64,000 nucleotides of DNA, from positions 825,775 through 889,774 of the forward strand of contig NZ_JUGF01000001.1 of assembly GCF_000799165.1 (NCBI RefSeq), read 5' to 3'. A model generated the notes under the pieces. The model was not told the DNA's origin and searched no databases. It saw only the letters and a list, made by a program, of their open reading frames with translations. Each line of letters starts with the position of its first letter. The stretch's first letter is position 1. Source of the stretch: Methylotenera versatilis 7. GTDB lineage: Bacteria; Pseudomonadota; Gammaproteobacteria; Burkholderiales; Methylophilaceae. The position numbers were made by a program, and so were the translations under genes. This document shows, one piece after another, positions 1-64,000 of this stretch.

Positions 1-1512
1 ATGCTGCACCACGCCGACCGCGTGCATTGGTTGAATATTCTGCGTGCGCCTTGGTGCGGGCTGATACTGGCAGATTTGCATGCACTGGCGCATGACAATC
101 ATTTTGCGACAATCTGGCAATTGATGCAGGATGAAGATCGGTTACAAAAATTAAGCGTAGACGGCCAGCAACGCTTGCGACATGTGCGCGATATTTTGAG
201 CGAAGCATTCAAACATCAAGGCCGTATGCCTTTGCGGCGCTGGCTGGAAAGCACATGGCTTAAATTGGGCGGTGCCAGCACGTTAATCAACGCTGGTGAT
301 AATCGCGATATTCAGGCATTTTTTGATTTAGTGGAAAAAACCGCACGTGGCTTTGTGCTGGATTTTAACCAGCTAGATACCGCCATGTCGAAACTCTACG
401 CCCAGCCTGATATTGCGGCAACTGATCAGTTACAGTTTTTAACCATTCACGCATCCAAAGGCTTAGAGTTCGATACGGTCATTTTGCCTGCGCTTAACCG
501 CAAACCGCCTAACCCTGATAGCCCGATGATGTTGTGGGAAGATGTGCCGGCGGGTAATCATCGGCAACTATTAGCAGCACCAGTGGCAAAAAGAATCAAA
601 GGCAAAGCCAGCACTTATGATTTTTTAAAAGCCTTGGAAACTGAGCGTGCAGATAACGAAACAGCGCGCCTTTTGTATGTAGCTGCCACACGCAGCATTA
701 AAAAATTGCACTTGGTTGCTGTCGTTAAACAGAATCAAAATGGCGAACTAAAACCAGTTTCCAAATCATTATTGTCATTACTTTGGCCAACGATTGAAAT
801 GCAATTTTTAGCCGCAACACCATTGATCATAACGGCAGAATCCACATTGCGGCTGCAGGATTTTACGCCGCAACTGATGCGTTTAAAAACACCATGCGTG
901 CCGACTTTGTTGAGTAACTCAACTGCAAAAACAATTACTTACTCAGTTAATAACGTTAACACACCTGCTGAACCGCAAGCATTATTGAATATTGCCGCCG
1001 ATGCAGGCACGTTGACACATCTATATATGGAGATGATTGCCAATAGCGATTTAACGGCATGGCCAGAAAGCCGTATTCGAGCTTGTTCGCGGGCCATGCA
1101 ATATTGGTTACTGCAAAAAGGTCATGCCGAAAATACTGTGCAAACGTATGTGAATATGGTTATAGATGCCTTAATTAACACCGTCAATAGCGCCGATTGC
1201 GCGTGGCTAATGCAAGCAAGAGAAAGTCGTCAAACCGAATTGAGCATAACAGCAATTGATGCACAGGGCGAAGCGCAAGAGCATCGATTAGACCTGACAT
1301 TTATTGAGGCAGATAAATTGACCAACGCGCCGACGCGCTGGATTGTGGACTACAAGCTGACGTTTTCTGATGATGCAGACTTAACGTTGGATTTAGCGGC
1401 AGAACAACACCACTCACAGTTATCGCGCTATGCCGACTTGTTTAAAAATGAAGGTTTACCAATTCAAACCGCAGTGTATTTTTTAGCGCATGGCAAGCTG
1501 GTTTTACTTTAA
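1..1512 (+). CDS. UvrD/RecB-type helicase with C-terminal nuclease domain, 5'-truncated
   Basis: This is the C-terminal half of a superfamily 1 DNA helicase fused to a nuclease, of the AddA/RecB kind that processes double-strand breaks. Late helicase motifs are visible: LTIHASKGLEFD near residue 147 and ARLLYVAATRS near residue 222. Farther on, GTLTH near residue 337 and the RLDLTF...WIVDYK pair near residues 430-451 look like a PD-(D/E)XK nuclease core. Walker A and the other N-terminal motifs are absent, so the gene must begin upstream of the window and the ATG at base 1 is internal. It converges on the DedA gene. The exact family (AddA or another UvrD-nuclease fusion) cannot be settled from this part, and an AddB partner, if any, would lie outside. 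Confidence 0.85.
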   Translation: MLHHADRVHWLNILRAPWCGLILADLHALAHDNHFATIWQLMQDEDRLQKLSVDGQQRLRHVRDILSEAFKHQGRMPLRRWLESTWLKLGGASTLINAGDNRDIQAFFDLVEKTARGFVLDFNQLDTAMSKLYAQPDIAATDQLQFLTIHASKGLEFDTVILPALNRKPPNPDSPMMLWEDVPAGNHRQLLAAPVAKRIKGKASTYDFLKALETERADNETARLLYVAATRSIKKLHLVAVVKQNQNGELKPVSKSLLSLLWPTIEMQFLAATPLIITAESTLRLQDFTPQLMRLKTPCVPTLLSNSTAKTITYSVNNVNTPAEPQALLNIAADAGTLTHLYMEMIANSDLTAWPESRIRACSRAMQYWLLQKGHAENTVQTYVNMVIDALINTVNSADCAWLMQARESRQTELSITAIDAQGEAQEHRLDLTFIEADKLTNAPTRWIVDYKLTFSDDADLTLDLAAEQHHSQLSRYADLFKNEGLPIQTAVYFLAHGKLVLL

Positions 1513-1562
1513 ATTAGCTTTGCTCTAATTAGTTTTAGGTTAAGAAAACTGTTTAGCCCAAA

Positions 1563-2174
1563 CTACTCCTGCTTAAAATGGTGCCAGACATACCAAGCCA
1601 AAAACGCTAATCCGCCGGCAATAATCACATAATGCAGTTGGTGAAAATAGACTTCCAAGTCTTCCCAATGCTCGCCAGCTTTCATACCGATGTAGCCCAA
1701 CACTCCACACCAGATAAATGAGCCAAAAAACGTATAAACAATAAAACGTGTCATATTCATGCGTGCTACGCCAGCAGGAAAGGCAATAAACGTGCGTACG
1801 CCCGGCAATAAGCGTGCGATAAAAATAATGATTTCACCATGCTGTGCAAACCATCTGTCCGCCATATCTAAATCTTTTTTGCTAATCAGCACGTATTTAC
1901 CGTATTTCTCTGCCAATGGCCTGCCGCCAAACATGCCCAAATAATAGGCTGGAATCGAACCAATCACACAACCAATCGCACCCGCCATTGCAATGCCAAA
2001 CAATGTCATCTCACCCTTGCTCACCAAAAATCCTGCAAACGGCATAATGATTTCGCTAGGCAATGGAATACAGGCAGATTCAATCGCCATCAGCAGCACA
2101 ACACCGCCATAACCCATGCTGGATATAACGCCAATAATCCAGGTTGCTACAGCAGCGATTAGTTTTTCCAACAT
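1563..2174 (-). CDS. DedA family inner-membrane protein
   Basis: This 203-residue polytopic membrane protein has the DedA/SNARE-associated signature: an IESACIPLPSEIIMPFAG segment near residues 31-48 and a FIARLLPGVRTFIAFPAG segment near residues 119-136. DedA proteins are thought to act as lipid scramblases or flippases, including recycling of undecaprenyl phosphate, and help keep proton-motive force and envelope integrity. Length is typical of the family. The ATG has a good GGAAAG ribosome-binding site. It lies 14 nt downstream of mfd on the same strand, so co-transcription with mfd is plausible. Substrate cannot be told from sequence. Confidence 0.9.
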   Translation of the reverse strand: MLEKLIAAVATWIIGVISSMGYGGVVLLMAIESACIPLPSEIIMPFAGFLVSKGEMTLFGIAMAGAIGCVIGSIPAYYLGMFGGRPLAEKYGKYVLISKKDLDMADRWFAQHGEIIIFIARLLPGVRTFIAFPAGVARMNMTRFIVYTFFGSFIWCGVLGYIGMKAGEHWEDLEVYFHQLHYVIIAGGLAFLAWYVWHHFKQE

Positions 2175-2188
2175 ATTACTTTCCTAAC

Positions 2189-5100
2189 TTATGCAAACTC
2201 TTTTAATAGCGTTTTAACAAATTCCGCACGATGTGCCACATTACCCAATTGTACGGTCACGCGTAATTTATCTGGCCCATTCATACGGCAGCGGCGATCA
2301 CGTTGTAATAAATCGATTAATTTTACTGGGTCGACTTCGGTACTTTGTGCAAAATGTAATTGAATAGCGCTATCGCTAGCGTCAATCTTATTAATGCCTA
2401 ACGGTTTTGCCGCGATGCGTAACCGATGGCATGCCATTAATGCCTCGCCTTGCTCTGGCAGCAAACCAAATCGGTCAATTAACTCTTCTTGCAGGCTATC
2501 TAAATCATCATCATTATTAGCGTTGGCAAGGCGTTTATAAATCACCAGACGCTCATGCACGTCAGGGCAATAAGCATTGGTTAACAAGGCTGGTACATGC
2601 AGATTGATTTCTGTCGTCACGCCCAGTGGCGCGTTTAAATCGGGCTCTTTGCCTGCTTTGAGTTGCTTAACCGCATGATTCAGCATATCTGAATACAAAC
2701 TAAAACCAATCTCTTGCATCTCGCCACTTTGACTATCACCTAACAACTCACCTGCGCCGCGAATCTCCAGATCATGCATCGCCAGATGAAAACCTGCGCC
2801 CAAGTCTTCCAGTAACTGAATCGCATCTAAGCGTTTTTGCGCTTGCGGTGTGATTTTGCGATGTTCATCAGTCAGCAAATACGCATAAGCCTGGTGATGA
2901 CTGCGCCCTACACGACCGCGCAACTGGTGTAATTGCGCCAAGCCGAACATATCGGCATGATTCATGATAATGGTGTTGGCGGTAGGTACGTCAATACCTG
3001 TTTCAATAATGGTGGTACACAACAGAATATTGCTGCGTTGCTGATAAAAATCGCGCATGACATGTTCTAGCTCACGTTCACGTAGCTGGCCGTGTGCAAT
3101 CGAAATTCGTGCTTCTGGCAGTATTTTTTCCAGCTTTTCTTTTTGCACAAAAATGGTATCCACCTCATTATGCAAAAAATAAACCTGCCCGCCGCGCTTA
3201 AATTCGCGCATCACCGCTTCACGAATAATGCCGTCGGAATAATAGGTATGGAAGGTTTTGATGCTTAAGCGTTTTTGCGGCGGCGTAGCAATCACGCTAA
3301 ATTCGCGCAAGCCTTCCATCGCCATACTCAATGTGCGCGGAATTGGGGTTGCAGTAAGCGTTAAGATATCCACTTCCGCACGCAAAGCTTTTAGCTGTTC
3401 TTTCTGGCGCACGCCAAATCGATGTTCTTCATCCAGAATCGCCAAGCCTAAATTTTTGAATATCACATCTTTTTGAATCAGGCGATGCGTGCCGATAATA
3501 ATATCCACCTTGCCCTCAGCCAAATCAGCTAAAGCTTGCTTTTGTTCTTTGGCAGTTCTGAAGCGTGAGATTTCGGCAATTTTAATCGGCCATTCTGCAA
3601 AACGATCACAGAAATTCTGGTAATGCTGTTCTGCCAATAAAGTCGTCGGCACCAGCACGGCAACCTGCCTGCCACCCATTACTGCTACAAAAGCCGCGCG
3701 TAACGCGACTTCTGTTTTACCAAAGCCCACATCGCCACACACCAGCCTATCCATTGGGCGGCCAGATTGCATATCCTTGATTACATTTTCAATCGCTTCC
3801 AGCTGGTCTGGCGTTTCTTCAAACGGAAAGCCTTCACAAAACGCTTCATAATCTTTTAGACTTAAGGTAAAAGCATGGCCGCGTCGTGCTGCGCGTTGCG
3901 CGTATAGATTCAATAACTCTGCTGCTGTATCGCGAATTTGTTTGAGCGCTTTTTTCTTGGCTTTTTCCCACTGACCAGAGCCTAAACGGTGCAATGGTGC
4001 GCTTTCCGGCGGCCCACCAGAATAACGAGAAATCAGGAATAATTGCGAAACGGGCACATATAATTTATCGTCACCAAAGTATTCCAATAGCAAAAATTCG
4101 GTTTCGCCTTCGCCAAAATCCAGATTCATCAGGCCTTTATATCGCCCTACGCCATGCTGTTCATGCACCACTGGGTCGTCCATACGCAGCTCGGATAAGT
4201 CTTTAAGCATGCCTTCTGTATTGCGCGCTTTTTCTTTTTCTCTCCTACGTTGCTGGCGTACGGTGCCTGAATACAATTCTGATTCAGTGATGACAATGAC
4301 ATCATCATAAAAACCATTATGCAAAGGTGAAACACCCAACATGATCGGCGCATCACTAGTGTGAAAATCTGCCCATGTTTCGCCAGTGGGCATGTGAATG
4401 CCATGTTCTGCAAACAGCTGCAGTATGGTTTCGCGGCGACCTAAACTTTCAGCGGTGATTAAAATACGTTTCTTTTTGGCTTTGATAAAAGCCTGCAATT
4501 TATGCAAAGGCTGTTCGGCACGGCGTTCAATATCCAAAGCTGGTAATGGATTTTTGGCTTCATGCGTCAGCGTTAAAACAGAGTAATTCTGTGTCTGTGC
4601 AAAGAAATCGTCGGTTTTAATCAGCAAAACTTCCGGTTTTAAAATCGGTCGTTCTGGGTCATGCGCTAGCAAACGATATCTGGAATTTGCTTCCGTCCAA
4701 AACTGCTGCGCAGCCTTGTCACAATTGCCATGCAAACAGAGCGTGGTATTTTCTGGCAAGTAGTCCAGAAAATTAGAAGTTTCTTCAAAAAAAAGTGGCA
4801 AATACCATTCAATACCACCGCTGGCAATACCTTTACTCACATTTTTGTAGATGGTCGCGCGTTGCGGATCACCTTCAAACTGCTCTCTAAAATTGCTTCT
4901 GAAAGTTGCGATACCTTTGTCATCCAAAGGAAATTCACGTGCAGGTAACAATCTGATTTCTGGCACTGGATACAAACTGCGCTGCGTATCCACATCAAAT
5001 GTACGGATGGTTTCAATCTCATCATCAAACAAATCAATGCGATACGGCAACACACTGCCCATGGGGAATAAATCGACCAACCCGCCACGCACGCTGAATT

Positions 5101-5590
5101 CTCCGGGGGAAATCACTTGACTGACATGGTGATAGCCCGCTTGCGCACATTGATGGCGCAACGCTTCCAGATTCAGCTTCTGGCCTTTTTTGAGCATAAA
5201 GCTATGCCCAGCCAAATAGGCTACTGCGGGCAAACGAATCAGCGCGGTGGCAATCGGTACCAAAATCACATCACATTGGTTTTGGCTAATTTGGTACAAA
5301 GTAGCCAAGCGTTCTGAAATCAAATCTGGATGCGGCGAAAACACATCGTAAGGCAGTGTTTCCCAGTCCGGCAGCAGATGCACGCTTAACTCTGGTGCAA
5401 AGTATGGAATTTCTTCCAACAACCTTTGTGCTTCAAACGCATTAGACGTAATCACCACTAATGGTGATTTTTTAGCAAAAAGTGTTGTTTTTAAGCGACA
5501 TGCAAGTGATGCTAGAGATAAGCTATCTAAGCCATTGGCAGCATAAGAAAAACGACTTTTTTGACCTGACTTTGGGGGAGTTAACTGCAT
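2189..5590 (-). CDS. mfd: Transcription-repair coupling factor Mfd
   Basis: Mfd displaces RNA polymerase stalled at DNA lesions and recruits UvrA for nucleotide excision repair. At 1133 residues it has normal length. The order is an N-terminal UvrB-like module, a CarD-like polymerase-interaction domain near residues 470-535 (VHEQHGVGRYKGL), an SF2 translocase with Walker A GDVGFGKTEVAL near residue 629 and DEEH box DEEHRFG near 730, and the TRCF C-terminal domain after about residue 990. It is divergent from rpiA across a 138-nt region. The ATG at 5590 is the only sensible start. Confidence 0.97.
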   Translation of the reverse strand: MQLTPPKSGQKSRFSYAANGLDSLSLASLACRLKTTLFAKKSPLVVITSNAFEAQRLLEEIPYFAPELSVHLLPDWETLPYDVFSPHPDLISERLATLYQISQNQCDVILVPIATALIRLPAVAYLAGHSFMLKKGQKLNLEALRHQCAQAGYHHVSQVISPGEFSVRGGLVDLFPMGSVLPYRIDLFDDEIETIRTFDVDTQRSLYPVPEIRLLPAREFPLDDKGIATFRSNFREQFEGDPQRATIYKNVSKGIASGGIEWYLPLFFEETSNFLDYLPENTTLCLHGNCDKAAQQFWTEANSRYRLLAHDPERPILKPEVLLIKTDDFFAQTQNYSVLTLTHEAKNPLPALDIERRAEQPLHKLQAFIKAKKKRILITAESLGRRETILQLFAEHGIHMPTGETWADFHTSDAPIMLGVSPLHNGFYDDVIVITESELYSGTVRQQRRREKEKARNTEGMLKDLSELRMDDPVVHEQHGVGRYKGLMNLDFGEGETEFLLLEYFGDDKLYVPVSQLFLISRYSGGPPESAPLHRLGSGQWEKAKKKALKQIRDTAAELLNLYAQRAARRGHAFTLSLKDYEAFCEGFPFEETPDQLEAIENVIKDMQSGRPMDRLVCGDVGFGKTEVALRAAFVAVMGGRQVAVLVPTTLLAEQHYQNFCDRFAEWPIKIAEISRFRTAKEQKQALADLAEGKVDIIIGTHRLIQKDVIFKNLGLAILDEEHRFGVRQKEQLKALRAEVDILTLTATPIPRTLSMAMEGLREFSVIATPPQKRLSIKTFHTYYSDGIIREAVMREFKRGGQVYFLHNEVDTIFVQKEKLEKILPEARISIAHGQLRERELEHVMRDFYQQRSNILLCTTIIETGIDVPTANTIIMNHADMFGLAQLHQLRGRVGRSHHQAYAYLLTDEHRKITPQAQKRLDAIQLLEDLGAGFHLAMHDLEIRGAGELLGDSQSGEMQEIGFSLYSDMLNHAVKQLKAGKEPDLNAPLGVTTEINLHVPALLTNAYCPDVHERLVIYKRLANANNDDDLDSLQEELIDRFGLLPEQGEALMACHRLRIAAKPLGINKIDASDSAIQLHFAQSTEVDPVKLIDLLQRDRRCRMNGPDKLRVTVQLGNVAHRAEFVKTLLKEFA

Positions 5591-5634
5591 AAATGAACTT
5601 GAAAATGACTTGGATAATGAGGGCTTATTACCTA

Positions 5635-5675
5635 TTATAACCTTAAGCCTGATGGTTAAATAATTTAGGTTATAA
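5635..5675. promoter_or_regulatory. Divergent mfd/rpiA promoter region with mirrored -10 elements
   Basis: A perfect 9-bp inverted repeat (TTATAACCT at 5635-5643 and AGGTTATAA at 5667-5675) flanks 23 nt. Each arm supplies a -10-like hexamer facing outward: TATAAT toward mfd and TATAAC toward rpiA. The -35 elements are poor on both sides. Back-to-back promoters are the simplest reading; an operator for a dimeric regulator is also possible. Confidence 0.5.
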
Positions 5676-5728
5676 CAATAAAAGAATAATTAAGTACAAA
5701 TAAAAAAGTATTGAGGAGCTTCAATCAA

Positions 5729-6424
5729 ATGAACGATAAGCCTATTAACGATAAGCAAGTCGTCGCGATACATGCCGCGAACTATGTTAAAAATGGCATG
5801 CTGGTTGGCTTAGGAACAGGATCTACCGCCAACTACTTTATTGAAGAACTGGCGCGCCGCCAGCTTGAAGAAAATCTAAATGTCACCACGATTGCCAGCT
5901 CAACTGTCAGCATGATAAAAGCGCAAAGTCTGGGTTTAAATGTCATTGCGCTGAACCAGGTTTCTGAGATTGATTTATATGTGGATGGCGCAGATGAAAT
6001 CACACCGGATATGACACTACTGAAAGGCCGTGGCTATGATTTGGTGCTTGAGAAACTACTAGCAAAAGCAGCCAAACAGTTTTTAGTGGTAGCCGATAAA
6101 AGTAAATTAGTAGAGCGCATCGGCACCAACTTTGTCATTCCTATTGAAGTCATGCCAATGGCATGGAAAACAGCTAAACGCAGTTTAGAAGCCATTGGTG
6201 GCGTAGGTGATTTGCGCCAGAATGTCGCTAAAGATGGCTTGACGGTTACCTCGCATGGCAGCCTAGTGCTGGATATGAGTTTTGATAAATCTATCTCAGA
6301 AGCACAATTAAACCAGCTGATTAATAATACGCCTGGCGTGGTAGAGCATGGTATTTTCTGTGGGCTTGCCAGCGGCATACTCATTGCAGAAAACGGCAAT
6401 GTTACTGAAGAATACTGGAAATAG
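5729..6424 (+). CDS. rpiA: Ribose-5-phosphate isomerase A
   Basis: RpiA interconverts ribose 5-phosphate and ribulose 5-phosphate. In a ribulose-monophosphate methylotroph this links the pentose rearrangement steps to nucleotide supply. Family motifs are clear: VGLGTGSTANYFI near residue 27, DLYVDGADEI near 80, KGRGYDLVLEK near 95 and the C-terminal VVEHGIF...ASGILI. I chose ATG 5729 (231 residues) because AGGAG lies at 5714-5718. A TTG 18 nt upstream is in frame but overlaps this ribosome-binding site. mltF follows closely. Confidence 0.96.
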   Translation: MNDKPINDKQVVAIHAANYVKNGMLVGLGTGSTANYFIEELARRQLEENLNVTTIASSTVSMIKAQSLGLNVIALNQVSEIDLYVDGADEITPDMTLLKGRGYDLVLEKLLAKAAKQFLVVADKSKLVERIGTNFVIPIEVMPMAWKTAKRSLEAIGGVGDLRQNVAKDGLTVTSHGSLVLDMSFDKSISEAQLNQLINNTPGVVEHGIFCGLASGILIAENGNVTEEYWK

Positions 6425-6451
6425 CTTTTGCTAACGCTTAAGGCTGCATTA

Positions 6452-7930
6452 ATGCGATATCCTCGCCCTATTTTCAGCGCAACACCATTAGCATTTTTAC
6501 TCTCCTTTTTACTGTTAATCACCGCCTGCAATAAAACAGATGATGATACTAAGATCATTATTGAGCCGGCATCTAATGCAAAAAAAAACAAGGTAGTCAC
6601 TTTTGTCACCCTCAATAGTCCCAACACTTATTATGTAGACGGCAATAAAGAGTTTGCAGGACTTGAGTACGATTTGGCTACATTATTTGTGAAGGATTTG
6701 GGTAATGACACGCAATTGAAACTGATTGTTGCCAATAATATTAATCAGGTTATTTCTACCATATTAAAACATAAAGCCGATATTGCTGCGGCTGACGTAA
6801 CGGTTACAAAAGACCGCAAAGAGTTAATTGATTTTTCGGTTGATTATCAAGATGTGCAGCAATTAGTTGTTTATAACATTGAAAAAAACAAAGCAGAGCA
6901 GAAAAAACCACCAAAACAATTAAAAGATTTAGTCGGTCTACACATTTCATTACCTGCAAATTCCAGCTTTGTAGAACGCTTAAGCAAACTGCAAACCACC
7001 GAACCAGGTTTAATGTGGGAAGAACACCTGCATGTTGGATCAGAGGAGTTATTACAAGAGCTTGAACGCGGTGAGATTGATTACACCATTGCTGATAGTC
7101 ATTTGGTTTCTATCATGCAAAATTACTACCCTCAGTTGGGCGTCGCGTTTGCGCTTGGCGAGCCAGAAAAAATTGCATGGGCGATGCCTAAAAACAGAAA
7201 CCCCGAGCTGCAACAGAAAGTGAATGCTTTTTTTAATCGAATTAAAAAAGATGGCACTTTGCGTAATTTACTGGATCGCTATCACGGCAATGTAAAACGC
7301 TTAAAACCGGTGGATATTCAAACTTTTTTAATTCGCAGTCGTACCTTGTTGCCTAAATACAAACGGCTTTTCCAGCAAGCGCAAGAAGTAACCGATTTAG
7401 ATTGGCGTCTAATCGCCGCACTTAGTTATCAGGAGTCGCATTGGGATACATTCAACACCTCTCCTACCAACGTTCGTGGCTTGATGATGTTAACGGAAAG
7501 CACCGCCGACTTGATGAAAGTGACAGATAGATTAGACCCCAAGCAGAGCATTACTGCGGGTGCAAAATATATCAACATGCTAAAAGAAACGATTCCTGAG
7601 CGCGTGCCAGAACCTGATCGCACTTATATGGCATTAGCCTCATACAACATTGGCTACGCGCATGTAGAAGATGCGCGCGTGTTAGCACAGCGTTTAAAAT
7701 TAGACCCGAACCGCTGGGCAGATGTGAAAAAAACCTTGCCTATGCTGAGCAATCCAACCTATTACGTGAATGCAAAATATGGCTACTGCGGCTGTGGTCA
7801 GCCCGTTGTTTTTGTCGAATCCATTCGCAGTTATTACAATATCTTAGCGCGCTTTGAACCGGGTTATGACGCTGATGAGAACAGCTTTAAAATCGCCAGT
7901 GCCGATAATTTTAAAGGTGGCGATTTTTAA
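6452..7930 (+). CDS. mltF: Membrane-bound lytic murein transglycosylase F
   Basis: This outer-membrane lipoprotein cleaves peptidoglycan to 1,6-anhydromuropeptides. It has a lipobox ending in TAC near residue 26, then a periplasmic-binding-protein-3 type domain (roughly 48-275) that regulates activity, then a lytic transglycosylase domain (roughly 300-430) with the catalytic Glu in ALSYQESHWD and the downstream MALASYNIGYAH motif. ATG 6452 (492 residues) is preferred over TTG 6428: AAGG sits 8 nt before it and the signal peptide then starts MRYPRP. It lies 27 nt after rpiA, so co-transcription is likely. Confidence 0.93.
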   Translation: MRYPRPIFSATPLAFLLSFLLLITACNKTDDDTKIIIEPASNAKKNKVVTFVTLNSPNTYYVDGNKEFAGLEYDLATLFVKDLGNDTQLKLIVANNINQVISTILKHKADIAAADVTVTKDRKELIDFSVDYQDVQQLVVYNIEKNKAEQKKPPKQLKDLVGLHISLPANSSFVERLSKLQTTEPGLMWEEHLHVGSEELLQELERGEIDYTIADSHLVSIMQNYYPQLGVAFALGEPEKIAWAMPKNRNPELQQKVNAFFNRIKKDGTLRNLLDRYHGNVKRLKPVDIQTFLIRSRTLLPKYKRLFQQAQEVTDLDWRLIAALSYQESHWDTFNTSPTNVRGLMMLTESTADLMKVTDRLDPKQSITAGAKYINMLKETIPERVPEPDRTYMALASYNIGYAHVEDARVLAQRLKLDPNRWADVKKTLPMLSNPTYYVNAKYGYCGCGQPVVFVESIRSYYNILARFEPGYDADENSFKIASADNFKGGDF

Positions 7931-7948
7931 AGTGATTAACTTAAACTA

Positions 7949-7971
7949 GCTGAGCTATTCAATAGCTCAGC
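7949..7971. terminator. Putative bidirectional terminator between mltF and serS
   Basis: An 11-bp inverted repeat (GCTGAGCTATT, one unpaired base, AATAGCTCAGC) lies in the 51-nt gap between the convergent mltF and serS genes. T-tracts on either side are weak, so intrinsic termination is plausible but not strong. Confidence 0.5.
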
Positions 7972-7981
7972 CAATGTAAAA

Positions 7982-10604
<2,623 letters not shown>

Positions 10605-10697
10605 TTATTTTCTCTTTGATTTGAAGGATTTGAGGTTGAAGTTTACAACTTTAATGTAGAGTTTGCCGTCACGTGACTAAGAAGATACCTTAAAATC

Positions 10698-11333
10698 TCA
10701 CTCACTTACTACATCGGCACCTTTGGGTGGAATAAATAAAAAGGCTGAGGCTTGCAGGATAGGGTTTCGCTCAACCGCATCAAAAGTAATGAGCGTGATG
10801 TGATTAAAGCTATCGTGGAGTTCCATTTTACGCAAACTTTCACCATTAAAGCCCAGCAAAACGCGCTCAAATCCACTCTCTTTATCTTTGGGCAGCGCCA
10901 AAACCCAAGTTAAACCATCTTTACGTACTGCATTTTTAATCGTAAAACTTTTTTCTACAGCATCGCCACCAGCCAATAAAGCAGCCGGGCTAGAACCTAA
11001 TGCTTTGCTCAATTCGCGAATAGTGACTTGCTGCAAATCCGTATCATACAAAAATACTTGTTTGCCATCGCTGATAATTTGCTGTTCATACGGCTTTGAG
11101 TAATCCCAGCGAAACTTGTTGGGACGTTGCAATTGCATCGAACCTTGTACTTCTTGAATTTTTCGGCCTTGCGTATCAGTGACCACTTGGCTAAAGTTCG
11201 CGCGCATCGCATTCGTATTATTGAAAAAATCGCTCAGGCTAGCTACGCCATCAGCCAGTGCAGCCTGCGAAACTGCCATTTGTGAAGCGATGAATAAACC
11301 TGTTACTACTATTTTTTTAATCAATTGATGCAT
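10698..11333 (-). CDS. lolA: Outer-membrane lipoprotein carrier protein LolA
   Basis: LolA ferries lipoproteins from the LolCDE transporter to LolB across the periplasm. The 211-residue product begins with a signal peptide ([10 protein letters not shown]..., cleavage expected after the ALA near residue 27). The rest matches the LolA beta-barrel: ANFSQVVTD near 42, [17 protein letters not shown] near 74 and the C-terminal [10 protein letters not shown] chose ATG 11333, which overlaps the last 17 nt of ftsK. Longer in-frame starts inside ftsK would spoil the signal peptide. The overlap suggests translational coupling with ftsK. Confidence 0.93.
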
Positions 11334-13692
11334 TACCTTTTGCCAACACCTCTCTGTTACCGTTGCTTTGCATGGCCGAAACCAAGCCTGCGCGCTCCAT
11401 GTCTTCAATCAACCTTGCCGCACGGTTATAACCTATTCTAAGTTGACGCTGAACCGATGAAATACTGGCGCGGCGACTGGTTAACACAATATTCACCGCC
11501 TCATCGTACAGCGGATCTTTTTCTGCGCCATTGTCGCTACTGAACTCACCCGCTTCACTACCGCCTTCAGTTTCATTAGTCAAAATGCCTTCTATATAGT
11601 TCGGCTCGCCCAAGGCTTTAAGATGATTAACCACTTGATGCACTTCGTGATCGCTAACAAACGCGCCATGAATCCGCATCGGATAACCTGTGCCAGGCGG
11701 CATGTAAAGCATATCGCCCTGACCTAACAACGCTTCAGCACCCATTTGATCTAAAATCGTGCGTGAGTCGATTTTGCTGGATACTTGAAATGCTACACGT
11801 GTCGGGATATTGGCTTTGATTAAACCGGTAATCACGTCCACTGACGGGCGTTGCGTTGCCAGTACCAAGTGAATGCCAGAAGCACGCGCTTTTTGTGCCA
11901 AACGTGCAATTAACTCTTCCACTTTCTTACCCACTACCATCATCAAATCGGCCAATTCATCAATCATCACCACAATCATCGGCATTTCTTCCAATGGCTC
12001 TGGTTCATCTGGTGTTAAGCTGAATGGGTGCGGAATTTTTTCGCCAGCTTTTTCGGCTTCTTTAATTTTCTGGTTGTAGCCGGCCAGATTACGTACGCCC
12101 AGCATAGACATCAGTTTATAGCGGCGCTCCATCTCGGCCACGCACCAGTTCAGCGCATTAGCGGCTTGGCGCATATCAGTTACCACTGGCGCCAATAAAT
12201 GCGGAATACCTTCATAGACCGAAAGCTCCAGCATCTTGGGGTCAATCAAAATCATGCGTACTTTGCTGGGTTCAGATTTATATAGCAAGCTCAAAATCAA
12301 GGCGTTAATCGCCACCGATTTACCCGAACCAGTCGTACCCGCTACCAACACATGCGGCATTTTGGCTAAATCAGCCACAACTGGCTTGCCTGCAATATCT
12401 TTACCCATAGCGATTGCCAATGGCGAATGCATCTCGGCATACACCTGACTACCCATGATTTCAGATAAAAACACGATTTGGCGTTTTGGATTAGGGATTT
12501 CCAAACCCATACAGCTTTTGCCCGGTATCGTTTCGACCACGCGAATACTCACCACAGACAGTGCGCGAGCTAAATCACGCGCCAGATTGGTAATCTGGCT
12601 ACCTTTAACACCAGCCGCCGGTTCTAGTTCAAAACGCGTAATGACTGGACCAGGTTGTGCAGACAGCACTTTTACCTCAATACCAAAATCCATTAACTTG
12701 CGTTCAATCAGCCTGGAAGTAAAGTCTAGCGTTTCTGCAGAAGGCAAATCAACTGTATTGTTGGCAACATCCAGCAAATGTAATGGCGGCAGGCTGGAAT
12801 CCATATCTGTCGCAAATAGCGTGGTTTGTTTCTCTTTTTGCACGCGCTCGCTTTGTGCGATTTCAACGATTGGCGCTTTAATTTCGACTGGTGCGCGGTC
12901 TTCAGTACGTTTGCGCTCTGCCTCAACAAACTCTTCACGTTTCTGCACCACTACTTTGCCCGCTTTTCTGTCTTGCCAATCGTGATATTTATTAATCGAC
13001 CAATCGTAAGCAGCAATCAGGTTTTTACCCAATTTTTCGGTAATCATAATCCACGACCAGCCCGTGAATAAGCTAAAACCGACTGCAAACAGAGATAGCA
13101 ATATCATGGTAGAGCCTGCGAAACCAAACATACTGCGCAATGCGCCATCTACCGCATTACCCAACATACCACCGCTAATCAATGGCAAAGTTGCTGGCAA
13201 GGTAATGAAATGTCCCGCTTCTAAGGCACAAGAGGAAACTAATAGTAAGAAAAAACCGACTAAATTGAATAGTAAAAATGGACGCTCTGAGATGGTTAAC
13301 TCTAAACGCAAATACACCAGCCACATGCTATAAAAGGCTAAAATTACCCACCACCATGCTGAAAACCCAAATAAATACAGCAACATATCGGCAATCCAAG
13401 CACCAACTGCACCACCTGCATTTTGAACGATAGCGTTGTCAGAAGCCATGTGTGACCACGAAGGATCCTGGTTATCATAACTCACCAGAATCACAGCAAG
13501 ATACAAACCGACCAATACCAAACCCAGCCACCATGCCTCGCGCACCAAGCTGGCTCCGTGTTGTTGCGATGGACTAGGCGGTGCTTGTAGACGGCCATTC
13601 ACGGCCGAGGATTTTTTATTAAAAAACAAACTGTTACAAACCTTATGATAATGAGAGAATTTTTTATTTATTATAACAAAATCAAATTGCAC
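11317..13692 (-). CDS. ftsK: DNA translocase FtsK
   Basis: FtsK anchors at the division septum and pumps DNA toward dif so that XerCD can resolve chromosome dimers. The protein has several N-terminal membrane segments (about residues 50-220), a short charged linker, an FtsK motor with Walker [13 protein letters not shown] near residue 449, and a C-terminal gamma winged helix ([23 protein letters not shown]). The N terminus is uncertain. GTG 13692 is the outermost start, but its first 30 codons look non-coding. TTG 13629, with AAGG 10 nt before it, or GTG 13602 would give about 770 or 761 residues, nearer the family norm. Confidence 0.93.
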
Positions 13693-13782
13693 AAAGCATG
13701 TCTATACAATTAATATTAAGCAAACTAACATTACACATATTAATTCAGTTGATTAAGCATTTATTGACCAAAGGAGCATCAC

Positions 13783-14247
13783 ATGGATATTGGAATTAAA
13801 GAACAAGATAGAAAAGCGATTGCGGAAGGCTTATCACACCTATTAGCTGACACTTATAGCCTGTATTTAAAAACGCATTACTTCCATTGGAACGTAACGG
13901 GCCCAATGTTCAATACGCTGCATTTGATGTTTGAAACCCAATATAATGAACTTTGGTTGGCTACAGACCTCATTGCCGAGCGCATTCGTTCTTTAGATGT
14001 ATTTGCACCAGGCACTTACAGCCAATTCGCCGAATTATCTTCTATTAAAGAATCCGCTGGTGTGCCAAAAGCCAACGATATGATTGCAGAACTCGTTGCT
14101 GGACATGAAGCAGTCTGCCGCACTGCACGCAGCGTATTCCCTGCTTCTGATAAGGCTTCCGATGAAGCGACGGCGGATTTATTAACACAACGTTTGCAGC
14201 TGCATGAAAAAACAGCCTGGATGCTAAGAAGCCTTTTAGAAAAATAA
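13783..14247 (+). CDS. Dps-family ferritin-like DNA-protection protein
   Basis: Dps proteins form dodecamers that oxidise and store iron with hydrogen peroxide, protecting DNA. The 154-residue protein has the characteristic ferroxidase segment [14 protein letters not shown] near residues 26-39 followed by the helix carrying [11 protein letters not shown] near residues 66-76. A strong AAAGGAG site precedes the ATG. It stands alone, divergent from ftsK. The 90 nt between them are AT-rich and contain TTAATATTAA; I cannot assign an OxyR site. Confidence 0.93.
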
Positions 14248-14316
14248 CGCGCTAAAAATTAATATTAATGCAATAAGCTTGCTTGAAAAAGCAGGCGTTC
14301 AACCTTACCTTAATAA

Positions 14317-15297
<981 letters not shown>

Positions 15298-15330
15298 ATT
15301 AATCTAATTACTTAACATAGAATCAAGGCA

Positions 15331-15385
15331 ATTTTTAATCGATGATGACACCATGGCAAAACCTAAACCATCATCGATTAAAAAT
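15331..15385 (+). promoter_or_regulatory. Perfect 17-bp inverted repeat enclosing the Smr gene start codon
   Basis: ATTTTTAATCGATGATG (15331-15347) and its exact reverse complement (15369-15385) flank a 21-nt loop that contains the ATG at 15353. The right arm is coding (codons 6-11). No Shine-Dalgarno sequence is seen in the loop; AAGG lies about 24 nt upstream of the ATG, outside the stem. In mRNA this would place the start codon in a hairpin loop, so translational control is likely. A DNA operator is the other option. Confidence 0.75.
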
Positions 15386-16069
15386 CAGTCACTAACACCA
15401 AAACCACTGGCGAAAAATAAAGTCGCGCTAAACGCAATACCGCTCACAAAAGCCGAAGCAAAAGCCATTAAGAATGAGCTTACGCAACTTAACTTAGCAA
15501 AACAAGAAGCATTAAAAAATCAGCAGAAAATTGCTGAGACACCCGCCACAGAACAAGACAAACACTTATTTCTAGAGGCCGTTAAGAACGCGCGCCCTTT
15601 AAATACAGAACCGCAGCACTCCGAAAAATCCTACCCAAAACCTGTCCCCAAACAATTTATACGCGATGAAAAACAAGCCCTTAGAGATAGCCTAAGTGAC
15701 GACTTTTACCCTGCGCACGAACTGGAAAGCGGCGAAGAACTGCTTTATCTGCGCACAGGCCAATCGCCCAGTATTTTAAGCAAACTGCGTCGCGGCTTTT
15801 GGGTGGTACAAGCACAAATCGATTTACATGGATTGATTTCGGACGAAGCACGTGAATATGTAGCAGAGTTTTTAAGCAGCTGCAAAAAACGCAATATCCG
15901 TTGCGTGCGCATCGTGCATGGTAAAGGCCTAGGTTCACGCAACCGCGAACCGGTGCTGAAACATAAACTGCGCAACTGGTTAATGCAAAGAGATGAAGTG
16001 ATTGCCTATGCGCAAGCTAAGCCTGAGGATGGTGGCAGTGGCGCGGTGATTGTTTTGTTGAAAGCTTAG
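15353..16069 (+). CDS. Smr-domain protein
   Basis: The 238-residue protein has a Lys/Ala/Pro-rich, probably disordered N terminus (about residues 1-110) and a C-terminal Smr domain. The domain is marked by IDLHGLISDEAREYVAEFL near residue 158 and by VRIVHGKGLGS near 187, the catalytic-type HGxG motif. Stand-alone Smr proteins are nicking endonucleases or RNases; some (SmrB) cut mRNA at collided ribosomes. Which substrate applies here cannot be read. The start codon lies in the loop of a 17-bp perfect inverted repeat, so expression may be controlled at translation. Confidence 0.9.
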   Translation: MAKPKPSSIKNQSLTPKPLAKNKVALNAIPLTKAEAKAIKNELTQLNLAKQEALKNQQKIAETPATEQDKHLFLEAVKNARPLNTEPQHSEKSYPKPVPKQFIRDEKQALRDSLSDDFYPAHELESGEELLYLRTGQSPSILSKLRRGFWVVQAQIDLHGLISDEAREYVAEFLSSCKKRNIRCVRIVHGKGLGSRNREPVLKHKLRNWLMQRDEVIAYAQAKPEDGGSGAVIVLLKA

Positions 16070-16088
16070 ATAAATAGAAAGATTGAAT

Positions 16089-16790
16089 ATGTTAGAAAAT
16101 AAAAAAACCAATTTTTTCATAACTTTCACTATTGTTTTGATAGTTATTCTTCTCCTAGCTCCAATTTTCTTTTATGTACTCAAATTTGGAAACACACTCT
16201 CTAAATCTCAAGATATATGGGGAGAATTTGGCTCTTATGTATCTGGTATTTATTCACCCTTGTTATCATTTTTTACATTAATTGTGTTGTACTCACAACT
16301 TAAAGTACAAAGAATCACGAATGAAATTCATAAAAATATTAGTAAATCTAATGAAGATAGAGCTTTTGTTGAGGAAGCAAAAAAAGATGCGAGAAAATAT
16401 CTTATAGATTTAAAAGCAGAGATTTCTAAAATGCAATCTGATAACAACCCTTTTTATAAAGATTTGACATCAAACTTCACATACCGAACAATCGAAGAGC
16501 TGAAAAGCCCAGAATTACATGCAATAGCTGTTAATTTGGATAGGGATAATCCAAACGTTTTGCTTAATTGGCAAAACTTTTACACGGCTTTCATGCGCCT
16601 AAAAGCAAAAATAGAATATCCATATGAACATAATTTTAGCATCATTAAAAATGAAGCATTACTGGTACTACAATATAAAGGGTGTGTAGCCTTAGACAAT
16701 CTTTTATATTGCTACATCAAAGGTAGTATCAACTATCATTACGAATACAGTGATTTTGGTATTGCGACTTGCAATCAACATGTATCATAA
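16089..16790 (+). CDS. Putative phage abortive-infection (AbiC-like) membrane protein
   Basis: The 233-residue protein has two N-terminal membrane segments (about residues 10-35 and 50-72). They are joined by a [20 protein letters not shown] stretch that resembles the start of putative AbiC proteins. A charged helix (about 75-130) and a C-terminal cytoplasmic region follow. The gene is visibly more AT-rich than its neighbours and uses AT-ending codons, which suggests acquisition. ATG 16089 is preferred to TTG 16083. It converges on the NTF2-like gene with a 6-nt overlap. The function is inferred only from N-terminal resemblance; it could be another two-TM membrane protein. Confidence 0.6.
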
Positions 16791-17264
16791 ACCCAACTCA
16801 CTTAAACTCGCATGCTCATCTGGTCTGCGGCCTAGCGGCCAGAAGAATTTTCTGTCACTTTCTTTAATCGGTAAATCGTTAATACTGGCGTAGCGCAATT
16901 CCATTAAACCATTGGCATCAAATTGCCAGTTTTCGTTGCCGTATGAACGAAACCAATTGCCAGCATCGTCGTGCCATTCATAGGCAAAGCGCACAGCGAT
17001 GCGGTTGTCGTCAAATGCCCATAATTCTTTAATCAGCCGATAATCCCGCTCTTTGGCCCATTTGCGGGTTAAGAATTCCACAATTTGCGCACGACCTTTG
17101 GGAAACTCTGCGCGGTTACGCCATTGCGAATCCTGCGTGTACACCATTGAAACACGTTGCGGATCACGGCTGTTCCAGCCATCTTCTGCCAAACGCACTT
17201 TTTGAATCGCGGTTTCACGCGAGAATGGTGGTAAAGGTGGTTTAGTTTCAGTATTTTCTGACAT
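16785..17264 (-). CDS. NTF2-like protein (DUF1348 family)
   Basis: The 159-residue protein belongs to the nuclear-transport-factor-2-like fold family DUF1348. It is recognisable from [20 protein letters not shown] near residue 27, [19 protein letters not shown] near 66, [10 protein letters not shown] near 90 and the C-terminal [23 protein letters not shown]2-like folds form small-molecule-binding cones; no substrate is established for this family. ATG 17264 is chosen because GGAG lies just upstream; the longer in-frame reading begins in the intergenic region. It lies 75 nt downstream of the ABC exporter on the same strand. Confidence 0.88.
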
Positions 17265-17339
17265 TTCAATCTCCTTCAAAAAATTAATATGATGGGATAC
17301 AGTGCAAGGCGCACGGAACAATGTGCTTATAAATAGACT

Positions 17340-19184
17340 TTATTGCTCACCCAAAAAACCGCCGCTTTGATGCGTCCATAGGCTGGCATACAAGCCGCCC
17401 AATTGCAGCAATTCGGCATGACTGCCCTCTTCTATGATTTTGCCGTTATCCAGCACAATCAATCTATCCATCGCGGCGATGGTGGAAAGTCTATGCGCAA
17501 TCGCAACCACAGTTTTACCTTGCATCAGATTATAAAGACTGGCCTGAATCACGGTTTCCACCTCACTATCCAGCGCGCTAGTGGCTTCATCCAGTAATAG
17601 AATCGGCGCATCTTTTAACATCACGCGTGCAATAGCGATGCGTTGGCGTTGCCCGCCAGACAGTTTTACACCTCGCTCACCCACATGCGCATCGTAACCA
17701 GTTCTGCCTTTTACATCACTTAAATTCAGTATAAATTCATGCGCTTCTGCACGTTTGGCGGCGGCGACCATTTCTGCTTCTGTGGCATCCGGACGACCGT
17801 ATAAGATATTGTCACGCACGCTACGATGCAGTAATGAAGTATCTTGCGTCACCATACCGATTTTTTCGCGCAAGCTATTTTGTGTCACGGCATTAATATT
17901 TTGATTATCAATCAGAATCGCGCCATTCTCCACTTCATAAAAGCGCAACAGTAAATTCACAATAGTAGACTTTCCAGCGCCGGAACGCCCGACCAAGCCC
18001 ACTTTTTCACCCGGTTTAATGGTTAAGTTAAGTGCTTTTAATACGGTTTTTTTGTTAGCAGTTTGCTTCTCGCTGTTGTAACCAAAATCCACCGCATCAA
18101 ATTTTACTTCACCTTGTTTGACGGCTAGCGGGTTTGCATTTGCTGCATCAATGATTTTATTCTGCGTGGTCAGTGTGCTAATCCCATCTTGCACTGTACC
18201 GATTTGCTCATACAGCGATGTCATTTCCCACATCACCCAGTGAGAAACGCCATTTAAACGCAGCGCCATTGCTGTAGCCGCCGCCAGCCCACCAACGGTG
18301 ACTTCACCTTTGCTCCATAGCCATAAGGCCGTTAAGCTGGTAGCGATAATCAGCAGCATATTCAATAGGTGATTCACAATCTCTACCTGGCTCACCAAGC
18401 GCATTTGCCCATGTACGGTGCCTAAAAATTCATGCATGGCAGATCTTGCATAGCCCGCTTCGCGCCCTGCGTGTGAGAATAATTTAACTGTACTGATGTT
18501 GGTATACGCATCAGTTATTCGCCCTGTCATCAAGCTGCGCGCATCCGCCTGATTTTGCGAAAGCTTGCTTAAACGCGGCACAAAATAGCTGAGTGAGATG
18601 ATGTAAGTGGCTAACCAAACCAAAAATGGCAGCATGATGAGTGGATTAAAAAAGCCCACGATGGCGACCATACTGCCAAAATATACAATTACATACACCA
18701 TGATATCGGCCACGATAAACCACACATCGCGCACCGCCAGCGCGGTTTGCATGACTTTTGCCGACACGCGTCCAGCAAACTCATCCTGATAAAAACTCAT
18801 GCTTTGATTCAACATCAACCGATGAAAATTCCAGCGCATGCGCATGGGGAAATTGCCTGCCAGAGTTTGGTGCTTGAATAGCGTTTGCAGCGCAATAAAA
18901 ACCACGCTAAAAAGCAGAATAATCGATAACCAGATTAGATGTTCGCCTTCGCGCACCCACAACTCTGCAGGCGGAATATTGCTTAACCAATCGACCAGTT
19001 TACCCATGATGGCAAACAACAAGGCTTCAAACGCGGCAATCAAACCTGTGAATAACGTCATGCCCGCCAGATAAGGGCGGAAACCTTCTGTACAGCCCCA
19101 CGCAAACTGCCAAAAATTCTTGGGCGGTGTGGCGATCAGACGTTCAGAAAAAGGTGGACTGAGTTGTTCAAACCATTTAAACAT
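17340..19184 (-). CDS. ABC transporter, fused permease and ATPase (exporter type)
   Basis: This 614-residue half-transporter has an N-terminal six-helix membrane domain (about residues 30-320). The C-terminal ATPase has Walker A GRSGAGKSTIVNLLLRF near residue 400, signature LSGGQRQRIAIARV near 505 and Walker B ILLLDEATSALD near 525. It resembles MsbA/MDR-type exporters and would work as a homodimer in the inner membrane. No dedicated partner gene is adjacent. Substrate is unknown: lipid, drug or peptide are all possible. Confidence 0.9.
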   Translation of the reverse strand: MFKWFEQLSPPFSERLIATPPKNFWQFAWGCTEGFRPYLAGMTLFTGLIAAFEALLFAIMGKLVDWLSNIPPAELWVREGEHLIWLSIILLFSVVFIALQTLFKHQTLAGNFPMRMRWNFHRLMLNQSMSFYQDEFAGRVSAKVMQTALAVRDVWFIVADIMVYVIVYFGSMVAIVGFFNPLIMLPFLVWLATYIISLSYFVPRLSKLSQNQADARSLMTGRITDAYTNISTVKLFSHAGREAGYARSAMHEFLGTVHGQMRLVSQVEIVNHLLNMLLIIATSLTALWLWSKGEVTVGGLAAATAMALRLNGVSHWVMWEMTSLYEQIGTVQDGISTLTTQNKIIDAANANPLAVKQGEVKFDAVDFGYNSEKQTANKKTVLKALNLTIKPGEKVGLVGRSGAGKSTIVNLLLRFYEVENGAILIDNQNINAVTQNSLREKIGMVTQDTSLLHRSVRDNILYGRPDATEAEMVAAAKRAEAHEFILNLSDVKGRTGYDAHVGERGVKLSGGQRQRIAIARVMLKDAPILLLDEATSALDSEVETVIQASLYNLMQGKTVVAIAHRLSTIAAMDRLIVLDNGKIIEEGSHAELLQLGGLYASLWTHQSGGFLGEQ

Positions 19185-19354
19185 GCATTTTTACTTTTTG
19201 TTGTGATTGTGATGAAGAGTATTCTGACCGTTTTTAATCATTTTTGAGTGTTAAGTTGTATCAATAGGATGATTAAAATAGGCTTTGGTTGCAAATAGTT
19301 GAAAGTACTTAATATTCAATTAACAGCAAAAAGCGACGCTGTGATGAATCAATC

Positions 19355-19849
19355 TCACTTACCGATTAACGTACAAACCGCTTCGGCTGCGATGCCTTCG
19401 CCGCGACCAGTAAAACCTAATTTTTCGGTGGTTGTGGCTTTAACATTGATTTGGCTAAGTTCAATTTGGCAATCGGCCGCAATATTGACGCACATTTGTG
19501 CAGTATGTGCAGAAAGTTTGGGTGCTTCGCAAATCACGGTGGCATCGATATTATTCACGGCGTAATTTTTAGTGTGTAATAACGCCACCACATGGCGCAA
19601 TAACTGCCGTGAATCAATACCTTTGTAGCTGTTATCGGTAGGCGGAAAATGTTTACCGATATCGCCCAGTGCCGCCGCGCCTAGTAACGCATCGCATATC
19701 GCATGCAATAAAACATCCGCATCTGAATGACCATCCAGACCTTTATTATGCGGAACATCGACACCGCCAATAATGCACTTTCTCCCAGTGACCAGTGCGT
19801 GCACATCAAAGCCATGACCGATACGTATCACGAAACTATTAGTCATCAT
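19355..19849 (-). CDS. ispF: 2-C-methyl-D-erythritol 2,4-cyclodiphosphate synthase
   Basis: IspF catalyses the cyclisation step of the MEP isoprenoid pathway in the cytoplasm. The 164-residue protein has the metal-binding GHGFDVHAL near residue 10, [21 protein letters not shown] near 36 and the C-terminal [20 protein letters not shown]. Its start overlaps the ispD stop (ATGATGA arrangement), showing translational coupling. ATG 19849 or the next ATG at 19846 could be used. The 170 nt upstream of the ABC gene on this side hold nothing I can identify. Confidence 0.97.
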
Positions 19850-20535
19850 TGGGCTTCCTTGCTAAAAAGTGCTTCTAATAATATTAAATCTTGCGGATAA
19901 GTCACCTTTAAATTACGCAACTCACCTTGCACTAGCTTGGGGCTTAATCCTAACGCTTCAATTGCTTCAGCTTCATCGGTAACGCTGTCTTTAAATTGAT
20001 GTAAAGCACTTTTTAAAGTACCGTAACGAAACATTTGCGGCGTTTGTGCCTGCCATAAATTGGCACGCGGAATAGTCTGCTTCACTTGATGATTGGCAGC
20101 GGACTGTTTTAAGGTATCCGCTACGGGCAACGCCAGCAATCCACCGACAGCATCATTTTCTAATGTATCAATCAATTGGCTCAATAAGGCATGTGTTAAA
20201 CCTGGCCTTGCTGCGTCATGCACCAGCACCCAATCATCTTCATGCAATTGCGGTGCAATGGCATGCAATGTATTCAGCACTGTTTCGGCTCTGGTTTTGC
20301 CGCCCGTATAATGCAAGTGCAGGCGACTTTCTGGCTCTAACGTTAAACTACGCCAAAAATCATCTTCAGGATTCAGCGCTACGTGAATCGCTGCAATACG
20401 TGGGTGATTGAAAAAAACTTGAATGCTATGCGAAATCATTGGCTTACCACCTAGCGCAATGTATTGCTTAGGTAGCACATTTGCCATACGGTTACCAACG
20501 CCAGCCGCCGGAATAATTACATGAAAAAACGCCAT
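19846..20535 (-). CDS. ispD: 2-C-methyl-D-erythritol 4-phosphate cytidylyltransferase
   Basis: IspD couples MEP to CTP in isoprenoid precursor synthesis. Motifs: [11 protein letters not shown] near residue 7, [16 protein letters not shown] near 21, [11 protein letters not shown] near 98 and AQTPQMFRY near 155. With ATG 20535 the protein has 229 residues, the usual size; an in-frame TTG 24 nt upstream would add an unlikely extension. A perfect TATAAT ends 6 nt before this ATG, suggesting a leaderless message. ispF overlaps its 3' end. Confidence 0.96.
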
Positions 20536-20541
20536 GCCAAT

Positions 20542-20547
20542 ATTATA
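20542..20547 (-). promoter_or_regulatory. TATAAT -10 element abutting the ispD start (leaderless candidate)
   Basis: TATAAT on the minus strand is followed by exactly 6 nt and then the ispD ATG. That spacing would place +1 on the A of the start codon. No Shine-Dalgarno sequence precedes the ATG and no convincing -35 is visible. rsuA has the same arrangement. Confidence 0.5.
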
Positions 20548-20629
20548 GTGTAGTGGCAATTCGTTTTGGCCTTAATAAATAAAAACTTACCCAAAACAAC
20601 ACGCTGAAAGGGGAAAATAATTTTTATAG

Positions 20630-20782
20630 TTAAGATTTATATCCCACCACAGCCATTAAGAATTTAATTGCCCAGCTTAAAATCACTACAAGCAATACAC
20701 TTGAAAACCATAAAACAACCAACCAGGTTAGTCGTTTTAACCAGACTTTATCTTTTCCCATTTTGTTTGGCGCTCGCGGCAT
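20630..20782 (-). CDS. Small third subunit of the bd-type oxidase (DUF2474-like)
   Basis: This 50-residue single-span protein (MPRAPNKMGKDKVWLKRLTW, then a hydrophobic helix and a short tail ending VGYKS) starts inside the stop codon of cydB (TAATG, one-base overlap). Tiny one-helix proteins of the CydX/DUF2474 type occupy this place after bd oxidase genes and stabilise the complex. The basic N terminus followed by W-L-K-R-L-x-W and a membrane helix fits DUF2474, the version linked to CIO-type oxidases. Family assignment is from pattern and position; coding by overlap and composition is well supported. Confidence 0.8.
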   Translation of the reverse strand: MPRAPNKMGKDKVWLKRLTWLVVLWFSSVLLVVILSWAIKFLMAVVGYKS

Positions 20783-21789
20783 TAATGGTAATGATCATCT
20801 TTTGAAACTTTACCGCGAAAAACATAATAACCCCACGCAGTATATGCAAGAATCAGCGGGATGATAATGAGGGCGCCGATAAGTGCAAAACTTTGACTGG
20901 CGTGTGGTGAAGATGCAGTATATATAGAAATATTTGGCGGAATGATATTAGGCCAAATACTAATGCCTAGCCCCAAATATCCCAGAAAAACCATTCCAAG
21001 TGAATAAATAAAAGGAGAAGTATTGGCTTTAGCGGCCAGTGACTTTTGCAACTGATAGAAGAGACAAGCCACCATTAACGGTATTGGGGATAACCAAATA
21101 ATGTTGGGCAGTGTAAACCAGCGCTCAGCGATTTGGTTACTAAGTAAAGGCGTCCATATACTCACGACTACGATAATTGCTAAAAGTATAAACGCCAGAA
21201 TTCGTGTCAATCGATAGCTATTATTTTGTAGCTCACCTGAAGTTTTCATGATTAGCCAAGTGCTACCCAATAGAGCATACGTCACGACCAGACCAACGGC
21301 GGTAAATAACGAAAACGGGGTTATCCAATCTAGTGGGCCGCCTGCATACTTTCCATCTATGACATTAATTCCATTAATGTATGCACCCAAAATCAAGCCT
21401 TGAAACCAGGTCGCAGCAATAGATCCAAAGATGAAAGCCTTATCCCAAAAATGACGTTCATTTTCGTGCGCTTTAAATCGAAATTCAAAAGCCACACCAC
21501 GTAGTATTAATGCCAATAACATCAGGATTATCGGCATATAAAAGGCGCTTAAAACTACTGAATAAGCCAAAGGAAAAGCGGCTAAAAGCCCTGCCCCGCC
21601 TAATACCAACCAGGTTTCGTTACCATCCCATACAGGCGCAATCGTATTCATCATAATGTCGCGATCAGTTTTATCCTTAAAGAATGGGTACAGGATACCT
21701 ATGCCAAGATCAAAACCATCCATCATGATATACATCATGATGCCGAACAAAATGACGATTGCCCAAATTAACGGTAGGTCAAAATTCAT
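20782..21789 (-). CDS. cydB: Cytochrome bd-type quinol oxidase subunit II
   Basis: CydB is the second subunit of the bd terminal oxidase in the inner membrane. The 335-residue, multi-helix protein begins MNFDLPLIWAIVILFGIMMY and contains the family's early DGFDLGIGIL segment, WDGNETWLVL near residue 55 and GVAFEFRFK near 96. ATG 21789 is chosen because AGGAGG lies 6 nt upstream, inside the end of cydA. Longer in-frame starts overlap cydA. The order cydA-cydB-small subunit forms one operon. Confidence 0.94.
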   Translation of the reverse strand: MNFDLPLIWAIVILFGIMMYIMMDGFDLGIGILYPFFKDKTDRDIMMNTIAPVWDGNETWLVLGGAGLLAAFPLAYSVVLSAFYMPIILMLLALILRGVAFEFRFKAHENERHFWDKAFIFGSIAATWFQGLILGAYINGINVIDGKYAGGPLDWITPFSLFTAVGLVVTYALLGSTWLIMKTSGELQNNSYRLTRILAFILLAIIVVVSIWTPLLSNQIAERWFTLPNIIWLSPIPLMVACLFYQLQKSLAAKANTSPFIYSLGMVFLGYLGLGISIWPNIIPPNISIYTASSPHASQSFALIGALIIIPLILAYTAWGYYVFRGKVSKDDHYH

Positions 21790-21790
21790 A

Positions 21791-23221
21791 CTAATCCTCC
21801 TTTTTCTCAGAAGGTGTCGAATGCGGCGGATGAAATTCTGCTGCAATAATAAAATCTTCTACTTCATTTTTGTTTATTGAAAATGCATCACCTTGTAAAG
21901 ATTCATTTGGTTTAGGCCCTATGCGAAGCAACCGCAGTAAATATATGACGCCTACACCAAAAACCAGCAGATAAATAACGATGAACAACGTTAAACTAAT
22001 GCTCAGTTCGGTAACGCTGTGTTTAGTCACTGCATCAGCAGTGCGCATCAGACCGTATACGATCCACGGCTGACGCCCGATCTCTGTGGTATACCACCCT
22101 GCAAGCATCGCCACGATACCAGCAGGCCCCATAATTAGAGCGAAACGCAGGAAAAGCTTATTTTGGTAAAGGTCTTTTTTCCAGCGTGCCCATAGAGAAA
22201 ATAAACTTAACAAAATCATGAGCAATCCCAGCCCAACCATCACACGAAATGTCCAGAATACAATGGTGGAGTTAGGTCGATCTTCTGCAGCGAAGTCTTT
22301 TAGTGCCGGTATTTGCTCAGTCAAAGAGTGGCGTAGAATCAAGCTGCCCAAAGTTGGAATAGCCACTTCGAAGTGATTTTTTTCCGCTGCCATATCAGGC
22401 CAGCCAAACAATACCAATGGAGAAGCTTTACCAGGTATATTTTCCCAATGCCCTTCAATGGCAGCAATTTTAGCGGGTTGGTATTTCAAGGTATTCAACC
22501 CATGAAAATCACCGACCATTGCTTGTATAGGAGAAACGATCAAGACCATCCACATGCCCATTGATAGCATCTTGCGGATACCGACATTCGTATTGCCTTG
22601 CAATATCTGCCATGCCGCTGCCGAAACAACTAAAAGTGCAGTAGCCAGATAAGCGGCCAATACCATATGAATAAAACGATACGGGAAAGATGGATTGAAG
22701 ATTATTGCCAGCCAGTCAACGGGAATCACCTGACCGTTGATGATTTCAATCCCTTGCGGGGTGTGCATCCAACTATTTGACGCTAATATCCAAGTGGCAG
22801 AGATTAAAGTACCGAGGGCGACCATTAATGTTGCTGCAAAATGAATGCCCGGCCCTACTCGTGACCAACCAAAAAGCATAACCCCCAAAAAACCTGCTTC
22901 TAAGAAAAAGGCCGTAAGGACTTCATAAGCTAATAATGGCCCGGTAACACTTCCTGCAAATGTCGAAAACCCTGCCCAGTTGGTTCCGAACTGGTAAGCC
23001 ATCACCAAACCTGAGACCACACCCATTCCGAAACATAGTGCGAAGATTTTTACCCAGAAATGATAAAGGTCTAGAAAAACAGCCTGCTTGGTCATTAACC
23101 AGCGAGCTTCTAGCACAAACAGATAACTGGCTAACCCAATTGAGATAGCAGGAAAAACAATGTGAAAAGATATAGTAAATCCAAATTGAATTCGCGCTAA
23201 ATCTAGTGCTAAATCAGACAT
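21791..23221 (-). CDS. cydA: Cytochrome bd-type quinol oxidase subunit I (CIO-like)
   Basis: CydA carries the quinol site and haems of the bd oxidase and reduces oxygen to water without proton pumping. At 476 residues it is shorter than E. coli CydA, consistent with a short Q loop as in cyanide-insensitive (CIO) oxidases. Visible features: LARIQFGFTISFHIVFPAIS at the N terminus with the haem-ligand His, and GWYTTEIGRQPW near residue 379. ATG 23221 is preferred over GTG 23224 because AAGGAT is well placed. cydB follows immediately. CIO assignment rests on length and the DUF2474-like subunit. Confidence 0.93.
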   Translation of the reverse strand: MSDLALDLARIQFGFTISFHIVFPAISIGLASYLFVLEARWLMTKQAVFLDLYHFWVKIFALCFGMGVVSGLVMAYQFGTNWAGFSTFAGSVTGPLLAYEVLTAFFLEAGFLGVMLFGWSRVGPGIHFAATLMVALGTLISATWILASNSWMHTPQGIEIINGQVIPVDWLAIIFNPSFPYRFIHMVLAAYLATALLVVSAAAWQILQGNTNVGIRKMLSMGMWMVLIVSPIQAMVGDFHGLNTLKYQPAKIAAIEGHWENIPGKASPLVLFGWPDMAAEKNHFEVAIPTLGSLILRHSLTEQIPALKDFAAEDRPNSTIVFWTFRVMVGLGLLMILLSLFSLWARWKKDLYQNKLFLRFALIMGPAGIVAMLAGWYTTEIGRQPWIVYGLMRTADAVTKHSVTELSISLTLFIVIYLLVFGVGVIYLLRLLRIGPKPNESLQGDAFSINKNEVEDFIIAAEFHPPHSTPSEKKED

Positions 23222-23224
23222 CAC

Positions 23225-23528
23225 TCTTATCCTTAAACTGTTTTATCACAACAATGCGTGCTAGAGCTTTCCTAATAAAAATTAATCGAATGACTTGCAG
23301 AATCTAAAATATCATCATGATCAAACTTTTACACCTCACCATTAAGTGAAATCGCAAATTACGCATCACCAAACTTCCATACCGCTTCTGTATTCAGCTA
23401 ACATGTATTATCACCTCAACTGATGCTCAATAAAAATGAAATTTAGCGATTTTTAATATTCAAATTGCTGATGAAATAAGCCTTAAGCTGACCTTATTTG
23501 TTTTTATCACATTAACGGCTAATTTGCA
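23225..23528. other. 304-nt intergenic region between amtB and cydA
   Basis: AT-rich and without a convincing gene. It must hold the cydA promoter. On the minus strand TTGATCATGATGAT (23311-23324) matches 8 of 10 defined positions of an FNR/Anr box, about 90 nt before cydA; this is weak. A 7-bp AAATAAG/CTTATTT repeat lies just beyond the amtB stop but lacks a clear T-tract. Confidence 0.4.
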
Positions 23529-24719
23529 TTAATCATCAGCCGTCGCGCTGATTCTATGAATACTCAAATCCGCGCCGTCAAACTCTTGCTCTGCACTCAT
23601 ACGAATACCGCTTATTTTTTTAAGTGAGCCATACACAACAAAACTGCCTAAAACGGCAATTGTCACACCTAGACCTGTGCCGATTAGTTGTGAGATAAAG
23701 CTAACGCCGCCTATACCGCCCAACGTTTTTGCACCAAAAATACCGGCCGCTAAACCACCCCAGGCACCACACAAGCCATGCAAAGGCCAAACACCTAATA
23801 CATCATCAATTTTTAAGCGATTTTGCGTTAGGTTAAATGCCCATACAAATAAGCCGCCCGCCACTAAACCCGTTGCTAATGCGCCAAGCGGATGCATAAC
23901 ATCTGAGCCGGCACATATTGCCACCAAACCAGCTAATGGGCCATTATGCACAAAACCAGGATCATTTTTTCCGACCAGTAAAGCGGCAAGCGTGCCGCCT
24001 ACCAAAGCCATTAATGAGTTCACCGCTACCAACCCAGAAATACCTTGTACTGCCTGCGCAGACATCACGTTAAATCCAAACCAGCCAACAGTGAGTATCC
24101 ATGCGCCGAGCGCTAAGAATGGAATGTTAGAAGGCGGATAAGCATGCAAACGGCCATCTTTACCATAACGCCCAGCACGTGCGCCTAATAAAACAACTGC
24201 AATTAACGCAATCCAACCACCCATTGCATGTACGACAACTGAGCCTGCAAAATCATGAAACTTGGCGCCAAAACTGGTTAACAGCCAATCCTGGAAACCA
24301 AAGTGACTATTCCATGCGATGCCTTCAAAAAACGGATAAACAAAACCTACAATTAAAAAAGTAGCTGCTACTTGCGGGTTAAATTTTGCGCGTTCTGCAA
24401 TACCGCCAGAAACAATCGCCGGAATCGCTGCGGCAAAAGTTAACAAGAAAAAGAACTTAACTAAATCGAAACCATTTTTAGCAGCAAGGATTTCTGCGCC
24501 GCTGTAAAAGCTCACGCCATAAGCGATGCTGTACCCAATGAAAAAGTAGGCAATGGTCGATATAGAAAAATCCACCATGATTTTGACCAAGGCATTAACC
24601 TGGTTTTTACTGCGAACCGTGCCAACTTCCAGAAAAGCGAAACCTGCATGCATCGCCAGCACCATAATGGCCCCCAGCAATACAAATAAAACATCATTCG
24701 CCGAAACGAGTGCTTCCAT
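23529..24719 (-). CDS. amtB: Ammonium transporter AmtB
   Basis: AmtB is a trimeric inner-membrane ammonium channel. The 396-residue protein has about eleven membrane segments and typical stretches: MHAGFAFLEVGTVRSKN near residue 24, FFEGIAWNSHFGFQDW near 129, GSVVVHAMGGW near 158 and the C-terminal GIRMSAEQEFDGADLSIH that meets GlnK/PII. There is no glnK next to it, so PII must be encoded elsewhere. GGGAG precedes the ATG. A sigma-54 promoter and two NtrC-like sites lie upstream, so expression should rise on nitrogen limitation. Confidence 0.95.
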   Translation of the reverse strand: MEALVSANDVLFVLLGAIMVLAMHAGFAFLEVGTVRSKNQVNALVKIMVDFSISTIAYFFIGYSIAYGVSFYSGAEILAAKNGFDLVKFFFLLTFAAAIPAIVSGGIAERAKFNPQVAATFLIVGFVYPFFEGIAWNSHFGFQDWLLTSFGAKFHDFAGSVVVHAMGGWIALIAVVLLGARAGRYGKDGRLHAYPPSNIPFLALGAWILTVGWFGFNVMSAQAVQGISGLVAVNSLMALVGGTLAALLVGKNDPGFVHNGPLAGLVAICAGSDVMHPLGALATGLVAGGLFVWAFNLTQNRLKIDDVLGVWPLHGLCGAWGGLAAGIFGAKTLGGIGGVSFISQLIGTGLGVTIAVLGSFVVYGSLKKISGIRMSAEQEFDGADLSIHRISATADD

Positions 24720-24776
24720 TTTTTTCTCCCATCAATATGATAAATAGTGTGTATTTATTATAAAACTGGGCAATAG

Positions 24777-24793
24777 AAGCAATATTTAAGCCA
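24777..24793 (-). promoter_or_regulatory. Sigma-54 promoter of amtB
   Basis: The minus strand reads TGGCTTAAATATTGCTT. The GG and GC dinucleotides have the exact -24/-12 spacing of sigma-54 promoters (consensus TGGCAC-N5-TTGC). Transcription would start about 50 nt before the amtB ATG. Both this element and the NtrC-like sites upstream point to nitrogen control. Confidence 0.75.
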
Positions 24794-24841
24794 CTAACAC
24801 TGGCTTGATTATTAAGGATATTTTTTATAAGAGAGAATTAA

Positions 24842-24892
24842 TTTGCACACAATTAGTGCGATGCACAATTAGCAGCACTAATTGTGTGCAAA
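24842..24892 (-). promoter_or_regulatory. Paired NtrC-like enhancer sites in an 18-bp inverted repeat
   Basis: TTTGCACACAATTAGTGC (24842-24859) and its exact reverse complement (24875-24892) flank 15 nt. Each arm contains TGCAC and GTGC separated by 7 nt, the geometry of NtrC half-sites (TGCACC-N5-GGTGCA). The central 15 nt repeat GCACAATTAG once more. The sites lie about 80-125 nt upstream of the predicted sigma-54 start, a usual enhancer distance. The hairpin could also end transcription from the gene at 24915, but no T-tract follows. Confidence 0.65.
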
Positions 24893-24914
24893 ATTTATGT
24901 GCAAGATATTACAG

Positions 24915-25586
24915 CTATAACATGCTGACAGTATTGCCATTTAGGATATATTTTTCTGCGTCCGGATTACCGGACCAAAAATGAAAAAACTCGCGCACAA
25001 CTACTAAAAATAAACGGCGATTTTTCTTCACTTCAAACAAAGGCAATGTCGCATCGACGGTTGTACGGTAAATTTTATTGCTTTTATCCGGAGCATCCCG
25101 TAATCGCACCAGCAAAACCTTAGCTAATTTTAAGCGCGTATCAATTAAGGTCTGCTCTGCGTTTTCGTTACGCAGCGCCTTTGTGTAGGCTTTTAAGGCC
25201 CAGCTATCCGTGGTTGAAAACTTTTCCTGGTCAACGTTATGCCACAAACTGCTTAAGCTGACCTCTACTGGCTTCCATTCAATTGGTAGCTGATCTTTAG
25301 TAGCGCTTTTGCAAAACTGTGCAACCGCCTTTAAATCATTAATCCAAAACGGGTAATACTCACGCGCAATGATTAAACTTTCGGGCCAATCAGATTCTGC
25401 GATTGAATCCATCATTAGCTCAATCGCAAGCCGATATTCCCCGCCATTGGTACTTTTATCGGCCAACAATGGCAGCAATTTATTTAAAAAACTAATGCGC
25501 TGTACAAATGTTTCAGGTCCAAAACCCTTCGCTGTTAATAGCTTAAAATAAACTTCCAGCGCTTGTTGCTCACGTTGTTGAATCAT
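24915..25586 (-). CDS. Uncharacterised protein, 223 residues
   Basis: I do not recognise this family. The product is soluble, mixed alpha-helical by composition, with no signal peptide or membrane span. It opens with MIQQREQQALEVYFKLL, has tryptophan-containing segments (SDWPES, YYPFWINDL, FFHFWSG) and ends with the hydrophobic GNTVSML. Composition and codon use are like its neighbours, and no frameshift is seen, so it is probably a conserved lineage protein. There is no clear Shine-Dalgarno sequence before ATG 25586. It ends 23 nt before the NtrC-like repeat upstream of amtB on the same strand. Confidence 0.75.
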   Translation of the reverse strand: MIQQREQQALEVYFKLLTAKGFGPETFVQRISFLNKLLPLLADKSTNGGEYRLAIELMMDSIAESDWPESLIIAREYYPFWINDLKAVAQFCKSATKDQLPIEWKPVEVSLSSLWHNVDQEKFSTTDSWALKAYTKALRNENAEQTLIDTRLKLAKVLLVRLRDAPDKSNKIYRTTVDATLPLFEVKKNRRLFLVVVREFFHFWSGNPDAEKYILNGNTVSML

Positions 25587-25774
25587 AATTAAATAGCTAG
25601 TTTGTTAAAGCTGAATTGTTAAAGTGGGTTAAACTATATTTTAGATTCTACTGCATAATCTATTGAAAAATATAATAAATCACGCATATAACTAAAGGCA
25701 AAGCTGTCGCGATTCACTTAATTTTTCACCCAATACTGACTTAAGTGTTTATTTATAATCAAAAAAGTAAAAAT

Positions 25775-26089
25775 ATGTTCGAGCTCATCTTACTCATTAT
25801 TATGTTGTTTCTCGCTTGGTTTTGGCAAGATACAGTTTCCAAGCGCGAGATTGCAATTATGTTGGGACGAGAATTAGCCCAGCGTTACCAACTACAGCTA
25901 TTAGATGAAACGGTTGCATGCCACAAAGTCAGGCTGGGGCGCGATAGCCGCGGACACGCACAATTTCAGCGGCTTTATGTATTTGAAGTAACCGCAAACG
26001 GCGCTGAGCGCCTGGAGTGTAATTTGCAGTTGCTAGGTAAACAATTACAAACTTGGCATATTCCACCGTACGTGCCGATTGTGCATTAG
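25775..26089 (+). CDS. DUF3301-family membrane-anchored protein
   Basis: This 104-residue protein has one N-terminal membrane helix (FELILLIIMLFLAWFW) followed by a small domain containing ALAQRYQLQLLDETVA-like and RLYVFEVTANGAERL-like segments typical of DUF3301. Its function is unknown. ATG 25775 is chosen because it begins right at the membrane helix; a GTG 30 nt upstream is in frame but adds a polar stretch. No strong ribosome-binding site is visible. gluQ follows 61 nt downstream. Confidence 0.8.
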   Translation: MFELILLIIMLFLAWFWQDTVSKREIAIMLGRELAQRYQLQLLDETVACHKVRLGRDSRGHAQFQRLYVFEVTANGAERLECNLQLLGKQLQTWHIPPYVPIVH

Positions 26090-26150
26090 CAGCCTTAATT
26101 GACCCAAAATGTATTGTCGATAAAATAAATCTATTCAACGTTCATTTTGT

Positions 26151-27056
26151 ATGGATATGCACTACATTGGCCGATACGCCCCCTCACCTACTGGACCACT
26201 GCATTTTGGCTCGTTAATTGCCGCCGTCGCCAGTTATTGCGATGCAAAAGCTAATGCCGGAAAATGGCTGCTGCGTATTGAAGATTTAGATAAGCCACGC
26301 GAAATAGCCGGTGCAGCAAGCACCATTTTGCGGCAACTTGAAACTTTCGGTTTTGAGTGGGACGGCGAAATTATCTACCAAAGCCAACGCAGTCAATATT
26401 ATGCTGATGCGTTCGAACAACTACAAAAACAGCAGTTAATTTACCCCTGCACCTGTACACGCAAAGAAATTGCCGATTCCACCACGCATTCTGGTATTGA
26501 AGGCTTAGTGTATCCAAGCACCTGTTTGCAACGTGCCATCAAACCGAATACAGCGCCTGCTTTTCGCATTAAAACCAACGCTGTGCCAATCAGTTTTAAT
26601 GACACAATACAAGGCAATACCAGCCAAACCTTAAGCATGGATAGCGGCGACTTTGTACTCAAACGTGCAGATGGGCTATTCACTTATCAACTCGCTGTCG
26701 TGGTCGATGACGCCGCACAAGGTGTTACGCATATCGTGCGTGGTGCAGATCTACTTGCATCCACCCCACGCCAAATTTATTTGCAGCAATTATTGCAGTT
26801 AACTCATCCAATCTACACTCACGTGCCGGTAGCAACAAATGCAGCGGGAGAAAAGTTAAGCAAACAAACCAAAGCGCCGGCAGTTGATACGCAATCTATT
26901 GGGCAAGCTTTGTTTCATGCATTGGATTTTCTGGGGCAAAACCCACCGACCGAGATTCAAAATAGCCAGCCGGATGAGATATGGAATTGGGCCATTACAA
27001 ACTGGCAGTTACATCAGATTCCACGCCAAAAGTATGTCTTTTACAACAAGCAATAA
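26151..27056 (+). CDS. gluQ: Glutamyl-Q tRNA(Asp) synthetase
   Basis: GluQRS attaches glutamate to queuosine at the wobble position of tRNA-Asp. The 301-residue protein is a truncated glutamyl-tRNA synthetase: it has the class I HIGH-like YAPSPTGPLHFGSLIAAV near residue 9, a zinc-binding set (CTC near 101 and a later PSTC), and the KLSKQ signature near residue 240, but no anticodon-binding domain. Length is typical. A second ATG two codons in is equally possible. Confidence 0.94.
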   Translation: MDMHYIGRYAPSPTGPLHFGSLIAAVASYCDAKANAGKWLLRIEDLDKPREIAGAASTILRQLETFGFEWDGEIIYQSQRSQYYADAFEQLQKQQLIYPCTCTRKEIADSTTHSGIEGLVYPSTCLQRAIKPNTAPAFRIKTNAVPISFNDTIQGNTSQTLSMDSGDFVLKRADGLFTYQLAVVVDDAAQGVTHIVRGADLLASTPRQIYLQQLLQLTHPIYTHVPVATNAAGEKLSKQTKAPAVDTQSIGQALFHALDFLGQNPPTEIQNSQPDEIWNWAITNWQLHQIPRQKYVFYNKQ

Positions 27057-27104
27057 AATATGATCCAGATGCTTTCATACATCACGTGATTTTAATCGCA
27101 ATTT

Positions 27105-27152
27105 TTAAGCGTAATCTAAGTTAACGCTTAAGCCAATGTTAAAATACGCGTT
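27105..27152 (+). promoter_or_regulatory. Operator-like repeat and -10 before hslO
   Basis: TTAAGCGT (27105-27112) and ACGCTTAA (27124-27131) form a perfect 8-bp inverted repeat with an 11-nt spacer. TAAAAT at 27140-27145 follows, ending 7 nt before the hslO ATG, so the message may be nearly leaderless. The repeat sits where a -35 would be, which suits a regulator site. Confidence 0.45.
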
Positions 27153-28088
27153 ATGAAAAATTCTACCGATACGCTTCACCACTTTATATTTGAAGACAGA
27201 TTCAACAACCCGATGCCCATACGCGGCAATCTGGTGCACTTAAACGATACTTACCAGCAAGTGCTGCAGCATCAAACTTTACCTACAGTTTTAAAATATG
27301 CTTTGGGTGAGTTAATGGCTGCCAGTGCATTGTTATCTGCCACACTTAAGATGGATGGCGCGTTGGTACTGCAAATACAAAGCAAAGGCTTGCTTAAATT
27401 ATTGGTGGTGGAATGCAGTTCAGATTTAAATATGCGCGCCACAGCAAAGTGGGATGAAACAAAAGTTAGCCAAATTGAAGAAAAAATATTTTTTGATTTG
27501 GTTAAAAATGGGCAATTTATTATTACGCTAGACCCGAAAGTAGGCGAAGCTTATCAAGGTGTTGTGCCAATTGAGGGCGAATCAGTCGCAGAAATGCTGC
27601 AAAACTATATGTTGCGTAGTCAGCAGATTGACACTTCGCTTTGGCTACATTGTGATGAAACAAGCGCGTCTGGCATGCTATTACAAAAACTGCCTGATTT
27701 CGGCGGACATCTAGGCGGCGTGGCTGCGCCAGTTCTAGATTACGATGCTGATGCCTGGAATCGCATGAATCATTTGGCAAACACGGTCACTAATGACGAA
27801 CTGCAAAACTTGCCTGCCGAAACGTTATTAACCCGCCTTTTTGGTGAAGAGGATATCCGTTTATTTGAGCCAAAATCTACACAATTTCACTGTAGCTGCA
27901 ATCAAAACAGCGTGGCGAGCATGTTGCGCATGCTGGGTGAAGAAGAATTAAACAGCATTTTGGCCGAATTTGGCAAAATTGAAGTGAACTGCGATTTTTG
28001 CAATAAGCACTATCTATTCGATGCCGTAGATACCGCGCAACTATTGGCGACTGAGGCAAGTGTGAACATCAGCAACGCCAAGCACTAG
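27153..28088 (+). CDS. hslO: Redox-regulated chaperone Hsp33
   Basis: Hsp33 is a cytoplasmic holdase switched on by oxidation. The 311-residue protein has the N-terminal RFNNPMPIRGNLVHL, the GGHLGGVAAPVL loop near residue 190 and the C-terminal zinc switch with CSC near residue 248 and CDFC near 280, all four cysteines present. It stands alone after gluQ. An inverted repeat and a -10-like element lie immediately upstream, with no Shine-Dalgarno sequence. Confidence 0.96.
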   Translation: MKNSTDTLHHFIFEDRFNNPMPIRGNLVHLNDTYQQVLQHQTLPTVLKYALGELMAASALLSATLKMDGALVLQIQSKGLLKLLVVECSSDLNMRATAKWDETKVSQIEEKIFFDLVKNGQFIITLDPKVGEAYQGVVPIEGESVAEMLQNYMLRSQQIDTSLWLHCDETSASGMLLQKLPDFGGHLGGVAAPVLDYDADAWNRMNHLANTVTNDELQNLPAETLLTRLFGEEDIRLFEPKSTQFHCSCNQNSVASMLRMLGEEELNSILAEFGKIEVNCDFCNKHYLFDAVDTAQLLATEASVNISNAKH

Positions 28089-28110
28089 CATCAAAGCAAA
28101 ACTTAACCCA

Positions 28111-28638
28111 TTACTTACAGGCAAAAGGCAAAAACTTAACGTCAATATTGGTTCTGTTTTCGCCAAACACCGTCATATTAGCTGGCGCTTGCGCGTTGCC
28201 ACACACCCAAGCGACTGGTACCGCTTGCGATTCTTCAATCACCGCAGGGCGAATGGTCAAAATCTTACCTTGCAATTGCGCTCTGGCTTTATTGCCAAAA
28301 GTCATGTGAATAACGCCGTTATTCACTTCAAGCGCACTAATAAAATTGCTCACCACTCTATCTGGGGTTGGCAATCCTGCTTCTTTATTATCCACTGGCA
28401 AGGTTTTAAGTGCTTTCCACTGCGCCGCTGCAGGCTCTTTTGCAGCATCTGCTAAAGGAATCGCGGCGGACACTTGTTCTCTGATAATGCGCTCAATACC
28501 AGACGGAATCGCAATCATGGCTAATATCGCGATAATCGCCACCACAACCATCATCTCTACTGCCGAAAAGCCACTTTGGCTCGGCTTAATACTTTTTACT
28601 TTTATCCATCGTCTTATAACACACTGTGTTTTAAGCAT
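28111..28638 (-). CDS. Type IV pilin-like protein
   Basis: The 175-residue protein is a type IV prepilin. It has a positively charged leader of about 23 residues ending in Gly, cleavage before FSAVEMMVV with Glu at mature position 5, then the hydrophobic N-terminal helix. The C terminus has Cys near residue 146 and a final Cys, giving a possible disulphide D-loop. A strong AGGAG precedes ATG 28638. No other pilus gene is nearby, so it is an orphan; it could be a major pilin or a minor pseudopilin. Confidence 0.88.
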   Translation of the reverse strand: MLKTQCVIRRWIKVKSIKPSQSGFSAVEMMVVVAIIAILAMIAIPSGIERIIREQVSAAIPLADAAKEPAAAQWKALKTLPVDNKEAGLPTPDRVVSNFISALEVNNGVIHMTFGNKARAQLQGKILTIRPAVIEESQAVPVAWVCGNAQAPANMTVFGENRTNIDVKFLPFACK

Positions 28639-28667
28639 AATTACTCCTTTTGTATCTCTTAGCTCAA

Positions 28668-29453
28668 CTAGCTAGCTTGCCGCTTACGTTCAAACAAGCA
28701 AATAGCCGCAGCCGCAGCCGCATTAAGCGATTCCACTGCCAGCCCATTCGTTTGACTCATGGGAATGCTGATACGTTTACTACAATTTTCAATTGTTTTT
28801 GTTCTTAAGCCCGCACCTTCGTTGCCTATCACAAAGGCACTCGCATGACTTAAATCTTGGCTGTATAGCGATTCACCATCCATAGTGGTTGCGTAACTAC
28901 TGCCATTAAAATTTTGTAGCTGGGTACTTAAATCGGCATTTTCCATAATCGGCAACACAAATTGTGCGCCCTGCCCGCCACGTAACGCTTTAGGCGACCA
29001 AGCATCGGTGCAGCCTTTGCTTAGATAAACTGCTTGCACACCAGCGGCAGCGGCTGTGCGCAGCATGCTGCCTAAGTTACCCGGATCTTGAATGTCTTCC
29101 AGCATCAATACAAATTGCGGTTGCTCTGGTATTTCTAAAACGGGTGTTCTCACCACAGCTAAAATACCTGTGCTACTCGCCACAGGCGTAAGCTCTGCAA
29201 ACATCAGCGTAGGGAACATAATCGTATTCACATGCTCAAGCTGCTGCATCAGATTACTGGCTTCTAATGTGCTTTTTCCTTCTGGAATAATGATTAACTC
29301 TGGTTCACCAAAGGTTTGCAGATACGCTTCTATCAAATGCACACCATCAAGGACTGTTTTGCCCTCTGTTTTTCTTTCACGTGCGTTATCAGCCAGCTTT
29401 TTAAGGTATTTAAAAATCGGATTATCGCGCGAGGTAATATGTTTAAAGCTCAT
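28668..29453 (-). CDS. TrmH/SpoU-family RNA 2'-O-methyltransferase
   Basis: The 261-residue protein has an N-terminal SpoU substrate-binding domain (about 1-90). It also has a C-terminal knotted SPOUT methyltransferase with motif LEDIQDPGNLGSMLRTAAAAG near residue 119, VIGNEGAGL near 206 and LAVESLNAAAAAAI near 236. It should methylate ribose in rRNA or tRNA; the exact nucleotide cannot be read. ATG 29453 is preferred over an in-frame GTG 21 nt upstream, because homology starts at MSFKHITSRDNPI. It follows no operon partner closely. Confidence 0.92.
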   Translation of the reverse strand: MSFKHITSRDNPIFKYLKKLADNARERKTEGKTVLDGVHLIEAYLQTFGEPELIIIPEGKSTLEASNLMQQLEHVNTIMFPTLMFAELTPVASSTGILAVVRTPVLEIPEQPQFVLMLEDIQDPGNLGSMLRTAAAAGVQAVYLSKGCTDAWSPKALRGGQGAQFVLPIMENADLSTQLQNFNGSSYATTMDGESLYSQDLSHASAFVIGNEGAGLRTKTIENCSKRISIPMSQTNGLAVESLNAAAAAAICLFERKRQAS

Positions 29454-29589
29454 AGAAGTTAGAAATTCACACAAAAATTTACAAAAGTTAAGCCCATTTT
29501 AACCCAAAGCAACTTGTTCATTCTGATTATTAAGCGTAAATTACTTCGCGTAATAACTCATAAAAATCATGTCATTGGGAGGCTTAAAT

Positions 29590-30279
29590 ATGTCATTAAC
29601 AAAACGTTCGATAGCAGAATTAATTGGTACTTTCTGGTTGGTGTTGGGTGGTTGCGGTAGCGCGGTTTTAGCGGCCGGCATTCCGGAATTGGGGCTGGGT
29701 TATTTAGGCGTTGCGTTCGCTTTTGGGCTGACAGTTGTCACCATGGCATACGCGATTGGTCACATTTCGGGCTGCCATCTCAATCCAGCAGTTTCAATCG
29801 GTCTTGCGGCTGGCGGACGTTTTAAAGCTTCTGAATTACCGCATTATATTATTGCGCAAGTCATTGGCGCAATTCTGGCCGCCCTACTCATCCGCACGAT
29901 TGCAAGCGGCATGGAAGGCTACACTGGCGGCCTAGCTTCTAATGGATTTGGCGCACACTCACCACACGGCTACAGCATGGCAGCGGCTTTAATCACCGAA
30001 ATCACGATGACAGCCATGTTTTTATTCATCATCATGGGCGCTACAGACAAACGTGCACCTGCTGGATTAGCACCATTGGCAATCGGTTTTACGCTTGCGT
30101 TAATCCATATGATTAGCATCCCTGTCACCAATACATCGGTTAACCCAGCACGTAGTACTGGCCCTGCCCTAATTGAAGGTGGTATTGCGCTAGATCAATT
30201 ATGGCTATTCTGGCTAGCACCCATTATTGGCGGCGTGATTGGTGCGCTGGTATATAAGTTTTTGAATAAAGAAGATTAA
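29590..30279 (+). CDS. aqpZ: Aquaporin Z
   Basis: AqpZ is a tetrameric inner-membrane water channel. The 229-residue protein has six membrane segments and both pore motifs, NPA in [14 protein letters not shown] near residue 63 and NPA in [12 protein letters not shown] near 182, with the selectivity Arg after the second. ATG 29590 is chosen for GGGAGG at -14 to -9; a further ATG 21 nt upstream is in frame but contains this site. An imperfect inverted repeat (ATTATTAAGCG with CGCGTAATAAC) lies about 30-60 nt upstream. A strong terminator follows. Confidence 0.95.
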
Positions 30280-30297
30280 TCGCATTAATCCTGATTG

Positions 30298-30329
30298 AAC
30301 GCCCGCCAGATGTGGGCGTTTTCTTTTTC
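30298..30329 (+). terminator. Intrinsic terminator after aqpZ
   Basis: AACGCCCGC (30298-30306) pairs with GTGGGCGTT (30312-30320), 9 bp with one G-T pair and a 5-nt loop. TTCTTTTTC follows. It is placed 19 nt beyond the aqpZ stop. Confidence 0.85.
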
Positions 30330-30348
30330 AAGATAATCAAGCGTGCTT

Positions 30349-30354
30349 TATAAT
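30349..30354 (+). promoter_or_regulatory. TATAAT -10 element abutting the rsuA start (leaderless candidate)
   Basis: TATAAT is followed by exactly 6 nt (GCACAC) and then the rsuA ATG at 30361. The start codon would be the first transcribed triplet. No ribosome-binding site is present and the terminator of aqpZ lies just upstream, so a promoter is needed here. Confidence 0.55.
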
Positions 30355-30360
30355 GCACAC

Positions 30361-31077
30361 ATGGCTAAAAAACTCGACCTAGAACGTATTCTCAGCAAAC
30401 AAGGTTTCGGCACCCGCAAACAATGCCGCATTATGATTATCAATGAAGAAGTCACCGTTAACGGTGATTTATGCGATGACCCAAGTGCAACATTTGAACT
30501 GGAAAACTTAAAATTCACCGTAAAAGGTGAAGCATGGGATTACCGCGAAAAATCTTACTTGATGCTGCATAAACCCAGCAACTACGAATGCTCACACAAA
30601 ACCCAGCATCACCCGACTATTTATAGTCTATTGCCGCACCCATTAGTGGTTCGCGATGTGCAGTGTATTGGCCGCCTGGATGAAGACACCACTGGCTTAA
30701 TACTCATTTCAGATGACGGCCAGTTTATCCATCGCATGAGTTCACCCAAACACAAAGTACCAAAAGTGTACGAAGTGACCTGCAAACATAAAGTGAGCGA
30801 TGAACAAATCGCACATATTCTAAAAGGCGTACAGTTAATCGATGAAGATGCGCCAATCGCTGCGCTAGCTTGCGAAAGAATCAGCGAAAACGTGATTCAT
30901 ATGACGTTAGCAGAAGGCAAATATCACCAAGTCAAACGCATGGTCGCCGCAATTAGCAACCGCGTAGAAGCTTTAAAACGCATTCAGATTGGCGAGTTAA
31001 AGTTGCCTGATGATTTGAAAGTTGGGGAGTGGAAATGGTTAAGTGAGGGTGATATGCTGTTGTTGAATGCAAAGTAA
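30361..31077 (+). CDS. rsuA: RsuA-type 16S rRNA pseudouridine synthase
   Basis: The 238-residue protein has an N-terminal S4 domain (KLDLERILSKQGFGTRKQC). A pseudouridine synthase core follows, with the catalytic Asp in IGRLDEDTTGLILISDDG near residue 103, plus LAEGKYHQVKRMVAA near 192. RsuA modifies U516 of 16S rRNA; the assignment within RsuA/RluB/RluE/RluF is by overall resemblance. ATG 30361 directly follows a TATAAT-N6 element. An in-frame GTG at 30343 overlaps that element and is unlikely. Confidence 0.9.
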   Translation: MAKKLDLERILSKQGFGTRKQCRIMIINEEVTVNGDLCDDPSATFELENLKFTVKGEAWDYREKSYLMLHKPSNYECSHKTQHHPTIYSLLPHPLVVRDVQCIGRLDEDTTGLILISDDGQFIHRMSSPKHKVPKVYEVTCKHKVSDEQIAHILKGVQLIDEDAPIAALACERISENVIHMTLAEGKYHQVKRMVAAISNRVEALKRIQIGELKLPDDLKVGEWKWLSEGDMLLLNAK

Positions 31078-31123
31078 ATTTACTTAGTTTAGATGCTTTT
31101 GAATACTGCCTTCATGATTCATT

Positions 31124-31225
31124 AGGTGCACAAAACTTATCAACCCATTGTTTAACCAAGATTGTTACTTTTTAATAAAATTAACAATCTGCCTGAATAA
31201 AATATTAAATTCTTATTTGGCACCT
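31124..31225 (+). promoter_or_regulatory. Nested inverted repeats in the leader of the 31261 gene
   Basis: An outer AGGTGC (31124-31129) pairs with GCACCT (31220-31225). Inside is a perfect 9-bp pair, AGATTGTTA (31159-31167) with TAACAATCT (31182-31190). Together they could form a structured 5' leader or a small RNA. The span fills most of the 183-nt gap between rsuA and the next gene. Confidence 0.35.
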
Positions 31226-31260
31226 ATTTTACGTTATGCATTTTTTCAGGACTTAGCAAC

Positions 31261-31683
31261 ATGACAATTACCGCTCACCTAGATGACCTCAGTGATGAAG
31301 GATTAGATATCTTACTTCGTATCGCATTGCATACCGATACGAGACAAATCGACGACTGGCGTTCCATCGGCGCTTTAATTGAGTCACGAAATATTACTGT
31401 TACTTACATTAAGGACTCACTGTGGTCAGCAGAAATTCCAGATGATGCGTCTGGAAAGTCTTTTGAGTCAGAGTTTGGGCACAATTCAAGAGTTGCGGTC
31501 GCATGCACCGTCATACGTGCTCTCTTTCCCGATGGACCGGCATTTCGTATTTCGAAAGACAAAGCAGCCGAACTTTTTACTGAAAAGTTTCTCAGCAGCT
31601 CTACGTGGCAACTCAGTATGCAAATTGCGGGCTTAGAGCCAGAAGACGATGGAAAAATATCCGTCTTTGTCAACTACCCATAA
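31261..31683 (+). CDS. Uncharacterised 140-residue protein
   Basis: I cannot name the family. The product is acidic and soluble, with DDWRSIGALIESRNITV near residue 36, RVAVACTVIRALFPDG near 78 and a C-terminal ISVFVNYP. The layout of an 'I...LIE...I.V' segment followed by a helix before a charged tail is faintly like phage-related DUF2591 proteins, but this is only an impression. AGGA lies 9 nt before the ATG. It stands alone between rsuA and rhlE, with structured DNA upstream. Such isolated small genes are often accessory. Confidence 0.7.
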   Translation: MTITAHLDDLSDEGLDILLRIALHTDTRQIDDWRSIGALIESRNITVTYIKDSLWSAEIPDDASGKSFESEFGHNSRVAVACTVIRALFPDGPAFRISKDKAAELFTEKFLSSSTWQLSMQIAGLEPEDDGKISVFVNYP

Positions 31684-31807
31684 CTTGCCAGCGCGCCATC
31701 TCTAACTTTACATTCAAACGAACGTTGTGCGATAAAGCTGCAAATGCTGATTACTTCCACGTTTAAATTCACTTTTAAACATTTTTCGCTTTCCAAGCTT
31801 TACCCCG

Positions 31808-31936
31808 TATAATGCCTTCACCCTGCAAAAACCAATCTGTGCAGCGGCCATATTTTTATTTCCCCTATATTTGTTTGTCTCGATTGGTGTTGCAGGAAAT
31901 GCAACAGGCCAACTTTAGTTTTTTGAAAGTTTTACT
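31808..31936 (+). promoter_or_regulatory. Promoter and folded 5' leader of rhlE
   Basis: TATAAT at 31808-31813 is a perfect -10; the -35 is poor. The roughly 115-nt leader that follows can fold: 31822-31837 (CCTGCAA...CCAATC) pairs with 31882-31896 (GATTGG...TTGCAGG) as 6 plus 7 bp around a small bulge. GAAAG at 31923-31927 can serve the TTG start at 31937. A long folded leader on an RNA helicase gene suggests control by RNA structure or temperature. Confidence 0.5.
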
Positions 31937-33331
31937 TTGTCTATTGCATCTACTCAATCTATTAACACAACCACGCCTGCCGAAACCGTTAACTTGCATT
32001 TTAATCAGCTAGGCCTTGCCGAACCTATTCTGCGCGCGATTATCGACGCGGGCTATACCACACCAACACCTATTCAAGCGAAAGCGATTCCCGTTGTTTT
32101 AAACGGTGGTGATTTGTTGGCTGGCGCGCAAACTGGCACTGGCAAAACCGCTGGTTTTACCTTGCCTTTATTGCACTTATTGCACTCTAAACCCAAACAA
32201 AACAAAGCTGGCCAACCACGTTGCTTAATGTTGACGCCAACTCGTGAATTGGCCGCGCAGATTGAAGAGTCAGTTAAAACCTATGGCAAATATTTAAATT
32301 TAAAATCGATGGTCGTATTTGGCGGCGTGAATATTAATCCGCAAATTAACCGTTTAGGTAAACCAATCGATATTTTGGTCGCCACACCTGGCCGTTTGTT
32401 GGACTTAGCCAATCAGCGCAAAGTGGATTTATCAGCCGTGGAGTTTTTGGTGCTGGATGAAGCGGATCGTATGCTGGATATGGGTTTTATCCGCGATATT
32501 AAAAAGTTGCTGGCCATGTTGCCAAAGCAACGTCAAAACTTGCTGTTCTCTGCGACTTTTTCTGACGAAATTAAAACACTAGCCGATGGATTGTTGCATA
32601 AACCGGGTTTTATTGAAGTTGCGCGCCGCAATACTGCATCTGAAATGGTTGAACAGACCGTGCATCTGGTTAAGCAGGCGCACAAAGCCAGCTTGATGAG
32701 CTATTTGATTAAAACCAATAACTGGCAGCAAGTACTGGTATTTACCCGCACCAAGCACGGTGCAAATCGCTTGGCTGAAAAACTAATCAAAGACGGCATT
32801 CCTGCCGCTGCGATTCATGGCAACAAAAGCCAGGGCGCGCGAACCAGAGCGTTAGCCGAATTTAAAAATGGCGACATCCCTGTTTTAGTGGCGACTGATA
32901 TTGCCGCACGCGGCTTGGATATTGACCAGTTGCCGCAAGTGGTCAACTTTGAATTGCCGAATGTGCCAGAAGATTATGTGCATCGTATTGGTCGTACCGG
33001 CCGTGCTGGTAGCAGTGGCGCTGCGATTTCTTTGGTGGATTTTGAAGAAGCGAAGTATTTAAAAGATATTGAAAAGCTGATTAAGCGCGAAATTCCAAAA
33101 GTGGCTGTAGAAGGTTTTCAAGCACCAACGCATTTAGAGCCAGAAGCGCCTCGTGGGCCTAGAAATCAACCACCTAAGGCTAAACAAGCCAAGCGCCCAC
33201 AAGGTAATGGCCAAAAACCAACGCATTCTAAACCGCAAGGTCAAAAGCCATCACATCAAAAACCTTTTCAAAATATGCAACAGCCAAATGGTAGTAAACC
33301 TGCACATCACAGTGGGAATCGAGGTAAATAA
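31937..33331 (+). CDS. rhlE: DEAD-box RNA helicase RhlE-like
   Basis: This 464-residue ATP-dependent RNA helicase unwinds rRNA or mRNA structure, often in ribosome maturation and cold growth. It has the Q motif (GYTTPTPIQ near 39), AQTGTGKT near 60, PTRELA near 92, DEAD near 165, SAT near 196 and [10 protein letters not shown] near 344. A Lys/Gln/Pro-rich tail (about 395-464) follows. No ATG is available before the Q motif and an in-frame stop lies 18 nt upstream, so translation must begin at TTG 31937 or a similar weak start. Confidence 0.93.
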
Positions 33332-33333
33332 GT

Positions 33334-33807
33334 TTGGATATATGGGTGGATGCTGACGCTTGTCCTGTCGTGATTAAAGAAATTCTATTTCGCGCCGCGA
33401 TTCGCACAGGAATCAGCACCACACTGGTTGCCAATGCATTTCTTCGCGTGCCGCCCTCGCCTAATATTCGCTCCATTCAGGTGGATAAAGGTTTTGATGT
33501 GGCGGATAATTATATTGTGCAAGCCTTGCAAGCGGGCGATTTGGTGATTACGGCAGATATTCCATTAGCTGCCCAAGTGATCGCAAAAGATGCGCATGCG
33601 CTTAACCCGCGTGGTGAAATGTATTCGCCAGCGAATATTGCAGAGCGTTTGGCTATGCGTAATATGATGGATGAATTACGCAGCCAAGGTGCAGAGATTG
33701 GTGGGCCTGCGGCGTTTAATCTAGCAGATAGACAAGCGTTTGCAGCAGAACTGGATAAGTTTATCGCGCGCCATACAAACATTATCGCTAACAAAATTAG
33801 GGGTTAA
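33334..33807 (+). CDS. YaiI/YqxD family protein (DUF188)
   Basis: The 157-residue cytoplasmic protein belongs to the DUF188 group: [16 protein letters not shown] at the N terminus, [13 protein letters not shown] near 51, [11 protein letters not shown] near 69 and [13 protein letters not shown] near 89. The acidic residues resemble a PIN-like nuclease pocket; biochemical function is not established. The start is TTG, since no ATG precedes the DADACP motif. GAGGTAA, overlapping the rhlE stop codon region, supplies the ribosome-binding site, so translation is coupled to rhlE (2 nt gap). Confidence 0.9.
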
Positions 33808-33811
33808 ATGA

Positions 33812-34393
33812 ATGCAAAGCTTACTGCAAAAAATAATATTGATTGTTTTATGTTTTAATTTACTCGCCTGTTCTGATGAGCAAGACAACATCAAAGTTGT
33901 AGACAATATAGACGCCAATCAATATCTTGGCACCTGGTACGAAATTGCCCGACTGGATCACAGCTTTGAGCGCGGCTTACAGAACGTCACAGCCAATTAC
34001 ATACAAAATAATGACGGCACAATTAAAGTGATCAACCGTGGTTTTAATACCAAAAAGAATGAGTGGAAAGAAGCAGAAGGCAAAGCTTATTTTGTAGAAC
34101 CGACCAATAAAGATGGTACTAATACTGGCAAATTAAAAGTATCTTTCTTTGGGCCATTTTACGGTGGCTACAACATTATCGAGCTGGATAAGCCCTATTA
34201 CAATTACGCGATGGTCACCAGTGGCAAAAATTACTTATGGATATTGTCGCGCACACCACAACTCGCGTATCCCATTAAACAACACTTGATTGCACGTGCC
34301 AAAGAGCTGGGGTTTGCAACAGAGGATTTGATTTACGTTGCACAAACCACTGAAATCATCGACTACAAAGCAGGACCGCACGTTAGCCCCTAA
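33812..34393 (+). CDS. blc: Outer-membrane lipocalin Blc
   Basis: Bacterial lipocalin is an outer-membrane lipoprotein that binds fatty acids or lysophospholipids. The 193-residue precursor has a signal peptide with lipobox LLAC (Cys near residue 20). The lipocalin motif YLGTWYEIARLDHSFERGL near residue 39 and the NYAMVTSGKNYLWILSRTP strand near 130 follow. It begins 4 nt after the YaiI-like gene, making a three-gene unit with rhlE, and ends at a strong terminator. Confidence 0.92.
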   Translation: MQSLLQKIILIVLCFNLLACSDEQDNIKVVDNIDANQYLGTWYEIARLDHSFERGLQNVTANYIQNNDGTIKVINRGFNTKKNEWKEAEGKAYFVEPTNKDGTNTGKLKVSFFGPFYGGYNIIELDKPYYNYAMVTSGKNYLWILSRTPQLAYPIKQHLIARAKELGFATEDLIYVAQTTEIIDYKAGPHVSP

Positions 34394-34409
34394 CCGTATG
34401 ATTAAATAG

Positions 34410-34439
34410 AAAAACGCCCAATATGAATTGGGCGTTTTT
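34410..34439. terminator. Bidirectional intrinsic terminator after blc
   Basis: AAAAACGCCCAAT (34410-34422) and its perfect complement ATTGGGCGTTTTT (34427-34439) enclose a 4-nt loop. T runs lie on both strands, so it serves blc and also the convergent BON gene ending at 34489. Confidence 0.9.
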
Positions 34440-34488
34440 ATTGGTTAATGCTTATTTAGCTTAAAGTACTTATTTTAGCTAAATAATT

Positions 34489-35169
34489 TTAACCTCTAAC
34501 TTCTAAGCCATTTCTAACAGATTTAACACCTGCGATTTGAGAAACGACTTGCTCTGCCCTAATTTTAGCGGCTTCGTTATCCACAAAACCACTCAGCATT
34601 ACTTCGCCATCGCGTGTTTCTACGCTAATTTGCAGGCTTTTTAATTCTTTGGTGGCTAATATTTTAGCTTTGGCTTTTGCAGTAATCACACTGTCATCTA
34701 TTACTTCGCCTACTGACCTATTTGAGTTGGCGCCTGATTCTGCTGCTGCCGTGTTCACAGGTTCTTGATTAGTCAGCGTTGATTGACCTTGCGTATCAAG
34801 ACTGTTTTGCGGCAAAACTGCATCCGGGCGTTTACCTGATTTGAAATAGATGTACTCATTCTGGTCAATGTAACCATCATGGTCAGTATCGGCTTGGGCA
34901 AATGTTTTCTTGTTAAATGCCTTACCTTTTGAAGCCTCATGCGGTAAAAGCAAGCCATTACCTGTTGTATCCAGCGCTGCAAACTCGGCAGCTAAAGGTG
35001 CCATCCAGCTTGTGCTGTATGTTTCCGAGGTTGGTGCCGTATTCACGCTAGTAGAATCCATTGTGTCCGTTGCATCTTCTGCAAAGGTAGTCGCCGCAGT
35101 TGTGCTGAAGGCTAAAACAATCACTAAAGCTATTGGTTTGAATGATTTAGTTAAGTTATTTGTTTTCAT
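34489..35169 (-). CDS. Exported EF-hand plus BON-domain protein (paralogue A)
   Basis: The 226-residue precursor has a signal peptide ending near residue 30. Two EF-hand loops follow, DTTGNGLLLPHE and the canonical DTDHDGYIDQNE, and then a BON domain from about residue 155 (DSVITAKAKAKIL... to the end). BON domains bind phospholipid and are found in OsmY-like periplasmic stress proteins; the EF-hands suggest calcium binding. ATG 35169 has AGGAG upstream. It is a paralogue of the gene at 35510 but has a longer linker. A 41-nt element shared with that paralogue lies about 110-150 nt upstream. Confidence 0.85.
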   Translation of the reverse strand: MKTNNLTKSFKPIALVIVLAFSTTAATTFAEDATDTMDSTSVNTAPTSETYSTSWMAPLAAEFAALDTTGNGLLLPHEASKGKAFNKKTFAQADTDHDGYIDQNEYIYFKSGKRPDAVLPQNSLDTQGQSTLTNQEPVNTAAAESGANSNRSVGEVIDDSVITAKAKAKILATKELKSLQISVETRDGEVMLSGFVDNEAAKIRAEQVVSQIAGVKSVRNGLEVRG

Positions 35170-35279
35170 TATGTTGCTCCTAAAAGTCATGTAGTCAGTT
35201 AAGTTAGCTACTTTTATTTAAACGTGCATGGTTCTAATCGTGCAGTACCAGTATATTAATTAAGTTGATTACTTAATTC

Positions 35280-35320
35280 AGTCCTACAAAAGCTGATTTC
35301 TCTGTCAGTCACGGACTACA
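35280..35320 (-). repeat. 41-nt conserved element, copy 1 (upstream of BON paralogue A)
   Basis: Read on the plus strand, five blocks AGTCC, ACAAA, CTGATT, TGTCAG and GGACTACA are spaced by 1, 2, 4 and 4 nt. Copy 2 (36152-36192) has the same blocks and the same spacing, 30 fixed bases out of 41. The outer AGTCC and GGACT and the inner CTGA and TCAG are inverted, as expected of a dimer site. It lies 111 nt before the ATG of the gene at 35169. The rest of the 340-nt gap 35170-35509 holds the terminator at 35338 and no gene. Confidence 0.7.
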
Positions 35321-35337
35321 AACTGTGCAATAACGAA

Positions 35338-35369
35338 AAAGCCGCATGCTTTACGAAACATGCGGCTTT
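35338..35369 (-). terminator. Terminator-like hairpin between the two BON genes
   Basis: AAAGCCGCATG (35338-35348) and CATGCGGCTTT (35359-35369) pair perfectly around a 10-nt loop. On the minus strand TTTTT ends the second arm. It lies 140 nt beyond the stop of the upstream BON gene (35510), insulating it from paralogue A. Confidence 0.75.
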
Positions 35370-35509
35370 AAAGGTCAAAATTATAGATTTGGAATAGTAA
35401 GGCTTGCTAATTACGTTCTGTTTTGGAGTGGATTTAACTCAAGAGAATGGCGTTAAATTGCCAAATGTAGTGCTGGCAATACAACAAACCAAATTGACCC
35501 CTTCTAAAT

Positions 35510-36040
35510 TTAACCTTTAACCTCTAGGCTATTTTTAACAGACTTAACACCTTCAATTTTTGAAACAACTGTCTCGGCTTTAATCTTTGATAGTTCATCA
35601 TCCACAAAACCGCTCAAAATCACAACACCATTAAAGGTTTTTACGCTAATTTGCAGGCTTTTCAATTTCTTTTCAGCCAGCAAGTTTGCTTTTGCTTTAG
35701 AAGTAATCACACTATCTGAAGCAACTCTTTTGACTGCCTGTTTTTGAGCGCCTGATTTATAGTTGACAAACTCTTCTTGGTTGAGGACACCGTCTTTGTC
35801 AACATCTGCTTTTGCAAAATGGCCTTTGGTAAAAAATTCATCTTTGCTAAATTCTGTTTGGGTAAGCAACGCATTTGAATCAGTATCTAATTTTTTAAAT
35901 TCTGTTTCCAACGAAAAGCGACCATTTTGAACAGAATCTGCAACAGCGTCTGAATCTAATGCAACAACTTGCATACTAGACAAACCAAAAGCTAAGGCAA
36001 TCGCTAATGTTGCTGATTTTAATGTTGTTAATTTTTTCAT
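35510..36040 (-). CDS. Exported EF-hand plus BON-domain protein (paralogue B)
   Basis: The 176-residue precursor has a signal peptide (MKKLTTLKSATLAIALAFGL..., cleavage near residue 27). Two EF-hand-like loops follow, a degenerate DTDSNALLTQTE and a good DVDKDGVLNQEE, then a BON domain from about residue 108. The BON part is highly similar to paralogue A (KLKSLQISVKTFNGVVILSG against ELKSLQISVETRDGEVMLSG), indicating duplication. It is likely periplasmic and stress-related. Copy 2 of the 41-nt element lies 111 nt before its start. Confidence 0.85.
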   Translation of the reverse strand: MKKLTTLKSATLAIALAFGLSSMQVVALDSDAVADSVQNGRFSLETEFKKLDTDSNALLTQTEFSKDEFFTKGHFAKADVDKDGVLNQEEFVNYKSGAQKQAVKRVASDSVITSKAKANLLAEKKLKSLQISVKTFNGVVILSGFVDDELSKIKAETVVSKIEGVKSVKNSLEVKG

Positions 36041-36151
36041 CTTTCAACTCCCGATAACTGATTTAATAATCACATTTATACAATCGCAAGTCATTAATAT
36101 TTTTGCGAATTGTGTGATGTCGCCATGTTACGCAAGTGAGAAGATGAATAA

Positions 36152-36192
36152 AGTCCAACAAATACTGATTATGTTGTCAGATAGGGACTACA
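36152..36192 (-). repeat. 41-nt conserved element, copy 2 (upstream of BON paralogue B)
   Basis: It has the same five blocks in the same order and spacing as 35280-35320. It lies 111 nt before the ATG at 36040, the identical distance, and between this gene and the 3' end of the histidine kinase. A regulator site is likely, but part of the similarity may be left from the gene duplication. Confidence 0.7.
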
Positions 36193-36252
36193 GTCTATTT
36201 AAAATTGAGTGCTGCCTAAAGATCAAGGGGCTAAGATTTATTATCGATTAAA

Positions 36253-37731
36253 TTAAAGCGATGGCGCCTCAAAATCCATTGGAATTAAAGCGCGGGTCAA
36301 TACACCTTTTCCTGGTTCACTCACTATTTCAAAATGCCCGCCAATCGCCAATACACGATGACGCATGCCAGACAAGCCGTGTGTATGTCCATCTAAAGCT
36401 TTCATATCGAAACCGAAACCGTTATCTTCAATTTCTAATTTGATATATTGCGCATCGACAATCACATCAACAGAAACTTTGCTGGCTTTGGCATATTTAT
36501 TGGCGTTATTCAACGTTTCTTGCACGATACGATACGCCACTAAACTAATGGTTTCATTTAATTGGGTATTTTCATCTGGCAAGTTTAAAGTCAACTCCCA
36601 CTGATTACGCTCTGCTGCATCTTGAATAAGCGATTGTAACGCTGGCCAGAATCCAAAAGTGGTGAGTATGGCTGGATGTAACTCTTGTACGATATGGCGT
36701 TTATATTGAATGCCTTGATCCACATAACTGTTGGTTTTGCGCAACTTAGCCGCTACTTCTGCAGCTATCTCTGGCGTAATATCTTTCATTTTCTTGATGA
36801 CCCAAGCAATATCCATCTTGGTTGCCGTAAAAATAGAACCGAGCTCATCATGCAATTCGCGCGATAGTTTTTGTCGCTCCCGCTCCACATCTGCCTGATA
36901 ATCCAGCGCTAAACTGCGTAATAACTTGGTTTGCAATTGCAGCTTTTCTTCATAAATGGCATTTTCTTTTGATACGCGCTGCTGCAAATGGCTTTTAATG
37001 GCGAGCTCTGCCAGTAATTGCTTAATCACCAGCACCACAATCCATATCAAAATCAAAGCTCCGCCAAAGATTGAAAGTCGCGCGATTAAAATCGTATGCT
37101 GCTGCTCATTTATCTTAGCGTTTAACGCCTTATTTTGATTGTTAATTACGATATCGGTGTATCCCATGAATTTCTGCATTTCCACCAGACTTTCATCCAG
37201 ATTCATCACCTGTCTCGCCTCTTGCGTTTTGCCTGTTCTCGCTAAATTAAGCGTCACTTTCATTTCGGCCGCTTTTGCTTCCAGACTTGCAGAAATAGCT
37301 TTCATCCAATCCCGCTCTTCTACTTGCTCTTTACCGGAAGAGGTGCGAATCACCAATGCTTCGATTTTCGCAATATTATCCCTGGCATCATTCAGTGCAT
37401 GGTTAAATGGTTCGACATGCGTCTCTCTTTTGGTATACAAGTAACCACGCTGCGCACTTTCGGCTTTATATAGATTCGTTTTCAGCTGGTTCAACGTCAC
37501 GATATTGGTTCTGATCTGACCAATCACCTCACCTTGACGATCGATTGCCTGAATCCATTTATCGCTATAAAGCACAGACACCATGGTAATCAGCAAAGCC
37601 ACAGCAAGCATGGCAATCGTACGTCCGCCCAGCAAAGCGATCAGCTTTTCAAACGTGAGCCAGCCTTGATTGAACAAAACCTTTGTTTTCTCTAGTGTTT
37701 TATTGGCGAAGCTTTGTATAGCCGGATTCAA
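36253..37731 (-). CDS. CHASE3-domain sensor histidine kinase (NarX-like)
   Basis: The 492-residue inner-membrane kinase has a first membrane helix (about 35-52), a CHASE3-type four-helix sensor (about 55-205), a second helix (about 217-237) and a coiled coil. A HisKA_3 dimerisation domain with SRELHDELGS near residue 290 and a HATPase with NNANKYAKAS near 415 and DNGFGFD near 440 complete it. HisKA_3 kinases pair with NarL/FixJ regulators; such a regulator is encoded at 39409 on the other strand, 1.7 kb away. The signal is unknown. It is divergent from the DUF1328 gene at 37849. Confidence 0.92.
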   Translation of the reverse strand: MNPAIQSFANKTLEKTKVLFNQGWLTFEKLIALLGGRTIAMLAVALLITMVSVLYSDKWIQAIDRQGEVIGQIRTNIVTLNQLKTNLYKAESAQRGYLYTKRETHVEPFNHALNDARDNIAKIEALVIRTSSGKEQVEERDWMKAISASLEAKAAEMKVTLNLARTGKTQEARQVMNLDESLVEMQKFMGYTDIVINNQNKALNAKINEQQHTILIARLSIFGGALILIWIVVLVIKQLLAELAIKSHLQQRVSKENAIYEEKLQLQTKLLRSLALDYQADVERERQKLSRELHDELGSIFTATKMDIAWVIKKMKDITPEIAAEVAAKLRKTNSYVDQGIQYKRHIVQELHPAILTTFGFWPALQSLIQDAAERNQWELTLNLPDENTQLNETISLVAYRIVQETLNNANKYAKASKVSVDVIVDAQYIKLEIEDNGFGFDMKALDGHTHGLSGMRHRVLAIGGHFEIVSEPGKGVLTRALIPMDFEAPSL

Positions 37732-37848
37732 AATATGTAATCGCTTTCTGACATCAAAATCAGATTATAACTTCTAATCCGTTTAAAAGCGGTTGAGTAT
37801 GATTGCATCGTTAAGTTCCTCTTTTTCATCTCATGCAAAGGACTCATC

Positions 37849-38022
37849 ATGCTTTATTACGCATTTCTCTTTTTTGTTATCGCTATTGTTGCGGGATTGC
37901 TTGGGTTTAAAGATGTAGAGTCTGGTGCGACTAAACTTGCCAAGTTCTTCTTCTTTATTTTTATCATTTTAGCATTACTCGTATTGGGCGCTGTGGTGCT
38001 TGGCCTTAACTTGGCATTTTAA
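37849..38022 (+). CDS. DUF1328-like small membrane protein (first copy)
   Basis: This 57-residue protein (MLYYAFLFFVIAIVAGLLGF, then KDVESGATKLAKFFFF and a second hydrophobic helix) has the two-helix pattern of DUF1328/YtjA proteins, which appear in general stress regulons. AAGGA lies 8 nt before the ATG. A 14-nt direct duplication (AACTTGGCATTTTA) covers the stop codon and the following bases. A similar but distinct copy follows at 38169. Confidence 0.85.
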   Translation: MLYYAFLFFVIAIVAGLLGFKDVESGATKLAKFFFFIFIILALLVLGAVVLGLNLAF

Positions 38023-38058
38023 ACTTGGCATTTTAATAAACGAACATCTTGTAGGCGC

Positions 38059-38080
38059 TTTCTGACAAAGTTATCAGAAA
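38059..38080 (+). repeat. Inverted repeat with CTGA-N8-TCAG core
   Basis: TTTCTGA and TCAGAAA (7 bp) flank 8 nt. The CTGA-N8-TCAG core has the same spacing as the centre of the 41-nt elements before the two BON genes. GCTGATAATCAGC, another palindrome, follows at 38087-38099. It lies about 100 nt before the second DUF1328 gene. Confidence 0.5.
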
Positions 38081-38168
38081 ATAGCCGCTGATAATCAGCA
38101 AGGTGTTCACATAAAGTAGTAACTGTGCATTTGCATTGCTTGACTACAAACTGACAAGGAGGTTCAAG

Positions 38169-38327
38169 ATGCTTCATTACACCGTCGTATTTTTTATCAT
38201 CGCCATTATTGCCGCAGTGTTTGGATTTGGCGGGATTGCGGCAGGTGCAACTGAAATTGCAAAGATATTATTTTTTGTATTTTTAATTGTGACCATTATT
38301 TCATTCATCATCGGTAGAAAACGTTAG
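38169..38327 (+). CDS. DUF1328 (YtjA-like) small membrane protein (second copy)
   Basis: This 53-residue protein has two membrane helices and the canonical DUF1328 text: [35 protein letters not shown] and a basic C terminus GRKR. A very strong AAGGAGG precedes ATG 38169, which decides the start over an upstream in-frame TTG. YtjA-type proteins are linked to envelope or osmotic stress; molecular role unknown. It is closer to the family norm than its neighbour at 37849. Confidence 0.9.
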
Positions 38328-38407
38328 TTTATCGGCTGAATTGATAGTCTTAAATATTGTTTCACCAGTTTAATTTTTAATCATTTACAAAGGTAAAGGA
38401 ATTCACC

Positions 38408-38830
38408 ATGTTTAATTCAAACAAGCAAGAAGAGTTAAAAAATAAAGCCGCAAATTTGGCTGAAAATGTGAAAGACAACGTTCAGGATGTTGCAAGTGAT
38501 GTAAGACGTAGTGCCGATAAAATCGGTCAAGACTTGCAAGAAAAAACCCTTGAAACCAAACATGAAGCACTAAGCGTGATTGATAGCTTAAAGTCATTGA
38601 TTAACCAATACACAAGCTCGGCTAATGTGGCGGATATTAAAAATCAGATCTTAGACAAAGCCTATGAATTAAAAGGCACTGTTAAAGATGAGGTGACACA
38701 TGCTTATGAAGCTGGCAAAGAACGTACCGTTCATACTGTGCAAGAAAAACCTTTGTTGAGTTTAGGCTTGGCTATTGGTGCAGGCGTGTTACTGGGTTAT
38801 ATTTTGGGTTCTAAACAATCGTCAAAATAA
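38408..38830 (+). CDS. DUF883 (YqjD/ElaB-like) membrane-anchored protein
   Basis: The 140-residue protein is a long amphipathic, probably coiled-coil helix region (about 1-112) with many Lys/Glu/Asp residues. A C-terminal glycine-rich membrane anchor (LSLGLAIGAGVLLGYILGS) follows. This is the architecture of E. coli YqjD/ElaB, stationary-phase inner-membrane proteins reported to bind ribosomes. The next gene resembles YqjE, as in the E. coli yqjD-yqjE operon. AAAGGAATT precedes the ATG. Confidence 0.9.
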   Translation: MFNSNKQEELKNKAANLAENVKDNVQDVASDVRRSADKIGQDLQEKTLETKHEALSVIDSLKSLINQYTSSANVADIKNQILDKAYELKGTVKDEVTHAYEAGKERTVHTVQEKPLLSLGLAIGAGVLLGYILGSKQSSK

Positions 38831-38853
38831 TTCTAAGAATCTGAAAGTCACCT

Positions 38854-39345
38854 ATGTGGAACACCGCGCTGAAGTTTATTGCACAATTACTCCTTGCCAA
38901 ATTCGTACGTGACCGTATGAAAAGTGTGCAGGAAGATTTTAGTAATGATGCAGAAGGCCATTTCGGCGCACTGAAAAAAAACGTAGCGGCGTTGGTTGAA
39001 AACCACGCTGCTATATTTAAACAACAACTGAATCAAGACATGAAGCGTGCAGCCAATAGTTTATTCGGCCTCGTTTTCATCTTCTTTGCGCTACTGTGTT
39101 CTGTCTTAACGGCATTAATGTGGTTATTTGCAATCGCATGGAACAGCGCTCACCGTGATGTAATTTTAGGAGTAACAATGGCTTTACCGTTATTAATCAG
39201 CGTAGGTATCTTTCTTGCTATTCGCCATACCTGGAAAAAACAGCCGCTTTTTTCAAAATCCATGATACAAATTGAGAGTGATTGGCAAGTATTTAAAGAT
39301 GGATTAGATGGCACGGCAGATACTTCCGATGAAGCTAACCGATAA
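38854..39345 (+). CDS. YqjE-like holin-superfamily membrane protein
   Basis: The 163-residue protein has an N-terminal helical region (about 1-65) and two strong membrane segments (about 70-97 and 103-123), then a charged cytoplasmic tail. Position directly after a DUF883 gene (23 nt gap) and the two-helix pattern match YqjE of the phage-holin-3-6 superfamily. There is no sign of phage genes, so a lysis role is unlikely. An inverted repeat just after the stop (39353-39373) may end the transcript. Confidence 0.75.
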   Translation: MWNTALKFIAQLLLAKFVRDRMKSVQEDFSNDAEGHFGALKKNVAALVENHAAIFKQQLNQDMKRAANSLFGLVFIFFALLCSVLTALMWLFAIAWNSAHRDVILGVTMALPLLISVGIFLAIRHTWKKQPLFSKSMIQIESDWQVFKDGLDGTADTSDEANR

Positions 39346-39352
39346 CTTTTTT

Positions 39353-39373
39353 GATTCAATTCTTGATTGAATC
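39353..39373. terminator. Possible terminator or operator before the NarL-type regulator
   Basis: GATTCAAT and ATTGAATC pair perfectly (8 bp) around TCTTG. TGTTTATTT follows. It separates the YqjE-like gene from the response-regulator gene 36 nt downstream. The stem is AT-rich, so it may equally be a regulator site. Confidence 0.45.
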
Positions 39374-39408
39374 TGTTTATTTAATTTGAATTCTAGGCCC
39401 ATCTATTC

Positions 39409-40041
39409 ATGAAAAACGTTTTATTGGTTGATGACCACAGTATTGTGCGCCAAGGTTTAAAAAACCTGATCGCCTTGGAAGCGGATTTAACAGTGACAGG
39501 CGAAGCTGGATCTGGCCTGGAAGCCATTAAAATGGTGCGTGCCAATCAATATGACATTGTTGTATTGGATATTTCAATGCCAGACAAGAATGGCGTCGAT
39601 ACTTTACATGATTTAAAACATGTCGCACCAAGCCTGCCTGTACTGATATTAAGCGGTTACGGCGAGTCGCAGTATGCGCTTAATTTAATTCGTAACGGCT
39701 GCAAAGGTTATCTATCCAAAGATGCTGATTCTGACGAAATTATCAAAGCTATCCGCACCATTGCCAACGGTAAACGTTATATTTCAGCAGAGCTAGCCGA
39801 GCTAATGAGTGAGCAGCTTAGCCATCCATCCGAAAAACAATTGCACGAAACCTTAAGTGACCGTGAGTTCCAGGTATTTTTTAAATTGTCTAGCGGCTTA
39901 AGCGCCACGGAAATAGGCGAGGAACTGAATATTAGCGTTAAAACGGTAAGCACTTATCGATCGCGTATTTTGGAAAAGATGAGCCTTAAAACCAATGCGG
40001 ACTTAACTTATTACGCGATTAAAAATGGATTAATCACATGA
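39409..40041 (+). CDS. NarL/FixJ-type response regulator
   Basis: The 210-residue protein has a receiver domain (about 1-120) with acidic pocket VDDH, phospho-acceptor Asp in VVLDISMPDKNG near residue 54, and conserved Lys in GYLSKDADSDE near 103. A LuxR-type helix-turn-helix follows (about 145-205: LSDREFQVFFKLSSGLSATEIGEELNIS). It is the natural partner of the HisKA_3 kinase at 36253. It may control the genes bearing the 41-nt element; this is inference. Confidence 0.93.
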   Translation: MKNVLLVDDHSIVRQGLKNLIALEADLTVTGEAGSGLEAIKMVRANQYDIVVLDISMPDKNGVDTLHDLKHVAPSLPVLILSGYGESQYALNLIRNGCKGYLSKDADSDEIIKAIRTIANGKRYISAELAELMSEQLSHPSEKQLHETLSDREFQVFFKLSSGLSATEIGEELNISVKTVSTYRSRILEKMSLKTNADLTYYAIKNGLIT

Positions 40042-40152
40042 TGGGATGTATGTACTTTGCTAAAAAACCTGTAGCCGTATGTCAGACAAAAGCCGATTGT
40101 TTGCACTTTTTGAGTATTGTAAAATGGGTTTTGGTCAATTAAAAGCTAACTA

Positions 40153-40650
40153 ATGCGTAACGATAAACAACATAAAATGTCAGATTTTAAAGATAACCCT
40201 CCAAACAAAGCGACATTGAGTACAAGCAATTTGCACAAATCGCAAAGTCAATCTGAGCCGATGAAAATGCTATTGGTAGAAGACTCTACTTTGTTGCGTG
40301 AAGTGTTATTTGAAACGATTAACGGCCTTAATAATGTTGCAGTAGATGGTACCGCAGACACGCAGCTTAAAGCGATTGAATTGTTAAATGAAAAACCATT
40401 TGATATTTTGTTGCTGGATATAGAGTTGGCCCAAGGTAATGGTTTTGAGGTGATTCGACATATTCAAAAAGAACCCTCTTCTTTCGGCCAGCCAATTCTC
40501 ATGATGCTGACTAATCATGCCCATCCGCATTATCGTAGCTTGGCCAAAAGTTTAGGCGTGCATTATTTTTTCGATAAATCCATGGACTTTGATTTAGCCA
40601 TTGAAGCGATTGAACTAGAGGCTAATCGATTTTCAAGTGCACAGCATTAA
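40153..40650 (+). CDS. Stand-alone receiver-domain protein
   Basis: The 165-residue protein has a polar, probably disordered N-terminal extension (about 1-36, many Asn, Gln, Ser, Lys) and then one receiver domain (MKMLLVEDSTLLREVLFE from residue 37; Asp in LLLDIELAQGNGFEV near 86; Lys in FFDKSMD). No output domain is present, so it may act as a phosphate sink, by protein contact, or in a phosphorelay with the local kinase. Translation could instead start at the internal ATG at codon 37. Confidence 0.87.
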   Translation: MRNDKQHKMSDFKDNPPNKATLSTSNLHKSQSQSEPMKMLLVEDSTLLREVLFETINGLNNVAVDGTADTQLKAIELLNEKPFDILLLDIELAQGNGFEVIRHIQKEPSSFGQPILMMLTNHAHPHYRSLAKSLGVHYFFDKSMDFDLAIEAIELEANRFSSAQH

Positions 40651-40677
40651 AGGCTGTATGGTTTATGTGAAGTCTTC

Positions 40678-41148
40678 ATGTTAAAAACTGAAACTTGGGA
40701 ACTGATTAGTTATATCGTTACAGCCTTTGGCTTGCCACTGGCTATTTTTTCTTTTATTTGGCAGCAACGCAAAGAACGCGAAAACGAAGAAGAAGCTGTT
40801 TACCAAATGCTGTCAGATGCTTACACTGATTTTTTGAAATTGGTCATGCAAAATCCCGATCTCAAATTACGTTCGCAATCCGAGATTCTTGACCTGACTG
40901 AAGAGCAACGTGAGCGCATTCACGTGATTTTTGAAATCTTGATTTCTTTATTTGAACGCGCTTACTTGCTGGCTTACGAAGACAATATGTCGAATAAGCA
41001 ACGTCGCAGATGGGCGTCTTGGGATGATTACATGCGCGAGTGGTGCGAACGTGATGACTTTAAATTTAAGCTACCGCGTTTGTTGCAAGGTGAAGATGCG
41101 GATTTTGCAGCCTATATTCAAAAAATCGCAAACGAAGAACATATGTAA
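40678..41148 (+). CDS. Membrane-anchored protein of unknown function
   Basis: The 156-residue protein begins with MLKTETWELISYIVTAFGLP, a single membrane helix to about residue 28. A basic-acidic stop-transfer (QQRKERENEEE) and a soluble helical domain with Trp/Arg-rich WASWDDYMREWCERDDF near residue 121 follow. I do not recognise a named family. It lies 28 nt after the receiver gene and inside the stress island, so it may be part of the same output. Confidence 0.75.
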   Translation: MLKTETWELISYIVTAFGLPLAIFSFIWQQRKERENEEEAVYQMLSDAYTDFLKLVMQNPDLKLRSQSEILDLTEEQRERIHVIFEILISLFERAYLLAYEDNMSNKQRRRWASWDDYMREWCERDDFKFKLPRLLQGEDADFAAYIQKIANEEHM

Positions 41149-41231
41149 GCCTTAAAGTTAAATATCAATAGGCATTAAGTATCTGTTAATAATAAAAAAT
41201 TACTGATTTACTTCTGTTAACTGGAGTTTAT

Positions 41232-41681
41232 ATGAATATTTATGAAGCATTAAGAGCAAGCCATGATACACAAAGACAGCTTTGTGAAGAGCTGCTATCC
41301 AGTGAACCCAACGCACAATCGCGTAAAGAGCTATTCAAAACATTAAAAGTCGAATTAGAGGCGCACGCTGCCGCTGAAGAGCGATTTTTATATTGCCCCA
41401 TTATGATGGAAGATGCTGGCCTTTCAATCTCACGCCATGCGTTGGCAGAACATCATGAAATGGAAGAGTTGATGGAAGAATTAACCACCAATGATCCTAC
41501 TGTGCAAGGTTGGCTAACGCGCGCAAAAGCCTTGTGCGAAAAGGTCAATCATCATTTGGATGAAGAAGAAAAAGCCTTCTTTCAGTTATCAGGCAAATTA
41601 TTGAGTGATAAACAAAAGAATACTTTAGCCAAAGATTATTTAAGTGATTACGAGCGACTTAAGACAAAATACAGCAGCTGA
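41232..41681 (+). CDS. Hemerythrin HHE-domain protein
   Basis: The 149-residue cytoplasmic protein has the histidine/glutamate pattern of a diiron hemerythrin: SHDTQRQL near residue 10, EAHAAAEERFLY near 46, EHHEMEELMEEL near 76 and NHHLDEEEKAFF near 112. Such proteins bind oxygen or NO or help repair iron-sulfur centres under stress. CTGGAG precedes the ATG. It is followed 12 nt later by the DoxX gene, probably co-transcribed. Confidence 0.9.
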   Translation: MNIYEALRASHDTQRQLCEELLSSEPNAQSRKELFKTLKVELEAHAAAEERFLYCPIMMEDAGLSISRHALAEHHEMEELMEELTTNDPTVQGWLTRAKALCEKVNHHLDEEEKAFFQLSGKLLSDKQKNTLAKDYLSDYERLKTKYSS

Positions 41682-41692
41682 TGTAATTGATA

Positions 41693-42115
41693 ATGCTCAA
41701 AAATAACCTGAATTTTCAATCGACCAATAGTAATAAGTTGAAAATCGCTGCCAGAATACTTGTAACCGCTTGGTTTATTATTGGCGGCATTATGCATTTT
41801 GCTAATCCTGAACCATTTTTACGCATGATGCCTTCTTATATCCCGTATCACTTGGCGTGCATATATATCAGCGGCGCGCTTGAATTGTTGGGTTCAATTG
41901 GCTTATGGATTAAGCCTGTCAGAAGTTTAGCTGGCTATGGTTTGATGACATTAACAGCAATTCTCACGCTGACCAATATCTATATGGCTCAACATGCTAA
42001 TTTGTTTCCCGGCATTCCAGAATGGCTTTTAATTCTGCGTTTACCTGTGCAGGCTGTGCTGATTTGGCTAATCTGGTGGTGCTCTCGGCCAGAGAAAAAC
42101 TATTATTTCGCTTAG
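41693..42115 (+). CDS. DoxX-like membrane protein
   Basis: The 140-residue protein has four membrane segments and the DoxX pattern: RILVTAWFIIGGIMHFANP near residue 20 and the ISGALELLGSIGLWIKPVR segment near 57. DoxX proteins are inner-membrane, often tied to redox or sulfur stress. ATG 41693 is chosen over TTG 41687. It closes the plus-strand stress cluster and converges on the GumN gene. Confidence 0.83.
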   Translation: MLKNNLNFQSTNSNKLKIAARILVTAWFIIGGIMHFANPEPFLRMMPSYIPYHLACIYISGALELLGSIGLWIKPVRSLAGYGLMTLTAILTLTNIYMAQHANLFPGIPEWLLILRLPVQAVLIWLIWWCSRPEKNYYFA

Positions 42116-42140
42116 CTGATTGTTTTAGTTCAATTAGCTA

Positions 42141-43007
42141 TTATTTGTTAATCTGGCTTAATTTAAAGCCCGCTTTTTTAAATGCGTTAATTAAGCCTGT
42201 TTCACCCGCCAGATGTGATGCGCCGACCGCCACAAATACTGGTTTTTCACTTGCGGCTTGAATACTGCGCTCGGCCATCACTACATTGCGCTCATCTAAT
42301 AATTTAGTACGCATCTTTGTCCAGATAGATTTAGGCAACATGCCGCTTGTGATTTTTTCATCCAAGGCGCTAATTCTGTCGGAATCACCATCTAAATAAG
42401 CCGTCATCAAACGCTCAAAGTCGGCTTCTTTTTGCGCCTGTGTGCGCTTTAACACAGCGCGCAACATGATTAGTTGCTCTTCACGACTAAAGTCATCCAT
42501 CACACCAAAATGCGCTGTGCTGGTTTCCAAACCTTCAATATCCTTGGATAAATCTTCCGATTTTGCCATCAGCAAATTATCCTGCGCAAAAGGCGTTTGC
42601 GGCTTGGGCAGATCAAATATTACCGCCAGTAACCACGGCTTCATACGCAGCACAACTTCAAAATGCATCACATGAAAATCTGCCAGTTCACGCACTTGGT
42701 CAAGCTCTAGTTCTGTCAGCATTTCACGCAAAGTGGCGCCTTGCATCAATAACAGACTTTGGTCTTTATTATCCTGCTTGGTTTCCATGATAAAAGCATC
42801 CACGCTATTCAGCGCTTCAATCACATTGGGTGAAAAATCAGTGATGCGATTATCATCGGTATGCATGGTGCCAAATAGATAGCTGACAATGCCAGTGGGC
42901 GACTCCATCTTCCAAAACAAGCCTTTTTCGGTTGCCTGCACCATCACAGATGCACATAACAGGAAACTGAAAAGGATTGCTCTAGTGAATGATCGATCGC
43001 TGAACAT
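42141..43007 (-). CDS. TraB/GumN family protein
   Basis: The 288-residue precursor has a signal peptide (ILFSFLLCASVMVQA) and the TraB/GumN features: YLFGTMHTDDNRI near residue 43 and VFVAVGASHLAGETGLINAF near 260, with conserved His and Glu residues resembling metalloprotease centres of the Tiki/EreA/ChaN-like fold. It is likely periplasmic or outer-membrane exposed. Substrate unknown. It starts 17 nt after the YgiQ gene ends, so the two may be co-transcribed. Confidence 0.87.
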   Translation of the reverse strand: MFSDRSFTRAILFSFLLCASVMVQATEKGLFWKMESPTGIVSYLFGTMHTDDNRITDFSPNVIEALNSVDAFIMETKQDNKDQSLLLMQGATLREMLTELELDQVRELADFHVMHFEVVLRMKPWLLAVIFDLPKPQTPFAQDNLLMAKSEDLSKDIEGLETSTAHFGVMDDFSREEQLIMLRAVLKRTQAQKEADFERLMTAYLDGDSDRISALDEKITSGMLPKSIWTKMRTKLLDERNVVMAERSIQAASEKPVFVAVGASHLAGETGLINAFKKAGFKLSQINK

Positions 43008-43023
43008 GCGAAAAAACTAAAAT

Positions 43024-45222
43024 CTATTTAACCCGTGCAGGCCTTGCTGCATTTTTCATATTATTAAAAGACTTAGGCAAGCTGCCATATTTCTTAGCAG
43101 GTGCAGGCTTGTTCGATTTAAACACACTACCATCAGATTGACGAATAGCGCCCATCACCGCAGGTTGAAATGCTGGCACTAAATGCTTTTTGCTATTGCC
43201 AATTAAATCCTCACGGCCCATTTTTTTCAAAGCTTCGCGCAAAATCGGCCAGTTGGCTGGGTCGTGGTAACGAATAAATGCTTTGTGCAGTTTGCGTACC
43301 CCTGCCGCTTTAGGGATAGGCACATCATCGGAATCGGCCGTCACTTTGCGTAACGGATTTTTGCCGCTGTGGTACATCGCTGTTGCCATCGCCATTGGCG
43401 TGGGCGTAAAGTTTTGCACTTGGTCTAAACGGAAGTCGTATTTTTTTAACCAAAGCGCAAGGTTAAGCATATCTTCATCCGTGGTGCCTGGATGCGCCGC
43501 AATAAAATACGGAATTAAATACTGCTTTTTACCCGCTTCGGCACTGAATTTCTCAAACATGGCTTTAAACTCATCATACGCACCCATGCCCGGTTTCATC
43601 ATCTTGCTGAGAACGTTTTCTTCACTGTGTTCTGGCGCGATTTTTAAATAGCCGCCAACGTGATGCTGCACCAGTTCTTTAACATATTCTGGCGATTTAA
43701 CCGCCAAATCGTAGCGCAAGCCACTGCTGACTAAAATCTTTTTAACGCCTTTAATGGCACGCGCTTTGCGATATAGCTGAATCAACGCGCTATGGTCTGT
43801 ATTCAGGTTCTCACAGATACCTGGATAAACACAGCTTAATTTTCGGCATGATTGTTCAATTTTTTCAGACTTACACGCAATGCGATACATATTCGCAGTC
43901 GGGCCACCAAGATCGGAAATCACTCCTGTAAAACCATCGACTTTGTCACGAATTTCCTCTACTTCTTTCAAAATAGATTCTTCACTACGACTTTGAATAA
44001 TACGGCCTTCATGCTCAGTAATACTGCAAAACGTACAGCCGCCAAAACAGCCACGCATGATATTGACTGAAAAACGAATCATCTCCCATGCGGGGATTTT
44101 GGCGTTTTTGTAGATTGGATGTGGCGCACGCGCATACGGCATATCGTAGACGTAATCCATTTCCTTGGTGGTGAGCGGAATTGGCGGCGGATTTAGCCAT
44201 ACTTCCCTATCACCATGTTTTTGTACCAACGCCCGCGCATTACCCGGATTAGCCTCTAAATGCAGTACACGCGAGGCATGCGCATACAAAATTGGATCTT
44301 TTGAAACTTCTTCGTAATCGGGCAAACGAACTACTTGTTTGCTTCTATCCGCTTTTGGCTTACGCACGATTTCAATTGCTTTGGTACCTTCGGGCAAATC
44401 CAGTTTTGGCTTACTCTCATCAGTCGCACAACTGGCGTCCGCTTTGCCCATCTTCATTTCATATGGGTCAACTGGCTTATCAATAGCGCCAGGGCGATCC
44501 AGTTTGGTACTTTCAATCTCATCCCAACCTTCAGGAATTTGCTTGCGTAAAAAAGCCGTACCGCGAATATCTTGAATATCCGCGACTTTTTCGCCTTTAG
44601 CGATGCGATGGCTCAATTCGACCAATGCTCTTTCTGCATTGCCATACAACAAAATATCAGCTTTAGAATCCACCAAAATACTGCGGCGTACTTTATCCGA
44701 CCAATAGTCATAATGCGCAATACGGCGCAAACTGGCTTCGATACTGCCCACTACAAGCGGCACATTGGAATAGGCTTCGCGACAACGCTGACTGTAAACC
44801 AGAACGGCTCTGTCAGGACGTTTATTAGGTGCGGCATCTGGCGTATAGGCATCATCGCTGCGGATTTTTCTATCAGCGGTATAGCGATTGACCATGCTAT
44901 CCATATTGCCGGCAGTAATACCAAAATATAGATTAGGCTTACCTAACGCTTTAAATGCACTGGCGTTTTGCCAATCGGGCTGCGCGATAATCCCCACACG
45001 AAAACCCTGCGCTTCTAGCAAACGACCGACTAAAGCCATGCCAAAACTGGGGTGATCGATATAAGCATCGCCTGTCACTAAAATAATGTCACAGCTATCC
45101 CAACCTAACGCATCCATCTCCGCCCGCGTCATTGGCAACATTTTGGCCGTGCCAAAACGCTTCGCCCAATATGGTCGATAGGTATGAATCGGTTTCGCTA
45201 GATTATTGGTGTAGACTTCCAT
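43024..45222 (-). CDS. YgiQ family radical-SAM protein
   Basis: The 732-residue protein is a large UPF0313/YgiQ radical SAM enzyme. It has an N-terminal cobalamin-binding-like domain (about 20-230) starting [18 protein letters not shown], a radical SAM core with the CFGGCTFC cluster motif near residue 390, and a DUF3362-type C terminus with [14 protein letters not shown]. The catalysed reaction is unknown. The length is typical. It begins divergent from the HMA-MauE gene. Confidence 0.92.
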
Positions 45223-45363
45223 GATAGGCTAAGTAATAGGCCAGACAAATATTAAGCGCGCATTTTACGCTCTAATTGCTTGATTAAAAAGCTAATATTT
45301 GTATGATTAATGTAATTTATTGAATGTTTGGCTAATCCATGCAAGTTATAACATTATCTATCC

Positions 45364-46116
45364 ATGAAAAATAAAACCATGAAAACAATTTATTCAATCA
45401 CAGGTATGACTTGTGGCGGTTGCGTTAACCGCGTTAAAGCGACATTAACACCATTTGCAGAATCTGTTGAAGTAACGCTTGACCCACCACAGGCAACGCT
45501 AAAAAGCCCAACAGCAGATTTAGCCACACTAAATGCAACCTTAGAAAAAGCAGGTCATTATGCGCTTCACACAATCGAACAACATAGCTCTACATCAACC
45601 CCGGTATCAGAAAACTTAGCCAATAAAAACTTAGAGAAAATCAACTGGTTTAGTACTTACAAACCATTAATACTGGTGTTTACCTATATTCTACTGGTGA
45701 CTTTAACAGTTGAATACGCACATGGTGAATTTGATCTGCATCGTTTTATGCCCAACTTTATGGCTGGCTTTTTTATAGTCTTTTCATTTTTCAAACTGCT
45801 TGATTTATCAGGTTTTGCCAGTAGTTATGCCATGTACGATTTGCTGGCCAAACGCGTATTCAGCTATGGTTTTATTTACCCCTTTATTGAGCTTGGGCTT
45901 GGCATTGCCTATTTAATCAACACAAACCCATTATTAATCAATGCAATCACTTTAGTTGTCATGGTTTTTTCTAGCCTGGGTGTCATTAAAGCAGTCATGA
46001 ACAAACAAAAAATCCGTTGCGCTTGCTTAGGTACGGGCTTTAATCTACCCATGACCACTGTCACCATTATTGAAGATTTATTAATGGCAGCAATGGCGGC
46101 CTGGATGTTAATTTGA
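45364..46116 (+). CDS. HMA metal-binding domain fused to a MauE/DoxX-like membrane domain
   Basis: The 250-residue protein has an N-terminal heavy-metal-associated domain (about 6-70) with the GMTCGGC copper-binding motif. After a Ser/Thr linker comes a four-helix membrane domain (about 95-250) with FFKLLDLSGFASSYAMYDLLA and a CACLG motif near residue 219, as in MauE-type proteins. MauE helps methylamine dehydrogenase maturation by supplying disulphides. The fusion suggests copper or thiol redox handling at the inner membrane. A second start at 45379 gives a cleaner N terminus. Neither mau nor copper genes are adjacent. Confidence 0.82.
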   Translation: MKNKTMKTIYSITGMTCGGCVNRVKATLTPFAESVEVTLDPPQATLKSPTADLATLNATLEKAGHYALHTIEQHSSTSTPVSENLANKNLEKINWFSTYKPLILVFTYILLVTLTVEYAHGEFDLHRFMPNFMAGFFIVFSFFKLLDLSGFASSYAMYDLLAKRVFSYGFIYPFIELGLGIAYLINTNPLLINAITLVVMVFSSLGVIKAVMNKQKIRCACLGTGFNLPMTTVTIIEDLLMAAMAAWMLI

Positions 46117-46145
46117 GCATATTCGTTAATTAGGACTTGCTTAAA

Positions 46146-46847
46146 TTGAGTATCGGCTATTATCAACTTCCGACAGGGAAAGTCGCTGCAATTGAAAACG
46201 ACTGCCCTTTTCCGCCGTTAAGCCAAGCCTTAACTGAACCTAATGGCTTAATCGCTATTGGTGGTGATTTATCCGCCGCGCGCCTGTTAACTGCATATAG
46301 CCAAGGCATATTCCCTTGGTTTAATGCGGGCGAACCTGTGATGTGGTGGAGCCCAAACCCACGCATGGTTTTATTTCCAAATGAATTAAAAATTTCTAGC
46401 TCACTTAAAAAAACGCTTAAAAAAGACCTATTTGAAATACGTTTTAATACCGCGTTTCGTGAAGTAATCACCGCTTGCAGCGATATTAAACGGAATCATG
46501 AAGTCAGTAACCAGTCACACACATGGATAAGCCAAGATATGATTAATGCTTACTGTGATTTACACAACATTGGCCATGCTATTTGCATGGAAAGCTGGCT
46601 CAATAATCAGCTGGTTGGCGGCTGTTATGGCGTATTAATCAACAAGATGTTTTATGGCGAAAGCATGTTTCATACACAAACCGATGCTTCAAAAATTGCT
46701 TTTGTTCACATGGTTAATCATTTAAAAAATCAAGGCATCGGCATGATTGATTGTCAAATGAAAACGCCGCTTTTAACCAGCTTTGGTGGGCGCGAAATCG
46801 ACCGTCAAGAATTCATGCAAAATTTGACCAAGCTGGTAAACTTTTAA
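46146..46847 (+). CDS. aat: Leucyl/phenylalanyl-tRNA-protein transferase
   Basis: Aat adds Leu or Phe to proteins with N-terminal Arg or Lys, marking them for ClpAP. The protein (233 residues) has GLIAIGGDLSAARLLTAYSQGIFPW near residue 34, MWWSPNPRMVLFP near 66 and GMIDCQM near 199. Only TTG starts precede the homology; TTG 46146 has AGGA 10 nt upstream and is preferred to TTG 46137. bpt starts 1 nt after the stop, giving a two-gene N-degron operon. Confidence 0.94.
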   Translation: MSIGYYQLPTGKVAAIENDCPFPPLSQALTEPNGLIAIGGDLSAARLLTAYSQGIFPWFNAGEPVMWWSPNPRMVLFPNELKISSSLKKTLKKDLFEIRFNTAFREVITACSDIKRNHEVSNQSHTWISQDMINAYCDLHNIGHAICMESWLNNQLVGGCYGVLINKMFYGESMFHTQTDASKIAFVHMVNHLKNQGIGMIDCQMKTPLLTSFGGREIDRQEFMQNLTKLVNF

Positions 46848-46848
46848 C

Positions 46849-47574
46849 ATGAGTTTGCCCAATGAACAACCGCTACACAAGCTACAGTTTTACGTCACCA
46901 CGCCGTATAAATGCGGCTACTTACCAAATAAACTCGCACAAAGTTTAATCGCCTCTCCGCAACATTTAATCGATGCCAATATCTACAACGGATTAATCAG
47001 CCAAGGTTTCCGGCGTAGCGGGAAATTTGCCTATAGACCGCATTGCGAGAACTGCCGTGCCTGCATTGCGGTGAGATTAGTATTAAGCACGTTTGCACCA
47101 ACACGCGGACAAAAACGCGCCAGTAAACAACATACCGATTTAACTGCGCAAGTAATGCCCCTGCACTACAACCAAGAACATTTTGAGCTATACAGCAGCT
47201 ATCAATCACTACGTCATCACGATGAAAACGCGATCGAAGCAAAAGATGATGATGAAGAGCAATATCGCCAATTTTTATGCCAAAGTAATGTGGAATCTTT
47301 AATGATTGAATTTAGAAACGCCGACAATCAAATCAAAATCGTCAGTGTCATTGATGTGGTAAAAGATGGCGTTTCAGCGGTTTATACGTTTTATGATGCG
47401 CTTGAAACTAAAGCCAGCTATGGAACATACGCGATTATGTGGTTAGCCGAGTGGACAAAAAGCTTAGATTTGCCCTATTTATACTTGGGCTACTGGATAC
47501 AAGACAGCCCCAAAATGGCATATAAGCAAAAATTCAATCCTCAAGAAAAGCTTATTGATGGTGAATGGCAGTGA
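46849..47574 (+). CDS. bpt: Aspartate/glutamate leucyltransferase Bpt
   Basis: Bpt transfers Leu from tRNA to proteins with N-terminal Asp or Glu, the second branch of the bacterial N-degron pathway. The 241-residue protein is ATE1-like: YVTTPYKCGYLP near residue 15 and FRRSGKFAYRPHCENCRACI near 56, and a C-terminal YKQKFNPQEKLI. It starts 1 nt after aat stops, so the pair is certainly co-transcribed. Confidence 0.94.
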   Translation: MSLPNEQPLHKLQFYVTTPYKCGYLPNKLAQSLIASPQHLIDANIYNGLISQGFRRSGKFAYRPHCENCRACIAVRLVLSTFAPTRGQKRASKQHTDLTAQVMPLHYNQEHFELYSSYQSLRHHDENAIEAKDDDEEQYRQFLCQSNVESLMIEFRNADNQIKIVSVIDVVKDGVSAVYTFYDALETKASYGTYAIMWLAEWTKSLDLPYLYLGYWIQDSPKMAYKQKFNPQEKLIDGEWQ

Positions 47575-47677
47575 GATAACAAAAGCTATTGCCGGAATAA
47601 TGCTGCAAAGCCCCGCATGTTACAATCGCGTTTTTGATTTTTAGCACTTACTTAGAACTTCGGAGAGACCTTCGGCA

Positions 47678-48544
47678 TTGAAAAAACTCGTTATATTTGG
47701 TGTGGGCCTGATTGGCGGCTCGGTTGCATTGGCTTTGAAGCAAGCACGATTTACTTCGCATATTGTTGGCGTTGGGCGCACAAAATCCAGCTTAGATGAG
47801 GCATTAACATTAGGCGTGATTGATAGTGCAGAAACCGATATTGCCAAGGCTTTAGACGGCGCTGATTTAATATTAATTGCTGCACCGGTCGCACAGACAA
47901 CTGCCATTCTACAAAGCATCAAACCGCATTTAAACAAACAAACCGTCATTACCGATGCAGGTAGCACCAAAGGCGATGTACTGGCAGCAGCGCATACTGT
48001 GTTGGGCGCACAGTTCAATCGGTTTGTCGGCGGCCACCCAATTGCAGGCGCAGAAAAATCTGGCGTTTCGGCAGCAAAAGTTGATTTATTTATCGGTAAA
48101 AACGTCGTATTAACACCAACCACAGAAACAAATATGGACGCCATTGCCAGCGTTACACAGCTTTGGCAGGCATGTGGTGCAATTGTAAGTGAGATGCCCG
48201 CTGAAAATCACGATGGCATTTTTGCCGCAGTGAGCCATTTACCGCATTTATTGGCATTTGCGTTGGTTGATGATATTGCTGCACGACCAAATGCTGCACA
48301 ACTATTCAGTTTCGCTGCCAGCGGTTTCAGAGACTTCACGCGTATTGCAGGTAGCCATCCTGAAATGTGGCGTGATATCAGTTTAGCCAATAGAGCAGCG
48401 CTGCTTAACGAGTTAAGTGCTTACCAATTGGAATTAAATCAATTAAAACAATTGATTGAAAATGAAGATGGCGCTGGACTACAAGCCTTATTTGAACGCG
48501 CGAGTGTAGCTAGAAACAATTGGGCAAATAGCAAAACAAGATAA
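47678..48544 (+). CDS. tyrA: Prephenate dehydrogenase
   Basis: TyrA oxidises prephenate (or arogenate) in tyrosine synthesis. The 288-residue protein has the dinucleotide-binding IFGVGLIGGSVALALKQ near residue 5, TDAGSTKGDV near 92, GGHPIAGAEKSG near 114 and VSHLPHLLAFALV near 185. The start is TTG 47678; no ATG lies before the Rossmann motif, and GGAG is 12 nt upstream. TTACAAT at 47619-47625 may be the -10. aroA follows after 12 nt as an aromatic operon. Confidence 0.94.
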   Translation: MKKLVIFGVGLIGGSVALALKQARFTSHIVGVGRTKSSLDEALTLGVIDSAETDIAKALDGADLILIAAPVAQTTAILQSIKPHLNKQTVITDAGSTKGDVLAAAHTVLGAQFNRFVGGHPIAGAEKSGVSAAKVDLFIGKNVVLTPTTETNMDAIASVTQLWQACGAIVSEMPAENHDGIFAAVSHLPHLLAFALVDDIAARPNAAQLFSFAASGFRDFTRIAGSHPEMWRDISLANRAALLNELSAYQLELNQLKQLIENEDGAGLQALFERASVARNNWANSKTR

Positions 48545-48556
48545 AGAAAACCGTTT

Positions 48557-49840
48557 ATGGAACAATTACACTTAGCTGCTGCCAACCACGCCAAAGGCCA
48601 AATTAGACTACCCGGCTCTAAAAGCATTTCCAATCGCACATTATTATTAGCAGCATTGTCCAATGGCATCACTGAAATTCACGATCTATTAGCCTCTGAC
48701 GATACCAGCCGCATGCTGGAAGCTTTAGAAAAACTCGGTGTAAAAATTGAAAATCTCGGCGGAAACACTTGGCGCGTCACAGGTTGCAATGGAAACTTAC
48801 CGAATAAAAATACAGCGTTATTTTTAGGCAATGCAGGCACCGCTTTTCGCCCACTCACTGCTGCACTTGCCCTATCTGGCGGACATTACAACCTAAGCGG
48901 CGTGCCGCGTATGCACGAAAGGCCGATTGGTGATTTGGTTAATGCGCTGCGCCAGGCAGGCGCTATTATTGATTACACTGGAAATGATGGCTTTCCACCT
49001 TTTAACATTTCGCCAGCCACTTTCAATTTAAATGAACCGATTCAAATTCGCGGCGATGTTTCCAGTCAATTTTTAACAGCGCTTTTAATGGCGCTACCAT
49101 TAACCAAACAGCAAGCCACTATTGAAGTAGTAGGCGAGTTAATTTCCAAGCCCTATATTGAAATCACACTGAACTTAATGGCTAAATTTGGCGTAAAAGT
49201 TCAGCGTAAAGGCTGGGAAAGCTTTACGATTGCAACCAATAGCGCCTATACCTCTCCCAAAACAATCCATGTTGAAGGCGACGCCTCAAGTGCCTCATAC
49301 TTCCTGGCTGCTGGCGCAATTGGCGGCGATGTTCGAGTAGATGGTTTAGGCAAAAGCAGCATTCAAGGTGATGTACGTTTTGCTGAGGCAGTTGAACTCA
49401 TGGGCGGCAATATTAGCTATGGTGAAAATCATATTCAATCCAAAAAAACCCATCAAATCAAAGAAATTGATTTGGATTGCAACCATATTCCCGACGCTGC
49501 AATGACTTTGGCAGTGATGGCTTTATTTGCAGATGGCACAACTACTCTTAGAAACATCGCCAGCTGGCGTGTGAAAGAAACTGATCGGCTCACAGCAATG
49601 GCGACCGAGTTACGCAAAGTGGGCGCAATTGTGGAAGAAGGCGCAGATTACTTAACCATTACACCACCCGAAAAATTGACACCGAATGCGGTTATTGATA
49701 CTTATGATGACCACCGCATGGCGATGTGCTTTTCTTTGGTGAGTTTAGGTGGCGTGCCGATTACCATTAATGATCCTAAATGTGTGAATAAAACATTTCC
49801 GGATTACTTTGAAGAATTTAAAAAACTGGTCAGCTTATAG
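48557..49840 (+). CDS. aroA: 3-phosphoshikimate 1-carboxyvinyltransferase
   Basis: EPSP synthase joins shikimate 3-phosphate with phosphoenolpyruvate. The 427-residue protein has [17 protein letters not shown] near residue 18, [14 protein letters not shown] near 92, [13 protein letters not shown] near 169 and [11 protein letters not shown] near 384. The glyphosate-contact LFLGNAGTA stretch is canonical. It follows tyrA by 12 nt and ends at a terminator that includes its stop codon. Confidence 0.97.
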
Positions 49841-49873
49841 TGTTAAGCATTCAAAACTTAACACTATTTTTAA
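49838..49873 (+). terminator. Terminator of the tyrA-aroA operon
   Basis: TAGTGTTAAG (49838-49847) pairs perfectly with CTTAACACTA (49857-49866), 9-nt loop, followed by TTTTTAA. The left arm begins with the aroA stop codon. It also lies just beyond the convergent DUF2061 gene. Confidence 0.85.
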
Positions 49874-49878
49874 CTAAA

Positions 49879-50103
49879 TTAATGCATATGCAACCAGCCC
49901 AATTTCACGGTTTTGGCATATTTTTCGGGGTTGGTTTGCTCGAATTTTTTCCACGCTTTTTCGTGAAAGTAGAAAACAACCGTATTGCAGGCAGGTTCGA
50001 TAATTGCCAACAAACCACCGACCATTGCGCTACCCGTTAACAAATATCCTACGGTGAATGCAACGGTAAAGTGTAAAATTGCGAATGAAATTGTTTTAGC
50101 CAT
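49879..50103 (-). CDS. DUF2061 small membrane protein
   Basis: The 74-residue protein has two membrane helices (FAILHFTVAFTVGYLLTG and VGGLLAIIEPACNTVVFYFHE) and the family's closing HEKAWKKFEQTNPEKYAK. Its function is unknown. AAGGAG lies just before the ATG. It is on the opposite strand to its neighbours, with aroA convergent and cmk divergent. Confidence 0.88.
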   Translation of the reverse strand: MAKTISFAILHFTVAFTVGYLLTGSAMVGGLLAIIEPACNTVVFYFHEKAWKKFEQTNPEKYAKTVKLGWLHMH

Positions 50104-50193
50104 GCTGAACTCCTTAAATGAATGAAACCATTATTGTTCCATTAAGAAATTTAATCCAATTGATTGTCAAAATACCATTGATAAGTTTTACTT

Positions 50194-50859
50194 ATGCATA
50201 ACACCCTCACCCCCGTTATTACCATTGATGGTCCTTCTGCCAGCGGAAAAGGCACTATTGCCGAGCGTGTAGCAGAAAAACTCGGCTTTCATTATCTGGA
50301 TTCCGGTGCGTTATATAGAATCGTCGCATTTGCTGCCAAAAGAAATAATATCGCATGGAATCAAGCAGATACACTGGGTGAATTGGCAAAAAAACTCCAT
50401 ATACAATTTACCAAAGGTGAGATTTATTTGGATGGGGAGCGCATTACCGAAGCAGTTAGAAGTGAAGAAATGAGTCGCGGCGCATCAGAAGTCGCCATTC
50501 ACCCACCCGTTCGTGATGCGTTATTGGGCTTACAGCGCAGTTTTCGCCAGGAACCTGGCTTGGTTGGAGATGGTCGCGATATGGGCTCTGTGATTTTTAC
50601 AGATGCACCGTTGAAAATATTTTTAACGGCCGATGTAGAAACACGGGCAGAACGTCGCTACAAGCAACTCATCAACAAAGGCTTAACGGCTGACTATTCG
50701 CAAATTTTAGCGGATCTGCAAAGTCGTGATTATCGCGACAGCCAGCGCAGTGCTGCGCCGCTTATTCAAACAGCCGATGCGCTATTGCTGGACACCACGC
50801 ATCGCAACATTGAACAAGCGGTAGCGTTCGTTTTAAATGCTTATCAGAAGCACCAGTAA
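50194..50859 (+). CDS. cmk: Cytidylate kinase
   Basis: Cmk phosphorylates CMP and dCMP. The 221-residue protein has Walker A ITIDGPSASGKGTIAERVA near residue 9, HYLDSGALYRIVA near 34, VGDGRDMGSVIF near 126 and FLTADVETRAERR near 147. It precedes rpsA, the usual cmk-rpsA-ihfB order, but a promoter and a 213-nt gap separate it from rpsA. Confidence 0.96.
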   Translation: MHNTLTPVITIDGPSASGKGTIAERVAEKLGFHYLDSGALYRIVAFAAKRNNIAWNQADTLGELAKKLHIQFTKGEIYLDGERITEAVRSEEMSRGASEVAIHPPVRDALLGLQRSFRQEPGLVGDGRDMGSVIFTDAPLKIFLTADVETRAERRYKQLINKGLTADYSQILADLQSRDYRDSQRSAAPLIQTADALLLDTTHRNIEQAVAFVLNAYQKHQ

Positions 50860-50908
50860 AAAATCTTAAAAAACACCTAACAATCGCCATTAAAAAAGCA
50901 TTAAGTCA

Positions 50909-50937
50909 TTGAACTCATGCTATTTTTTGTGTAAGAT
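50909..50937 (+). promoter_or_regulatory. rpsA sigma-70 promoter
   Basis: TTGAAC (50909-50914), a 17-nt spacer and TAAGAT (50932-50937) form a good promoter. The predicted leader is about 128 nt long. Confidence 0.75.
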
Positions 50938-50944
50938 GTCCGAT

Positions 50945-51072
50945 TCGTGTTAAGTTTAAAACAATTAGTTTAATTTAACGTTTAATAACTGCCCCACTGC
51001 TAGGTGGGAACGCTTACGGTAATTTTCAAATTTGAAAAATGGCTTTAAGTAATTTTTTAGGTAACTCTTTTA
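50945..51072 (+). promoter_or_regulatory. rpsA leader, probable S1 autoregulation site
   Basis: The leader holds a hairpin CCCAC...GTGGG (50994-51009) and a palindrome TTTTCAAATTTGAAAA. No proper Shine-Dalgarno sequence precedes the ATG (only AGG 12 nt away). E. coli rpsA also has a folded leader with no good Shine-Dalgarno, through which S1 represses itself; the same is inferred here. Confidence 0.5.
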
Positions 51073-52587
51073 ATGGCTTCTACTTCTAACACTCCATCAT
51101 CGATGGAATCTTTCGCCGCGCTTTTTGAAGAAAGCTTGGCACGTCAGGAAATGCGTTCTGGTGAAGTAATCACCGCCGAGGTTGTATCAATTGATAGTGA
51201 CCACGTAATTGTTAACGCTGGCTTAAAATCTGAAAGCGTAATTGACGCTGCGGAATTCAAAAATGCTCAAGGCGAGCTTGAAGTGGCCGTTGGCGACTTT
51301 GTAAAAGTATGTATCGAAAAGCTGGAAGATGGCTTTGGTTCAACTCAACTTTCTCGCGAAAAAGCGAAGAAAATGGAAGCTTGGCTTGATCTAGAAGATG
51401 CTATGAACGAAGGCCGCGTAGTTAAAGGTTTCGTATCTAGCCGTGTTAAAGGCGGTTTACGCGTTTCTGTTAATGGCATCATGGCTTTCTTGCCAGGTTC
51501 ATTAGTGGATATTCGTCCAGTTAAAGACACCACTCCTTTTGAAAATAAAGAGTGGGATTTCAAAGTAATTAAACTTGACCGCAAACGTAACAATATCGTG
51601 GTTTCTCGCCGTGCGGTAATGGAAGTCAGCATGGGTGCAGACCGTGAAGCGTTGATGAGTACATTGCAAGAAGGCGCAATCATCAAAGGTATTGTTAAAA
51701 ACATCACTGATTACGGTGCATTCGTTGATTTAGGCGGCATTGATGGCTTGCTGCATATTACTGACTTAGCATGGCGTCGCGTTAAGCACCCATCAGAAGT
51801 GCTAACAGTTGGTGAAGAAGTCGAAGCAAAAATCTTGAAATTCGATCAAGAGAAAAACCGTGTTTCATTAGGTATCAAACAATTAGGTGACGACCCATGG
51901 GTTGCATTGACTCGTCGTTACCCAGTCAGCACACGCTTGTTCGGTAAAGTTTCTAACATTACTGACTATGGCGCATTCGTTGAAGTAGAGCCAGGTATCG
52001 AAGGTTTGGTACACGTTTCAGAAATGGACTGGACTAACAAAAATATCCACCCAGGCAAAATCGCACAATTAGGCGACGAAGTTGAAGTGATGATTCTTGA
52101 GATCGATGAGGATCGTCGTCGTTTATCTTTAGGTATGAAACAGTGTAAAGCCAACCCTTGGGATGATTTCTCTGCTACTCACGCAAAAGGTGACAAAGTA
52201 TCTGGTCAAATCAAATCAATCACTGACTTCGGCGTATTTATCGGCCTAGCTGGTGGCATTGATGGCCTGGTGCATTTGTCTGACCTGTCATGGACACAAA
52301 CTGGCGAAGAAGCGATTCGTAACTTCAAAAAAGGTGACGAGTTAAGCGCAGTTATTTTAGCGATTGATGTTGAAAAAGAGCGTATCTCTCTAGGTGTTAA
52401 GCAACTGACTGAAGATCCATCAGGCGCTACACCTTCATCTACCAGCGAAGATAAAGCAGCTAAGCCAAAAGCTAAAGCAAAAACCAAAGCTGAAGATAGC
52501 AGTACTAAAGCTGAAGATGACGCGGCAGCAGCTGGTACAACTAACCTTGGCGCTTTATTAAAAGCAAAAATGGATAGCAAGAAATAA
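51073..52587 (+). CDS. rpsA: 30S ribosomal protein S1 (five S1 domains)
   Basis: S1 brings mRNA to the 30S subunit. I count five S1 domains, at about residues 29-96, 114-181, 202-270, 287-357 and 374-444. A Lys/Ala/Ser/Asp-rich tail and a terminal [14 protein letters not shown] follow. E. coli S1 has six; the sixth is absent here and the polar tail takes its place, giving 504 residues. Domains three to five share the ITDYGAFV or ITDFGVFI core. The first two are the ribosome-binding ones and are intact. No frameshift is seen at the junction after [10 protein letters not shown]. Confidence 0.96.
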
Positions 52588-52686
52588 GTTAATTAGTAAT
52601 AACCAAGCTAGTTTGATGTTAATCGATATTAATTTAAACATATTAAGCTAAACAACAATAAGCTAAATTAAAGGCAACCATAAGCC

Positions 52687-52971
52687 ATGACAAAATCAGA
52701 ATTAATTAATTTATTAGCAGAGCGTTTTCCACAACTTGTTGTGAAAGACGCTGAGTTATCAGTTAAAGCAATTTTAGACGCAATGACTGATAACTTATCA
52801 ACTGGTGAGCGTATCGAAATCAGGGGATTTGGTAGTTTTAGTTTGAATTACCGCCCCCCACGTTTAGGTCGCAATCCAAAAACTGGCAGTAAGGTTCAAG
52901 TACCTGCAAAACATGTACCACACTTTAAAGCCGGTAAAGAGTTACGCGATCGCGTTGATTCTGCGACTTAA
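52687..52971 (+). CDS. ihfB: Integration host factor beta subunit
   Basis: IhfB pairs with IhfA to bend DNA by intercalating a proline. The 94-residue protein has the DNABII core [28 protein letters not shown] near residues 42-69, including the RNP beta-arm, and starts MTKSELI. It lies 99 nt after rpsA. It would be used at sigma-54 promoters such as amtB's. A very strong terminator follows. Confidence 0.96.
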
Positions 52972-52997
52972 AATTAGCGATTACTATCAGTTATATT

Positions 52998-53027
52998 AAA
53001 AACGGCGCAAAATTTGCGCCGTTTTTT
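52998..53027 (+). terminator. Terminator after ihfB
   Basis: AAAAACGGCGCAAA and TTTGCGCCGTTTTT form a near-perfect stem around a central A, ending in seven T. It is the strongest terminator of the window. Confidence 0.92.
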
Positions 53028-53137
53028 TATTTGCAATCTCTGTTCAGCATTTAGCTTTTTAAATAACTCACTACAATCAATTAGTCATAAAGCTTAAGCT
53101 TGGGTAAAATACCCTCTATATAATTGATTCAAGATTG

Positions 53138-54388
53138 ATGATGATAGAATTTGAATATTGGTGGCTGTTAGTTTTACCGCTGTTTTTTACTTTAGGCTGG
53201 ATTGCCGCGCGTGTCGATATTCGGCAGCTACTCTCAGAATCCACTACCCTCCCCGCCGCTTACTTTAAAGGCTTAAATTTTTTAATCAGCGATCAGCATG
53301 ATAAAGCCGTGGAAGCTTTTTCTGAAGCCGTGGAAGCTAATACTGACTCTTTAGAGCTACATTTTGCATTAGGTAGTTTGTTTAGGCGCACAGGCGAAAC
53401 AGACCGCGCCATCAATCTACATGTCAATTTGCTTGATAAAAAAGAATTAACCGAGCCACAAAAAAACGCAGTAAAAGCTGAACTCGCACAAGACTATTTA
53501 AAAGCAGGTTTATTTGACCGCGCTGAAGAATTATATAAAGACTTGGAAGATCAACGTTATCGCCAGCCAGCACTACGGGCCTTATTAGAGATTTACGTGC
53601 GCGAGCGTGAATGGGCGCAAGCCATTACTACCGCAACTGAACTGGAACGTTTATCTGGCGTACCTTTTAGAAAAGAAATTGCACAATACTATTGTGAAAT
53701 TGCCATGAATTTCATCATTGCGCAAAATCCAGATGCCGCACAAAAACAATTAGCATTAGCCTTGGATGCCAATAAAAAATGTATTCGTGCCAATGTGTTG
53801 CTGGGAGATATTGCAGCTAGCGCACAGCAACACCAAATCGCTATCTCTTATTGGAAACGCATAGAATTTCAGCAGCCAGAATACTTAGGTTTAATTGCCA
53901 GCAAAATGCTGAAAAGCTACCGGGCTTTAGACATTAACATTACTGGGGATGCTGAAAATACTGGCATTACAAATAATGGCAGCCATTTAAAAGAAGGTTT
54001 GGCACAACTCAATACGTATATTGAAGTCTACAAACTACCTTCGTTAATGTCTGTTCTATACGAAGCCACGCTGGCAGAAGAAGGCGCTGATAAAGCCGCT
54101 AAGCTTGCACGCAATGAGTTAATTCGCCAGCCCAGCTTAACTACGCTAGACCAACTGCTACAGGCGCGTGCAATGGCAGATGATATTAACAACCAAGACG
54201 TACAATTGATGCAACAAACCGTACGCAACGCAATTGGCAATCGCGCCGCTTATCATTGCAACCAATGTGGTTTCCGCGCCAAACAATATCACTGGCAATG
54301 CCCAGCTTGTAATGCTTGGGAATCATTGCCTGCCGAACCCTCTGAGACGGTACAGCGTGAAATGACCGTAAAAAAAACCAATCCGTAA
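53138..54388 (+). CDS. lapB: Lipopolysaccharide assembly protein B
   Basis: LapB (YciM) is anchored in the inner membrane and couples FtsH to LpxC to balance lipopolysaccharide and phospholipid. The 416-residue protein has an N-terminal membrane helix (about 4-22), TPR repeats (about 40-340) and a C-terminal rubredoxin-like zinc motif CNQCGF...CPACNAW near residue 370. ATG 53138 (or 53141) is preferred over TTG 53135. Its usual partner lapA, which often lies between ihfB and lapB, is missing here. A TATAAT at 53118-53123 may be its -10. pyrF follows closely. Confidence 0.94.
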   Translation: MMIEFEYWWLLVLPLFFTLGWIAARVDIRQLLSESTTLPAAYFKGLNFLISDQHDKAVEAFSEAVEANTDSLELHFALGSLFRRTGETDRAINLHVNLLDKKELTEPQKNAVKAELAQDYLKAGLFDRAEELYKDLEDQRYRQPALRALLEIYVREREWAQAITTATELERLSGVPFRKEIAQYYCEIAMNFIIAQNPDAAQKQLALALDANKKCIRANVLLGDIAASAQQHQIAISYWKRIEFQQPEYLGLIASKMLKSYRALDINITGDAENTGITNNGSHLKEGLAQLNTYIEVYKLPSLMSVLYEATLAEEGADKAAKLARNELIRQPSLTTLDQLLQARAMADDINNQDVQLMQQTVRNAIGNRAAYHCNQCGFRAKQYHWQCPACNAWESLPAEPSETVQREMTVKKTNP

Positions 54389-54411
54389 TTTAAACTCTAA
54401 AAGTTAAAAAA

Positions 54412-55113
54412 ATGATCGATTCTAAAATCATTGTCGCGCTGGATTATGCCGATTCGACTAGCGCACTCAATCTAGTTAATCAATTAGACCCTGGCTTATG
54501 CAAGCTTAAGATTGGTAAAGAGTTATTTACTGCCGCTGGCCCACAATTGGTGGAAAAACTAATTGCCAAAAACTTTCAGGTTTTTCTGGATTTAAAATTT
54601 CATGACATTCCTAATACCGTGGCAAAAGCTTGTGAGGCAGCGAGCAATTTAGGTGTCTGGATGCTGAACGTGCATGCCAGTGGCGGAACTGCCATGATGC
54701 AAGCAGCGCTGGAAGGTGTAGATAAAAGCAAGCAGTCACCTTACTTAATCGCCGTTACAGTATTAACCAGCATGAGCCAAGAAAATTTAAATGAAATCGG
54801 CGTCGAAAATAGCATTGAAAATCAAGTGCTTAAACTGGCAAAACTGACCCGGCTTGCTGGCCTGCATGGTGTCGTTTGTTCTGCATTGGAAGCCAAATTA
54901 TTAAAACAACAGTTGCCTTCAGACTTTTTATTGGTTACTCCCGGCATACGCCCCGCAAGTGCAAGCAAAGACGACCAAACGCGTATATTAACGCCAACGC
55001 AAGCCTTAATGGTAGGCGCAAGCTATTTGGTGATTGGTCGCCCAATTACTCAGGCCGCCAACCCTATTGATGCATTAATTGCTATCAACCAAGAAATTCA
55101 GGCATTTGCTTAA
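54412..55113 (+). CDS. pyrF: Orotidine 5'-phosphate decarboxylase
   Basis: PyrF converts OMP to UMP in pyrimidine synthesis. The 233-residue protein has the Asp/Lys catalytic [14 protein letters not shown] near residue 60, ALDYADS near 9, and the phosphate-binding VTPGIRP near 180 and VIGRPIT near 208. It starts 23 nt after lapB, the widespread lapB-pyrF pairing, and is of standard length. Confidence 0.96.
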
Positions 55114-55217
55114 TTAGTTAAATGCGGGATTGTAGCATCTGGTAGTTAATCCACTAAAACAGTACACTAGCGTTGACGACAACGCTCGTCAAAACACTTA
55201 AATTTAGGGAGAAACAA

Positions 55218-55838
55218 ATGAAAAAAATACTAATAGCTTTACTCACTAGCCTGACACTTAGTTTTAATGCGTTTGCCGCAGTAAACTTAAATACCGCCAC
55301 TCAACAGGAACTGGAAACTTTAAATGGCATTGGCCCAGTAAAAGCACAGGCGATTATTGATTATCGCAAAAAAAATGGTGGTTTTAAATCGGTTGATGAA
55401 CTTGAAAAAGTAGATGGTGTTGGCGCAATTACACTGCAAAGCGTACGCAAAGACGTTGCAGTGAGCGGCAAAACAACGGTTGTAACACCTGCTGCAAAAG
55501 ACACCAGTTTAACTAAAGCTGCAGAATCAAAAACAGGTGACGCAAAAGCTAAAAAAGCAAAAGCGGAATCAAAGGCAAAAAGTGATTTAACGAAAGACGC
55601 TAAGCCGGCGAAAGAAACTAGCTTAGTTAAATCTGCTGAATCAAAAACCGGTGATGTAAAAGCGACAAAAGCCAAGAAAGAATCTAAAGCTAAAGAATCC
55701 AAAGCCGACGTAGCGAAAGAGACTAAAGCAGCTAAAGATACTAGCGCTGCAAAAACGGCCGAAGCAAAAAAAGCAGATCCAGCTAAAGAGAAAAAACCTG
55801 CAAAAGCTAAAAAAGCGGATGCTGAAAAGAAAGAGTAA
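55218..55838 (+). CDS. ComEA-like helix-hairpin-helix protein with repeat tail
   Basis: The 206-residue precursor has a signal peptide ([20 protein letters not shown]) and one ComEA-type HhH domain (about 21-80: [19 protein letters not shown] and later [10 protein letters not shown]). A long Lys/Ala/Glu-rich tail (about 90-206) with repeated units built on TSLxKxAESKTGDxKA follows. ComEA binds incoming DNA in the periplasm during transformation. The tail is unusual and very basic, so it may bind DNA or cell wall. ATG 55218 follows AGGGAG; an upstream in-frame start would hide the signal peptide. Confidence 0.88.
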
Positions 55839-55878
55839 TCTGAATCATTCTTAGATATTTAAGAAGTTCTTCATCATT

Positions 55879-55904
55879 AAAAAACCCGCTTGCGCGGGTT
55901 TTTT
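55879..55904. terminator. Bidirectional terminator after the ComEA-like gene
   Basis: AAAAAACCCGC (55879-55889) pairs perfectly with GCGGGTTTTTT (55894-55904) around TTGC, with T runs on both strands. It serves the ComEA-like gene and the convergent glycine-zipper gene. Confidence 0.92.
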
Positions 55905-55917
55905 AATTTGCTGTAAA

Positions 55918-56379
55918 TTAATCACGATGTCCATTGTGATTATGCTTATTGTGACCTTTGCCACGTTTCTTTTTATGTTTATGGTTGTGATTATTGTTGT
56001 TACTTACCTTAGGACTTGGCTCATCAATAACCTTACCAACTATCGCGCCGCCTGCGCCACCTAAGCCAGAACCCACAACCGCACCTGTTGTGCTACCACT
56101 CACTTTGCGACCTACATAAGCGCCACCAGCACCGCCGGCTGCACCTCCAATCACTGCACCGGCTTGACCTTCACCCTTGGTAGTGACAGCACCGCCCAAG
56201 CCACCACCTACTGCACCACCGATAACTTCGCCAGTGCTACCGCCAACAACACTACCAATCGCAGTGCCAGCAGCAGCGCCTAAACCACCGCCCACAGCTG
56301 TTTTAGCATTGCTATCTGCAGCCATCACTTGACCTGAGAATAACAAAGCTAATAAAAATTGAATCGAGATACCTTTCAA
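55918..56379 (-). CDS. Exported glycine-zipper protein with His/Asn/Lys tail
   Basis: The 153-residue precursor has a signal peptide (cleavage near residue 20), a long run of glycine-zipper repeats (about 25-118, G-x-x-x-G with Ala and Val), and a C-terminal tail rich in Asn, His, Lys and Arg. Glycine zippers insert in membranes and occur in outer-membrane or channel proteins; the His tail could hold metal. The start is TTG 56379, with AAGGAG 8 nt before it. Role unknown. Confidence 0.83.
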   Translation of the reverse strand: MKGISIQFLLALLFSGQVMAADSNAKTAVGGGLGAAAGTAIGSVVGGSTGEVIGGAVGGGLGGAVTTKGEGQAGAVIGGAAGGAGGAYVGRKVSGSTTGAVVGSGLGGAGGAIVGKVIDEPSPKVSNNNNHNHKHKKKRGKGHNKHNHNGHRD

Positions 56380-56462
56380 AACACACTCCTTTTAAGTACT
56401 ACAAAGCCACTGCTTTGTCTCACACGTATATTACAAGATAAAAAATACTGATAAATCAGAAA

Positions 56463-56486
56463 GCGCCGACATTGCAAGTCAGCGTT
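56463..56486 (-). terminator. Possible terminator after metG
   Basis: On the minus strand CGCTGAC pairs with GTCGGCG (one G-T pair) around 7 nt, about 27 nt beyond the metG stop. Few T follow directly, so the call is weak. Confidence 0.4.
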
Positions 56487-56510
56487 TTCCTACAAACAAA
56501 CGGCTGAAAA

Positions 56511-58562
56511 CTATTTAACACGCATACCTGCTTGCGCGCCATTATCTGGGCTTAAAATATAAGGGCCGCCACGCTCATCACTGGCGGCTAGCACCATACC
56601 TTCACTCATACCAAACTTCATTTTACGTGGTGCTAAGTTTGCCACCATCACGGTGTTTCGCCCGATTAAAGTTGATGGATCATAGGCAGATTTAATGCCA
56701 GCAAATACTTGTCGCGGCTTTTCTTCGCCAATATCAAGCGTCAATTTGAGTAACTTTTCAGCGCCCTCTACATGCTCTGCATTAACGATTTTAGCGATAC
56801 GCAAATCCACCTTGGTAAAATCATCTATGCTGATATATTCGGCTTCGGGTAATGCAGCGGTATTCGTCACTGATGCTTGCGCAACAGTAGGCGTTGCAGT
56901 TAAGTTCTCTTTGTTGGCTTCCGTCATGGCTTCAATCAGTTTTGGGTCAATACGCGTAATCAAGTGGTCATAAGCATTAATCGTATGTTGGTTGGCTAAA
57001 GTTGCACCAACACTACGCCAGCTTAACGGTGAAATATTAAGAAATTTTTCAATCTCAGCGGCCAAGTTTGGCAAAACTGGTTTTAGATACAAAGTCAGCA
57101 ACCTAAACATTTCCAACGCATCAGAACATACTTGCTGCAAAGCAGTATCTTGTCCTTCTTGCTTCGCCATCACCCACGGCGCTTTTTCAGCAACATAACC
57201 ATTGGCAACATCCGCCAAGCGCATAATTTCACGCAATGCCTTACCGTATTCGCGCTCTTCGTACGCACTGGCAATAAAACTTGCAGCTGATTGCAACTCG
57301 GCAATAACAGCATTTTGATTGGATGGCTGTAATTTACCGGCAAAACGCTTGTTAATAAAACCTGCCGTACGGCTGGCAATATTGATGTATTTACCCACCA
57401 AATCGCTATTCACGCGCGCAACAAAATCCTCTAGGTTTAAATCGATATCTTCCATCGTGCTATTTAATTTAGCTGCGTAGTAATAGCGCAAATATTCCGG
57501 ATTTTTAATATGGTCTAAATAGCTGCGAGCAGTAATAAACGTACCGCGCGATTTACTCATTTTTTCGCCGTTAACGGTTAAAAAACCATGTGCGAAAATC
57601 TTGGTCGGTTTACGATGTCCGCTGTATTCAAGCGTTGCAGGCCAAAACAAAGCATGGAAATACAAAATATCTTTACCAATAAAGTGGTAAAGCTCTGTAG
57701 TGGAATCCGCTTTCCAATATTCGTCAAAATCCAGGCCTTTATCAGCGCATAACTTCTTAAAGCTCGCCATGTAGCCTATCGGCGCATCCAGCCAGACATA
57801 AAAATATTTGCCTGGCGCATCTGGGATCTCAAAGCCGAAATAAGGCGCATCGCGTGAAATATCCCAGTCGTTCAGGCCATTCTCAAACCACTCACCCATT
57901 TTATTGGCCGCTTCGCCTTGCAGCGTAGCCTTATCTGTACCCGCGCCCTGACGCGTCCACTCTTTTAAAAAGGCTTCACATTCTGAAAGCTTGAAAAAAT
58001 AATGTTCAGTTTCTTTACGCACCGGCGCTGCGCCAGAGACTGCGGAGTAGGCATTAATCAGCTCGGTTGGATTATAGGTCGCCCCACACACTTCACAGTT
58101 GTCGCCATACTGGTCTTTAGCATGACATTTCGGACACTCGCCTTTAATAAAGCGGTCTGGCAGGAACATATTTTTGATGGGGTCATAAAACTGCTCAATC
58201 GTTTTTGTCGCGATCTTGCCATTGGCTTTTAGTTTGCGATAAATCGTTTGCGATAACTCTTTATTTTCAGGCGCATTGGTTGAGTAGTAATTATCGAAAT
58301 CTACCAAAAACTCCGCAAAGTCTGCACCATGCTCTTTATGCACATTATCAATTAAAGCCTCAGGCGTAATGCCCTCTTTTTCAGCACGCAGCATAATCGG
58401 TGTGCCATGCGTGTCATCTGCACAAACATAATGCACCGTATGCCCCTGCATTTTTTGAAAACGCACCCAGATATCCGTTTGAATATATTCCACCAAATGC
58501 CCAAGATGAATACTGCCATTGGCATAAGGTAAAGCAGAGGTAACCAGGATTTTGCGTGCCAT
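56511..58562 (-). CDS. metG: Methionyl-tRNA synthetase
   Basis: MetG charges tRNA-Met and initiator tRNA. The 683-residue protein has the class [18 protein letters not shown] near residue 13, a zinc knuckle [17 protein letters not shown] near 145, KMSKS near 336 and the C-terminal EMAP/Trbp-like tRNA-binding dimer domain (about 580-683: [20 protein letters not shown]). It is divergent from mrp, as is common in proteobacteria. Confidence 0.97.
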
Positions 58563-58688
58563 ATAATGCTTTGAATTGAGGTAAAACGCTATTTTAGCAA
58601 ATTAAGCAATGTTTCGCTTTAAGCATGCAAGCTTTAAATACAACCTTGCAGTAAAATAGGTTTTTTTAAATTAATATAGATTCATATC

Positions 58689-59777
58689 ATGGCACTGACA
58701 GAGTTAACCATTCAAAACGCCCTAAAAACACTGATTGACCCTAATACTGGCAAAGACTTTATCACCAGCAAATCGGCCAAGAATATTCAAATTAGTGGCA
58801 ACAACATTAACGTGGATATCGTATTGGGCTATCCCGCTAAAAGCGTGATGGCTGAAGTGCAAACACTAGTCACTCAGCATCTTAAAACGCTAGCTGATGG
58901 TGGCGTAGTCACAGTTAATATTGGCAGCAGAATCGTTGCGCACAAAGTACAACAAGGCGTGAATTTATTACCTAATGTTAAAAACATTATCGCTGTGGCT
59001 TCTGGCAAGGGTGGTGTAGGAAAATCCACGACTTCAGTCAATTTGGCATTGGCATTAGCTGCCGAAGGCGCAACAGTCGGTTTGCTGGATGCAGATATAT
59101 ACGGCCCCAGCCAACCGCAAATGCTGGGCATTAGCGGACGACCTGAAAGTATGGACGGCAAAAGCATGGAGCCCATGCTGGCACACGGCATACAAGCCAT
59201 GAGTATTGGATTTTTAGTCGATACCGATACGCCGATGGTTTGGCGCGGTCCAATGGTAACAGGCGCGCTGGAGCAATTATTACGTGACACCAAATGGCGC
59301 GATTTAGATTATCTGGTGATTGATTTACCGCCAGGCACAGGTGATATTCAGCTCACTTTAGCGCAGAAAATCCCGGTTACAGGTGCGATTATCGTCACCA
59401 CGCCGCAAGATATTGCCTTGTTGGATGCACGTAAAGGTTTGAAAATGTTCGAAAAAGTGAACATCCCTATTTTAGGTATCGTAGAAAACATGAGTACGCA
59501 TATCTGTAGCAACTGCGGCCATGAAGAACACATTTTCGGTGCAGGTGGTGGCGCAAAAATGTGTGCAGATTACAACGTAGATTTGCTAGGCTCATTGCCT
59601 TTAGATATGAGTATCCGCGAGCAAACTGATAATGGCAACCCAACCGTCATCAATGCACCGGATTCAAAAATCGCTAATATCTATAAGGAAATTGCACGTA
59701 AAGCGGCGATCAAAATCGCCAATGCCAGTCTAGATCACAGCAGTAAATTCCCGAATATTGTGATTCAAAATACTTAA
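58689..59777 (+). CDS. apbC: Iron-sulfur cluster carrier protein Mrp/ApbC
   Basis: Mrp is a P-loop ATPase that carries Fe-S clusters. The 362-residue protein has an N-terminal MIP18-like domain (about 5-85) and an ATPase with deviant Walker A VASGKGGVGKSTTSVNLALAL near residue 101. A cysteine pair CSNCGH near residue 275 binds the cluster. It is divergent from metG. The cold-shock/DUF1294 gene begins 8 nt after its stop. Confidence 0.96.
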   Translation: MALTELTIQNALKTLIDPNTGKDFITSKSAKNIQISGNNINVDIVLGYPAKSVMAEVQTLVTQHLKTLADGGVVTVNIGSRIVAHKVQQGVNLLPNVKNIIAVASGKGGVGKSTTSVNLALALAAEGATVGLLDADIYGPSQPQMLGISGRPESMDGKSMEPMLAHGIQAMSIGFLVDTDTPMVWRGPMVTGALEQLLRDTKWRDLDYLVIDLPPGTGDIQLTLAQKIPVTGAIIVTTPQDIALLDARKGLKMFEKVNIPILGIVENMSTHICSNCGHEEHIFGAGGGAKMCADYNVDLLGSLPLDMSIREQTDNGNPTVINAPDSKIANIYKEIARKAAIKIANASLDHSSKFPNIVIQNT

Positions 59778-59785
59778 ATCGCAAG

Positions 59786-60397
59786 ATGCGTTACCAAGGA
59801 AAAATTACGACTTGGAAAGACGATCAAGGCTTTGGTTTCATTACACCGAATGGTGGTGGAAAAGATGTTTTTATTCACATAAAATCTTTTACCCAAAACA
59901 AAAAAAGACCAATAGGTAATGAGTTGGTTACTTACGAAGTGCTTACTGGTGTGAATGGTAGATTAAGCGCCCAACAAGTGCGTTACGTAGGTGAAATTAA
60001 TAACAGACCTGTGACAATTGGAAAAAGTGTTTATCCAATTTACTTCACCATAATATTTCTAGCGCTAATGTGCTTAGCTGTGTATTTAAATACTTTACCC
60101 TTGTTTATATTGGCCATTTACGCCATTACTAGCTTGGTCACATTCATTTTGTATTGGACAGATAAACGCGCCGCAAAAAAGAATTTACAAAGAACTCCTG
60201 AAAAGACGCTCCAATTATTAAGTCTTCTCGGCGGTTGGCCTGGCGGACTATTTGCACAAAGAGTTTTTCGGCATAAATCCGTTAAGCAATCGTTCCAATT
60301 CACCTACTGGACAACTGTTCTTATGAATATTGCCATTTTATTTGTGATTGCTTCACCAGCTGCACGTCGATTACTAAGCAAACTGCTGGGCGTTTAA
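59786..60397 (+). CDS. Cold-shock domain fused to DUF1294 membrane domain
   Basis: The 203-residue protein has an N-terminal cold-shock fold (about 1-65) with the RNA-binding-like GFGFITPNGGGKDVFIHIKSF. Three or more membrane helices and a DUF1294 domain (about 118-185: YWTDKRAAKKN, GGWPGGLFAQRVFRHKS) follow. This fusion is a known architecture; it may tether nucleic-acid binding to the membrane. It follows apbC by 8 nt. Confidence 0.88.
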   Translation: MRYQGKITTWKDDQGFGFITPNGGGKDVFIHIKSFTQNKKRPIGNELVTYEVLTGVNGRLSAQQVRYVGEINNRPVTIGKSVYPIYFTIIFLALMCLAVYLNTLPLFILAIYAITSLVTFILYWTDKRAAKKNLQRTPEKTLQLLSLLGGWPGGLFAQRVFRHKSVKQSFQFTYWTTVLMNIAILFVIASPAARRLLSKLLGV

Positions 60398-60422
60398 TTT
60401 TATTGTCGTGTTTAAAAAATGG

Positions 60423-60442
60423 ATTCCCGCACCCGCGGGAAT
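60423..60442. repeat. dRS3-like short inverted repeat
   Basis: ATTCCCGC and GCGGGAAT flank ACCC. The form ATTCCC-N8-GGGAAT is that of the dRS3 repeats known from Neisseria. Here it sits between the convergent DUF1294 and pgl genes and might also end transcription. A diverged relative lies at 62398-62424. Confidence 0.6.
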
Positions 60443-60448
60443 AACAGG

Positions 60449-61153
60449 CTACTTGAGCTCTACACCAAAACTATATACATCCACACCATTCTCAGGTGCA
60501 ATCAAAGTCGCAGGAATCCTCACCCCTTTGCGCCAATTATCCACCGCTTCTTGTTTACCGCTACCCGTGACTAAAAACAACACTTCATGCGTGTTATTTA
60601 AACGGTTTTGACTCATGGTCACGCGGTCAGCAGGCGGTTTTGGTGCATCAAAAACAGGTACAGCATCTGCACTGTTATCGACAACCTGATTTGGAAATAA
60701 ACTGGCGGTGTGGCCATCTTCACCCAAACCTAAAATGACCAAATCAAACGCACGCACGCCATTTAAAGTTTTTGCATAGGCTTTTGCGCCCTCTACATTA
60801 CCTAATTCAGTTGGAATATCATGAATCTGGTTTTGTGGAATCGCTACCAGATTTAACCAGGCATCACGCGCCATTTTGCTATTGCGCTCTACATGATCTA
60901 CTGGCAAACAGCGATCATCATTGTGATAAATATGCCAGTTCGCCCAATCGGCTGATTGCTGGCTTAATAATTGATACACACTTTTAGGTGTACTCCCGCC
61001 AGCCAACACCACTAAAAAGCTGCCGCGCTTATTAATAGCCTCTTCCGCTGCTGCCAAAATGCGCTTTACAGCAGCTTGGTTAATTGCATCTTGTGAGTTA
61101 AATGTATGCCAGCGCGTGTCAGAACTTAAGCCTGTGAGTGAATTATTTTGCAT
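60449..61153 (-). CDS. pgl: 6-phosphogluconolactonase
   Basis: Pgl hydrolyses 6-phosphogluconolactone, the step between Zwf and Gnd. The 234-residue protein is of the DevB/SOL type: VLAGGSTPKSVYQLL near residue 49, WHIYHNDDRCLP near 72 and LGLGEDGHTASLFP near 138. ATG 61153 is preferred over TTG 61162. It is divergent from gnd, so all three genes of the oxidative branch are grouped. Confidence 0.94.
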   Translation of the reverse strand: MQNNSLTGLSSDTRWHTFNSQDAINQAAVKRILAAAEEAINKRGSFLVVLAGGSTPKSVYQLLSQQSADWANWHIYHNDDRCLPVDHVERNSKMARDAWLNLVAIPQNQIHDIPTELGNVEGAKAYAKTLNGVRAFDLVILGLGEDGHTASLFPNQVVDNSADAVPVFDAPKPPADRVTMSQNRLNNTHEVLFLVTGSGKQEAVDNWRKGVRIPATLIAPENGVDVYSFGVELK

Positions 61154-61208
61154 TGTAACCAACCTAATTGAAACTTTAAAAATTGAAATTGAATTAAACC
61201 TAAAAAAG

Positions 61209-61240
61209 AAAAAAGCAGCCTAAAATCGCTCTGCTTTTTT
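61209..61240. terminator. Terminator-like hairpin inside the pgl/gnd divergent region
   Basis: AAAAAAGCAG (61209-61218) pairs with CTGCTTTTTT (61231-61240) around 12 nt. T runs follow on both strands. It lies 56 nt before the pgl start on the minus strand, where a terminator is unexpected. Attenuation of pgl, or the end of a small RNA, are possible. Confidence 0.55.
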
Positions 61241-61276
61241 TAAAAGTTTGATTATATTTATTCAGTCCTTCTGCAT

Positions 61277-61305
61277 TTGAGAAGCACCCCTAAATTTGTT
61301 ATAAT
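61277..61305 (+). promoter_or_regulatory. gnd sigma-70 promoter
   Basis: TTGAGA (61277-61282), a 17-nt spacer and TATAAT (61300-61305) make a near-consensus promoter. The leader to the gnd ATG is about 100 nt and contains a GATGA/TCATC hairpin near 61372-61389. Confidence 0.8.
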
Positions 61306-61410
61306 TATACGCAACTCAATTAGATAATTCTTAAAAAAATTTTCTATATTTGATCGCACTACATCCATAAGATGAGTGCTTTTATCATCCTCATACCATA
61401 GGAAAATCGC

Positions 61411-62316
61411 ATGAAATTAGCAATGATAGGCTTAGGCAAAATGGGCGGCAACATGGCTGCACGTTTATTACGTCATAAAATTGAAGTCGTTGGCTTCGAT
61501 TTCAACAAAGAATTCGTCTCTAATCTAGTAGAAAAAGAAGGCATGATTGCAGCTGACTCAGTTGTAGATGTCGTGAACAAATTAGAAGGACAAAAAATCG
61601 TTTGGCTAATGTTGCCAGCTGGCGAAATTACCGAAAATCAAATCAATGACTTAATCCCGTTATTAAACAAAGGTGACATTATCGTCGATGGCGGTAACTC
61701 TAACTATAAACACAGCCAACGTCGCGGTGCAATGCTTGCAGAGCACGGCATTGGCTTTATTGATTGTGGTACTTCTGGCGGTGTATGGGGCTTGGATAAT
61801 GGCTACTGCCTGATGTACGGCGGCGAGAAACAATATGCAGATGTATTGGCTCCTTATGCACAAGCACTAACTCACGCAGACCGCGGTTGGGCGCACGTTG
61901 GCCCAGTGGGCTCTGGCCATTTTACCAAAATGATTCACAACGGTATCGAATACGGCATGATGCAAGCATTTGCTGAAGGACTGGACTTAATCAAAGGTAA
62001 AGAAGCGTTCAACCTTGATTTGGCTCAAATCACTGAACTGTGGCGCCATGGTTCTGTTGTACGTAGCTGGTTGCTAGATCTGACTGCTGAAGCGTTAAAA
62101 GGTGATCAGTCATTAGAAGGCATCGCTCCATATGTTGCTGATTCCGGTGAAGGTCGCTGGACAGTAGTTGAGGCTGTTGAGCAAGGCGTTGCGGCGCCAG
62201 TATTGACAGTCGCATTACAGGCGCGTTTCAGAAGCCAAGATAAAGATGGTTACAGCTACAAATTATTATCTTTAATGCGTAATGCTTTTGGCGGCCACGC
62301 AGTTAAAAAGAACTAA
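61411..62316 (+). CDS. gnd: 6-phosphogluconate dehydrogenase, decarboxylating (short form)
   Basis: Gnd oxidises 6-phosphogluconate to ribulose 5-phosphate and CO2. In this kind of methylotroph it closes the dissimilatory hexulose cycle. The 301-residue protein is the short GntZ/YqeC class: MIGLGKMGGNMAARLLRH near residue 5, DGGNSNYKHSQRR near 93, FIDCGTSGGVWGL near 115 and KMIHNGIEYGMMQ near 173. It has its own strong promoter and a long-stem terminator. zwf follows 165 nt later. Confidence 0.96.
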   Translation: MKLAMIGLGKMGGNMAARLLRHKIEVVGFDFNKEFVSNLVEKEGMIAADSVVDVVNKLEGQKIVWLMLPAGEITENQINDLIPLLNKGDIIVDGGNSNYKHSQRRGAMLAEHGIGFIDCGTSGGVWGLDNGYCLMYGGEKQYADVLAPYAQALTHADRGWAHVGPVGSGHFTKMIHNGIEYGMMQAFAEGLDLIKGKEAFNLDLAQITELWRHGSVVRSWLLDLTAEALKGDQSLEGIAPYVADSGEGRWTVVEAVEQGVAAPVLTVALQARFRSQDKDGYSYKLLSLMRNAFGGHAVKKN

Positions 62317-62328
62317 ATCAACTTAAAT

Positions 62329-62387
62329 AAACGTCCTTATCTAAGTATCTTGAGATTATTTTCAGGATGATTTTTGGACGTTTTTTA
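62329..62387 (+). terminator. Terminator after gnd
   Basis: AAACGTCC (62329-62336) pairs with GGACGTTT (62376-62383), with ATCTTGA...TCAGGAT as an inner arm, and a run of T follows. Because it lies before zwf, zwf may need its own start signals or read-through. Confidence 0.7.
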
Positions 62388-62397
62388 ATAAACCCAT

Positions 62398-62424
62398 CGT
62401 CATTTCCATTTTTCGGGAATGACG
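62398..62424. repeat. Degenerate palindromic repeat between gnd and zwf
   Basis: CGTCATTTCC and GGGAATGACG pair over 10 bp with one G-T pair around ATTTTTC. The GGGAATGAC half resembles the repeat at 60423 and common REP-like units. Confidence 0.5.
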
Positions 62425-62481
62425 CAATGGCGAAATTTTTACTTAAATTAAAATATTCAGGTTTTAGATAAGGCTTAGGAA

Positions 62482-63981
62482 ATGACGCAAACCCTTGCAG
62501 CTAGTAACGATATTGACCCATGTACGCTTGTGCTGTTTGGCGCAAGCGGCAATTTAGCACGTGTAAAACTTTACCCTGGATTGTTTAGACTGGATTCTAT
62601 TGGCCGCTTACCTGCGGACTTAAAAATCCTGGCCGTTGGTCGTCAAGAAGTGACTTTGGAAGCATGGCGTGCTGATATTAAAAGCATGTTGGATGCTAAA
62701 TTCAAAAAGGGCTATGACGCAGCAGCATTTGAACGTTTCATTGCGCGTAACTATTATCATGCTAATCCACCAACTGACCCAGATGCATTTATCAAGCTTA
62801 AAAACACTTTAAGCAATGATGCAATTTTCCCGCAAAACTTAGCTTACTTTTTATCCGTACGCCCTGTAGATTTCGCACCGGTTGTGGAATCATTGGCAAA
62901 AGTTGGACTGACGCAGGAAGACAAATTCTGGCGCCGTGTGGTGTTGAAAAGCCATTTGGTACCGATTTAGCATCAGCGAAAGAGCTGCAATCTGGCCTGA
63001 CTAAAAACCTAAAAGAAAGCCAAATTTACCGTATTGACCATTATTTGGGTAAATCTGCGCTACAAAATATTCTGTTACAACGCTTTACTAACACGATATT
63101 GGAACCAATTTGGAACAATCAATATATTGATCATGTGCAAATCACCAATACTGAAATGTTGGGCGTGGGCGACCGCACACAGTTTTATGATAGTACCGGT
63201 GCATTGCGCGATATGATTCAAAGTCATATTCTGCAAACCTTGGCCTTAACCGCCATGGAGTTGCCAAAAGATTTAACGCCAGACGGCGTGCGCGATGCCA
63301 AGATTAAAGTGTTAGAACAAATTCGTCCAATTCCAGTAGACGAATTAAACAAACACGCTTTCCGTGCGCAATATGCAGCGGGCAAAGTCAATGGCGAAAA
63401 AGTACCGGGCTACTTAGAGGAATTGGGTAACAAAGATAGCGTGGTAGAAACCTATGCTGCGCTTAAATTGTGTTATTGATAACCCACGCTGGAAAGGTGT
63501 GCCATTTTATATCCGCACCGCAAAACGCTTGCATGAAGCCGATACACGCATTTCTATCCGCTTTAAAAAAGCGCCGTTGCAAGTGAACGAGCAAGATCAA
63601 AACTGGCTAATTATCGGTATTCAGCCGCGTGAATGTATCAAAATGGAAATTCAAGCCAAAGTACCAGGTTTGGATATCAACACGCGAACCATTCAATTAG
63701 ATGCGGCAAACCGTTTAGCAGAAGATGATACCGTTGATGCTTACGAAGCTTTGTTGCTTAACTTAATGCAAGGCGATAACTCAAATTACCTGCATATTAG
63801 TGAAGCCGAAGCGCAATGGCGTCTGGTTGATCCAGTGGTTAAGGCTTGGGCAGCGGATAAAACGCCTGTGCACCAATACCCTGCTGGCTCTAGTGACCCA
63901 GAAGCCTCAAAAGTTATTTTTGAAGCCGAAGACCAATTTTGGCGTTATAGCATTGAATTGGGCGGCGACAAACCCAACTAA
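62482..63981 (+). pseudogene. zwf: Glucose-6-phosphate dehydrogenase, disrupted by two frameshifts
   Basis: Zwf oxidises glucose 6-phosphate at the entry to the oxidative branch. Translated in three pieces, the reading gives a full-length enzyme. Frame 1 runs from MTQTLAASND with LFGASGNLA near residue 19 up to WRRVVL. One G is missing near 62946, since GAA AAG CCA TTT GGT (EKPFG) is expected. The middle piece (to about 63468) holds RIDHYLGKSALQNIL with the substrate site. One extra base in TTGTGTTATTGAT then restores frame 1 (IDNPRWKGVPFYIRTAKRL to the C terminus). As written the protein ends after 162 residues. No amino-acid decay is seen, so a sequence error or a very recent lesion is likely. 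Confidence 0.9.
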
Positions 63982-64000
63982 AATGCACACTGATTTTTAG

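Follow-up and report, generated by a model that had tools for sequence, protein, structure and literature searches.

Organization of the locus

The window, a 64,000-nt stretch of the Methylotenera versatilis 7 genome, carries two BON/EF-hand genes on the minus strand, each preceded by a copy of a 41-nt element. The features of this region, with operators and promoter boxes as predicted, are as follows.

35280-35320 and 36152-36192, minus strand: the two copies of the 41-nt element, located by pattern search
34489..35169, minus strand: BON/EF-hand protein 1, 226 aa, ATG at 35169
35253..35258, minus strand: predicted -10 box TAATAT for BON gene 1, 34 nt downstream of AATCAG
35279..35284, minus strand: second-site block GGACTG of BON gene 1 (CGACTG in many relatives)
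35293..35320, minus strand: predicted core operator of BON gene 1, TGTAGTC-N5-CTGACA-N4-AATCAG
35510..36040, minus strand: BON/EF-hand protein 2, 176 aa, ATG at 36040
36125..36130, minus strand: predicted -10 box TAACAT for BON gene 2, 34 nt downstream of AATCAG
36151..36156, minus strand: second-site block GGACTT of BON gene 2
36165..36192, minus strand: predicted core operator of BON gene 2

The two BON/EF-hand proteins are paralogues with the same domains. Their EF-hand parts give weak matches to the lanmodulin model (26.4 and 27.8 bits; cut-off 135), and such lanmodulin-like EF-hands (34489-36040) are a reason to look at metal binding in this likely methylotroph. Elsewhere in the window, at 62482-63981, a glucose-6-phosphate-dehydrogenase-like region (named by eye) is spread over three separate or overlapping reading frames, and is a broken gene or a sequence error.

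The first-pass annotation had placed both copies of the element exactly. Its count of 30 shared bases out of 41 holds for the block bases, while the total is 31 of 41, one chance match falling in a gap. No further match to the 41-mer was found in the 2.5-Mb genome with up to three mismatches. As the BON genes are on the minus strand, the element is read in coding orientation, and in both copies it is TGTAGTCC-N4-CTGACA-N4-AATCAG-N2-TTTGT-N-GGACT. The part of it that is conserved, referred to below as the core, is TGTAGTC-N5-CTGACA-N4-AATCAG. It is followed by a weaker GGACT/CGACTG block and then, 34 nt past AATCAG, by a -10-like box of the form TANNAT. We infer that the GGACTG block is the right half of a promoter-proximal second site. 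A strong terminator-like hairpin of 14 pairs (35338-35369) immediately precedes the BON1 operator on that gene's strand, and BON1 is therefore likely to depend on its own promoter.

Further copies in the genome

Four copies of the core are present in the genome at up to two mismatches, all of them within 2.8 kb around the kinase gene described below. The third and the fourth precede two DUF1328 genes.

37736..37763, plus strand: third core copy, TGTAATC-N5-CTGACA-N4-AATCAG, before DUF1328 gene a
37798..37803, plus strand: predicted -10 box TATGAT, 34 nt downstream of the third copy
37849..38022, plus strand: DUF1328 gene a, 57 aa
38050..38077, plus strand: fourth core copy, TGTAGGC-N5-CTGACA-N4-TATCAG, before DUF1328 gene b
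38112..38117, plus strand: weak -10-like box TAAAGT, 34 nt downstream of the fourth copy
38169..38327, plus strand: DUF1328 gene b, 52 aa

A wider pattern gave 15 matches in the same genome, compared with three for the reversed-pattern control. These include the four window copies and a fifth strong site on another contig, far from the window.

C1:423269-423296, minus strand: fifth site (L225), TGTCAG-N6-CTGACA-N4-ATTCAG, with TAATAT at 34 nt

The fifth site precedes a 68-aa lipoprotein gene that is entericidin-like, below the Pfam cut-off. A weaker candidate, with a score of 17.7, lies before a gene for a 100-aa protein (L233). The nine remaining matches score 14.8 or less, and for the highest of them (L232) no reading frame of at least 35 aa was found starting within 400 nt.

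Most sites stand at one fixed distance from a -10-like box

We collected the sites upstream of BON and DUF1328 genes in a sample of Methylophilaceae and collapsed them to 55 unique sequences, to which genome G000 contributes four, G022 four, G038 three, and 33 further genomes one or two each. When the core was the only criterion for choosing sites, 41 of the 55 had TANNAT exactly 34 nt downstream of it; no other spacing between 5 and 74 nt had the box in more than two. Per gene class, the box is at 34 nt in 8/8 BON1, 25/28 BON2, and 8/19 DUF1328 sites. The DUF1328 sites thus hold the strict -10 less well, as does the fourth copy in the window with its TAAAGT; two outlying sites (L175 and L176) have CACAAT in the -10 place.

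The distance from the core to the start codon of the matched gene varies from 98 to 220 nt over the same 55 sites, which come from the relatives and from the genome itself. Since the 34-nt spacing is kept in most of these sites, the fixed distance is that to the -10-like box, not that to the start codon. The start-codon distance of 111 nt noticed earlier is true for both BON genes of the window and is no rule beyond them; their equal distance is a coincidence. A simple promoter scan, at its threshold, detected no -35 partner for any of the four -10 boxes of the window. A fixed distance from operator to -10 box without a -35 box is expected of activator-dependent (class II) sigma-70 promoters, and such an arrangement is found here.

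The core is conserved beyond its flanks

Could the two BON upstream regions be alike merely because the genes are paralogues? Paralogy gives this reading its starting point, and in an ungapped comparison the flanks of the two copies do agree at 31 of 80 positions on the 5' side and 52 of 120 on the 3' side. In local alignment, the 3' flanks are no better than shuffled sequences (471 of 500 shuffles reach their score), whereas the score of the element is reached by none of 500; the upstream regions as wholes thus do not align equally well.

We then compared pairwise identities in four hand-picked sets of five, six, four, and six sites. In BON2 orthologues from five genomes of one genus, the core blocks are 97% identical, in contrast to 57% for the gaps inside the core, 31% for the 5' flank, and 39% for the 3' flank. 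Six chosen BON2 sites from four genera have 87% identity in the core, 28-31% in the flanks, and 100% in the fixed bases of TANNAT. Four BON1 sites have 100% in the core, 29% and 49% in the 5' and 3' flanks, and 100% in TANNAT. Six DUF1328 sites have 76% in the core (across genera), 33% and 28% in the flanks, and 82% in TANNAT. Over the three BON sets, then, a core identity of 87-100% is opposed to 28-31% on the 5' side and 31-49% on the 3' side. The element moreover precedes DUF1328 and lipoprotein genes, which are unrelated to the BON genes. Residual duplication is refuted by the difference between core and flanks together with the cross-genus prediction described below, and we give it next to no credence. 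The earlier argument for function over plain duplication is supported by conservation across genera, by the fixed 34 nt, and by the sites before non-paralogous DUF1328 genes.

Not every part of the 41-nt element takes part in this conservation. The GGACT/CGACTG zone is 61-78% identical over the compared sets, a weakly conserved second site of variable symmetry. The TTTGT zone, annotated at first as a fixed ACAAA block, is 66% identical within the genus and only 37% across genera. The ACAAA block and the exact 111-nt rule, neither of which is conserved, were dropped as features of the element.

Recurrence of the core in the family

The full 41-nt pattern occurs in 2 of 150 family genomes, the source genome included, and is too strict for relatives. 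The 27-nt core at up to two mismatches was found in 38 of the 150, with 59 sites as opposed to 8 in the reversed-pattern control. The search of related genomes that had been proposed recovers the core before the same kinds of genes in several genera. A scan of named genomes with the exact pattern returned 19 stretches, 16 of which belong to Methylophilus, Methylotenera, Methylophilaceae, or Methylophilales. Two of the other three are labelled Proteobacteria or Betaproteobacteria, and one is labelled Cytophagales; the Cytophagales match is compatible with chance, as about one chance match is expected.

For cross-prediction, we built a matrix from 15 sites of five window-genus genomes only and scanned 656 kb from other genera. 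This matrix avoids the circularity of a second, family-wide one, which was trained partly on the regions scanned. The threshold was the best score in shuffled sequence, 7.2 over 1.13 million positions on both strands. The final prediction left out the window genus, L054, and L170-L178, and included L055-L059, with duplicate places removed. It gave 59 distinct places above the shuffle best, spread over eight genera besides that of the window; in 53 cases a BON, DUF1328, or DUF883 gene follows 60-330 nt downstream. Among the remaining six are places ahead of the small BON gene of L048 and, in two genomes, ahead of the first small gene that precedes BON. Stretches L055-L059 have no match above the shuffle best.

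The outlying sites precede two kinds of small BON genes (L175/L176 and L047-L049), one of each being confirmed by Pfam, and in one case (L153) a gene for a glycine-zipper protein, where TANNAT is missing. In three genomes of genus g20 (L172-L174), the operator starts 106 nt before the gene of a conserved small protein beginning MQRTKSYMLPK, for which the one copy scanned has no Pfam match.

The candidate regulator and its gene cluster

The genes around the four copies encode a putative two-component pair and two further proteins.

36253..37731, minus strand: CHASE3-HisKA_3 histidine kinase, putative partner of the regulator
38408..38830, plus strand: DUF883-type protein, Pfam DUF883_C below cut-off
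38854..39345, plus strand: Holin-X (PF07332) membrane protein
39409..40041, plus strand: UvrY/GacA-like response regulator, REC + LuxR-HTH, putative binder of the element

Two genes come after the regulator in the window (40153-41148), one for a stand-alone receiver protein and one for a 156-aa protein that has no Pfam match. In most of the fetched stretches that contain the regulator, a stand-alone receiver gene adjoins it, and the kept order is BON - kinase, divergent (DUF1328) - DUF883 - (Holin-X) - regulator - REC protein; many of the genus g20 stretches showed no DUF1328 gene. In the window, DUF883, Holin-X, and the regulator at 39409 come after the DUF1328 gene of the fourth copy. As no terminator-like site was found on the plus strand between 38051 and 39409, the regulator probably belongs to its own regulon.

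The regulator matches Response_reg and GerE above cut-off and thus qualifies as a NarL/FixJ protein. Its best NCBIfam family of 104 is UvrY/SirA/GacA (NF007018), at 173.6 bits, below the curated cut-off of 280. Its recognition helix, KTVSTYR, is nearly invariant. BarA/GacS-type kinases are hybrids with receiver and HPt domains, unlike the kinase here, which matches only CHASE3, HisKA_3, and HATPase_c and lacks both.

The regulator orthologue, defined as a match with E up to 1.8e-100 (the next match is at 2.2e-63), is present in 44 of the 150 genomes. The core at up to two mismatches is found in 32 of these 44 and in 6 of the 106 others, and among BON-bearing genomes in 32 of 44 with the regulator and 3 of 31 without it; the association P of 7e-17 overstates the evidence, as the genomes are related and the counts not independent. 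Two of the 32 (G030 and G129) have their core matches outside the regulator cluster, which may be chance. With the family matrix, a site is present in the fetched stretch of 41 of the 44 regulator genomes. The exceptions are G011, G102, whose promoter region is off the contig, and G147, whose contig ends within the kinase gene. The five BON loci fetched from among the 31 BON-bearing genomes that lack the orthologue have no matrix site. The core thus tracks the orthologue of the NarL-type regulator at 39409, which the first-pass annotation had named for footprinting at a site suited to a dimeric regulator and which remains the candidate binder.

Relation to known boxes

The first half of the core is an 18-nt TGT-N12-ACA dyad, with TGT in 51 and ACA in 53 of the 55 sites. 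The left half-sites are TGTAGT, TGTAGG, TGTAAT, TGTAAG, and TGTCAG, and the right half-sites, read inverted, are TGTCAG, TGTAAG, and TGTAGG. The commonest pairing is TGTAGT with CTGACA (25 of 55). Symmetric pairs (TGTCAG/CTGACA, TGTAAG/CTTACA, and the near-symmetric CGTAGG/CCTACA) are a small minority of the 55, and the exact palindrome TGTCAG-N6-CTGACA is found at the lipoprotein site of the genome itself. The inverted halves first described need correcting: the clearer dyad is this 18-nt one, accompanied by the weaker second site.

In passages of PMC4682653 and PMC8523701, the UvrY site is given as the 18-nt palindrome TGTAAG-N6-CTTACA; passages of PMC4682653 also place it at -183/-182 of E. 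coli csrB and mention an extra partial site near it at csrB and csrC. The element resembles this box in its 18-nt TGT-N12-ACA dyad with an accessory site, and the regulator is nearest to UvrY/SirA/GacA by NCBIfam. The earlier statement that no named motif is like this therefore goes too far: the UvrY/GacA box is a known type, and the first half of the element conforms to it. Differences are that the dyad here would lie about 65 nt before the predicted start, a second block would follow at about -41, and the -10 box comes at a set distance of 34 nt; that the examined sites precede protein genes, not Csr/Rsm RNAs; and that the regulator falls below the UvrY cut-off and its kinase has neither receiver nor HPt domain. 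By its sequence, the element may be described as a variant of the UvrY/GacA-type box in what looks like an activator-dependent promoter.

The NarL/FixJ regulators NarL and BvgA bind as several dimers in a row, and the BvgA pattern consists of a strong upstream dyad and a weaker promoter-proximal site. By analogy, the arrangement here would be similar, with a REC + LuxR-type HTH regulator and the same order of strong and weak sites. The half-sites and the spacing differ, the putative centres here being about 24 nt apart.

Proposed mechanism and alternatives

We consider it likely that the element is the operator of the 39409 regulator, predicted to activate the two BON/EF-hand genes, the two DUF1328 genes, and probably its own operon. 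In this proposal, the CHASE3-HisKA_3 kinase, encoded beside the BON genes, would phosphorylate the regulator. One regulator dimer would bind TGTAGT-N6-CTGACA, centred near -65 if transcription starts about 7 nt after TANNAT, and a second, more weakly bound dimer would occupy AATCAG...GACTG near -41, in the usual place of a -35 box. With the dyad near -65, the second block near -41, and no -35 partner, two dimers side by side may be expected to recruit sigma-70 RNA polymerase. Activation rather than repression is what the position of the element by itself suggests.

The binder may instead be another GacA-like regulator of the family, a paralogue about 45-50% identical to the one at 39409. Many genomes of the family have such a paralogue, which could recognize sites of this kind: its recognition helix is similar (KTVSMYR), the two paralogues scanned score slightly higher on UvrY/SirA/GacA (189.9 and 181.6 versus 173.6 bits), and UvrY-type boxes resemble the first half of the element. 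The paralogue is, however, present in many genomes without the element, and the element tracks, and is mostly linked to, the 39409 orthologue. We therefore regard this assignment as unlikely, if deserving of some weight.

It is quite unlikely that the same regulator silences these genes until its state changes. NarL-type regulators can act as repressors, and the sequence gives no sign of the direction of action. A repressor would nevertheless not need the fixed 34 nt, and this spacing, the block over the -35 position, and the missing -35 partner make up an activator-dependent layout.

Recognition of the element by an alternative sigma factor would account for the fixed distance to the -10-like box and for a small, stress-type gene set. 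Yet the core, which would reach from about -73 to -47, is too distant from the start to serve as a -35 box, the -10 resembles that of ordinary sigma-70 promoters, the half-sites of the box 1 dyad vary, and RpoS is over cut-off in none of the 150 family genomes, which together leave this reading very improbable. An RNA hairpin or attenuator was set aside, as the core precedes the predicted -10 box and would not be transcribed from that promoter.

Reach beyond the family and relation to RpoS

The regulator predicted to bind the element has relatives of 61-72% identity in other families among 399 genomes of the order. We inspected 15 stretches around relatives of 55-72% identity, and 11 have at least one family-matrix match above 5, the best of 382,606 positions in the shuffle control being -1.0. 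Several of the matches precede DUF1328 or regulator genes, some lie elsewhere, and four stretches have none. Such matches near regulator relatives in other families indicate that the operator is probably older than the family.

With TIGR02394, RpoS was over cut-off in none of the 150 family genomes and in 1 of 14 control genomes. Weaker matches to this model occur in 147 family genomes, and their open-frame lengths suit RpoD and RpoH. YqjD and ElaB are DUF883 proteins, YqjE belongs to PF07332, and osmY and entericidin B are RpoS-dependent. In Salmonella, the DUF1328 gene ytjA is under tight sigma-S control, according to a passage of PMC5437024; for E. coli, passages of PMC10746276 describe yqjD as dependent on sigma-S and yqjE as upregulated by RpoS; and ElaB is called RpoS-regulated in the title of PMC6389858. 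The targets predicted here are thus of the same kinds as in the enteric RpoS stress regulon, but they carry a predicted two-component operator and a sigma-70-type -10 box in genomes with no RpoS over cut-off. The enteric control of ytjA, yqjD/yqjE, and elaB suggests, by analogy, that the system here runs an RpoS-like set. A search covering mainly openly available papers listed no published account of this gene set or of such a regulator.

As a tentative and possible wider reading, a GacA-like system acting directly on stress protein genes and not through Csr RNAs would replace RpoS as the switch for the OsmY/YtjA/YqjD-type envelope set in a family without RpoS, with the double operator and its 34-nt link to the -10 box ancestral to several families of the order. 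The control of BON/EF-hand, DUF1328, and DUF883 genes is little studied outside enteric bacteria, and what is gained here is a base-exact layout of operator and promoter, a candidate regulator, and a short target list. If true, the proposal would make this a UvrY/GacA-type box acting at the promoter itself, on protein genes, and it proposes a testable explanation of how an RpoS-like envelope-stress set may be run in bacteria that have no RpoS.
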